DNA from: Sedimenticola thiotaurini | GTDB taxonomy: Bacteria > Pseudomonadota > Gammaproteobacteria > Chromatiales > Chromatiaceae | Assembly (NCBI GenBank): GCA_007713595.1 | Contig: VMRY01000084.1 | Location: 1-38,182 of the forward strand | DNA length: 38,182 bases | Direction of reading: 5' to 3' | Shown here: positions 1 to 38,182 of the stretch, in pieces | Position numbering within the stretch: the first letter of the stretch is position 1 | Layout: every line of letters begins with the position of its first letter | Position numbers and translations under genes: made by a program | Notes under the pieces: generated by a model | Database searches by the model: none | Told to the model about the DNA's origin: nothing | What the model saw: the letters and a program-made list of their open reading frames with translations, nothing else

Positions 1-1427
1 CACGCATTCTTGGGATATGGATGCTCCTCTTCAGTGCAAGCTTACTTCCGCCTGCCATCATCGCTTTAATTTATCATGATGGCGAAACGCTGCATTTTTC
101 ACTACTCATACTATTCAGCCTGATTGCTGGTTTAACCGTCTGGCTCATGAGCGCCAAACATAAAACCCAGCTGCGTACACGGGACGGCTTCATTATCGTT
201 GTTATTCTGTGGCTTGTGACCAGTGTAATCGGCAGCTTCCCCTTTATCTTCGGCCTCGGGTTGAGTCTGGCCGACTCCATATTTGAGTCGGTATCGGCAT
301 TTACAACAACCGGGGCAACCGTCATCACCGGCCTTGATGAGCTGCCAAAGTCTATTTTGTTTTTCCGTCAGGAGATGCAGTGGCTTGGGGGTATCGGTGT
401 TGTCGTCTCAGCAATTGCCTTGCTACCCATGCTGGGAATCGGTGGCATGCAGATGTTCAAGGCCGAGACACCCGGTCCAATGAAGGATGAAAAGCTGACA
501 CCCCGCATCGCACATACTGCGCAGGCACTGTGGAAACTCTATCTGACACTGACCGTTACCTGCGCCCTGCTTTACTGGGCAGGCGGAATGAGTCCATTTG
601 ATGCAATCGCACACAGTCTTGCGACAGTCTCTACCGGTGGATTCTCTACCCACGATGCCAGTCTTGGGTACTTCGACAGTGTCTTTATTGAAGCAGTGGC
701 CTCCATTTTCATGCTCCTCGGTGGTATCAATTTTGGCGTCCACTACCTGGCTTTGAAGCGACTCTCTCTTAAACAGTACTGGCAGGCACTTGAGGTGCGG
801 GTATTTCTGATATTCGTACTTGCAGTAATACTCCTGACCAGCGGCGTACTCTATATTGAAGGCACTAAAGAGACCCTCCTGGAAGCGTTGCGGTATGGCT
901 CATTTACCGTTGCCTCCGTGGTTACCAGCACAGGCTTTGGCATAGATGACTTCTCAGTCTGGCCAACAATGCTGCCTTTACTGCTGATCCTGATCAGCTT
1001 TGTCGGTGGCTGTGCGGGCTCAACGGCAGGAGGAATGAAAGTTATTCGCTTTATTATCATGGGCAAAGGGGCACAACTCGAGATTCAGCGCCTGGTCCAT
1101 CCCAACATGATCAAATCACTGCAACTGCAAAACAAGACTCTTGACACACGCGTTGCCGATTCAGTTCGTGGTTTCTTCAGTGTCTACGTCGCCACATTTG
1201 TCTTTTTCATGCTTTTCCTAATGGGACAGGGTATGGATCAGGTAACAGCCTTCAGCGCTGTGGCTACCAGCATGAACAACCTGGGTCCCGGGCTTGGCGA
1301 GGTTGCAGCAAATTTTCAAGCGGTCTCAGATTCAGCCAAATGGATTCTCGCATTGGCCATGCTGCTGGGTCGCCTTGAAATCTTCACGCTGCTGGTTGTA
1401 TTAAGCCCATCTTTCTGGCGTCGCTAA
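1..1427 (+). CDS. trkH: Trk potassium uptake membrane subunit TrkH (5' partial)
   Basis: Potassium-translocating subunit of the Trk system in the inner membrane. The visible part has the repeated membrane-pore-membrane pattern of the TrkH/KtrB family, with the filter-like segments SAFTTTGATV, ATVSTGGFSTHD, SVVTSTGFGID and SMNNLGPGLGEV. It ends in the typical TrkH tail (LGRLEIFTLLVVLSPSFWRR). The reading frame is open to the window edge and codes RILGIW before the first internal Met at base 21, so the true start lies outside the window. TrkH is usually about 480 residues, so only a few residues are missing. The TrkA regulatory partner is not seen here. The gene ends 79 bases before a cytochrome b gene and may or may not share its transcript. 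Confidence 0.95.
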   Translation, partial: RILGIWMLLFSASLLPPAIIALIYHDGETLHFSLLILFSLIAGLTVWLMSAKHKTQLRTRDGFIIVVILWLVTSVIGSFPFIFGLGLSLADSIFESVSAFTTTGATVITGLDELPKSILFFRQEMQWLGGIGVVVSAIALLPMLGIGGMQMFKAETPGPMKDEKLTPRIAHTAQALWKLYLTLTVTCALLYWAGGMSPFDAIAHSLATVSTGGFSTHDASLGYFDSVFIEAVASIFMLLGGINFGVHYLALKRLSLKQYWQALEVRVFLIFVLAVILLTSGVLYIEGTKETLLEALRYGSFTVASVVTSTGFGIDDFSVWPTMLPLLLILISFVGGCAGSTAGGMKVIRFIIMGKGAQLEIQRLVHPNMIKSLQLQNKTLDTRVADSVRGFFSVYVATFVFFMLFLMGQGMDQVTAFSAVATSMNNLGPGLGEVAANFQAVSDSAKWILALAMLLGRLEIFTLLVVLSPSFWRR

Positions 1428-1506
1428 AAGCACGACCGGAACTTCATTTTAAGCTTGGTTTCAGATTCGCTTGTTATGCTCGCCCCTGTCAACTTGGAGA
1501 CGCATC

Positions 1507-2088
1507 ATGCACACATCGACATTACACAACGAAATCAAGGTCTGGGATTTACCCGTAAGAGTGTTCCACTGGTCACTCGCCAGCTGTTTTTTTATCGCCT
1601 ACATCACCGAAGATGATTTCATTGCCCTGCACAGCTATGCGGGCTACACGATAATCGGTCTGATCCTGTTTCGCCTGATCTGGGGTTTCGTCGGTACAAA
1701 ACATGCCCGGTTCAGTGATTTTGCTGCGCCACCAACAACCGTATTGGATTATATAAAACAGGTCATCGCCTTCCGTGCCAAACGTTATGTCGGACACAAC
1801 CCGGCTGGTGGTGCAATGGTTTTTGCCCTCTTGCTGGCCTTGAGCTTGACCAGCTTAACAGGACTCGCCACCTATGGCGTCGAGCAGTCTGCCGGTCCAC
1901 TCGCAGGTTTCATGAGCACCCTACCCATACATATAGGAAAGGCTGCTGAAGAGCTGCATGAATTCTTTGCCAATTTCACACTACTGCTGATTCTGTTTCA
2001 TCTCGCAGGTGTTTTTGCAGCAAGCTTCCAACATGGAGAAAATTTGATTCGCGCCATGTTCACTGGTCGCAAACAACAAGCTGACTAA
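1507..2088 (+). CDS. cytochrome b561-family membrane protein of the SHP/DHC cluster
   Basis: Di-haem b-type cytochrome with about four membrane helices, likely passing electrons between the quinone pool and the periplasmic c-type cytochromes encoded next. Candidate haem-ligand histidines are H21 (VFHWSLA), H42 (LHSYAGY), H151 (ELHEFFANF) and H165 (LFHLAGVF). The start is the ATG at 1507 because GGAGA lies at 1496-1500, six bases upstream; a longer reading from 1471 has no such site. The protein has 193 residues, normal for the family. Only 22 bases separate it from the SHP gene. In known clusters a cytochrome b, SHP and diheme cytochrome c occur together, which supports a joint pathway. Confidence 0.88.
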   Translation: MHTSTLHNEIKVWDLPVRVFHWSLASCFFIAYITEDDFIALHSYAGYTIIGLILFRLIWGFVGTKHARFSDFAAPPTTVLDYIKQVIAFRAKRYVGHNPAGGAMVFALLLALSLTSLTGLATYGVEQSAGPLAGFMSTLPIHIGKAAEELHEFFANFTLLLILFHLAGVFAASFQHGENLIRAMFTGRKQQAD

Positions 2089-2110
2089 TAGTTCCATCAC
2101 AGGTGTACAA

Positions 2111-2512
2111 ATGAAAAAGCTGATACTGATACCACTGCTCCTGTTAGCAGTAACAGCACATGCCTCTCCTGCATCTGATGCGGCATTAGATAGCTACCGC
2201 AAACAAGGAGCAGAGGCATTTGACGCAGCGGCTGGCAAGCAACTCTGGAACCGTCCGAACCCGACTCAGGAAGACGGCTCAAAGAGAAGTTGCACAGACT
2301 GCCACGGAAGCAATCTTAGCTTGCCTGGAAAGCACCTGCGCACGGGAAAGCACATCGAACCAATGAACCCTTCCGTTACACCCAGTCGGCTGGCTGATGA
2401 AAAAAAGATCGAGAAATGGTTCAAAAGAAACTGCAAATGGACATTTGGTCGGGAGTGCACACCGCAAGAGAAAGGTCACCTGATTCTGTTTATTCAGCAG
2501 CAAAATAGTTAG
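2111..2512 (+). CDS. shp: SHP-type monohaem cytochrome c (DUF1924), oxygen/NO-binding class
   Basis: Secreted monohaem cytochrome c of the sphaeroides haem protein family (DUF1924). Residues 1-18 form a signal peptide ending in AHA. One haem-binding motif, CTDCH, sits at 61-65. The family is known for an unusual asparagine axial ligand that leaves the reduced haem and lets O2 or NO bind. The RNC at 106-108 followed by C116 fits that Asn (N107, about N89 after signal cleavage) and the nearby disulfide; this assignment is by analogy to the Rhodobacter protein. It lies between the cytochrome b and diheme cytochrome genes with 22-nt gaps on both sides. Its physiological role in the family is unsettled. 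Confidence 0.85.
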   Translation: MKKLILIPLLLLAVTAHASPASDAALDSYRKQGAEAFDAAAGKQLWNRPNPTQEDGSKRSCTDCHGSNLSLPGKHLRTGKHIEPMNPSVTPSRLADEKKIEKWFKRNCKWTFGRECTPQEKGHLILFIQQQNS

Positions 2513-2534
2513 ATTTTTATAAGAGGCAATCAAC

Positions 2535-3104
2535 ATGAAAAAAGCCAACTGGGCTATGGTATCTTTAGTAACTGTCGCGTTACTCACCCTGACAGGCGCG
2601 GCACTCAGTAGTGATGATAACGGGGATCGCTCAATGTTCTCCTGGCTCAAGCAGGCCAAACAGGGCATTGATCCGTTAGACAGCCAGCTCTATACCAAGG
2701 AGTGCGGCAGTTGTCATTTTCCCTATCAACCTGGCCTGTTACCTGCTACTTCATGGGAAACAATCATTAGTAATCTGGATAATCATTTTGGAGAGAATGC
2801 CGAACTTGCTGAGGATGACCTCAATACAATACGTAACTTCTTACTGAATAAAGCCGCCGGACGATCCAACTACGGGCTGCCCAATAAGATCATGGCTGCA
2901 CAGGGCGATCGACCCTTACCATTACGTATAACTGAGATGCGCTATTTTCTTCATGAGCACAGCGACATCCCCAAAAGGATGGTGCAGGACAACCCCAAAG
3001 TAAAATCTTTCAGTAACTGTGACAGCTGCCACCAGAGCGCAAAACAGGGCTTATATGATGAGCATGATGTGAATATCCCAGGGTTTGGCCGGCAGGGTGA
3101 CTAA
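2535..3104 (+). CDS. dhc: diheme cytochrome c (DHC family)
   Basis: Periplasmic c-type cytochrome with two haem-binding motifs, CGSCH at 57-61 and CDSCH at 162-166, widely separated as in the DHC family. An N-terminal hydrophobic segment (about residues 7-24) serves as the export signal. DHC is the known electron donor partner of SHP, and the cytochrome b upstream would feed it. The RBS is AGAGGC about eight bases before the ATG. The gene is last in the three-gene cluster and is followed by a perfect 11-bp hairpin at 3145-3176. Confidence 0.88.
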   Translation: MKKANWAMVSLVTVALLTLTGAALSSDDNGDRSMFSWLKQAKQGIDPLDSQLYTKECGSCHFPYQPGLLPATSWETIISNLDNHFGENAELAEDDLNTIRNFLLNKAAGRSNYGLPNKIMAAQGDRPLPLRITEMRYFLHEHSDIPKRMVQDNPKVKSFSNCDSCHQSAKQGLYDEHDVNIPGFGRQGD

Positions 3105-3144
3105 CGTCCACTGTTTATAGTAAACCCCTAACGATAATCAATCC

Positions 3145-3176
3145 GGGGACAGTCGAATAATCTGACGACTGTCCCC
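3145..3176. repeat. perfect hairpin GGGGACAGTCG / CGACTGTCCCC
   Basis: Two 11-base arms (3145-3155 and 3166-3176) are exact reverse complements around a 10-base loop. There is no T run after it on either strand, so it is not a textbook intrinsic terminator. The right arm without its last C recurs at 8206-8215, in another gene-end region. A REP-like element or an mRNA 3'-end stabiliser for the cytochrome operon are both possible. Confidence 0.55.
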
Positions 3177-3251
3177 TGGCTCGTTTGCAGCCTAATCCAT
3201 CCCTATTTGATAGCGATAATAACAAACCCGATTGACAATAAGATTAAAAGG

Positions 3252-3274
3252 TATAAAGTGAGTAATTAATTACT
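3252..3274 (+). promoter_or_regulatory. putative promoter -10 and TetR operator palindrome
   Basis: A perfect 14-bp palindrome AGTAATTAATTACT lies at 3261-3274, immediately after a TATAAA at 3252-3257. A TTGACA stands at 3232-3237, although its spacing to TATAAA (14 bp) is short. The palindrome is 16 bases before the tetR start codon. TetR-family repressors usually bind such palindromes over their own promoter, so this is the likely autoregulatory operator for the exporter operon. The assignment is inferred from position and symmetry. Confidence 0.5.
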
Positions 3275-3290
3275 ATCTTATGGGGCGACT

Positions 3291-3899
3291 ATGGTACTTC
3301 ACGTCAAGCATCTTCCAGCAGAAGAGCGCCGGGCCATTACGGTTGAAACGGTGATCGAACTAGCGGCAGAACAAAACCCGAATGAGATCACCACGGCAGC
3401 TATTGCCAAACGTATGGGATTGTCCCAGGGCGCCTTGTTCAGGCACTTTACAAATAAGGACGCCATCCTCAGTGCGGTTATGGAGTGGGTTGCCAAGCGT
3501 CTTCTGTCCCGTATTGACAAGGCGGTGCAGTCGATTGATTCCCCAATTGCGGCATTGGAGGCCATATTCCTGGCACACGTGGCTTTTGTTTCTGAACATC
3601 CAGGTGTGCCCCGTATGCTGTTTGGTGAGCTGCAACATCCAGGGGAGACTGTACCCAAAAAGATGGTACAGACGCTGATCAGTCGCTATGGAGCGCGGAT
3701 TCGTAAATTTATCGAGGCAGGCAAGGCAGAGGGGGAGTTGGATTCTCAACTCGATACCGAGGCCGCAGTCAGCCTGTTTATAGGCACCATACAGGGACTG
3801 GTAATGCAATCACTCCTGGCAGGCGAGGTAAAACAGGTCAAACGTAATGCACCGCGGGTGTTTGCCATCTATCGTCGTGGCATCGAGCGTAAATTGTGA
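3291..3899 (+). CDS. TetR/AcrR-family transcriptional repressor
   Basis: One-component DNA-binding repressor of 202 residues, normal for the family. The helix-turn-helix spans about residues 33-56 (TTAAIAKRMGLSQGALFRHF), and the remainder is the helical ligand-binding and dimerisation domain. The start has a G-rich stretch at 3282-3285. It is the first gene of a four-gene operon: its TGA overlaps the GTG start of the HlyD gene. This placement suggests that it controls the exporter, probably through the palindrome at 3261-3274. The ligand cannot be deduced. Confidence 0.9.
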   Translation: MVLHVKHLPAEERRAITVETVIELAAEQNPNEITTAAIAKRMGLSQGALFRHFTNKDAILSAVMEWVAKRLLSRIDKAVQSIDSPIAALEAIFLAHVAFVSEHPGVPRMLFGELQHPGETVPKKMVQTLISRYGARIRKFIEAGKAEGELDSQLDTEAAVSLFIGTIQGLVMQSLLAGEVKQVKRNAPRVFAIYRRGIERKL

Positions 3900-5047
3900 A
3901 GCTGCTACCGATAAAAGGGCGCACCCTGGCACTGCTGGCGGTGGTAGTGCCACTTCTGATCCTGTTTATCTATGTGGCATTGCGCTCAGGTCCACTCGCG
4001 CCTGTTCAGGTCACCATTAAAACAGTGGAAAATCGCCCCCTGTCACCGGCACTCTTCGGGATTGGCACGATAGAAACCCGATACCGTTACAAGATCGGCC
4101 CCACCATTCCAGGACGCCTGATGCACGTGGGTGTACAAGTCGGTGACCTGGTCAAGGCAGGAGCACTGCTTGGCGAAATGGACCCGGTTGATCTGGATGC
4201 AAAAATTGCCGCACAGGATGCGGCCCTCAAACGTGCACAGGCGCAGTTACGTGAAGCACAGGCGCGGCAAGCCTATGCCCAATCCCAGGCGATTCGCTAC
4301 CAGAAATTGTTGACGGCCCATACAACCAGCGAAGAGCTGGTGACCACGAAAAAGCATGAACTTGCGATAGCAGAAGCGCAGTTAAGCGTGTCCCGTGAGG
4401 AGATTGTCAGGCTAGCGGCTGAACGTGATGCCATGCTTGCTCAGCGAGACAATCTCAGACTTGTCGCTCCTGCTGATGGCCTGGTGGCTCTGCGCAGTGC
4501 GGATCCTGGCACCACAGTAGTTGCCGGTCAGACAGTGGTAGAGCTGATTGATACTGGTACCTTCTGGGTCAATGTACGATTTAACCAGACTCACACCTAT
4601 GGATTGAAGGCGGGGCTCCCAGCACAGATTATTCTGCGCTCTCATGCCGACCAACCCTATGAGGGAGAGGTATTACGTATCGAACCCATAGCGGATCAGG
4701 TCACCGAAGAGACGTTGGCAAAAATCACTTTTACACAAATACCAAAACCGCTGCCCTCATTGGGAGAGTTGGCCGAAGTAACAGTAAACTTACCCGCACT
4801 GCCATCGTCACCAACCATTCCAAATGCCGCCATTAAACGCATTGACGGTCACCTGGGCGTCTGGAAGGTCGTCGATGGTGATCTAAAATTCACCCCCGTT
4901 ACCTTAGGTGTTGCGAGTCTGGATGGCTATGTCCAGATACAGGAAGGCATCGATCCAGGTGATCAAATAGTGGTGTATAGCGCCAAAACACTGACTAAGA
5001 GAAGTCGCATAACCGCCGTTGACCGTTTACTTGGGTTGAAGACATGA
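3896..5047 (+). CDS. HlyD/DevB-type membrane fusion protein
   Basis: Periplasmic adaptor of an ABC export complex, 383 residues. One N-terminal membrane anchor at about residues 9-28 is followed by a biotinyl-lipoyl-like segment (GRLMHVGVQVGDLVKAGALLGEMD), a long helical hairpin rich in Ala, Gln and Glu (about 95-185), the second lipoyl half, and beta-barrel domains. The start codon is GTG at 3896, overlapping the tetR stop by four bases, and the stop overlaps the permease ATG by four. No outer-membrane TolC partner is encoded in the window, so it would use one from elsewhere. The exported substrate is unknown. Confidence 0.9.
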   Translation: MKLLPIKGRTLALLAVVVPLLILFIYVALRSGPLAPVQVTIKTVENRPLSPALFGIGTIETRYRYKIGPTIPGRLMHVGVQVGDLVKAGALLGEMDPVDLDAKIAAQDAALKRAQAQLREAQARQAYAQSQAIRYQKLLTAHTTSEELVTTKKHELAIAEAQLSVSREEIVRLAAERDAMLAQRDNLRLVAPADGLVALRSADPGTTVVAGQTVVELIDTGTFWVNVRFNQTHTYGLKAGLPAQIILRSHADQPYEGEVLRIEPIADQVTEETLAKITFTQIPKPLPSLGELAEVTVNLPALPSSPTIPNAAIKRIDGHLGVWKVVDGDLKFTPVTLGVASLDGYVQIQEGIDPGDQIVVYSAKTLTKRSRITAVDRLLGLKT

Positions 5048-6246
5048 TCAGTCTCGCAGGACGTGATATCCAACACGCCTTGGGGAAGTTTGTATTTACC
5101 GGTTTCGGGCTTGGCCTGCTAATTGGTGTCACACTCACTATGGCCGGGGTGTATCGCGGCATGGTCGATGATGCAAAGGTTCTGCTGGACAACAGCAGCG
5201 CTGACATCTGGGTTGTGCAGAAGGATACCCTGGGGCCGTACGCGGAATCTTCCAGCATCTATGACGATGTGTGGCGCAGTATCCGTAGCATACCCGGTGT
5301 GGCGCGCGTGGCTAATGTCACTTACCTCACGATGCAGGTACGCCAAGGCGAGCGGGACGTTCGCGCAATGGTAACTGGAATAACCGCTGGAGAGTTTGGC
5401 TTGCCCGGCTGGCCTCCTCAACTGATTGCGGGCAGACAGATAACCCGGGGCCACTACGAGGCTGTTGCCGATAACGCCAGTGGATTCAAAATCGGTGATG
5501 ACATCCAGATTCGCCGTAACAGTTATAAAGTTGTTGGGATAACCCGGCGGATGGTCTCATCCAGCGGCGACCCTATGGTATTCATCCCCCTGAGAGATGC
5601 CCAGGAAGCACAGTTTCTCAAAGACAATGATGCAATCTGGCAACAACGCCGACGCACCGGAGAGAACCCCAACTTCAATCGCCCTGGTGTGCCAGGATTA
5701 TTGGATGCTGTCATCGACTCACAGAGTACCAACGCTTATGTCAATGCTGTTTTGGTGCAGGTTAAACCGGAACATAATGTGCAAACAATAGCGGAGACAA
5801 TTCAACGCTGGAAGCGGCTTACCGTCTATACCCGTAGCCAGATGGAAGAGATCCTTGTCGGTAAGTTAATTGCAACATCAGCAAAACAGATCGGTATGTT
5901 TCTGGCGATCCTGGCGATTGTCAGTGCAGCCATTGTGGCCTTTATTATCTACACCCTCACGCTGGGAAAGATTCGAGAGATTGCCGTGCTAAAGTTGATT
6001 GGCACACGAAATCGCACCATTGCCGGTCTGATCATGCAACAAGCGATCGCCCTCGGCGTGATCGGTTTCGTAGTGGGAAAAATCACCGCCACACTATGGG
6101 CACCGGTATTTCCCAAGTATGTATTGCTACAGCCACTTGATTCCATCATTGGTTTTATAGCCGTTGTCGTCATCTGCGTACTGGCCAGCATCATTGCAAT
6201 TCGCGCCGCATTAAAGGTGGATCCAGCCGAGGCAATAGGTGGCTAA
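5044..6246 (+). CDS. ABC exporter permease, FtsX/DevC/MacB-like
   Basis: Inner-membrane permease of 400 residues with the four-helix FtsX-like layout: one helix near residues 17-36, a large periplasmic domain up to about 275, then three helices (about 278-300, 325-350 and 360-385). The cytoplasmic loop KIREIAVLKLIGTRNRTI is the conserved coupling segment that contacts the ATPase. ATGA overlap with the HlyD gene and overlap with the ATPase start indicate translational coupling. The HlyD/permease/ATPase order is that of DevBCA-type exporters, which are best known for glycolipid or lipid export. The actual substrate here is not known. Confidence 0.9.
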   Translation: MISLAGRDIQHALGKFVFTGFGLGLLIGVTLTMAGVYRGMVDDAKVLLDNSSADIWVVQKDTLGPYAESSSIYDDVWRSIRSIPGVARVANVTYLTMQVRQGERDVRAMVTGITAGEFGLPGWPPQLIAGRQITRGHYEAVADNASGFKIGDDIQIRRNSYKVVGITRRMVSSSGDPMVFIPLRDAQEAQFLKDNDAIWQQRRRTGENPNFNRPGVPGLLDAVIDSQSTNAYVNAVLVQVKPEHNVQTIAETIQRWKRLTVYTRSQMEEILVGKLIATSAKQIGMFLAILAIVSAAIVAFIIYTLTLGKIREIAVLKLIGTRNRTIAGLIMQQAIALGVIGFVVGKITATLWAPVFPKYVLLQPLDSIIGFIAVVVICVLASIIAIRAALKVDPAEAIGG

Positions 6247-6958
6247 GATGCAGAATAAAGGTATCCGCATAGAGGGACTCACGAAACGCTACGGCAAAGG
6301 CGATACTGCTGTCGACGCACTGAAAGGTGTTGACATGCAAGTGGCCCCTGGCGAGGTAGTCGGCCTTATCGGACCATCTGGGTCTGGCAAATCCACCTTG
6401 CTGAAATGTCTCGGTGCGGTCATCGAACCAACAGCAGGACGCATGATTCTCGGCGATGAAGTAATCTACGATAATGGCTGGAAAGTGCGTGATTTACGCG
6501 CCCTGCGGCGCGACAAGATTGGTTTTGTTTTTCAGGCACCGTACCTGATCCCGTTTCTTGATGTAACCGACAATGTTGCATTACTGCCAATGCTGGCAGG
6601 TAAACCCAATACTGAAGCACGCAAGCAGGCACTGGATCTATTGCAGGCGTTGGATGTGCTGCACCGCGCCAGAGCCATGCCATCGCAACTATCCGGAGGT
6701 GAACAGCAACGAGTAGCTATTGCCAGAGGACTGGTTAATCATCCACCGGTCATTCTGGCTGATGAACCAACCGCACCACTGGATAGTGAACGGGCACTGG
6801 CAGTGATAAAGATACTCAATGACATGGCACGTAAATTTGAAACCGCCATCATTGTCGTTACCCATGATGAAAAGATCATTCCAACATTTAAACGCATATA
6901 CCATATCCGAGATGGTATTACTTATGAAGAAGCTGGCGATGGAGTTGATTTAAGATAA
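6239..6958 (+). CDS. ABC exporter ATP-binding protein, DevA/MacB-like
   Basis: Cytoplasmic ATPase of the exporter, 239 residues. All motifs are present: Walker A GPSGSGKST at 45-53, Q-loop region around Q99, signature LSGGEQQ at 151-157, Walker B VILADE at 171-176, and switch His209 in VTHD. The insertion typical of the LolD/MacB group is seen as LMPxL-like LLPMLAG. The listed start is the GTG at 6239; an ATG at 6248 with AGGTGG five bases upstream is at least as likely. It is the last gene of the operon. Confidence 0.93.
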   Translation: MAKMQNKGIRIEGLTKRYGKGDTAVDALKGVDMQVAPGEVVGLIGPSGSGKSTLLKCLGAVIEPTAGRMILGDEVIYDNGWKVRDLRALRRDKIGFVFQAPYLIPFLDVTDNVALLPMLAGKPNTEARKQALDLLQALDVLHRARAMPSQLSGGEQQRVAIARGLVNHPPVILADEPTAPLDSERALAVIKILNDMARKFETAIIVVTHDEKIIPTFKRIYHIRDGITYEEAGDGVDLR

Positions 6959-7266
6959 ATCCACGCAGTCATTCTAAGGCCAGCGTGCTCGGGTTATTTT
7001 TAATTTGAGCGATGCATTAATATTGCCCTCCATTACACACCGCAAACACAAACGTTCATATTCGGCTATGTATTTTTGCATTTGATTTCAATTGATACTT
7101 CAGCCCGTTATGTGACACACCCCACGGAAAACCTCAATACTCTAAACTACTTTTCCCTATAGCATGCCTCTGCATATTTTGCTTGAATGCTAAACAGTAT
7201 AAGCAGGAACAATATAATACCTGCAAATGATCTTACTTCTATAAACAGCAATAGAGCCTTACGTTT
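6959..7266. other. intergenic region with possible operator before the PstS-like gene
   Basis: About 300 AT-rich bases with no convincing ORF. No clear terminator for the upstream operon was found. At 7203-7224 the inverted repeat GCAGG-N12-CCTGC encloses a TATAAT at 7213-7218, so the box could be a -10 element with an overlapping regulator site. No good -35 hexamer is visible at the right distance. Confidence 0.35.
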
Positions 7267-8145
7267 ATGAATAATACCTGTCAACGCATAGGGTTAATCA
7301 CGATTCTGTGCTTTCTGCCAACTTTATCCAACGCGCTCACCTTAACCTGGGTAGGTTGTGGAATAACGAAAAAGGCCTTCATGCAGGAACTGGTTATTGC
7401 TTATAAAAAAAGCACCGGCGTTGATATCGTACTGGAAGGTGGCGGCGCAACCAAAGGAATCAAGTCCACTACTGAGCATAAAGCTGACATGGGTGGCTCT
7501 TGCCGTTACCGGGTCAAAGGTGAAGCACCTGATTCACAGATCACTTTTAATCCTGTCGCCTGGGATGCCCTGGTAGCCATCGTCAACAAAGACAATCCGA
7601 TTGAATCCATTAGCATGGAGCAACTACGGGAGCTCTATCGGGGTGAGATTAAAAACTGGGAGCAGCTGAATGGACAGGATATGCCACTAGCGCTTGCCGT
7701 ACGTAGCGGCAAAATATCAGGTGTTGGCCTTACGATCAGGCAGCTGATATTCAACGATCCGGATATGGATTTTCCACAAAACAATGTTTACAAATCTTCC
7801 GGCCCACTTGAAGAGGCCATTGAAAATAACATTAACACAATTGGCATGACAGGCATCAGCAGCGCACGAAAACGCAATCTAAAAATCCTCAAACTGGATG
7901 GCAAAGACCCAAACTTTGACAACATTAAATCAGGCAATTACCTTTTGTATCGGCCACTCTATCTAGTCATCGACAAGCAAAGTAAAAATGCCACCGAGTT
8001 AAAGAAATTTCTTGGCTTTGCGCACTCAAAAACTGGCAGAGATATCATACGCCAAAATGGTGTAGTACCTTACCTCGAAGCCCTTTCGCTTAGCATTAAA
8101 CAGCAGACGCAATGGAAAAAAGCCAGAAAACAAAATAGTGAATGA
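7267..8145 (+). CDS. PstS-like periplasmic substrate-binding protein (orphan)
   Basis: Secreted binding protein of 292 residues with a signal peptide ending near residue 23 (LSNA). The body shows the phosphate-binding-protein-like pattern: an early GGGATKGIK, FNPVAWDALVAIVNKDNPI, the MEQLRELYRGEIKNW segment and a late GYxxYRPLYLV-type strand. These features place it in the PBP superfamily group used by PstS and by PstS-like signalling or adhesion proteins. No pst permease, ATPase or pho regulator is adjacent, so phosphate uptake is not established. No clear Shine-Dalgarno site precedes the ATG. Confidence 0.8.
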   Translation: MNNTCQRIGLITILCFLPTLSNALTLTWVGCGITKKAFMQELVIAYKKSTGVDIVLEGGGATKGIKSTTEHKADMGGSCRYRVKGEAPDSQITFNPVAWDALVAIVNKDNPIESISMEQLRELYRGEIKNWEQLNGQDMPLALAVRSGKISGVGLTIRQLIFNDPDMDFPQNNVYKSSGPLEEAIENNINTIGMTGISSARKRNLKILKLDGKDPNFDNIKSGNYLLYRPLYLVIDKQSKNATELKKFLGFAHSKTGRDIIRQNGVVPYLEALSLSIKQQTQWKKARKQNSE

Positions 8146-8231
8146 TTTTTATGTTCCATGCCTTATCTAGCCATTTATTTCATACCCCTTCAATAGATCA
8201 GTCAACGACTGTCCCTTAAAGTGATGCTAGT

Positions 8232-9551
8232 TCAATTAAACAACCGCGGCAAAAGCAATGTGATCGATGGGAACAGTATTAGAATAACCACCCGCACAAT
8301 GTCTGAAATCAGAAACGGCATAACCCCTTTGAAGCTCTCCATCATGGAGACATCTTCTGCCATTTTATTGATGATAAAAACATTCATGCCAACTGGAGGC
8401 GTGATCAAGCCTACTTCTACCACAATCAATGCAATGATCCCGAACCAAACCTTAAGCTCTTCCGGGTCCATGGCAAAATCCAGGCCCATCAGAATTGGCC
8501 AGAAGATCGGCACGGTCAGCAATATCATGGACAGTGAATCCATTACACAGCCAAATATTAGATAGAGCACTAGCATAACCACCAGCACCAGGTAAGGCGA
8601 CAGGTTACTGTCACCAATCAAGCGTGCGGCTTCTGCCGGCATCTGGGTGAGCGCCAGGAAGGCGTTGAAAAGATCCGCGCCAAATACAATCAGGAAGATC
8701 ATCGCCGTTGCACTTGCCGTACCCAGCAGGCACTCTTTTAGACCTGCCCAGCGTAATTCACCATGGGTTATCGCCAGCAGGCCCGTCGCCACAGCCCCGA
8801 CGGCCGCACCTTCAGTCGGGGTAAACACACCCGCATAAATACCGCCAATCACCACCAGAAAGATTATGACGACGGCCCAGATATCACCGAGGCTGCTGAT
8901 CTTCTCCTGCATACTTGTTGCCGGGCCAGCCGGGCCCGAGTCAGGCTTTAATCGTACATAAATGGCAATGGCGATCAGATAACCAAAGGCAGCCAGAAAC
9001 CCCGGTATGAAAGCAGCCTGGAACATGGTGGCAATATTGCCTTCGGTAAGAATGGCATAGATGACCAGTATGACTGAGGGGGGAATCAATATACCCAGCG
9101 TACCACCTGCTGCCAGGGCACCCGTGGCCAAACAGCCGGAGTAGCCATGCCGTTTTAGTTCAGGTAGTGCGACTTGCCCAATGGTTGCGGCAGTCGCCAG
9201 CGAAGAGCCGCAGATGGCACCAAAACCTGCGCATCCGCCTATCGCTGCCATGGCTATTCCACCTCGACGATGCCCCATCCATACACTGGCCGTGTGAAAC
9301 AGGGCACGACTTAATCCCGCCTTGCTGGCAAACTGCCCCATCAGCAGGAACAGTGGAACCACTGACAGGTCATAGGTACTGAATCGCCAATAGGCAGCTG
9401 TCTTCAGGTAGTTAATGAGCGGCGACCAACCTGATAACAAAACGTAGCCCACCATTCCTACCAGCAGCATGGCGACACCAATCGAGAGTCGTAATGCAAT
9501 CAGTAATAACAGTACACCAAACATCAACGCGCCAATCGCAATACCACTCAT
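8232..9551 (-). CDS. dctM: TRAP transporter large permease DctM
   Basis: Large membrane subunit of a tripartite ATP-independent periplasmic transporter, 439 residues with about 12 hydrophobic helices. Family hallmarks include AAIGGCAGFGAICGSSLATAATIG, GTLGILIPPSVILVIYAI, FTPTEGAAVGA and VEVGLITPPVGMNVFIIN. It uses an ion gradient to move organic anions delivered by DctP. The start overlaps the dctQ stop by four bases. It is the last gene of the CoA-ligase/dctP/dctQ operon, so the cargo is probably the ligase substrate. Confidence 0.95.
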   Translation of the reverse strand: MSGIAIGALMFGVLLLLIALRLSIGVAMLLVGMVGYVLLSGWSPLINYLKTAAYWRFSTYDLSVVPLFLLMGQFASKAGLSRALFHTASVWMGHRRGGIAMAAIGGCAGFGAICGSSLATAATIGQVALPELKRHGYSGCLATGALAAGGTLGILIPPSVILVIYAILTEGNIATMFQAAFIPGFLAAFGYLIAIAIYVRLKPDSGPAGPATSMQEKISSLGDIWAVVIIFLVVIGGIYAGVFTPTEGAAVGAVATGLLAITHGELRWAGLKECLLGTASATAMIFLIVFGADLFNAFLALTQMPAEAARLIGDSNLSPYLVLVVMLVLYLIFGCVMDSLSMILLTVPIFWPILMGLDFAMDPEELKVWFGIIALIVVEVGLITPPVGMNVFIINKMAEDVSMMESFKGVMPFLISDIVRVVILILFPSITLLLPRLFN

Positions 9552-10060
9552 ATCGATCTATTGCTCCATTGACGACTTGCGGTATAAAAACAGACTACTG
9601 TTAGCAGGGCGAGTGAAGCGACTATCGGGATAAAACCCCACCATCGCGACATGCCCAAAATCATGGTCTGCTCTTCGTATTGGTACATGTCATACCCCCC
9701 CAGAGCAAGACGCCACGTAAGCAGTGCTGAGATCATACCGAATACAAAACTGCCCACACTATCCATCCGGTTGCGGGTCTTGGTGCCCACATTCATTGTG
9801 AAAAAATCCACTACGACATTTCCATTATGTAGCTGACAATAGGGAAGGAAGGCAAAAACCGTAATGGCACAAGCCACTTCAACCAGCTCAAAATCGCCCG
9901 GTACCGGCAGACTAAAGAGATAGCGCCCGATTACGCTTACCACGGTCATCAAAGCCATTCCCAGCAAGGTCACTCCACCCGCCAATGCAAAGAGTCGACT
10001 TAATGAGTGAACTGCCCGACCCACTGGGCCGGGCTGAGTATTGCTATCCATGATTGTCAT
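9548..10060 (-). CDS. dctQ: TRAP transporter small permease DctQ
   Basis: Small four-helix membrane subunit that joins DctM in the TRAP complex. Hydrophobic segments match the DctQ family, with FELVEVACAITVFAFLPYCQLHNGNVVVDFF as the central signature. The start is uncertain: this entry uses the ATG at 10060 (170 residues); a TTG at 10075 and an ATG at 10051 are also open, and none has a strong ribosome site. The stop overlaps dctM by four bases, and dctP lies immediately upstream. Confidence 0.9.
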   Translation of the reverse strand: MTIMDSNTQPGPVGRAVHSLSRLFALAGGVTLLGMALMTVVSVIGRYLFSLPVPGDFELVEVACAITVFAFLPYCQLHNGNVVVDFFTMNVGTKTRNRMDSVGSFVFGMISALLTWRLALGGYDMYQYEEQTMILGMSRWWGFIPIVASLALLTVVCFYTASRQWSNRSI

Positions 10061-10085
10061 ATATTTAACATGCAATCCATATCTA

Positions 10086-11120
10086 TTAGTGACTGTACTT
10101 CTCTACCAGCATTCTGGCATCGTCATACATCTGCTGCCCATTCAGTCCTTGATCATTTGCTGTCTTGATCCATTCATCTACCACTGGCTGAGTTGCCACC
10201 TTCCAGCGCTCAAGCTCTGCTCCCTCGATCGTATTAAACTGGTTCCCTCTTTTTTTAGCTGCCTCACGCCCTGGGATATCTGCCTCGTCCCACACTTTAC
10301 CAATCTGTTTAGCCAGTGCGAGTCCAGAGTTATCATCAATCACCTTTTTCAGATCAGCAGGTAGACTCTCGTATTTTTTCTTGTTCATGGCAAACAGGAA
10401 CATGGCGGTATAAATACCCCGGTCACCACCAATTTCCGTATGAAACTTCACCAGCTCATGAACTTTCAGTGGCAAAGTGACCTCATACGGCAACATGGCG
10501 CCATCCACTACACCCTTTGATAGCGCCTGCGGTACTGCGGGTACAGGCATACCGACTGGCGTTGCCCCGATCAGTTTTAGGGCCTCATTAATGGTACGGG
10601 TAGGTGCTCTGACTTTTGTATTTTTCAGATCAGCCAAGGTATTGATTGGCTTGTCCCGCATATGAAACTGTCCCGGTGCGTGGGTATGTATCAGGATCGG
10701 ATGTACGTCTTTGTACTCTTCCCGCATATACTTTTCATAAAACTCCCATGCCGCCTGACTGGTTGCCTCTGCAGTGCCGGCAACAAAGGGCAATTCGAAT
10801 ACTTCGGTGAGGGGGAATCGTCCACGCGTGTAGCCTGGCACTGTCCAGACAATATCCGCAACCCCATCCCTCACTTGATCAAATAGCTGAGGTGGCTTAC
10901 CACCCAATTGCATGGCAGGATAGATCTTGATATCGATTCTTCCATTCGATTCTTTCATCACCTTTTCTGCCCAAGGCTGAATGAATTTGGCATGGGCTGT
11001 TGCTGGTGCCGGTAAAAAGTGATGCACCTTGAGTTCAACTTCTGCCGCCTGCACTGACAGCCCGAATAGCACACTTGCGGATAGGATTAGCTGAATACCT
11101 GTTCTGATGTACTTTTTCAT
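10086..11120 (-). CDS. dctP: TRAP transporter substrate-binding protein DctP
   Basis: Periplasmic receptor of the TRAP transporter, 344 residues, with a signal peptide ending at about residue 26 (SVQAA). The family Arg that clamps the carboxylate is seen in KVRAPTR, and the MLPYEVTLPLKVHE and YTAMFLFAMNKKKYESLP segments are typical. A strong site, GAGGAGGAG, sits just before the ATG. It lies 46 bases after the acyl-CoA ligase gene on the same strand. A carboxylic acid ligand is expected from family and neighbour; an aromatic acid is inferred from the ligase. Confidence 0.94.
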   Translation of the reverse strand: MKKYIRTGIQLILSASVLFGLSVQAAEVELKVHHFLPAPATAHAKFIQPWAEKVMKESNGRIDIKIYPAMQLGGKPPQLFDQVRDGVADIVWTVPGYTRGRFPLTEVFELPFVAGTAEATSQAAWEFYEKYMREEYKDVHPILIHTHAPGQFHMRDKPINTLADLKNTKVRAPTRTINEALKLIGATPVGMPVPAVPQALSKGVVDGAMLPYEVTLPLKVHELVKFHTEIGGDRGIYTAMFLFAMNKKKYESLPADLKKVIDDNSGLALAKQIGKVWDEADIPGREAAKKRGNQFNTIEGAELERWKVATQPVVDEWIKTANDQGLNGQQMYDDARMLVEKYSH

Positions 11121-11166
11121 TTTTCTCCTCCTCGTTTATATTTCCTGCACACTTTGATCCGATCAA

Positions 11167-12744
11167 TCAAGCAGCAGGCATTGTCTCTTCCAGCATTTGT
11201 TGTAATTTGTACTTTTGAATTTTTCCTGTAGCAGTCTTTGGAACTTCATCAATAATCCGAACAGCCTTGGGGCATTTGAAATGTGCCAGCTGTTTTTTCA
11301 ATTCCTGTTCTACACGTTGAGTCAGGATAGCGTGGTCGATCTCTGCATGTTTGGCCTCAAGAAACAGAACAATTTCAGTCTGGCCTGCTTTATTGGACAC
11401 TTCGACAACCGCCGCCTCACCAACCTCAGGGAGGGATAACGCACAACCCTCAATCTCGGCTGGACTGACCCACTGCCCGGATATTTTCAGCATATGATCT
11501 GAACGCCCCTGGTGATACCACCAACCCTCGTTATCAAAACTAAAAATATCACCCGTGCGATACCAGACCCCGTTAAATGCATGGCGAGTCATATCCTGTC
11601 TATTCCAATAGCGGTCACAAACCGATGGCATGCGTAGCCAAGCCACACCGGGGGTATTAGCCGTTGTAATAGGCTCACCCTCCTGCGTGGTGAGTCGCAC
11701 TTCTGCCCACGGCACAACGCGCCCTGTCGCACTGGGCTTATTCGCTTCAGGGGTGTTAACAATAAACAGAATCAAGGTCTCAGTTGTTCCGATACCTTGG
11801 TAAATGGTGTTACCTGTAATCCTCTTCCACTCCCCATACAAAGGCTCTGGGAGTTGCTCACCTGCCGATATGCAGCAGCGGATATTCCTAAACCAGGGAT
11901 GATCAGCAATCCCTTCATTCAGCAATTTCCGATAAAACGTGGGTACACTGAAGAAAAGATCAGGACGATATTTTTCAACAAGCTGGCCTGTCCGCTCAGG
12001 TGTCGGCCAGCCATCAAACAGAATCAGGGTCGCACCGCAACGCAGGCCAGCAAAAAAACCATGTGCCAGCGGGTAAGCAAAAAACAGCTTGGAGGTGCAG
12101 AGAATCTTCTCTCCCGGCTGTACCTTGAGGTTCTCTCGCAAATGGAGATCACTGACAATGACATCATGATGCAGATGAACTGCAGCCTTCGGTTTACCGG
12201 TGGTACCTGAGGTATAGATCCAGAAAGCCATGTCATCCGGTGACATGGGTGTTGATACGAGTTCGGGTCGGCTTTTACTTAAGAGGTCTGTAATCGTTTG
12301 CTGCCCTTCTGCACTACCGTTCCTGATCACCAGGCTGAATGGGTGTCTGATTTTTTCCTGCAACTGCTGGAACGTTGCTAAAAATTCGGCCTCAATAAAC
12401 AGTACCCTGGCTCGACTCTCATTGATAACAAACAGCAGATCTCTTTCAACGGCCATCCGGTTAAAGGCGATTGCCACTGCACCAATACGCATAACACCCA
12501 GGTAGGCCGCTACCAGATCTGCTGAGTCTTCGAGCAAAAACAGCACCCGCTCTTCAGGCCTGACCCCTTGGTCACGCAAGGCATTACCAAACCGATTGGC
12601 ACGCACGTTGAGCTGTGAATAAGTGACTGACTCTTTTTCATCCACTATGGCAACAAAAGCGCCTAACCCCTGACTAAGGGCTGGGGTCAATATCTCATCA
12701 CCCGCGTTCATGGCACTTTCGACATAACTCTGCTGCAGGGTCAT
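11167..12744 (-). CDS. benzoate-CoA ligase family acyl-CoA synthetase
   Basis: Cytoplasmic adenylate-forming enzyme of 525 residues that would activate a carboxylic acid with ATP and CoA. The P-loop YTSGTTGKPK is at 177-186, and the hinge/C-domain carries the catalytic lysine K508 in TATGKIQ. The segment SKLFFAYPLAHG at about 218-229 resembles the KLFFAYGLGN signature of benzoate-CoA ligases, so an aromatic acid substrate is likely. It is the first gene of the operon with the TRAP transporter. GGAG lies four bases before the ATG. Transcription probably starts near 12801 from the sigma-54 promoter at 12812-12827. Confidence 0.88.
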   Translation of the reverse strand: MTLQQSYVESAMNAGDEILTPALSQGLGAFVAIVDEKESVTYSQLNVRANRFGNALRDQGVRPEERVLFLLEDSADLVAAYLGVMRIGAVAIAFNRMAVERDLLFVINESRARVLFIEAEFLATFQQLQEKIRHPFSLVIRNGSAEGQQTITDLLSKSRPELVSTPMSPDDMAFWIYTSGTTGKPKAAVHLHHDVIVSDLHLRENLKVQPGEKILCTSKLFFAYPLAHGFFAGLRCGATLILFDGWPTPERTGQLVEKYRPDLFFSVPTFYRKLLNEGIADHPWFRNIRCCISAGEQLPEPLYGEWKRITGNTIYQGIGTTETLILFIVNTPEANKPSATGRVVPWAEVRLTTQEGEPITTANTPGVAWLRMPSVCDRYWNRQDMTRHAFNGVWYRTGDIFSFDNEGWWYHQGRSDHMLKISGQWVSPAEIEGCALSLPEVGEAAVVEVSNKAGQTEIVLFLEAKHAEIDHAILTQRVEQELKKQLAHFKCPKAVRIIDEVPKTATGKIQKYKLQQMLEETMPAA

Positions 12745-12811
12745 AGGGCTCCGTCGCTCCCAGCGATAACACTTATTAGTTCATTTGCGAAACAGACAAT
12801 GTGAAATATAT

Positions 12812-12827
12812 TGCATTTATTAGGCCA
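12812..12827 (-). promoter_or_regulatory. putative sigma-54 (-24/-12) promoter of the CoA-ligase/TRAP operon
   Basis: Read on the minus strand the site is TGGCCT-AATAA-ATGCA. It has the invariant GG and GC dinucleotides at the exact spacing of the RpoN consensus TGGCAC-N5-TTGCA and matches 8 of the 11 defined positions. The predicted transcription start is near 12801, giving a 57-base leader before the ligase ATG. The adjacent gene encodes a sigma-54 activator with an intact GAFTGA loop, which supports the call. Confidence 0.7.
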
Positions 12828-12928
12828 AAATCACCTCAAAGCATCCCTGTGCATTCTAATTACTTAATTTTTATGATGTTATTTTAAACGCATTAAATTT
12901 CGCGAAGAGAGGAGAGTAATAACTAATA

Positions 12929-12945
12929 TGTTCAATATACGAACA
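12929..12945. promoter_or_regulatory. putative activator site UAS1, TGTTC-N7-GAACA
   Basis: The inverted repeat TGTTCAATATACGAACA has 5-base arms around a 7-base centre. Its centre is about 136 bases upstream of the predicted sigma-54 start site, where enhancer-binding proteins normally act. The same arm-spacer-arm arrangement recurs at 13031-13047. Confidence 0.6.
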
Positions 12946-13030
12946 CTTTTAGTAGACTTTGTTTAGAAAAAGCAGAATAACCCCATGATATAAAAGTTAT
13001 TGCTGGGGAATTAACCTGATATGTCCAGAG

Positions 13031-13047
13031 TGTTCATATAATGAACA
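13031..13047. promoter_or_regulatory. putative activator site UAS2, TGTTC-N7-GAACA
   Basis: TGTTCATATAATGAACA is an inverted repeat with perfect 7-base arms, 102 bases from the start of UAS1. Its centre is about 238 bases upstream of the predicted start site. It also lies 26 bases beyond the stop codon of the activator gene. The two sites together suggest cooperative binding of the Fis-type HTH of that activator. Confidence 0.6.
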
Positions 13048-13072
13048 TATCGTTTAATGCAGTATAATTCAC

Positions 13073-14041
13073 TTAATCGTTATGCGGCGTTTGCAGTTTA
13101 TAGATGGTTGTTCTGGAAACACCCAGCATCCGAGCTGCCCGACTGATATTCCCACCGCACTGATTGATCACCCATTGGACATAGGCCTGCTCAAGAGTGG
13201 ACAGTGTGCCAACAGAATGAAATGTTGCCAGCTGGTCTGTGGTCGCTTGATCGGAGGAGTGCCTTGTGAGCATTGCATCAATGCTCTCCCGCCTGATCTC
13301 CCCATCACAGTGCACACGAAGCCGTTCGACAATATTCTTCAACTCTCGCACATTGCCGGGCCAGTGATGCGCCTTCAACTGCTGCATGGCGTCTTCTGTG
13401 AGTGTTGGCGGTGCCACGTCACCCAAGGGCTGACCGAGGAAGTGATCAACCAATAATGGGATATCGTCTCTGCGTTGATTGAGTGGTGGGATATTGATAG
13501 TCAAAACATTCAATCGATAATAGAGATCCTGTCTAAACCGGCCCTGGGAAATCATCTTCTCCAGATCCCGGTGGGTGGCAGCAATAATGCGTGCATTGGT
13601 CCGCTTGATCTGAGTACTACCAAGCGGGCGATACTCACCCGTTTCCAAGACGCGCAGTAATTTGGCCTGACATGTAGCGGATAACTCACCAATCTCATCA
13701 AGGAACAGCGTACCTTCACTGGCGGCATGAAACAGGCCATCGTGCTCCTCTATTGCTCCCGTGAACGCTCCTTTCTTGTGGCCAAACAGTTCACTTTCAA
13801 GCAGTTGGTCCTGCAGCAAACCGCAATTCAATGGAATAATATCGGCGCGATCACGCTCACTCCAGTAGTGCAGAATCTGAGCAACCACCTCCTTTCCAAC
13901 ACCACTTTCTCCCGTAATCAGAACCGGCATCTGCAGTGGCGCCATCTTTTTAGCCATCGCAACAACCTCACACCATGGGGCACTTTTCCCTATAGCCAAG
14001 GGTTGCTCTTTCCGCTGTTTAATAGTTGCCTTTGTAAGCAT
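13073..14041 (-). CDS. sigma-54-dependent transcriptional activator lacking a sensory domain (PspF-like layout)
   Basis: Enhancer-binding protein of 322 residues consisting of an AAA+ domain and a Fis-type helix-turn-helix. Walker A GESGVGK is at 44-50, the sigma-54 contact loop GAFTGA at 91-96, Walker B TLFLDE at 111-116, and the HTH at about 296-316 (GGNISRAARMLGVSRTTIYKL). There is no N-terminal PAS, GAF, V4R or receiver domain; the AAA+ region begins within 20 residues of the start, and no coding sequence for a sensor lies just upstream. It must be controlled by a partner protein, by expression level or be constitutively active. It lies directly upstream of the promoter it probably drives. 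Confidence 0.93.
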   Translation of the reverse strand: MLTKATIKQRKEQPLAIGKSAPWCEVVAMAKKMAPLQMPVLITGESGVGKEVVAQILHYWSERDRADIIPLNCGLLQDQLLESELFGHKKGAFTGAIEEHDGLFHAASEGTLFLDEIGELSATCQAKLLRVLETGEYRPLGSTQIKRTNARIIAATHRDLEKMISQGRFRQDLYYRLNVLTINIPPLNQRRDDIPLLVDHFLGQPLGDVAPPTLTEDAMQQLKAHHWPGNVRELKNIVERLRVHCDGEIRRESIDAMLTRHSSDQATTDQLATFHSVGTLSTLEQAYVQWVINQCGGNISRAARMLGVSRTTIYKLQTPHND

Positions 14042-14321
14042 TTAGATCTGATCTCTATGCACAGCCACTGGTTCAGTAGAGCTGAGAATAGCAACAATAA
14101 ACAGACTTAGGCAAAGACTACAGAAAAATAGATGTTATGTGGCGGCCAGTAAAACAACGCTAAACCAGACACAGGCGAGTAGCAGACGATCGAGATACTT
14201 TTATTAAGGCGGGTAGAGGGGAAGGTATTTGCTACTTCTAAATCATCCCTGCCACTGATATTCAAGAGACACCATCAGTGGCGGGGATAAGAGAACAATA
14301 TTCAGTGACGTTCTATTGCAC
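14042..14321. other. intergenic region between ligase-peptidase cluster and sigma-54 activator gene
   Basis: A 280-base gap without a supported ORF. It contains the long hairpin at 14245-14288 near the end of the ATP-grasp gene. The activator promoter must lie here, but no convincing -35/-10 pair was recognised, and the base string before the activator ATG has no strong Shine-Dalgarno site. Confidence 0.4.
14245..14288 (-). terminator. long hairpin after the RimK-like gene, probable transcript end
   Basis: Arms 14245-14259 (ATCCCTGCCACTGAT) and 14274-14288 (ATCAGTGGCGGGGAT) pair over 15 positions with one wobble or mismatch, around a 14-base loop. The structure lies 34 bases past the ATP-grasp stop codon. 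No long U tract follows, so termination may be weak or the stem may protect the 3' end. Confidence 0.5.
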
Positions 14322-15806
14322 TCAGGAACGCTGATTGCTGGCAGGTGTCTTTCCTGCCTCGATACGAACCAGAAACTCTTCCATGATCTGCTCATAGAGT
14401 GCATCACCCAGAACCTGATCTTCGACACCCGAGTCGATACTGGGATTATCATTTACCTCAATAACCACAATGCCGTTCTCCGTCTCTTTCAGATCCACAC
14501 CATACAGGCCGTTGCCGATCAGATTCGCTGCCTTGAGTGCAGTATCCACCACTTTTTTTGGCGCATCGGCTACGGCAAAGGTACGGAAATCACCCTCTTT
14601 ATCCACACTGCTATGGTCATAGATCTGCCAATGATCCTTGGACATGAAGTACTGGCAGACATAGAGTGGTTTGCGGTTAATAATTCCCACTCGCCAATCA
14701 AATGGGGTATAGGTGTAGGCCTGCCCCAACAACAGATCAGAATCCTTGAACATCTTTCTTGATACCTGCTCCAGCTGCTGCCGGTTCTCCACCTTGTATA
14801 CCCCCAGGGAGAAGGATCCATCCGGCACCTTGAGGACAATGGGGTAAGCAATCTTCTCTTCCAACTCATCCAACCCACCGGAGCGAACAATCACCGTCTC
14901 AGGTGTCGAGACACGATGCAATTTCAGCAGCTCTTCCAGGTAGATCTTATTGGTACAGCGCAGGATTGAATCGGGGTCATCAATAACGACCAGCCCTTCT
15001 GATGCCGCCTTACGGGCAAACCGGTAAGTGTGGTGATCAATAGCCGTGGTCTCTCTTATGAAGAGCGCATCAAATTCACTCAGACGACCGTAGTCTTTGG
15101 GGGAGATAAGCTCGGCGTCCAGGCCATATTTTTTCGCGGCGCGGACAAATTTTTTCAACGCCTTTTGATCAGACGGTGGCATCGCTTCCTGCGGGTTTTG
15201 CAAAATAGCCAGATCGTATCGGCCCATGCGTTTCTGTCGTGGTGCCTGCCAGCGTTTACTCAGATAACCATTCAGCGCATCATCCAGCTCATCCTGCTGG
15301 TCATCAGAGAGATCCTGAACACCCAACGCCTTGATACCGGTAATGCGCCAATCGGCCTTCTTCTCGAAGAGCACTCGCATGAGTGGTGCACGAAACAGTT
15401 CAAACAGCTCCCGCGCCAATGGCTGAAAATCCTTTAACGGGGAATTTCCAAACATCATGGTTACACTGAAGGAAGTCGTCTCGACACCCTTGTGTCTCCG
15501 TCCGAGAATTCGCTGGACCTGTTTATCCAGATCCTCTGTTTCAAGTGAGTAGAGTGACTTCCGGCTCAAGTCGCGAAGCGTTCGAACAGAAGGGATAACC
15601 TTGTGGCCACGCGCCTCAGCCAGCAATGAACAGTAGTACCCTTCACCCAGGTATTTCTGAGACCGGCAGAGATTAACAATGCGTAATCCGCGCTTCTGTT
15701 GCCACACAGGGTCCTTCAGATATTCAGCCGCTGTCACTACAGGATAACTATCCACCCGCCCCTTCCAGTGACTCGCCTTTTCCACCAATAACAGATGTTC
15801 AGTCAT
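14322..15806 (-). CDS. RimK-type ATP-grasp ligase with N-terminal RLAN domain
   Basis: Predicted amide-bond-forming enzyme of 494 residues that would join an amino acid or carboxylate to a peptide or small molecule using ATP. The C-terminal half (about 270-480) is a RimK-like ATP-grasp fold: VLKVPDGSFSLGVYKV binds ATP, DWRVG is at 370-374, and GVDLK at 436-440 with E450, N452 and N454 (IEVNDNPSID) supplies Mg-ATP ligands. The first 200 residues match the layout of the RLAN domain, which is known from RimK-like proteins. RimK itself is only about 300 residues. Its start overlaps the GNAT/peptidase gene by eight bases. The substrate is unknown. Confidence 0.88.
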   Translation of the reverse strand: MTEHLLLVEKASHWKGRVDSYPVVTAAEYLKDPVWQQKRGLRIVNLCRSQKYLGEGYYCSLLAEARGHKVIPSVRTLRDLSRKSLYSLETEDLDKQVQRILGRRHKGVETTSFSVTMMFGNSPLKDFQPLARELFELFRAPLMRVLFEKKADWRITGIKALGVQDLSDDQQDELDDALNGYLSKRWQAPRQKRMGRYDLAILQNPQEAMPPSDQKALKKFVRAAKKYGLDAELISPKDYGRLSEFDALFIRETTAIDHHTYRFARKAASEGLVVIDDPDSILRCTNKIYLEELLKLHRVSTPETVIVRSGGLDELEEKIAYPIVLKVPDGSFSLGVYKVENRQQLEQVSRKMFKDSDLLLGQAYTYTPFDWRVGIINRKPLYVCQYFMSKDHWQIYDHSSVDKEGDFRTFAVADAPKKVVDTALKAANLIGNGLYGVDLKETENGIVVIEVNDNPSIDSGVEDQVLGDALYEQIMEEFLVRIEAGKTPASNQRS

Positions 15807-16920
15807 GATAAAGCACCACCATCGCCTGTAATCCTACTCGTCCATAACGCGCCATTGTCTCAAACTTCTCTTTCAAGATAGGCATATGTATCGAATCAAT
15901 TAATGTCTCCCCCTCATCGCGATCGACAAAGGGATCATTTACATAGATAAAGCTGTCATCCACACCGGTTACCACTACCCAGTGTGGTACCCGGGCCTTG
16001 TAGATCTGCCAGGAACTGATCAGCACCAGAGGAATACCTTTGCGGCTGAGGCAGTCATCGATCTCTTTAGCGGTCACACCTGAAGGGTTTATCGGCACAC
16101 CAAAAGACTGTAACTGTTCATACATATCTTCCTGAACCAGTCGCATCACCTCTTTCTTGTGCTCACTGCGCACTGAATCTCCCAGGTGGGTACCCTCCCC
16201 GGTGATGTAGACATCCACGCCAAAACCTCTATTCACAGCAGCAAGGGCCAGACCAAAAGGGCCACAACCACCATGTCCTGATGTCATGAAAATCGTCGTG
16301 GCCTCACGCCACAGACGCAGCTCAAGGCGGCGGGAAAATTGCGTTTCCGGCTTTAGCGCCTTCATCGCCATCATCAATGAAGCGGCACCGCAGGTAAACT
16401 CCAGGCTCTGCTCATAATAGGGTACAGGGGTCAGGTCAGGATGGAGATCAGGGGCCAGCGACTTCTCCAGTCGCCAGGCATCCATGTGATCTTCATAGTA
16501 ATCGACAAACTCGCCCAGGCGACGATAACCAAGTGACTCATACAATCGAATTGCAGAGTGGTTATCCTTGCGCACCTCAAGTCGCAGATAGGCACGATGA
16601 TGCGACCAGGCTTCTGTCTCAGCCTCCTTCATCAAGCTGAGCCCTATCCCCTTTCCCCGGGCATCCGGACTAACCGCAATAGAATAGAGACGAGCGACAG
16701 AGGTGGCGCGGGAGAACAGCAGAACAACATCGCCCAGGACAACGCCATTCTTTTCGGCAATCAGAATGGCTGAATTACCTTTTTTCAGCAGATAGCGGAA
16801 CTGTCGCGAAGAGATACGATCAACATCAAAACAGCGCTCTTCAAGTTCTACCAGCGTCTCCAGATCTTCAGGCCGGGCATGGCGGATTGATAAACCCGTT
16901 ACTTGGGTTTCAGTAGTCAT
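15799..16920 (-). CDS. GNAT acetyltransferase fused to C39-like cysteine peptidase
   Basis: Two-domain protein of 373 residues. Residues 10-150 are a GNAT fold with the acetyl-CoA loop SPDARGKGIG (84-93) and the tail NHSAIRLYESLGYRR. Residues 165-370 are a papain/C39-like domain with catalytic-looking C177 in FTCGAA, H313 in PHWVVVTG and D329 in VNDPF, the usual Cys-His-Asp order; Q171 may form the oxyanion hole. The start overlaps the stop of the RMD1 gene and the end overlaps the ATP-grasp gene, indicating tight coupling. No signal peptide or membrane helix is seen. Fusions of this kind next to RLAN/ATP-grasp genes are known from genome surveys, with no assigned pathway that I know of. Confidence 0.9.
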   Translation of the reverse strand: MTTETQVTGLSIRHARPEDLETLVELEERCFDVDRISSRQFRYLLKKGNSAILIAEKNGVVLGDVVLLFSRATSVARLYSIAVSPDARGKGIGLSLMKEAETEAWSHHRAYLRLEVRKDNHSAIRLYESLGYRRLGEFVDYYEDHMDAWRLEKSLAPDLHPDLTPVPYYEQSLEFTCGAASLMMAMKALKPETQFSRRLELRLWREATTIFMTSGHGGCGPFGLALAAVNRGFGVDVYITGEGTHLGDSVRSEHKKEVMRLVQEDMYEQLQSFGVPINPSGVTAKEIDDCLSRKGIPLVLISSWQIYKARVPHWVVVTGVDDSFIYVNDPFVDRDEGETLIDSIHMPILKEKFETMARYGRVGLQAMVVLYHD

Positions 16921-17705
16921 TAGGCGTGCCTGAAAAAGAGTTCATAGAGCGTCAGCACTATCTCTATCACGATAAGGATAACAATATACCATTCAACACG
17001 CAGGGTACGCCTGTCCTGCATCAAACCCAAGAGGGTTTCTGCGGTGCCACTGATCAGATCAAGTTTTCGCTCCAGCGCTATCTGGCGTTCGCCAATCTCG
17101 TACTCGTTTTCAAGCCTGCTCCAAAGACGCTCAAACTCGGGGTGCTCCCACAGCACGTCCGGCTTTTCGCCGACCTGGGCCCGCGCCACCATACGATGCT
17201 GAATCTGCAGTACTTCACCAATATGGCACAAAAGGTCATGTGCCTGCCGCGGTAGACGCCCACCAACCTGCATTCTTTTTGCCAACGGCTCAATCCGATC
17301 AAAGGCGCCAGATGCCTGTTGTTCATAGTGATCCAGCACCAGGCTTTTTCCCAGGATATCCGCAACCAGCTGCAAAACCGGCACACCCGCCACTGGAAGT
17401 ATTAATTTTCCACCATCCATCTTTTCGACAGAATCAGGCACTATCTCTATATCCAGACACTCAACGATTGGTGACGCAAAGGGTTCAGTTATATAGGGGC
17501 GCAACTGCTCAATAAAGACCCGCTCCGATGCGGCTGACACATCAAACAGCACCACCACACCAAATCGAAACAGCACGGCATAGCCAGCTCCATTTACCTC
17601 AACGATAATGGGATCGCGTGACAGGATTGTCAGATGATTGATACGGCGCAACTCGATGCCCAGGCCAACAAGGAGTGAGCGTGCCGTTGTAGTAGAGGAC
17701 AACAT
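16920..17705 (-). CDS. RMD1/DUF155-family protein with C-terminal membrane anchor
   Basis: Protein of 261 residues in the family of yeast Rmd1 and human RMND1. The marker is the strand pair GYAVLFRFGVVVLFDVSAASE near residues 42-62, followed by a helical region (about 130-235) and one terminal membrane helix (about 238-258, rich in I, V and L) with a short tail ending in FFRHA. The family protein would sit in the inner membrane with its bulk in the cytoplasm. Its last base is shared with the first base of the GNAT/peptidase gene. Bacterial members have no settled function. Confidence 0.87.
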   Translation of the reverse strand: MLSSTTTARSLLVGLGIELRRINHLTILSRDPIIVEVNGAGYAVLFRFGVVVLFDVSAASERVFIEQLRPYITEPFASPIVECLDIEIVPDSVEKMDGGKLILPVAGVPVLQLVADILGKSLVLDHYEQQASGAFDRIEPLAKRMQVGGRLPRQAHDLLCHIGEVLQIQHRMVARAQVGEKPDVLWEHPEFERLWSRLENEYEIGERQIALERKLDLISGTAETLLGLMQDRRTLRVEWYIVILIVIEIVLTLYELFFRHA

Positions 17706-17850
17706 GAGATGTACTCTCTCAGTAAATTAATAAAGCATTCGTGGATACCGCAGTACCCACATGAGACAGCTATTAGCGCTAGTCGTTACTGAAGAGAGAT
17801 ACCTCGCTCAGAAAAAGCCTTAAAGGGGTGCTGAAACAGATAGGCAAGAA

Positions 17851-18024
17851 TCAATACGCCTCATTTTCCTTGCGCTCTCTCCTGGGGCGATTCCTACCCC
17901 GGCCACGAGGGCTATCTAACGCTTCCTGCCGATTCCCTTTACGCTCATTATAGTTCCGATACTGCAACCGATAATCCAGTTCATCAAGTTCATCGACAAA
18001 CTCATTTCGCAGCCTTCTACTCAC
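17851..18024 (-). CDS. small basic protein, 57 residues, upstream of the ligase/peptidase operon
   Basis: Not recognised as a known family. The start is taken as the GTG at 18024 because AGGAG stands nine bases upstream; the same frame is open to 18129, but the extra N-terminus looks unlike a coding start. The sequence begins MSRRLRNEFVDELDELDYR, is highly charged, has a low-complexity Arg/Gly/Pro stretch (SPRGRGRNRPRR), and ends in ENEAY. It has no Cys, signal peptide or membrane helix. It is on the same strand, 145 bases before the RMD1 gene. It could be an RNA-binding protein or a substrate of the downstream enzymes; neither is shown. Confidence 0.5.
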   Translation of the reverse strand: MSRRLRNEFVDELDELDYRLQYRNYNERKGNRQEALDSPRGRGRNRPRRERKENEAY

Positions 18025-18251
18025 TTCTCTGTTCTCCTGTACTGGTAGATATAGGGTTAAAAAATCGGCGACAGATTTATACCAATCAACTATAAATAGA
18101 AAACAAAACATATTTGTCGGTTCGAGCAAAAATATTTGTTAAAAAAGTGCTTTCTGAGAGCTTCGTACAGCCTCACCATTAGCAGCATCCGGCCCACCCT
18201 GCCGTATGGGCCCTATCCAGCCAAATACATTGACACCAAAGGGAGTCACCC

Positions 18252-19544
18252 ATGTCTGAAAGTGCAAAACTGACCTACCAGGGCAAAGAGTATGATCTGC
18301 CCATAATCTTTGGCACAGAGGGCGATAACGCCATAGATATCCGCAACTTGCGAAGCCAGAGCGGCCTGATTGCCTATGATCCGGGACTTGGCAACACCGG
18401 TAGCTGTCAGAGCGACATCACCTTTATAGATGGCGACCTGGGGATTCTCCGCTATCGTGGGATTCCACTTGAGCAGTTTCAGGATAACCCGAACTTTGTT
18501 GAGGTGGCTCTGGCCCTGATCTTTGGAGAACTTCCCAACAAAGATCAGTACGCACAGTTCAGTGCCAGCCTGACAAAAAATGCCAACCTAGATGAGGACA
18601 TGAAGCATCACTTTGCCGGGTTCCCTCGCTCAGCACCTCCAATGGCCGTGCTCTCTGCCATGATCTCGACACTCTCCTGCTTCCACCCCGAGTTTCTGGA
18701 ACTGGAAGATGAAACCCAATTCGCACGGGCAGCAGCCCGACTGATTAGCAAGGTGCGAACCCTGGCGGCTTATGCCTACAGACGTTCTCTCGGCCTGCCC
18801 TCTAACTATCCCGATCCGTCGCTGCCCTATGTGTCCAACTTTCTGCACATGATGTTCTCTGAACCTTATAAGCAGTACGTCATAGAAGAGGAAGTACTTA
18901 CCGCCCTCAATCTGGTCCTCATCCTGCATGCAGACCACGAACAGAACTGCAGTACCTCCACGGTGCGGATGGTTGGCTCCAGCGGTGCAAACCTGTTTGC
19001 CTCTTGCGCGGCCGGTGTTAGCGCGCTTTGGGGACCACTGCATGGTGGTGCCAACATGGCAGTTATTGACATGCTTGAGGAGATTCACCATGGCAACATG
19101 ACGCCAGAGGCGTATGTGGCCCTGGCAAAAGACAAGGAGAGCTCGGTGAAGCTGATGGGCTTTGGGCATCGCGTCTACAGAAACTTCGACCCACGCGCCA
19201 TAATCTTGCGTGATGTGAGTGAAAAACTGCTCAAGAAACTGGGCATCAATGATCCCTTGCTGGCGATTGCCAAAAGGCTGGAAGAGATCGCTCTCAGTGA
19301 CAGTTATTTCATTGAGCGCAAACTTTATCCCAATGTGGATTTCTATAGCGGCATCATCTTACGGGCTATTGGCATCCCGACAAGCATGTTCACTGTCATC
19401 TTTGCAATAGGCCGCCTGCCCGGCTGGATCGCCCACTGGTATGAACAGCACAGCCAGGGGGGTGGCAAGATCTGGCGGCCTCGCCAGATTTACACCGGCA
19501 AGCAGGAAACCCCCTTTGTCGAAAGGACAGACAGAGGCTGGTAA
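18252..19544 (+). CDS. gltA: citrate synthase (type II)
   Basis: Condenses oxaloacetate and acetyl-CoA to citrate in the TCA cycle. At 430 residues it has the size of hexameric, NADH-sensitive gammaproteobacterial enzymes. Catalytic residues line up with the E. coli numbering: H264 in GPLHGGAN, H306 in GFGHRVYRNFDPRA, and D363 in VDFYSG; H229 in HADHEQN is also conserved. GGGAG lies about eight bases before the ATG. It appears to be monocistronic and is followed by the terminator at 19573-19604. Confidence 0.97.
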   Translation: MSESAKLTYQGKEYDLPIIFGTEGDNAIDIRNLRSQSGLIAYDPGLGNTGSCQSDITFIDGDLGILRYRGIPLEQFQDNPNFVEVALALIFGELPNKDQYAQFSASLTKNANLDEDMKHHFAGFPRSAPPMAVLSAMISTLSCFHPEFLELEDETQFARAAARLISKVRTLAAYAYRRSLGLPSNYPDPSLPYVSNFLHMMFSEPYKQYVIEEEVLTALNLVLILHADHEQNCSTSTVRMVGSSGANLFASCAAGVSALWGPLHGGANMAVIDMLEEIHHGNMTPEAYVALAKDKESSVKLMGFGHRVYRNFDPRAIILRDVSEKLLKKLGINDPLLAIAKRLEEIALSDSYFIERKLYPNVDFYSGIILRAIGIPTSMFTVIFAIGRLPGWIAHWYEQHSQGGGKIWRPRQIYTGKQETPFVERTDRGW

Positions 19545-19572
19545 TTCAGACACGGATTGCCTGACTGCTCTT

Positions 19573-19604
19573 AATCACCGGGACTATTTATAGGCCCGGT
19601 GATT
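19573..19604 (+). terminator. intrinsic terminator of gltA
   Basis: Ten-base perfect arms AATCACCGGG and CCCGGTGATT around a 12-base loop, followed by TTA. The structure is 28 bases after the citrate synthase stop. The U tract is short, so efficiency is uncertain. Confidence 0.7.
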
Positions 19605-19908
19605 TTATACGGCATAAAAGCATATGTTGAATTACCCTGTCTTTTAAGCCAACTTTTCTTCAGCACAACTCGGCTAGGGGCAGTGTAACCACCCGCCCCA
19701 TACATTCCAAATGTCCTGCACCTGACGATCTGTTTTATTGATCGTGTCGACAATAAACATTCTCTCGCATTGAACAACACTATCCCCTATAAATACGCCG
19801 CTGCTGAGTAAATACCCTAATCACCGGCACGCATTCAATCCCTACCTGGCAGATACCCATCGACCAGAAAAAAGGACCTGTTTATTTGCACGCTGAGGAA
19901 AGTTGTGT
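19605..19908. other. intergenic region before the small secreted protein
   Basis: About 300 bases with no supported ORF. A GC-rich inverted patch near 19677-19700 (GGGGC ... GCCCC) is visible. The promoter of the following small gene must lie here, but no strong hexamer pair was identified. Confidence 0.35.
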
Positions 19909-20127
19909 ATGAAGAAGATATCGTTTTTTAGCCTGTTGGTTTTACTGTTTGCTATCGTTGCCACCAGTGCATCTGCTGCTGATACCCAAGGCCAAACTGA
20001 CGAAGAGCGCTGCAACGCTTATGCCAAGGAAGACAATGTACCTGCCGCCGAAATGGCCGATTTCATGAAAGATTGCCTTGAGTCCATCAAAAGCGATAGT
20101 GAAGAGAACAAAGACAAAAAAGACTAA
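19909..20127 (+). CDS. small secreted protein with two cysteines, unknown function
   Basis: Protein of 72 residues. The start is the ATG at 19909 because GAGGAA lies eight bases upstream; a TTG six bases earlier is unlikely. Residues 1-22 are a signal peptide ending in SASA. The mature part is acidic, has a conserved-looking ERCNAYAKEDNVPAAEMADFM core with two Cys about 22 residues apart (probable disulfide), and ends in a Lys/Asp-rich tail. Placement before a strong terminator suggests a monocistronic, well-expressed gene. I do not recognise a named family. Confidence 0.75.
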   Translation: MKKISFFSLLVLLFAIVATSASAADTQGQTDEERCNAYAKEDNVPAAEMADFMKDCLESIKSDSEENKDKKD

Positions 20128-20180
20128 TACTTGATAGAACTATTCTAACGAGTTTGGCAATAATCACGACTCAACCCCTA

Positions 20181-20217
20181 ACCGGACAGTAGAGCCCATC
20201 TACCGTCCGGTTTTTTA
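20181..20217 (+). terminator. strong intrinsic terminator
   Basis: ACCGGAC-A-GTAGA pairs with TCTAC-C-GTCCGGT (one internal mismatch) around a five-base loop, followed directly by six T. It lies 53 bases after the small secreted protein gene and would end its transcript. Confidence 0.9.
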
Positions 20218-20300
20218 TTAAAATCACATGATCAGGATAACTCCAAAAAAATCTGATGACAGCTATTTAAAGCACTTGACCGGCAGTCGCATGGTGCATC

Positions 20301-21758
20301 TCAACTCTCTATTGCAACCTGATTCCGCCCGCCCCTCTTGGCTTTAAAGAGGGCCTTATCTACCCTGGCAATCAATTGATCTCTAGCATCCTCAGAACGA
20401 TACTCAGCAACACCAACACTGATCGTAATATTGATTTTTTCCTGCATATAATCGGCTGGATTATTCAGAACACTAAGCCGCAACTCTTCTGCCATATTAC
20501 GGGCAACAGTAATATCGCAATCCTTTAATAGCACCAGAAACTCCTCACCACCCCAGCGACAGATAATATCGGTTTCTCTCAAACGTGAAGTTGTCAGACG
20601 AGCAATCTGCTCCAGTACGGCATCACCCGCCAGATGACCATGCTGATCATTCACCCGCTTGAAGTGGTCAACATCGAACAGCAGCACAGACATGCCGGTC
20701 GGATTTCTCCTCTGATCAAGGACTAATTGCTTGAAGAGGATATCCAGTGCCTGCCTATTATACAGACCAGTCAACTTGTCGGTTGTTGCCATCCGTTCAA
20801 TATCTTTCTGATACGAAGAGATGGTGTAATTAGTAATTGACAACACCACAAGTGTAATCAATGCACAGGCAGCCAAGTTAATCATTAACGTATTAAATAG
20901 ATTGTCGGCACCTTCCACCTCACCCTGCACGACCAGTAAATACCAATCAAACTCCTTGATATAACGGGTGTTAAGAAGGGCTGTTTGACCCGCTAATTTA
21001 TACTCGAATGACCTAACATCTGCAGCAGTGATCTCTCGAAATAGTGCACCCGATCCTACAGCACGTTCAAGCTCTTCCTGAAAAGTTTCCTTATCTTTTG
21101 TTACGGTACTATTAAGTCTTATTGCACCCGCTTTATCGATAAAAATGATATCCCTGTTATACGTTTCTTGATAATGGGTAATCAGATTTTTAACGGCATC
21201 AACTGCCAACCCAACCCCGGTAACGCCAATAAATTTTCCGTCATAATCATAGACACGGTAATTCACGAATACAGTCATGGCATCATTATGTGCCATATCA
21301 ATATCAACATTGATTTCGTAGTCACTGTCCAGCTTACTCACTCGAAAATACCAAGCATCGCGTTGCTCTGCGGGTTTTACCTGCTTCAGCAAACCATCAG
21401 CATGATAATAATTACGGCTTTTCTCCGACACAAAAAAAGCCGTAAAGGCGTTGTACTTTTCTTTCATCTCTTTAAGATAGCGTGTCACTTGTGTCTGATC
21501 CTGCTCACCACTAATCACCCAGTCGCGTAAAAAAGTGTCAGAAGCCATAAGTGAAGAGATGAAAATCGGCTTCAACAGATCGCGTTGAATTTCCGTGTAA
21601 ATGTTATCACTGGTAAGTGGCAATTCATTGTTAACAACATGATCGCGTAACGAAGCAACAGAGATAAAGTAACTGGCCAAACTCGTCAGCAAAAAACCCG
21701 CTATCAACAGTGTACTTAAAAAAATGATCAGTCTTTGTTTTTGTTTAAACATGCCCAT
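20301..21758 (-). CDS. membrane diguanylate cyclase with periplasmic Cache-type sensor
   Basis: Makes cyclic di-GMP. Residue numbers here count from the upstream TTG at 21770; the preferred start is the ATG at 21758, four codons later. An N-terminal helix (about 14-36) and a second helix (about 295-316) frame a periplasmic dCache-like domain with ligand-fold marks such as FFVSEKSRNYYHADG and RVYDYDGKFIGVTGVGLAVD. The GGDEF domain has DKLTGLYNR at 331-339 and the active site GGEEF at 407-411. The inhibitory RxxD site is present as RETD at 398-401. Both activity and product feedback are therefore predicted. The ligand is unknown, and no partner gene is adjacent. Confidence 0.94.
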   Translation of the reverse strand: MGMFKQKQRLIIFLSTLLIAGFLLTSLASYFISVASLRDHVVNNELPLTSDNIYTEIQRDLLKPIFISSLMASDTFLRDWVISGEQDQTQVTRYLKEMKEKYNAFTAFFVSEKSRNYYHADGLLKQVKPAEQRDAWYFRVSKLDSDYEINVDIDMAHNDAMTVFVNYRVYDYDGKFIGVTGVGLAVDAVKNLITHYQETYNRDIIFIDKAGAIRLNSTVTKDKETFQEELERAVGSGALFREITAADVRSFEYKLAGQTALLNTRYIKEFDWYLLVVQGEVEGADNLFNTLMINLAACALITLVVLSITNYTISSYQKDIERMATTDKLTGLYNRQALDILFKQLVLDQRRNPTGMSVLLFDVDHFKRVNDQHGHLAGDAVLEQIARLTTSRLRETDIICRWGGEEFLVLLKDCDITVARNMAEELRLSVLNNPADYMQEKINITISVGVAEYRSEDARDQLIARVDKALFKAKRGGRNQVAIES

Positions 21759-22088
21759 TTTAAAACCCAAATGATTATTTGATACCAGGAAGGAACCAAC
21801 AGAACCCTACCCATTAGTGACAAGACATCATGATCATTAGTTACTCAACAATCAATAATTGTCCCACGCCTGCCCGATAAATATAGCGGGCACATTAATC
21901 ATCGCTATATATTACTAGAGAGGGGCTGTCTATCCGACATTCCTCAACATACTATGATGTTGATCGATATCCGACATGCTTTATACTGCGTTTTTCGAGT
22001 TTACTTTTTTACCGGTCTGTTTTCTGAATCTTAATCAGTAGACTCGCTGAAGCAGACGACCTCAGAAAATCACTGTATTAACCTTTAA
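21759..22088. other. divergent intergenic region between GGDEF gene and dusA
   Basis: About 330 AT-rich bases containing the promoters of two divergent genes. A small hairpin, TGCCCG-N10-CGGGCA at 21871-21892, is present without a T tract. No ORF is supported. Confidence 0.4.
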
Positions 22089-23072
22089 ATGCAACATGAA
22101 CTAATGCTCAATCGTAAACTCTCTATTGCCCCGATGCTGGATTGGACCGACCGCTACTGTCGGTATTTTCTGCGCCTTATCTCCAAGCACACACTGCTCT
22201 ATACCGAGATGGTCACGACGGGCGCGCTGTTGCATGGCGATCAAGCACGTCATCTGGATTTCGACCCGACAGAGCATCCGGTGGCGTTGCAGCTGGGTGG
22301 CAGTGATCCAGCCGAACTGGCCGCCTGTGCAAGACTTGCTGAACAGTGGGGTTATGACGAGATCAATCTGAATGTCGGCTGCCCATCTGACCGGGTGCAG
22401 TCGGGTATGTTTGGGGCCTGCCTGATGGCCACACCGCAGGTTGTAGCCGATGGTGTGGCGGCCATGCTGGATGCCACCTCACTGCCGGTTACGGTAAAGC
22501 ACAGAATCGGCATTGATGATCTGGACAGCTACGAGGCGCTGACAAACTTCGTCACCACTGTCAGTGGCGCTGGCTGTAGCACTTTCATTATTCATGCCCG
22601 CAAGGCCTGGCTGAGCGGTCTGAGTCCAAGAGAGAACCGCGAGATACCACCGCTACGCTATGACGTGGTACACCAGATCAAGCGTGATTTCCCTCGGCTT
22701 GAGATCATCCTTAATGGAGGTATTACCACACTGGCACAAGCCCAGGAACAGTTGGCGCATGTTGATGGTGTGATGATTGGTCGCGAGGCGTATCAGAATC
22801 CATGGATACTGGCTGAGGCTGATCGACTTCTATTTGGCGATGATCACCCCATACCCAGCCGCCATCAGATTATTGAACAGCTGATGCCCTTCGCCGAGGA
22901 ACAACACGCCAAGGGGGCCCCGGTAAACCGGATCAGCCGCCACATTCTCGGTATCTTCCAGGGCCAGCCGCGTGCCCGTTCCTGGCGCCGTCATATCAGT
23001 GAAAACGCCCATCGTGCCGGTGCCACACCGGATGTGATTGCAGAGGCCGCACAAATGGTACCCAAACAGTGA
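22089..23072 (+). CDS. dusA: tRNA-dihydrouridine synthase A
   Basis: FMN enzyme that reduces uridine to dihydrouridine in the tRNA D-loop. Typical DusA features: the [16 protein letters not shown] start, [12 protein letters not shown], the catalytic cysteine C98 in [36 protein letters not shown], and [15 protein letters not shown] phosphate-binding strands. At 327 residues it has the family length. A second Met at codon 6 could also be the start. Its stop overlaps the GTG of the cupin gene by four bases. Confidence 0.95.
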
Positions 23073-23425
23073 AAACCAGCAGCCGGGATATCAAGCGTTA
23101 TCAAACAAAAGATGGGTCTTTGATTCGCGAACTGATGCACCCGGAACATCAAGCAGTAAAGAACCAGAGCCTTGCAGAGGCAACAGTGCCACCCGGAGTA
23201 ACCACTCACTTGCACCGGCACATAAGATCAGAAGAGCTTTATCACATCACCCGGGGCCAAGGTGAAATGCAACTGGATCACGCGCGATTCCCGGTTGCAC
23301 AAGGTGACACGGTACTGATTCCACCAGATACACCTCACGCTATTACCAATACGGGAACAGAGGACCTGGTCATACTCTGTTGCTGTGCGCCAGCCTACGC
23401 ACACGAAGATACAGAGCTGCTCTAG
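23069..23425 (+). CDS. small cupin-domain protein
   Basis: Single-cupin protein of 118 residues. Motif 1 is [18 protein letters not shown], with a His-x-x-His-type cluster and Glu as probable metal ligands; motif 2 is [16 protein letters not shown], with the third histidine. Start GTG overlaps the dusA stop. The 3' end overlaps the convergent kinase gene by four bases. Cupins of this class include metal-dependent isomerases and dioxygenases; the reaction cannot be predicted. A CCC triplet near the C-terminus is unusual. Confidence 0.88.
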
Positions 23426-25005
23426 GCTTCAGCCGGCGAAGCCTCCCCCTGTATGTGCCCTACAATTTGCTCAATAGGTAAGTGGTCACTCTCAACCAAC
23501 AGAGCGAACTGTCTCTCCTCAATGGATAGCGGTTGCAACGTTTTGAGTTGTTTCTCCAGTACTTCAAGAGTAGCTTCAGAGGGATCCTGACCCTGCTCTT
23601 GTCGCCGCAATACACGCTTACGCAGTACCTTTTCAGGCACCTCGAAAACGAGTATCACGAAGGGTACGTTCATCTCATCAGCCAATAGCCTGAAGCTTTC
23701 TCGGTCTGTTCGACGCAGAAAGGTTGCATCCACAATCGCGACCCATCCGGCCCGGACAATTAACGCTGAAAGCTCCTGCAGACGCTGATAGGTCTTTATG
23801 GAAAACTCGGCTTGATAAATTCCACTTCCGGTATCTGAACCGCTCGACTGCGAGGGAGCTAGACCCGCCAGACGGCGGCGCTCAATATCCGATCGCACCC
23901 TTATAGCCGGCAACGCTTCAAGACAATCCTGAGTATGGGTGCTTTTACCGGAACCGGAAAGACCGTGGGTAATCATAAGGCCGGTCTCTTTTGTACGCGT
24001 GTAATCTGTGGCCAGTTCGAGATAGTTGATCAGATCTTCTTGCAACTGCCTGTGCACAACCGGCTCCAGGCCCTCCTGAGTCAGGCGGATAGCGGTCACC
24101 TTGGCCCGCACCGTCGCCCGATAGACCTGATAAAAACGCAGCAGTGGCAGTGCAGCATAATCCCCGCTCAGCTCCAGATAACGATTCAGAAGTCGCTGGG
24201 CGCTGGATTGCAGGCCCTTCTCATCCAGATCCATCAACAGAAAAGCCAGCTCGCTGATGACATCAATCCAGCGCAGATTGGGATTAAACTCTATCCCGTC
24301 AAATATCAGCGGCTTACCGTTTTCCAGGGCAATATTGCCCAGATGCAGGTCACCGTGGCACTCTCGAATAAAACCGGCTGCTTTTCTCTCTTGCAGATGC
24401 GGAGCGAGGCGCACTACCTGCTCCTCGGTCCACTGCTCAATCTGCTGCACACTCTCCAGCAGTGTTTGATCTTCAAGCAGAGAGCGGAGCTGTACAAAAT
24501 TCTCCCGCATCGGCAGGGCGACGATATCAGGATTACCAAATGCTGTCCCTGGGTCCGCAACTTCAATAGCTCCATGAAACAGCACCAACTGCTCAGCGAG
24601 TCTCTCCACCTGCTCTACTGTCAGGAGCTGTGGGTGTTCAGAGAGCAGCCCGGCCTGATCAAAGCGCCGCATACGAACGGCATAGGCAATAGCCGCACCC
24701 TTACCAAAAGGCTGCGGGGCTTCCAGCGTGCCAGCAATGGGGATGACATCGATATAGATATCCGGGGCGAGGCGCCCATTCAGCCGCACCTCCTCCAGAC
24801 AGAAGTGGTGACGGCGTTCCAGGGTCGAGAAATCAAGGAAGCCAAGATTCAGTGGCTTTTTGATCTTGTAGGCATAATCGCCCACCAGCAGCACGGTAGA
24901 GATGTGAGTTTCGATTACCTGGTCTGGCCCTCTACCCTCTGGCCATACCGCAGGATTCTGTAGAGACTGAATCAACCGGATGTGGTTTTCGCTCGTTGAA
25001 TTCAC
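23422..25005 (-). CDS. fusion of aminoglycoside-phosphotransferase-like kinase and P-loop kinase
   Basis: Protein of 527 residues. Residues 30-330 resemble the APH-like kinase fold, with the VLLVGDYAYKIKKP strand and the catalytic loop HGDLHLGNI at 217-225 followed by FDGIEFN as the metal-binding segment. Residues 340-510 form a gluconate/zeta-toxin-like P-loop kinase with Walker A GLSGSGKST at 348-356. The architecture is common in Proteobacteria as an uncharacterised bifunctional protein, so an antibiotic-resistance role should not be assumed. Its end overlaps the cupin gene tail to tail. Confidence 0.88.
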   Translation of the reverse strand: MNSTSENHIRLIQSLQNPAVWPEGRGPDQVIETHISTVLLVGDYAYKIKKPLNLGFLDFSTLERRHHFCLEEVRLNGRLAPDIYIDVIPIAGTLEAPQPFGKGAAIAYAVRMRRFDQAGLLSEHPQLLTVEQVERLAEQLVLFHGAIEVADPGTAFGNPDIVALPMRENFVQLRSLLEDQTLLESVQQIEQWTEEQVVRLAPHLQERKAAGFIRECHGDLHLGNIALENGKPLIFDGIEFNPNLRWIDVISELAFLLMDLDEKGLQSSAQRLLNRYLELSGDYAALPLLRFYQVYRATVRAKVTAIRLTQEGLEPVVHRQLQEDLINYLELATDYTRTKETGLMITHGLSGSGKSTHTQDCLEALPAIRVRSDIERRRLAGLAPSQSSGSDTGSGIYQAEFSIKTYQRLQELSALIVRAGWVAIVDATFLRRTDRESFRLLADEMNVPFVILVFEVPEKVLRKRVLRRQEQGQDPSEATLEVLEKQLKTLQPLSIEERQFALLVESDHLPIEQIVGHIQGEASPAEA

Positions 25006-25121
25006 GCCTTTGCACCCCAGTGATTAATTGACATTATATTAGAGCGTGCTAATATCATTGCCAAATTACAGGACGGACATTCTTCCAGCCTGAATATTTC
25101 AAGATTTTAGAGGGAGTTAAC

Positions 25122-25328
25122 ATGACTGTTGATCGTATGATTCTCGCCTTTGCTGGCTTTTTCATCCTTTTAAGCCTGGCACTTGGATGGGAGCAGAGCC
25201 CCATATTCCATAATACCAACTGGCACTGGTTCACCGCGTTTGTCGGCTTTAATCTGTTCCAGTCAGCCTTTACCGGTTTTTGTCCACTGGGCAAAATTCT
25301 CCAGGCGTTTGGTGCAAAGACCGCCTAA
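25122..25328 (+). CDS. DUF2892-family small membrane protein
   Basis: Protein of 68 residues with two hydrophobic segments (about 5-22 and 36-52) and the family C-terminal mark [24 protein letters not shown] lies shortly before the ATG. The family includes the membrane part of the YgaP rhodanese and many stand-alone proteins linked to sulfur metabolism; no rhodanese is encoded next to it. It ends only five bases before the convergent rimO stop. Confidence 0.88.
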
Positions 25329-25333
25329 ACCGC

Positions 25334-26653
25334 TTACAACACCGGCTCAGCGTACAGATCATGCGCGTCTGAGCCGGTGATCTCCACCTCAATAAAATCC
25401 CCCGGCTCAAGGTCCCAACCACCTGCTATCAGGACATTGCCATCGATCTCTGGGGCATCAGCCCCGCTGCGGGCTATAACGCCCTCCTCGGTAACACCGT
25501 CCACCAGCACAATCATCTTTTTGCCGATCTTTTGGGTCAGTCTTGTTCTACTGATCTCCTCCTGGAGCTCCATAAACCGGGCCAGACGCTCCTGTTTGAG
25601 GGTCTCGGGCACTTGATCAGGTAACGCATTGGCAGTTGCGCCCTCGACAGGCGAGTAGGCGAAGCAACCGACACGATCCAGCTGCGCCTCTTCAAGGAAG
25701 TCCAGCAACTCCAGAAAGTCATCTTCTGTCTCACCCGGAAAACCGACAATAAAGGTGCTGCGCAGGGTCAGATCAGGACAGCTCTCGCGCCAGCGATTGA
25801 TACGCTGCAACACCTTTTCACTGGCCGCCGGACGCTGCATCGCCTTTAGAATACGCCGATTGGCATGCTGGAGCGGCATATCCAGGTAAGGCAGGATCGT
25901 GCCCTCGGCCATCAGAGGGATCAGATCATCCACGCTGGGATAGGGGTAGACATAGTGCATCCTGATCCAGGCAGGAAGCTCACCAAGCGCCTGCGACAGC
26001 TCTTTGAGGCGAGTCTTCAGCAGACGCCCACCCAACAGATCGGTGCGGTATTTCAGATCCACTCCATAGGCACTGGTGTCCTGAGAAACAACAAGCAGCT
26101 CACGGACACCTGCATTGACCAGATTCTCCGCCTCCTTTACCACCTCACCCACCGGCCGACTCAGCAGATCGCCCCGCAAGCTGGGAATAATGCAGAAGGT
26201 ACAGCGGTGATTGCACCCCTCCGATATTTTCAGATAGGCGTAATGGCGCGGTGTCAGTTTCACACCCTGAGGGGGGGCCAGGCTGGTATAGGGATCATGG
26301 GGTGCCGGCAGATGGGCATGTACGGCCTCCATCACCTCTTCATAGGCGTGCGGTCCGGTTACTGCCAGCACCCCGGGGTGTACTGACCTGACCTCATCCT
26401 CTTTAACCCCAAGACAGCCGGTGACGATCACCCGGCCATTCTCACTCAGCGCCTCGCCAATGGTCTCCAGAGACTCTTCAACCGCTGCATCTATAAAACC
26501 GCAGGTATTGACCACCACCAGATCAGCGCCTTCGTAGCTGTAGGCGATATCATAACCCTCTGCCCGTAACTGGGTCAGTATGCGTTCTGAATCGACCAGA
26601 TTCTTGGGGCAGCCAAGGCTGACGAAACCAACTTGCGGAGAGGGATTTTTCAT
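25334..26653 (-). CDS. rimO: ribosomal protein S12 methylthiotransferase RimO
   Basis: Radical SAM enzyme that adds a methylthio group to an aspartate of ribosomal protein S12. The N-terminal domain has the three cluster cysteines C15 (SLGCPKN), C51 (NTCGF) and C80 (TGC). The radical SAM motif CNHRCTFC supplies C147, C151 and C154, and IIPSLRG follows. A TRAM domain ends the protein. At 439 residues it is full length. A 111-residue gene ends 17 bases upstream on the same strand. Confidence 0.97.
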
Positions 26654-26670
26654 AGAGAGGATCGACAGTT

Positions 26671-27006
26671 CTAGTTCGCGAGCAGGTCGGTCAGCGCAAC
26701 CGCCTGGGACTCCTGGCGCAGCTGCAGGACAATCCGCTCCTCCAGTGCCAGATCACCGCTCACAATATGTGGCAGAAGCTGCTCAGTAAACTGATAGATT
26801 ATGGCCATACCAGCACGATTACGGTCATCAACCTTATCCTGCGAATTGATATGCTGTGCCAACATATCCATATAGGCCTGAAACTGCTCAGCCTGCTGCT
26901 CCAGCATCAAGGCCTGGAATTCCGGCGTAAACAAGATCACCAGCACCTTACCCTGACCATCTGCAGGATCTGAGATAGTGATATTCATGGGCCCTTCAAT
27001 CAGCAT
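26671..27006 (-). CDS. uncharacterised 111-residue protein upstream of rimO
   Basis: No family recognised. The start at 27006 is supported by AAGGAG eight bases upstream. The sequence is acidic and Gln-rich, with a helical stretch [20 protein letters not shown], and contains no Cys, signal peptide or membrane helix. It is cytosolic by appearance. The 17-base gap to rimO suggests one transcript, so a role near translation or ribosome modification is possible but unproven. Confidence 0.8.
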
Positions 27007-27247
27007 TTTTTACTCCTTACTACACACTTTATCAGCCGCCGGGTGAATCGCACCGACACTCTTATGCGGATTCTACCCCATTGCCGGTTCGAAAATAGAC
27101 ACCTAAAGCCTGTGTCATTAGCAATTAGTCAAGATAGGCCATGTGGATAACTTAGTCGTGTCCAGATACCGAACAATAACCATAAATAATTATTATAGAG
27201 GCATTGAATTCTCTACAGGGCAGTTTCATCAAGATGTATGAGAGGAT

Positions 27248-27460
27248 TTGGTGCAGTGGCGAGTCTTTGGCCAGATAACAACAGAGACAGATACCAGAGT
27301 AGTTGATGGGGTATTCAGATTGAAAAATTGCAAGTTGTGTGGATTCAGTAAAGCCTGTAACAGCCTGCCAGGCATCTGCATCATCCTCCAGTATGTAAGT
27401 ATCGCGGTACTGTTCAGTGTGATGGGTTATCTATTTGTAACTCAGGAACTGCTCTCCTGA
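27248..27460 (+). CDS. small Cys-rich single-helix membrane protein
   Basis: Family not named. The conserved-looking core is C-x2-C-x5-C-x6-C (C28, C31, C37, C44 in this numbering; LKNCKLCGFSKACNSLPGIC), followed by one membrane helix (about 45-65) ending in FVTQELLS. The start is uncertain: TTG at 27248, GTG at 27251 with AGAGGA four bases upstream, or a shorter form from TTG at 27320. The four cysteines could bind a metal or Fe-S cluster at the membrane surface. The LPG between the last two Cys argues for a real protein rather than chance. Confidence 0.55.
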   Translation: MVQWRVFGQITTETDTRVVDGVFRLKNCKLCGFSKACNSLPGICIILQYVSIAVLFSVMGYLFVTQELLS

Positions 27461-27498
27461 CAGACTCGGAATAGTTTCAAGCCTAAGCCCGCGCTTTA

Positions 27499-27690
27499 CT
27501 ATGCCGCCACAGAGTCCCTGTTACCCGCCGCTATACAGGTATTACCCATATAGCCATACCCCGCGTTATGTGCCTTTTGCAGCAATAACTCCTTCTCCGC
27601 TGCCAATGCAAGCAGCGCCTCCTCCATGGTAAGCTCTTTGACCTCATAGAGAGGGAGAATGTTATTTTCTGTGTATTTCTTTTTAATCAT
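27499..27690 (-). CDS. hypothetical 63-residue protein
   Basis: Unrecognised. It begins MIKKKYTENNILPLYEVKEL and has an amphipathic, Leu/Ala/Glu-rich helix (TMEEALLALAAEKELLLQKA), then a Gly/Tyr-rich stretch. GGAT lies about six bases before the ATG. It is convergent with the small Cys-rich gene. Codon and residue use look reasonable, but the evidence is only length, start site and composition. Confidence 0.4.
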   Translation of the reverse strand: MIKKKYTENNILPLYEVKELTMEEALLALAAEKELLLQKAHNAGYGYMGNTCIAAGNRDSVAA

Positions 27691-27829
27691 GAAGTTATCC
27701 AGCTTTTGTAATCTTTTGGATTAAAAATATCATAGTCTTAATTGAAATTATTGCAATAGTTTTTAATTTCACATCATAAACAGCTCACCACATGCCACCG
27801 GATGCAAAGACGCCTGAGCGCACTCTTGA

Positions 27830-27835
27830 TATAAT
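27830..27835 (+). promoter_or_regulatory. putative -10 box (TATAAT) of the cobalamin adenosyltransferase gene
   Basis: An exact TATAAT lies 31 bases before the preferred ATG at 27867. No good -35 hexamer is seen at 17 bp. If it is the promoter, a longer reading frame starting at 27792 cannot be the coding start. No cobalamin riboswitch was recognised. Confidence 0.4.
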
Positions 27836-27866
27836 CCCCGCCTTTACTGCCAGAAGACTCAATCAC

Positions 27867-28418
27867 ATGGGCTACAGACTCTCAAAGATTTACACCCGTA
27901 CAGGCGACAAGGGCACCACAGGTCTGGGCGATGGCAGTCGAGTCGACAAAGACAGCGCCCGCATTGAAGCAATCGGTACCGTTGATGAACTGAACTGCCT
28001 GATCGGGATACTGATAACCCACAATCCACCCGAGTTGATCTCGCAACAACTCACCCAAATACAGCATCGTCTGTTTGATCTGGGCGGTGAACTGGCTGTG
28101 CCTGGCTATCAAGTGGTGACAAATGAATCCATTGAGATACTTGAACAGCAGCTGGATCAGCACAACAAAACCTTGCCGCCGCTGCAGGAGTTTATCCTGC
28201 CTGCAGGCAACCTCCTGGCAGCCAGCTGTCACCACGCAAGAGCCGTTTGCCGCCGCGCAGAACGCCGCCTGACCCAACTGGCCCACCAAGATCAGGAAAA
28301 GGTTAACGACAATGCACTTAAATACCTCAACAGACTCTCTGACCTGTTGTTTGTTGTCTCCCGCGTTCTGGCCAGGCAAGATGGCGGGCAAGAGGTTTAT
28401 TGGAACAAAGAGGTTTGA
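27867..28418 (+). CDS. PduO-type cob(I)alamin adenosyltransferase
   Basis: Transfers the adenosyl group of ATP to cob(I)alamin to make coenzyme B12. Family motifs: KIYTRTGDKGTTGLGDG near the start (ATP loop), ARIEAIGTVDELN, CHHARAVCRRAERR, and the end YLNRLSDLLFVVSRVLAR. The start is set at the MGYRLSK Met (183 residues), the usual beginning of the family; an upstream ATG at 27792 would add an unusual 25-residue head. It is separated by 51 bases from fkpB. Confidence 0.93.
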   Translation: MGYRLSKIYTRTGDKGTTGLGDGSRVDKDSARIEAIGTVDELNCLIGILITHNPPELISQQLTQIQHRLFDLGGELAVPGYQVVTNESIEILEQQLDQHNKTLPPLQEFILPAGNLLAASCHHARAVCRRAERRLTQLAHQDQEKVNDNALKYLNRLSDLLFVVSRVLARQDGGQEVYWNKEV

Positions 28419-28469
28419 CGGACTGAATAATGACAGCACTACTCATCTCAACAAGACGGAATCAAGACC

Positions 28470-28919
28470 TTGGCTGACTCAATAACAGAAATCACTGATC
28501 GCAGTGACGTTACGCTGCACTTCGCCATTGCGCTCTGTGACGGTACCACTATTACCTCGACGTTTGATGGCGATCCCATTACCCTCACTATGGGCAGCGG
28601 CAGTCTGATCGAAAATCTGGAAAAGACCCTGTACGGACTTAAATCCGGTGAAAAGCAGTCACTGATCCTGGAGTCTGACAATGCATTCGGCCCTCGGGAC
28701 GAGGAGAAGGCGTATCAGATGCCCCGCTCCTCATTTCCAGAGGAGATGAACCTGGAGCCAGAGCTGGTGATCAGCTTCTCTACCCCTGCCGGCGATGAGT
28801 TGGCAGGTATTGTGATGGAACTGGATGATGAGCAGGTCAAGGTTGACTTCAACCATCCACTGGCCGGAAATGACATCGTCTTTACCGTACAGATCATTGA
28901 CGTTAGCAACCCAGATTAA
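28470..28919 (+). CDS. fkpB: FKBP-type peptidyl-prolyl isomerase, SlpA/FkpB
   Basis: Proline isomerase and chaperone of the SlyD/SlpA group, 149 residues. The FKBP core is interrupted by the inserted flap domain: GDPITLTMGSGSLIENLEKTLYGLKSGEKQSLIL, then AFGPRDEE, the flap, and FNHPLAGNDIVFTVQI. The start codon is TTG at 28470 with ACGGA upstream. It is followed by ispH after 18 bases, a gene order conserved in Gammaproteobacteria. Confidence 0.93.
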   Translation: MADSITEITDRSDVTLHFAIALCDGTTITSTFDGDPITLTMGSGSLIENLEKTLYGLKSGEKQSLILESDNAFGPRDEEKAYQMPRSSFPEEMNLEPELVISFSTPAGDELAGIVMELDDEQVKVDFNHPLAGNDIVFTVQIIDVSNPD

Positions 28920-28937
28920 GGGCAATCCAACACGATC

Positions 28938-29882
28938 ATGGAAATTCTCCTTGCCAATCCACGTGGTTTTTGCGCCGGTGTCGACCGCGCCATTGAGATC
29001 GTTGAACGCGCTTTGCAGATCTTCGGTGCGCCGATCTACGTGCGACATGAGGTGGTACACAACCGCTATGTCGTCGACAGCCTGAAACAGGCAGGGGCCA
29101 TTTTTGTTGATCAACTTAACGAGATACCTGCGAATAGCACGGTCATATTCAGCGCACACGGCGTAGCGCAATCCGTTCGCCAGGAAGCCGAACGCCGCCA
29201 GCTGCAAGTATTTGACGCCACCTGCCCGTTGGTGACCAAGGTCCACCTGGAGGTCGCAAGACACAGCAGGAACGGGGACGAGGTGATCCTTATTGGCCAC
29301 CGCGGCCATCCAGAAGTGGAAGGCACCATGGGACAGTACAACAACCAGAGCGAGAAAGGCGGGATCTATCTGGTGGTAACAGCTGACGATGTGGCGGACT
29401 TGCAAATAAAAGATCCTGAAAGACTCGCCTTCGTCACCCAGACCACACTCTCCATGGATGACACCGCCAAGGTGATTGCCGCACTAAAAGAACGCTTCCC
29501 GGTGATACAAGGCCCCAAGCAGAACGACATCTGCTATGCCACCCAGAATCGTCAGGATGCCGTTAAAGAATTGGCCAAACAGTGTGATCTGGTACTGGTG
29601 GTCGGATCGCCCAACAGCTCTAATTCAAACCGCCTGAAGGAACTGGCCAAGCAGTCTGATACAACCGCCTATCTGATCGATCGGGCAGATGATATCAATC
29701 CAGACTGGCTGACTGGCATCAGCAGGGTGGGACTAACAGCGGGGGCGAGCGCCCCCGACCTGCTGGTTGAAGAAGTGATTGAAAAACTCAAAAGCTGGGG
29801 TGCCAGTTCAGTTCAAACCCTGAGTGGTAGAGAGGAAAACGTCACCTTTTCATTGCCAAAGGCGCTACAGCAAGCTGACTGA
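28938..29882 (+). CDS. ispH: 4-hydroxy-3-methylbut-2-enyl diphosphate reductase IspH (LytB)
   Basis: Last enzyme of the MEP isoprenoid pathway, an iron-sulfur reductase yielding IPP and DMAPP. The three cluster cysteines are C12 ([11 protein letters not shown]), C96 ([11 protein letters not shown]) and C199 ([11 protein letters not shown]). E126 in HPEVEGT and H124 are also conserved. At 314 residues it is full length. It converges with pilE, as in Pseudomonas, where ispH lies beside the minor pilin cluster. Confidence 0.97.
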
Positions 29883-29899
29883 GTCGACACCCACCCTAC

Positions 29900-30391
29900 T
29901 TATTTCCAACAATCATTCACAGTGATACCTGTACTCTGGCCTGTAATCCCTCTTGTACCATCCTGAGCTAGCGTTAGCGTACCGCATTTATCACCGGTTT
30001 GTGGTCCGGTGGGGACTGCATAGAGTGTGTAAGTTGTACCAGCGGCATTCATTGCATTAATTGTAAGATTATAAGCGGCCGTCCCCCCATCTACCGGACT
30101 GGTTGATGAATAGACGGTAGATGGTGGCGAACCTGTATCATTCGTTCCGCTCACCCCGCAGGTATTCGAACCACCGGTTCCACCAGCGTCACAGTAGTTA
30201 CCATTGACCGTATAACGACGCTCCAGGATGCCCGAAAACCCCAAAAGGGCACCGGTAGCATCCGCGCGTCGGCTCTTTCTCACCTGCTCCTGATATGAGG
30301 GAAAAGCAATAGCTGCCAGGATACCCACAATGGCCACTACAATCATGAGTTCTATGAGGGTAAAACCTCTTACTGAAAGCATCTTAGGCAT
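29900..30391 (-). CDS. pilE: type IV minor pilin PilE
   Basis: Pilin-like protein of 163 residues. The prepilin peptidase site is RG/FTLIELMIVV, with Glu5 present and a hydrophobic helix following. The start is the ATG at 30391 because AGGAG is ten bases upstream; an earlier Met frame overlaps pilY1 and lacks a site. Four cysteines lie in the globular part, two near NYCDAGG and NTCGV and two near DKCGT and NDCWK, likely forming disulfides. It is the last gene of the minor pilin operon. Confidence 0.9.
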   Translation of the reverse strand: MPKMLSVRGFTLIELMIVVAIVGILAAIAFPSYQEQVRKSRRADATGALLGFSGILERRYTVNGNYCDAGGTGGSNTCGVSGTNDTGSPPSTVYSSTSPVDGGTAAYNLTINAMNAAGTTYTLYAVPTGPQTGDKCGTLTLAQDGTRGITGQSTGITVNDCWK

Positions 30392-30423
30392 TAACCAACC
30401 ACTCCTGTAATGTCTCTTCATAT

Positions 30424-33400
30424 TCATCGAATCTGCTGCCATGATTGCCTGCCCTTGCCAAGCCCTGACGACTCAACTACAACCTCAATACCACCCTGCG
30501 AACCACTTGAGTACTTATACTCCTGGGTTCCTGCAGGAAGTACTGTAGGCTCGGTTAATATACCTTCTGTAGATCTTTGGCCTGTTGCCCTAGCCGGACC
30601 ATCATTAGTAGCATCACCATCACCATCCGCATCTACGTTGACACTGGACAACACATCGGCCGCATCAACATCCCCATCACCATCCACATCAAGGTTGGGA
30701 CTACTCGGCCATCCGCCTGTCACTGCATCCATCTCCATAATCCAGCTATAGCCACCCGAATCACATGGATCGGAAGAGGGTACCTGGGTGACGAAAACGA
30801 TCAACCCATTATTCAATTTTGGATTGACTGCCACTATCTCACCCGTATCGGTAAGATCCATAAACCAGCCGTCCTTGGTACTCCAATCTACGGGAACATT
30901 CGAGGTCACACGGAATATACCGCCGGTTGCCGTAGCTTGCTGTATCACTGTTTGCTCCTGCAAGTCTGAGCGACCAGAAATGGCTGAGCCTTGATCTCGA
31001 ATCCCGTAAAACGTCTGCTCACCATAGTTAGCTGGATTATTATCACCTGTCTCGAAATACTTGCCCGTTCCAAAATAGACCATCACACCACCCAGTGGAT
31101 GTGCCCCGACATCCGGGCGTGTAGTAATTGGCTGCTTATTTATCGGAGACGCGTCATCAACCGCGCTGAACAATTTATAAAGTCGTGAACTGTTATTACC
31201 CCATTGATTGGTACTGGAGCTACTGACATCCACTTTCCACATATTCCCGTAGAGATCACCGGCATAGATGGCGTCCACCAGACCGTCACCATCTGTATCT
31301 ACCGGGGCAGGTGTTGACATACCGTTAGGTACCGATGTCGAACCTTCGCCGGTATCTATCTTTATATAGTCGGTATTCACGGTCCAGGTACCGTCCAAGC
31401 CACCTTCAAGAAAAGCAATATAGAGCACAGAGTGTCCTGTGCCTACGTTGCCATCACTGGCGGTACTACCATAACCATTACCAAAGATGGCCGCCCACTC
31501 GCCGTTAGCCATCTTAGCAATGGCTGGTTGACTGTAGGTGTAACCCAGATCCGCATCATCCGAATCGGTGAATTCCCAGAGCGCCAGTTTTTGGGCGTTT
31601 GTTACACTCTGCGCAGCACCCTTAACTGTGGCAAAATCAGTTGGGTCCGTAATATCCAAGGCAAAGTAGCCTTGACCGCCACCTCTTGCGCCACCTATCA
31701 ACACGGTATGCCACGCATCAGATCCCGTCGTATCAATGAACACATCCGCAGACGTCGGATTGCCATCCACATAATAGCGATGGCTATAATCCTGTGAAGT
31801 CAGCTGATTTAAATCCGACATGAGGAAATTAGGCACATAGGCGACCACCTCCGTACCTTGATCACCGGCTGAAGGGCTGCTCTCTTCTGGAATAAAGCCG
31901 TGTAACATTCCATCGTTACCGCCCACATAAATAATTGGCATGCGGCTGGCGTGTGTCGATTTAAATGCAGAGTAGCAAGTGGATGGCGTATTGCTCGCAC
32001 AGTTCGCTTCGTCCGTATATAAAAAATTGGGTGCCGCCACATAAACCGGAGCCGAATTGATCAGATCGCCCAATATGGAGGCTCGTGTACGGAAAGTTCC
32101 GCCTGTTTGATCTGCCTCTTTTGCTTGATTGCCGCGCAAGAACTCCACCCGATCTTGGCCTTTTGCATCGGAAACAGCAGGACTGGCATCAGGATTCAGA
32201 TTGAGCAGCGCTTGTTGAGTCGCGCTAAGCGAAGACCAGACAAAGGGTCTACCTTCACCTGCACCTGAATTGGCCGCAGGGTCATAGGTAAAGATATTTC
32301 TATCTGTGCTCCAGTTTTGTGCATCCAGCACAGTCTGGGCATTCCATTCAGCGGCACCAACTGTGCCATTTGAATTCACTGGATAAGCCAGCAGTTCACC
32401 ACTCCATTCACCGCTATTAAAGCGTGCCTGGAAGATTTTCGTACCTGCCTGCAATCGCACTGAGTTCGCCACAACCGCGGATGATGATGAATCGCGCTTC
32501 TCAATCTCAGAGAAAGTATCATTAAGTGCGGTTACAATTTTTTCAGGATTAGTTGCTAAAACATAATTGTCAGGCTCACCATCACCGTCAGCGTCCCACT
32601 CACTGGGGGTCGGAGGTGATGTAGTCGCATCGGCATCATCCGGTATACCATCATCATCCAGGTCTTTAAAACCACCATACTTACCCGCCAGCCAGAGCAT
32701 GTTCATCTGCCCGGTCAATGGAGTAGCATTGTACTCCTGAGTATCAATCATGAAAGTGGTGACCGTCTGCTTACCCGGCATATTGCTTTCGGTTCGCATA
32801 TCCTGGGTATTCGCTTGATAGGCCAAGCCGGCCACATAGTAGGAATTCTCTTTGGAGGCATATGGACAGGTACCAAAAACCTGGCCCAGTTTATCCAGTG
32901 ATTTATTGGTTGATGTCAAACTTCCCGTGCCATTGGCGCAATTGCCACTCACACAACCAATACACTGGGTCGTACCATTAAGCCCCTGCAGATCACCCAC
33001 CGTATTTGTATAGGTAGTAACATCAAACCAGCTATCATCATTACTGTTGCCACCATAATCACTGTCAGCAATCGTATGCCCATAGATTGATGGGGCGTTA
33101 AAGTAGGTCCCTGGTAACTTCTTATCGCGCCATGGGTTAGCGTCATTAATACCTATAATGAAATTTTTCTGACAGCTATACTGTATTGGATCATCCCATG
33201 TGCGGTAATCCGGAAACCCGCCTCGCTCACCATTACTCGTAGAGGCATAATTGGTTGTCGGCCCATGCGCACTGATCGTCTGCCCTCTGAAATAACGCAG
33301 AGACTCATAAAAGAGCTCGCTCACAGGATCATAGCTTTTATATCCGTGGGCCCGAGAAAATTTATTGATATAGTTAATAACACCTGAGTCAGTCACGCCA

Positions 33401-34407
33401 CCTGTGCCCGCTTGACTATCAGGGTCTAATACCAGCAACCCATCTGTACCAAACTCTTTAGCCGTATTATTTACGCGGGCACCAAAACCCGTGGTCAGCG
33501 GCATATCGGGCCCGACATATTTCATAAGGGCACGCAACACACCACCATCCTTGCTCGTATTATTCGCTGAGAGATAGCTACTTACAGCAAAGCGCTTGTT
33601 GGCAGCATTTTTTTGTATCAATCCCTCTGGCTTATAGTATGGTGTGCCTGAATTATCATACTGGACACAATTTGATTCCAAGCCGACACTACTATCACAC
33701 ACTTTTATTTTTACATTATGCGTCCCAGGCGACTTAGGGCTTGTAAGGAGTCCAACGCTGTAGCTTGTGGCAAAACGCACACCAAAATCAGTATTATAAA
33801 TATAAAGCGTAGAATCACTCCAAGGAGTAACCGTGCCAGGAGTAACTGTAGCAGCGGTTATCTTTTTATAAGGATACCAATCATCATGATCCTGCTTCTT
33901 GGTACGCTCAATGACAGTCAATGATGTAGTATCGGTTACCCTATTTCCTCCAGTCATGGTCCAGACAAAGATGTCCATTGCGGTCATCGTAGCCCAGTTC
34001 ATGAAGTTTCCGCTGAATTTACCACTACATTCATGATTACTATTATTGACAGCACTCGCGGGATAGAAGTATCCACTCGCACTATTGTATGAGTAGCACT
34101 TATCAGGATTAAAATAGCCAAGGTACGCCTTTGCTTTTTCATAGCACACTCCCATACGCTTAAAACTCTCGTATGTAGGACTACCACAATTCACACCATC
34201 CGGCTGGTCGTTGTAAGCCGCTCCACCCATAGGCGTCTCAACGGACAGATTGATCAGAATATTGGGATCTGCAGATGTGCTCAGGGTCAGCGGATCTTGT
34301 GAGATATTCGGTGCCGCAGCAATTGCCGTCGAGACAGAACAAAATGTATAGGCACTGACTAACAGCGTCCAAGCCAGTCGTTTGTGATTCAGTTTTTTAA
34401 TATCCAT
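30424..34407 (-). CDS. pilY1: PilY1/PilC-family pilus tip-associated protein
   Basis: Secreted protein of 1327 residues that caps type IV pili and acts in adhesion and pilus dynamics. A signal peptide covers about 1-31. The N-terminal half has the Neisseria PilC-like pattern (NFMNWATMTAMDIF) and no clear MIDAS metal motif. The C-terminal half is the PilY1 beta-propeller domain (IYVGGNDGMLHGF, RGGGQGYFALDITDP, YAGDLYGNMWKVDVS), with a calcium-type loop DTDGDGLVDAIYAGD. Further Asp-rich loops occur at DLDDDGIPDDAD, DADGDGEPDNY, DVDGDGDVD (1240-1248) and DADGDGDAT (1259-1267). It lies between pilX and pilE. Confidence 0.94.
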   Translation of the reverse strand: MDIKKLNHKRLAWTLLVSAYTFCSVSTAIAAAPNISQDPLTLSTSADPNILINLSVETPMGGAAYNDQPDGVNCGSPTYESFKRMGVCYEKAKAYLGYFNPDKCYSYNSASGYFYPASAVNNSNHECSGKFSGNFMNWATMTAMDIFVWTMTGGNRVTDTTSLTVIERTKKQDHDDWYPYKKITAATVTPGTVTPWSDSTLYIYNTDFGVRFATSYSVGLLTSPKSPGTHNVKIKVCDSSVGLESNCVQYDNSGTPYYKPEGLIQKNAANKRFAVSSYLSANNTSKDGGVLRALMKYVGPDMPLTTGFGARVNNTAKEFGTDGLLVLDPDSQAGTGGVTDSGVINYINKFSRAHGYKSYDPVSELFYESLRYFRGQTISAHGPTTNYASTSNGERGGFPDYRTWDDPIQYSCQKNFIIGINDANPWRDKKLPGTYFNAPSIYGHTIADSDYGGNSNDDSWFDVTTYTNTVGDLQGLNGTTQCIGCVSGNCANGTGSLTSTNKSLDKLGQVFGTCPYASKENSYYVAGLAYQANTQDMRTESNMPGKQTVTTFMIDTQEYNATPLTGQMNMLWLAGKYGGFKDLDDDGIPDDADATTSPPTPSEWDADGDGEPDNYVLATNPEKIVTALNDTFSEIEKRDSSSSAVVANSVRLQAGTKIFQARFNSGEWSGELLAYPVNSNGTVGAAEWNAQTVLDAQNWSTDRNIFTYDPAANSGAGEGRPFVWSSLSATQQALLNLNPDASPAVSDAKGQDRVEFLRGNQAKEADQTGGTFRTRASILGDLINSAPVYVAAPNFLYTDEANCASNTPSTCYSAFKSTHASRMPIIYVGGNDGMLHGFIPEESSPSAGDQGTEVVAYVPNFLMSDLNQLTSQDYSHRYYVDGNPTSADVFIDTTGSDAWHTVLIGGARGGGQGYFALDITDPTDFATVKGAAQSVTNAQKLALWEFTDSDDADLGYTYSQPAIAKMANGEWAAIFGNGYGSTASDGNVGTGHSVLYIAFLEGGLDGTWTVNTDYIKIDTGEGSTSVPNGMSTPAPVDTDGDGLVDAIYAGDLYGNMWKVDVSSSSTNQWGNNSSRLYKLFSAVDDASPINKQPITTRPDVGAHPLGGVMVYFGTGKYFETGDNNPANYGEQTFYGIRDQGSAISGRSDLQEQTVIQQATATGGIFRVTSNVPVDWSTKDGWFMDLTDTGEIVAVNPKLNNGLIVFVTQVPSSDPCDSGGYSWIMEMDAVTGGWPSSPNLDVDGDGDVDAADVLSSVNVDADGDGDATNDGPARATGQRSTEGILTEPTVLPAGTQEYKYSSGSQGGIEVVVESSGLGKGRQSWQQIR

Positions 34408-34435
34408 AACCAGTAACTCCAGCGGAAATAATCCA

Positions 34436-34972
34436 CTATCTCAAATAGGTTGACTGCAGAACCGCAACACCACCACCCAGGCCAACACCCCGGGCGGTTA
34501 CCTGATACATGGTAGCCTGAGAGCCTGCCGCAAAACCCACTACAAGACTGGTACCCGGCAGGCTACCCGCCGGTAACTCTTCAATAATATAACGTGGCTT
34601 GGCCAAGCCCGTCGGCAAACCCGTACCAGTGGCAATCAGGCAGTTACAAGCAGCGGCTGTTGCGGCTGACCAAGTCACGCTTTGCCACTGATCACCTGCC
34701 GTTCCGGATGGATCATAAAGACCACCCGTATTATTGAACGCCGGCAAAGAGGCGGCAGTGAGAAAATCCTCCCCTTCTCTGAGCGCCACCTCCGACGCTT
34801 GAAAGGCGATTTGCTTATCACGGATAGCGCCCGCCATCTTCTCTTCAAGTGTTGTGGTCTGCATACTTGAAAGCCCAAGTATGGTCATAATCAACAACAT
34901 GATGAGCGCTACAACCAGCACGACACCGCTCTGTCTGTTTGGCATATTGCCTTGATGAATTTGAACAGCCAT
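34436..34972 (-). CDS. pilX: type IV minor pilin PilX
   Basis: Minor pilin of 178 residues, part of the priming complex for pilus assembly. The prepilin-like segment is QSG/VVLVVALIMLLIMTILG, followed by the PilX mark MQTTTLEEKMAGAIRDKQIAFQASEVALREGE. The usual Glu5 is absent, as in PilX in general. Its start codon shares one base with the pilW stop. PilY1 starts 28 bases downstream. Confidence 0.92.
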   Translation of the reverse strand: MAVQIHQGNMPNRQSGVVLVVALIMLLIMTILGLSSMQTTTLEEKMAGAIRDKQIAFQASEVALREGEDFLTAASLPAFNNTGGLYDPSGTAGDQWQSVTWSAATAAACNCLIATGTGLPTGLAKPRYIIEELPAGSLPGTSLVVGFAAGSQATMYQVTARGVGLGGGVAVLQSTYLR

Positions 34973-36123
34973 TACAGCTTACCTCGATTACGAATCTTTA
35001 CCGTGGTGTTATAGACATACCTTTGTCGCCGATCAGCCGCCGCCGCACTGAAACTTGTTCCAGCCAAGTTATAGGTTTTAGTATCGGTTGCTGTTGCTAT
35101 CTGACGGGGTGTTTGGGCAAGCACACCCAACCGAACAGAGACTACCTGATTCCAGGAAGCACCGGTAACATCCAGAACCTGGTCGGCGCGTACATAGCGC
35201 TCGGCATTGCCATCATCATCGGCATCAACACCATACAACAACTGCATATTTTCAATATTTTGAACCAACTCTTGTGTAGTTAAGGAAACTGCACCTGATA
35301 CATTTTGGATGCCAGCCCTATAAAGCGATCGGGTTCCCGATCCATTCGTACCAATGTAGTAGTGCCACGAATCAAACTTAACCAGATGTGCATCCGGACC
35401 ATAGGCGTAAGATGTACCGTTGACTGTTGAACAATCTTTTGGATAACCCAGGCCTTTGGTACAGTTCCCCGGCGATATACCTGCAACACCTGTGCTATGA
35501 ACGACGGTCACATTCGCAGCGTTAGTATTGGTGATCTGTAATACCGAGGATTGCACTAGATCACACACCATGACAATATCGCCATCCTGAAGCGTGCTGA
35601 GTGCATTAAGCTTAAACTGTGCAGCAGTGGGGACATGACTGACGATACTAAAAGCACCTTCACCACCACGCAGAATTGAGACAATATCCGTGCCCGCCAC
35701 ATGATTAGTAAACGGCGCACCCAATGCGGCTATACCAACAATGCCCCGATCATCCGCACCTGTATCATCGTCCGTACTGTTGCCATCGTAACCATTAATA
35801 CCCTGGGTAAAGAAATCACCGCCGACCCCGGATGTACTATTGAGTACATTGACGGTCTTGTCAGTTCGGCGGCAGGGCATGAAGCCCGCCATACGAATAT
35901 CATTTGTTATCAGCTCGGCGGCAAACCGGATATTCTCCTGCATACGCGCCATATCTTCCGCCGCTCTATTCGTCTGACTACTTGAAAGGTAGATCTGGAT
36001 TACACCAGCCATAAGCACGAGCCCAATGGCAAGCGCGACCATAATCTCAACCAGACCAACACCTTTTGATTTGATCCTGCCTGTATAGCCTCCAGACCGT
36101 CTGTTTCTTCTCATAACATTCAT
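34972..36123 (-). CDS. pilW: type IV minor pilin PilW
   Basis: Large minor pilin of 383 residues. Cleavage site KSKG/VGLVEIMVALAIGLVLMAG, then RAAEDMARMQENIRFAAELITNDIRMAGFMPC, which is typical of PilW. The rest is a long beta-rich globular domain. The start overlaps the pilV stop by four bases, so translation is coupled. It belongs to the PilVWX-PilY1 tip complex. Confidence 0.92.
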   Translation of the reverse strand: MNVMRRNRRSGGYTGRIKSKGVGLVEIMVALAIGLVLMAGVIQIYLSSSQTNRAAEDMARMQENIRFAAELITNDIRMAGFMPCRRTDKTVNVLNSTSGVGGDFFTQGINGYDGNSTDDDTGADDRGIVGIAALGAPFTNHVAGTDIVSILRGGEGAFSIVSHVPTAAQFKLNALSTLQDGDIVMVCDLVQSSVLQITNTNAANVTVVHSTGVAGISPGNCTKGLGYPKDCSTVNGTSYAYGPDAHLVKFDSWHYYIGTNGSGTRSLYRAGIQNVSGAVSLTTQELVQNIENMQLLYGVDADDDGNAERYVRADQVLDVTGASWNQVVSVRLGVLAQTPRQIATATDTKTYNLAGTSFSAAAADRRQRYVYNTTVKIRNRGKL

Positions 36124-36653
36124 ATCTGCGTACTCACTGCAAGACTGGTCGTGGTACTGCCATCTCGATCATCTATCCAGGTCACCGTAACCGTGACATC
36201 GTTACCGTTAATTGCCACTTCCCCAGTACCTCCTGGAAGCAAACCACGTGCCCCCAATGTCACACAGGTGGCATTGGCATCCCAGGCACCCAACGAACAC
36301 TTCCAGATATTGAGATCATGGGTCACAAGTTGTGCTGTGGTGCAGTTGGACGTTACCGTTTCACAACTCTGATTAGCTGCCGGGGCATCTGTCGCCAGTG
36401 TGGCATATGAGGCGATGCCATCTGGATTAACACGAATGCTGTCAAGGATGTCATAGGCCAGATAGGTCGCCTGTGAGCGCAGATAGGCACTGTGATTATT
36501 CTTAAGGGAAAGCACTTGTAAACCGCCGATACCCAACAAGCCAACAGCCAGAACCACGACAGCGACCAGCACCTCAAGGAGTGAGAACCCTGTTTCAAAA
36601 CAACGAGGGGAACCCAAACAAACAGTTTTTCTCAAATATCGATTCATGGGCAT
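36120..36653 (-). CDS. pilV: type IV minor pilin PilV
   Basis: Minor pilin of 177 residues with the cleavage site ETG/FSLLEVLVAVVVLAVGLLGIGGLQ and the PilV mark NHSAYLRSQATYLAYDILDSIRVN. Four cysteines in the middle region may form disulfides. The start (36653, or Met3 at 36647) overlaps the end of fimT. It is followed by pilW with an overlap. Confidence 0.92.
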   Translation of the reverse strand: MPMNRYLRKTVCLGSPRCFETGFSLLEVLVAVVVLAVGLLGIGGLQVLSLKNNHSAYLRSQATYLAYDILDSIRVNPDGIASYATLATDAPAANQSCETVTSNCTTAQLVTHDLNIWKCSLGAWDANATCVTLGARGLLPGGTGEVAINGNDVTVTVTWIDDRDGSTTTSLAVSTQI

Positions 36654-37180
36654 GTATAGTCCCTATCCAGATCAAAACTTCCAATCGAATTCACGGTAAA
36701 TTGCCGTCCTATTTCACCTGTTCTGGAATCGCAGAGATTGAATACAAGCGCAGCCGTCCCGGTAAGTTGTCCTGTATGAATAAAGGCAACCGTTCGCACC
36801 CCAGTGGCGCTATCCAGCGTGACATTGGTATCAAATGCACTGAAGGTTCGAATAGCAGCCCCAACCTCACCACTGTCAACCACATTGTCATTATCTGTGT
36901 CTGTCCAGACTGAAACAGTAAACCCCTGCCCCCACTCATTGGTGCTCGGCGAAGTGGTAGGTGCCTGAATCACTGCGCCAGCCCCTTCTTTAATGGCCGT
37001 TGTGCGTGCTAGTGAGAGCGCCGTAGCGAACTCATTGGCACCGGTTATTAACCTGCTGTTCTGGATAAAAGTTGTAAACGAGGGGATACCAAGCGTGAGC
37101 ACTATCGCCAGTAACGCAACAGTCACCATTAACTCGATAAGCGTAAACCCTCGCTGAGGCGAAAGAGTGACCCTATCCAT
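36644..37180 (-). CDS. fimT: type IV minor pilin FimT/FimU (GspH family)
   Basis: First gene of the minor pilin operon, 178 residues. Cleavage site QRG/FTLIELMVTVALLAIVLTLGIPSF, then NSRLITGANEFATALSLARTTAIKEGAGAVIQ, the GspH/FimT signature. The start is the ATG at 37180 with AGGAA seven bases upstream; the longer frame to 37207 has no such site. The operon promoter should lie within 37181-37407, but no clear element on the minus strand was found. Confidence 0.92.
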   Translation of the reverse strand: MDRVTLSPQRGFTLIELMVTVALLAIVLTLGIPSFTTFIQNSRLITGANEFATALSLARTTAIKEGAGAVIQAPTTSPSTNEWGQGFTVSVWTDTDNDNVVDSGEVGAAIRTFSAFDTNVTLDSATGVRTVAFIHTGQLTGTAALVFNLCDSRTGEIGRQFTVNSIGSFDLDRDYTCP

Positions 37181-37369
37181 TCTGCTTCCTGTAATTTGAA
37201 CTATCAAAATTCATTCCCACGCCACTATTCAAGTTAGCAAACTGAGAGATTCAGCTTCAGTGTAAGTTATTAGCAGATGCAAACGGTATGTTGAAGGTGG
37301 CACCGATGAATGGAGGGAAACCACCGATTAGTGGCCCTGAATTTGAGTGTATTTGGTATATCTTTCCCA

Positions 37370-37400
37370 TTGGACGGACAATCGGGGTTCTGACTATAAT
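37370..37400 (+). promoter_or_regulatory. putative sigma-70 promoter of the Fur-family gene, possibly leaderless
   Basis: TTGGAC (37370-37375) and an exact TATAAT (37395-37400) are separated by 19 bp. The next seven bases lead directly to the ATG at 37408, so a start at the normal distance would place +1 on or one base before the A of the start codon. Confidence 0.5.
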
Positions 37401-37407
37401 CATTGCC

Positions 37408-37845
37408 ATGAACAATCACCCATCCCAACCAAGCGATCAGCGCCGCAAGATTATCCAGCTGCTACGCAGTCACGGCATCAGCCCAACCGTGCAGCGGGTA
37501 AAGATCGCCTCTACCCTGCTGGAACGTCCGCAACACCTGTCTGCCGATCAAGTACTGGCGATGACCAATCAGATCGGACGCCCCGTATCCAAGGCCACGG
37601 TATACAACTCCCTGGGACTGTTTGCACGTAAAGGGCTCATTCGGGAGCTGTTTGTTGATCCGGATCGGGCATTTTACGACTCCAGCACCCACCCGCACCA
37701 CCATTTTTACAACCTCGATACCCAGGAGATCAGCGATATCGCCGACGACGCTATACATATTGAGCTTACCACTCCCCCTCCAGCTGGTTGCGAAATCAGC
37801 AATATGGAGATTGTAATCCAGGTCCGTAACAAACAGGACAGCTGA
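37408..37845 (+). CDS. Fur-family transcriptional regulator, PerR/Irr-like
   Basis: Metal- or haem-responsive repressor of 145 residues. The winged-helix half has GISPTVQRVKIASTLLERPQHLSADQV and the recognition helix region RPVSKATVYNSLGLFARKGLI. The hinge reads RAFYDSSTHPHHHFYNLDTQEISDI, with H95, H97, H98 and H99 as candidate metal or haem ligands. The CxxC zinc pairs of Fur and PerR are missing; only one Cys remains, in PAGCEI. The start is placed at 37408, where the homology begins; a frame from 37288 would run through the promoter. The HHH motif resembles Irr. The target genes are not evident. Confidence 0.88.
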   Translation: MNNHPSQPSDQRRKIIQLLRSHGISPTVQRVKIASTLLERPQHLSADQVLAMTNQIGRPVSKATVYNSLGLFARKGLIRELFVDPDRAFYDSSTHPHHHFYNLDTQEISDIADDAIHIELTTPPPAGCEISNMEIVIQVRNKQDS

Positions 37846-37955
37846 AACCGCCTATATTCCAGCCACTTATCGGTTGTATGAGCGGCTACATTTATTTATA
37901 CTCCCGTTCCCCCGGATTGCGGCCTGATGCGATCTGCTCGGTAAGATTTGATTAC

Positions 37956-38031
37956 GCCACCCTAGCTCAGTTGGTAGAGCGCGTCACTCGTAATGATGAG
38001 GTCGCCGGTTCGATTCCGGCGGGTGGCTCCA
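37956..38031 (+). tRNA. tRNA-Thr (anticodon CGU)
   Basis: A 76-base gene including an encoded CCA end. The acceptor stem GCCACCC pairs with GGGTGGC. The D-arm is GCTC...GAGC, the anticodon stem CGTCA/TGATG holds the loop CTCGTAA with anticodon CGT (reads ACG), and the T-arm GCCGG-TTCGATT-CCGGC is perfect. Confidence 0.97.
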
Positions 38032-38057
38032 TTTTCCGAATGGTGTGTACCGAGCAC

Positions 38058-38095
38058 ATAGGTCACACTTTATACCGGAGAGATAGGTAACACTT
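38058..38095. repeat. direct repeat ATAGGT(C/A)ACACTT, 25-nt period
   Basis: ATAGGTCACACTT at 38058-38070 and ATAGGTAACACTT at 38083-38095 differ at one position and are 25 bases apart, 27 bases after the tRNA-Thr gene. Such paired motifs occur at ends of some insertion sequences, so this may be a relic or the edge of an element beyond the window. No transposase is visible. Confidence 0.4.
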
Positions 38096-38103
38096 CGGTC
38101 AGA

Positions 38104-38138
38104 AAAGGGTTGAGCGCAGGCTCAACCCTTTCTTCGTT
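38104..38138 (+). terminator. strong terminator downstream of tRNA-Thr
   Basis: Perfect 12-base arms AAAGGGTTGAGC (38104-38115) and GCTCAACCCTTT (38120-38131) with a 4-base loop, followed by CTTCGTTTT. It probably ends the tRNA transcript. Confidence 0.8.
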
Positions 38139-38182
38139 TTCATCAAAAAATCCTAAATCATATTGCATAAAGCTGACAAGCC

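Follow-up and report, generated by a model that had tools for sequence, protein, structure and literature searches.

Recurrent linkage of an RMD1/DUF155 gene with an RLAN ATP-grasp ligase and a GNAT–C39-like peptidase fusion: a candidate module for reversible amino acid addition

N-acetylglutaminylglutamine synthetase combines ATP-grasp chemistry with a GNAT domain. Neighbourhoods of RLAN ATP-grasp ligases and GNAT-peptidase proteins were reportedly predicted by Iyer et al. 2009, and the pairing of ligase, GNAT and peptidase is a known prediction. In the RimK–RimB system, poly-glutamylation of S6 by a RimK-type ATP-grasp ligase is opposed by a retropepsin-type peptidase, according to the available portion of PMC11957791. 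The rlo operon of Pseudomonas aeruginosa encodes, besides an ATP-grasp protein, RloA, which is a secreted retropepsin, and the inactive transglutaminase RloB, which has seven membrane helices; the accessible part of its description (PMC12239564) mentions neither GNAT nor RMD1. The eukaryotic protein RMND1 appears in the available sections of PMC7564844 and PMC5264221 as an inner-membrane protein with a DUF155 domain, a coiled-coil region and a transmembrane segment, which acts in mitochondrial translation and is a proposed mitoribosome tether.

The locus studied here lies in a window of 38,182 nucleotides (the whole stretch of DNA analysed), and its closest named relative among the matches listed is Sedimenticola. 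On the minus strand, from 17705 to 14322, RMD1/DUF155 is transcribed first, followed by the GNAT–C39-like fusion and the RLAN ATP-grasp ligase; a doubtful small ORF is listed last.

16920..17705, minus strand: RMD1/DUF155 protein, first gene, 261 aa; PF02582 108.7 bits (cut-off 27)
15799..16920, minus strand: GNAT acetyltransferase fused to a DUF3335 C39/papain-like cysteine peptidase, 373 aa; PF11814 280.7 bits (cut-off 25), PF00583 (Acetyltransf_1) 64.4 bits
14322..15806, minus strand: RLAN ATP-grasp ligase, 494 aa; PF14401 169.4 bits (cut-off 25), PF08443 (RimK) 36.1 bits
17851..18129, minus strand: doubtful small ORF 5' of RMD1, 92 aa, TTG start, without a Pfam match

The RMD1/GNAT–C39 junction is TAATG, a 1-base overlap, and the GNAT–C39/RLAN junction is ATGACTGA, an 8-base overlap; no extra gene lies between the three in the window. 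Read directly, the open reading frames and both junctions agree with the overlaps claimed in the sequence-only reading, and its domain calls (RLAN/RimK-type, GNAT with C39-like, RMD1/DUF155) are supported, with PF14401, PF11814 and PF02582 above their cut-offs. The gene set it named is right, whereas its order, which began with the ligase, is corrected to that given above. The same order and strand were found in all five other genomes of the genus that were fetched (G678/L313, the same record as L096, G721/L314, G722/L319, G650/L323 and G641/L329), in each of which RMD1 and GNAT–C39 overlap by 1 or 4 bases.

A sigma-54 activator gene (13073–14041) was rejected as an operon member, as it adjoins RLAN only in the closest relative, L323, and is absent near RLAN from the stretches examined in the other four loci of the genus. 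One Pseudomonas locus (L106) has a different sigma-54 activator after RLAN. In L096, L319 and L329 (41–44% identity) and in L323, the corresponding position holds a translated stretch similar to the small ORF, and no counterpart was found at E 1e-5 in L314. The L323 copy contains a stop and a frame change, which weakens the case for a conserved gene; we regard neither this status nor membership of the operon as established. An Rfam scan of 13900–18400 gave no match, and a promoter and terminator scan of the locus was near chance (7 against 4.2 expected, 5 against 3.7 expected).

The ligase consists of an RLAN domain (residues 27–176) and a RimK-like ATP-grasp domain (about 240–465). It aligns with the RimK structures 5zct and 4iwx over 241–462 as a single sequence and over 239–462 with a profile, and by sequence is nearest to the RimK, LysX and ArgX structures. 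Both RimK family models are missed (TIGR00768, 79.2 bits with 143.4 needed; NF007764 (PRK10446), 29.8 with 331 needed), and the same genome has a separate RimK-family match of 232 bits. Residues K287, K326, R372, D438, E450 and N452 are present in 108 of 108 rows of an alignment that, like the 73-row peptidase alignment, holds near-duplicate or same-record sequences. We take their roles to be ATP and metal binding, from alignment with RimK and partly from general knowledge, and on this basis the site residues are intact.

In the fusion protein a RimI-like GNAT domain (about residues 10–150) precedes the peptidase (166–370). C177, H313 and Q171 are found in all 73 aligned rows; residue 329, an Asp in the window protein, is Asp in 62 of these rows and Glu in the remaining 11. 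The Cys-His-Asp set C177, H313 and D329 claimed earlier is intact at the level of sequence, and Q171 is the oxyanion position. The C39 part alone gave no useful match among solved structures. The GNAT domain narrowly misses the RimI model TIGR01575 (79.8 bits, cut-off 86.4), and its best structure matches include RimI and Naa10; we class it by similarity as RimI-like and do not file it as RimI. It also matches positions 81–218 of the N-acetylglutaminylglutamine synthetase model TIGR03103 with 42.3 bits, far under the cut-off of 569; that synthetase shares the GNAT domain and differs in architecture.

The AlphaFold2 model of the RMD1 protein (pLDDT 72.3, built from 4 sequences) has a beta-rich N-terminal domain, long helices and one C-terminal membrane helix (about 236–258, pLDDT about 48–56), and the hydropathy maximum is the stretch starting at residue 240. 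Model and hydropathy agree on a single C-terminal membrane helix, which by hydropathy spans about residues 240–258. Residues G49, E128, P182, W186, R207, E238, L244 and E248 are invariant or nearly invariant in 102 rows. Against solved structures the single sequence gave no match, and profiles A4 and A6 reached only E 0.16 or worse. A Foldseek search of the model returned nothing at E 0.001 or better. Its best match was MRS2 (E 1.9e-3, TM 0.35), with TBP matches scoring nearly as high, and we set CorA/MRS2 kinship aside as a weak lead. A CorA/MRS2 magnesium channel was rejected: the protein has one C-terminal helix where two are needed and lacks the GMN motif. Compared with an alignment of the Pseudomonas CorA-like protein, the RMD1 profile showed no similarity (probability 1.3%).

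Compared with the described systems, the locus shares with RimK–RimB, as outlined in the part of its source cited above, a RimK-type ligase and a putatively opposing peptidase. It differs in the extra RLAN domain, in scores under the RimK cut-offs, in the added GNAT and RMD1, and in a peptidase that is of the cysteine type (M14-like elsewhere) rather than a retropepsin. With the rlo operon, as far as the available description goes, it shares an ATP-grasp protein, a peptidase and a membrane protein in one operon, but the rlo families differ; RloA retropepsin and RloB transglutaminase-like families are absent among the Pfam matches of the three locus proteins. RMND1, as portrayed in the same partial sources, and the window protein both have DUF155 and a transmembrane part, the former being eukaryotic and acting in mitochondrial translation. 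We know of no ligase or GNAT partner of RMND1. The RLAN ligase beside a GNAT–DUF3335 fusion is reportedly what the 2009 neighbourhoods contain; apparently added here are the repeated RMD1 and DUF2817 partners. The link of RMD1 to the ligase and the fusion is a new result of this analysis: no report of it was found in the literature searched, a set to which the 2009 survey did not belong, and neither RLAN nor RMD1 occurs in the available text of PMC8939145 and PMC4431377.

RLAN and/or the full GNAT–C39 fusion lies within 3 kb of RMD1 in 28 of the 100 RMD1 loci fetched (RLAN in 27, GNAT–C39 in 24, both in 23). The other 72 are unlinked, a count that includes L296 and L298 with RLAN about 6 kb away. 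Left out of the 100, besides the window's own match, were G297 and G549 (below the family cut-off) and five order-sample matches (G606, G649, G695, G720 and G630), none of which is near RLAN by coordinates. Linked loci occur in 10 of 40 family labels with several gene orders and orientations; 18 of the 28 are from two families, and L168 and L261, which are nearly identical, may be one organism. The RMD1 tree (101 rows, 30 marked linked, without L096 as the same record as L313 and without L306, where RMD1 is cut off) is deeply split into two subfamilies, each with linked loci. Both subfamilies stand beside the enzymes within the family label f31 (L234–L236 and L238–L240 versus L243, L244, L251, L253 and L254). 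The linked state cannot be explained on this tree with fewer than 8 changes, a minimum that stays the same if weakly supported branches are disregarded; the mean for shuffled states is 26, so the linked loci are clustered and the 28 are far from independent. When the nearest two genes on either side of RMD1 are clustered, RLAN, GNAT–C39 and DUF2817 form the largest three clusters. With the linkage recurring over family labels and in both subfamilies, the sequence-only reading withstood the refuting condition that it had set itself.

Seen from the ligase, the association is rarer: among the best 80 of at least 582 named RLAN loci, RMD1 is near RLAN in 3 and absent from the stretch examined in 77. 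Because of these 77 loci and the 72 unlinked RMD1 loci, RMD1 is dispensable for some RLAN systems and has other contexts, and the proposal that it belongs with the ligase and the fusion is supported with RMD1 as a minority partner. Named carriers of neighbouring RMD1, GNAT–C39 and RLAN, among the matches listed, are Sedimenticola hydrogenitrophicus, Methylomicrobium sp. wino1 and gamma proteobacterium HdN1, which makes the module accessible in non-pathogens. Co-occurrence exceeds expectation in a class sample of 369 (RMD1 52, RLAN 81, both 29; Fisher p 6e-9) and with one count per genus (n=272; RMD1 42, RLAN 71, both 24, expected 11; p 4e-6), tests in which kinship is handled by the genus count only and the three samples share some genomes.

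The coupling of RLAN with the fusion is strong: of 42 DUF3335 matches found in 249 genomes, 37 have an RLAN match no more than 3 kb away. The pairing proposed earlier is upheld to this extent, but the C39 part is optional: of the same best 80 loci (of at least 582), 28 carry GNAT but no peptidase and another 5 lack both, although some of these loci sit at contig ends. Trimming would therefore not be universal. The earlier partner list held for the three genes and missed others, the first being an M14-like DUF2817 peptidase. Its M14-type motifs HxxE, NRN, DxH and LEFGT are invariant in 19 of 19 sequences. It occurs once each in 6 of 20 genomes chosen for carrying RMD1, within about 3 kb of RLAN and/or GNAT–C39, and also at the Methylomicrobium sp. 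wino1 and gamma proteobacterium HdN1 loci. The model that matched those six genomes found no DUF2817 in nine genomes of the genus (two less than 80% complete), and DUF2817 gave no useful match among solved structures. The other missed partners are in family label f69, where RLAN of L267 is followed by a GCS2 ligase (PF04107, 104.6 bits) and an FGase hydrolase (PF05013, 83.8 bits), and L272 has homologous ORFs; no GNAT–C39 was found there within the stretch examined around RLAN. The gene after RLAN in 17 Pseudomonas loci encodes a membrane protein of the CorA family.

We consider it reasonably likely that the products of the three genes work together as a reversible peptide-bond module anchored at the inner membrane, which probably adds amino acids to some target and removes them. 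The RLAN ligase would use ATP to form an acyl-phosphate on an acceptor carboxylate, either the C-terminus of a peptide or protein or a Glu side chain, and would then add one or more amino acids. GNAT may acetylate the amino end of the acceptor or product, the C39-like peptidase (together with the M14-like DUF2817 where present) would remove the added residues, and RMD1, in a non-catalytic role, would tether either the enzymes or what they act on to the membrane. We infer this make-and-trim cycle, its substrate and its membrane site of action; the two candidate acceptors are small N-acyl peptides on the one hand and proteins, ribosomal or not, on the other.

A narrower possibility, which we hold tentatively, is that the module both makes and recycles a short N-acetylated peptide that may serve as a compatible solute; RMD1 or a different membrane protein would then act as a sensor or as a gate for release. 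N-acetylglutaminylglutamine amide and N-acetyl-aspartyl-glutamate are models for such peptides, and the partial TIGR03103 match of the GNAT domain and the CorA-family gene of the Pseudomonas loci are consistent with it. The GCS2 and FGase families include small-molecule ligases and N-acyl-glutamate hydrolases, and their presence without GNAT–C39 in f69 favours a small molecule over a protein target. However, the structures closest to the ligase by sequence are those of RimK, LysX and ArgX, which act on proteins. For the GNAT domain RimI is the closest family model, and RimI and Naa10 rank among the top structure matches; the studied RMD1 relative, in the RMND1 sources as far as available, is a mitoribosome factor. 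Another reading, in which RMD1 tethers ribosomes and the ligase, GNAT and peptidase act next to the membrane on a protein of the ribosome or bound to it, seems rather unlikely to us. The best-studied relatives are indeed ribosomal: RimK acts on S6, RimI on S18, and RMND1 is the proposed mitoribosome tether (PMC7564844 and PMC5264221, in the parts available). In family label f186, moreover, the gene immediately upstream of RMD1 is EttA in L277 and a homologous ABC ORF of the same length in L301 and L302. In f69 an ABC-F gene holds this position in L267, and L272 has a homologue. However, the EttA neighbourhood is a single family label, RimK and RimI relatives also act off the ribosome, the likeness of RMD1 to RMND1 is that of a shared DUF155 family with orthology only presumed, the genome has its separate RimK-family match, and the GCS2 and FGase partners do not fit.

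A chance position of RMD1 in the operon, with its function lying elsewhere, is very unlikely. The 72 unlinked loci, the 3 occurrences among the best 80 of at least 582 named RLAN loci and the clustering on the tree point that way, but linkage in 10 of 40 family labels with varied orders and orientations is hard to obtain by chance in genomes of 2–5 Mb, and both subfamilies stand beside the enzymes within f31. ATP-grasp ligases also make graspetides, and the graspetide ligase PsnB is among the Foldseek matches of the RLAN N-terminal model. A graspetide-like natural-product or anti-phage locus is nevertheless highly improbable, as the three locus proteins and DUF2817 matched 0 families in PADLOC-DB, the RLAN and GNAT pairing is kept across many families, and no other gene lies between the three in the window.

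RMND1 mutations cause severe mitochondrial disease, and data on the exact role of the protein are still limited, as stated in the available parts of PMC7564844 and PMC5264221. As a long shot, bacterial RMD1 could tether to the membrane a RimK/RimI-like machine by which proteins of the ribosome, or bound to it, have residues added, capped and removed. Mitochondrial RMND1 would then be a descendant or a parallel of one subunit of a bacterial membrane-linked ribosome-tailing system. The bacterial partner set of RLAN ligase, GNAT-peptidase and M14-like peptidase gives DUF155 a concrete and testable context, and it connects the RLAN ligases with a partner in the membrane and with peptidases of two kinds.

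The three open reading frames picked out in the sequence-only reading are genuine, lie on the minus strand at the positions proposed, and are each confirmed by Pfam. In order of transcription they are:

17705-16920, minus strand: RMD1, a DUF155 protein (PF02582, 108.7 bits), first gene
16920-15799, minus strand: GNAT-C39, a GNAT acetyltransferase fused to a C39-like cysteine peptidase, DUF3335 (PF11814, 280.7 bits; Acetyltransf_1, 64.4 bits), second gene
15806-14322, minus strand: RLAN, an ATP-grasp ligase (PF14401, 169.4 bits, and, more weakly, RimK ATP-grasp), third gene

The claimed overlaps of 1 and 8 bases are borne out at the junctions, TAATG and ATGACTGA, respectively, and the gene order is conserved, with the same genes in the same order in the five other genomes of the genus that were fetched. 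Among the matches listed, the nearest named relative of the ligase is from Sedimenticola hydrogenitrophicus (85% identity). A citrate synthase gene, identified by Pfam, is divergent from RMD1. Between them lies a 92-aa open reading frame (17851-18129, minus strand) without a Pfam match; similar stretches occur in four of the five same-genus loci. A stop and a frame change interrupt the copy in the closest relative (L323), so this reading frame may not be a true gene. A separate RimK-family ligase is encoded elsewhere in the genome (G000:C18:4736-5302, locus L001; 232 bits to PF08443), and the RLAN protein is therefore an additional ligase.

In an alignment of 108 rows, RLAN residues K287, K326, R372, D438, E450 and N452 are invariant and align with the ATP and metal sites of RimK. 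Residues Q171, C177 and H313 of GNAT-C39 are invariant in 73 rows; at position 329 there is Asp in 62 rows and, in 11 rows of families f31 and f32, Glu. Judged by sequence, neither site appears degenerate, in agreement with the claim of intact active sites. The ligase is RimK-like and scores under the RimK family cut-offs. The best fold matches to a model of its N-terminal domain (pLDDT 83.9, from 38 sequences) are the ATP-grasp enzymes ArgX and LysX (E 2e-4, TM about 0.54, rmsd about 10). The GNAT half resembles RimI (79.8 bits, just below the RimI cut-off of 86.4), and its best solved-structure matches include RimI and N-terminal acetyltransferases.

Among 249 genomes sampled across the phylum, RLAN was found in 49, DUF3335 in 40 and DUF155 in 28, and 37 of 42 DUF3335 matches have an RLAN match within 3 kb. 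Another two copies of DUF3335, separated by about 9 kb (G197:C15:30144-40372), have no adjoining RLAN match. The named RLAN loci are the best 80 of 582 confirmed, in which close relatives are over-represented, many from Pseudomonas and Dyella-type bacteria. Of these 80, the full GNAT-C39 adjoins RLAN in 47, GNAT alone in 28, and neither was found in the stretch examined in five, some of them at contig ends. DUF155, which the sequence-only reading had suggested seeking around RLAN, is present but rare, occurring at three of the 80 loci (Sedimenticola hydrogenitrophicus, Methylomicrobium sp. wino1 and gamma proteobacterium HdN1); thus RMD1 is not a general partner of RLAN.

From the other side the proposed partnership holds up. 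Among 100 RMD1 loci fetched from those found in three samples, 28 are linked, having RLAN and/or the full GNAT-C39 within 3 kb (RLAN in 27, GNAT-C39 in 24, both in 23). The linked loci span 10 of 40 family labels: 11 in f31, seven in f1, two each in f69 and f161, and one each in f32, f223, f125, f187, f183 and f154. The arrangements vary:

RMD1 first: the Sedimenticola genus
GNAT-C39, RLAN, then RMD1 last: six f31 loci, f183, f187, f161
RLAN then RMD1, with GNAT-C39 divergent: f125, f154
RMD1 divergent from the RLAN/GNAT-C39 pair: genus g398 of f1
RMD1 on the opposite strand, with a DUF2817 gene between: five f31 loci
GNAT-C39, DUF2817, RMD1, without RLAN: f32 genome G006, with RLAN 2.1 Mb away

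When genes within two places of RMD1 at the 100 loci were clustered, the three largest clusters were RLAN (22), GNAT (21) and DUF2817 (13). The GNAT cluster includes two loci with a different GNAT, L278 and L279. In their family, f103, a gene with two GNAT stretches, unlike the GNAT-C39 fusion, lies on the same strand downstream of RMD1; at L278 (5757-6638) it is the next gene, at L279 the next but one.

The RMD1 proteins in a quick 101-member tree fall into two deep groups, of 33 and 68 rows, with 13 and 17 enzyme-linked members, respectively. The linked state requires at least eight changes, also when well-supported branches alone are counted; the shuffled mean is 26, and such clustering implies that many linked loci share one origin. 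In f31, the enzymes stand beside first-group RMD1 in some genomes and second-group RMD1 in others, so different RMD1 lineages came to adjoin the same enzymes. Such repeated adjacency is difficult to account for unless the proteins are functionally connected. Whole-genome co-occurrence agrees with the linkage: both RMD1 and RLAN occur in 29 of 369 genomes of the class sample (RMD1 52, RLAN 81; p 6e-9), 26 of 147 of the order sample (31 and 59; p 4e-8), 18 of 249 of the phylum sample (28 and 49; p 3e-8) and, counted per genus in the class sample, 24 of 272 (expected 11; 42 and 71; p 4e-6), where the samples partly overlap and the p values ignore kinship above genus level.

The DUF2817 gene found in the gaps (PF10994, 355 bits for L168) has the motifs HGVE, NRN, D-x-H and LEFGT invariant in 19 of 19 sequences, which we take to be a zinc carboxypeptidase (M14-like) active site. 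It occurs once in each of six of 20 genomes, all picked for carrying RMD1, and always no more than about 3 kb from RLAN and/or GNAT-C39; a search of nine genomes of the Sedimenticola genus found no copy. In f69, genes for a GCS2 ligase and an FGase hydrolase come after RLAN in L267, and L272 has homologous ORFs; RMD1 adjoins these genes on the opposite strand, and an ABC-F gene (7902-9725 in L267, NF000355 above cut-off, with a homologous ORF in L272) lies upstream of RMD1. EttA (2515-4179, equivalog match, 998 bits) is directly upstream of RMD1 in L277, as are homologous ORFs of the same length in L301 and L302.

The RMD1 alignment has few invariant residues and no obvious catalytic set among them, which makes the role of a tether more probable than that of an enzyme. 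The top Foldseek match of an RMD1 model (pLDDT 72.3, four sequences) is human MRS2 (E 1.9e-3, TM 0.35), with CorA lower, which would hint at kinship. RMD1 has neither a GMN motif nor a second membrane helix, and a profile comparison with the CorA-family protein of 17 Pseudomonas RLAN loci gave no similarity; this weak lead was set aside. The CorA-family gene lies just downstream of RLAN in L103, L107, L108, L109, L111, L112, L113, L115, L118, L122, L123, L127, L129, L132, L137, L166 and L173, with a cut-off copy in L120. Its signature is GGMS, in contrast to YGMN in two canonical CorA-like matches at other loci, and the protein is possibly a non-channel CorA relative acting as a membrane partner.

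The RLAN/GNAT-peptidase pairing was reportedly described by Iyer et al. in 2009. The DUF3335-GNAT fusion is also stated in PMC10318531. RimK-RimB (PMC11957791) and rlo (PMC12239564) are functional parallels, although their protein families differ from those of the operon. The literature searched, outside which most subscription papers fall, did not mention a link between RMD1 and RLAN, although one may be given in the 2009 survey. As a target, small N-acyl peptides are a tentative choice, favoured by the GCS2 and FGase partners. The ribosome is an almost equally tentative one; what RimK, RimI and RMND1 are known to do favours it, RMND1 being a proposed mitoribosome anchor in PMC7564844 and PMC5264221, as do the EttA/ABC-F neighbours of RMD1.

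The site residues are conserved, the genes are tightly coupled, and the linkage is repeated. ATP-grasp ligases of the RimK/LysX group convert a carboxylate to an acyl-phosphate and then link it to an amino acid through an amide bond. Alpha-amino groups are acetylated by RimI-like GNATs, and C39 and M14 enzymes cut peptide or isopeptide bonds. The ligase would make a tail or short peptide, which could then be capped and also removed, and RMD1 would set the membrane site of this chemistry.
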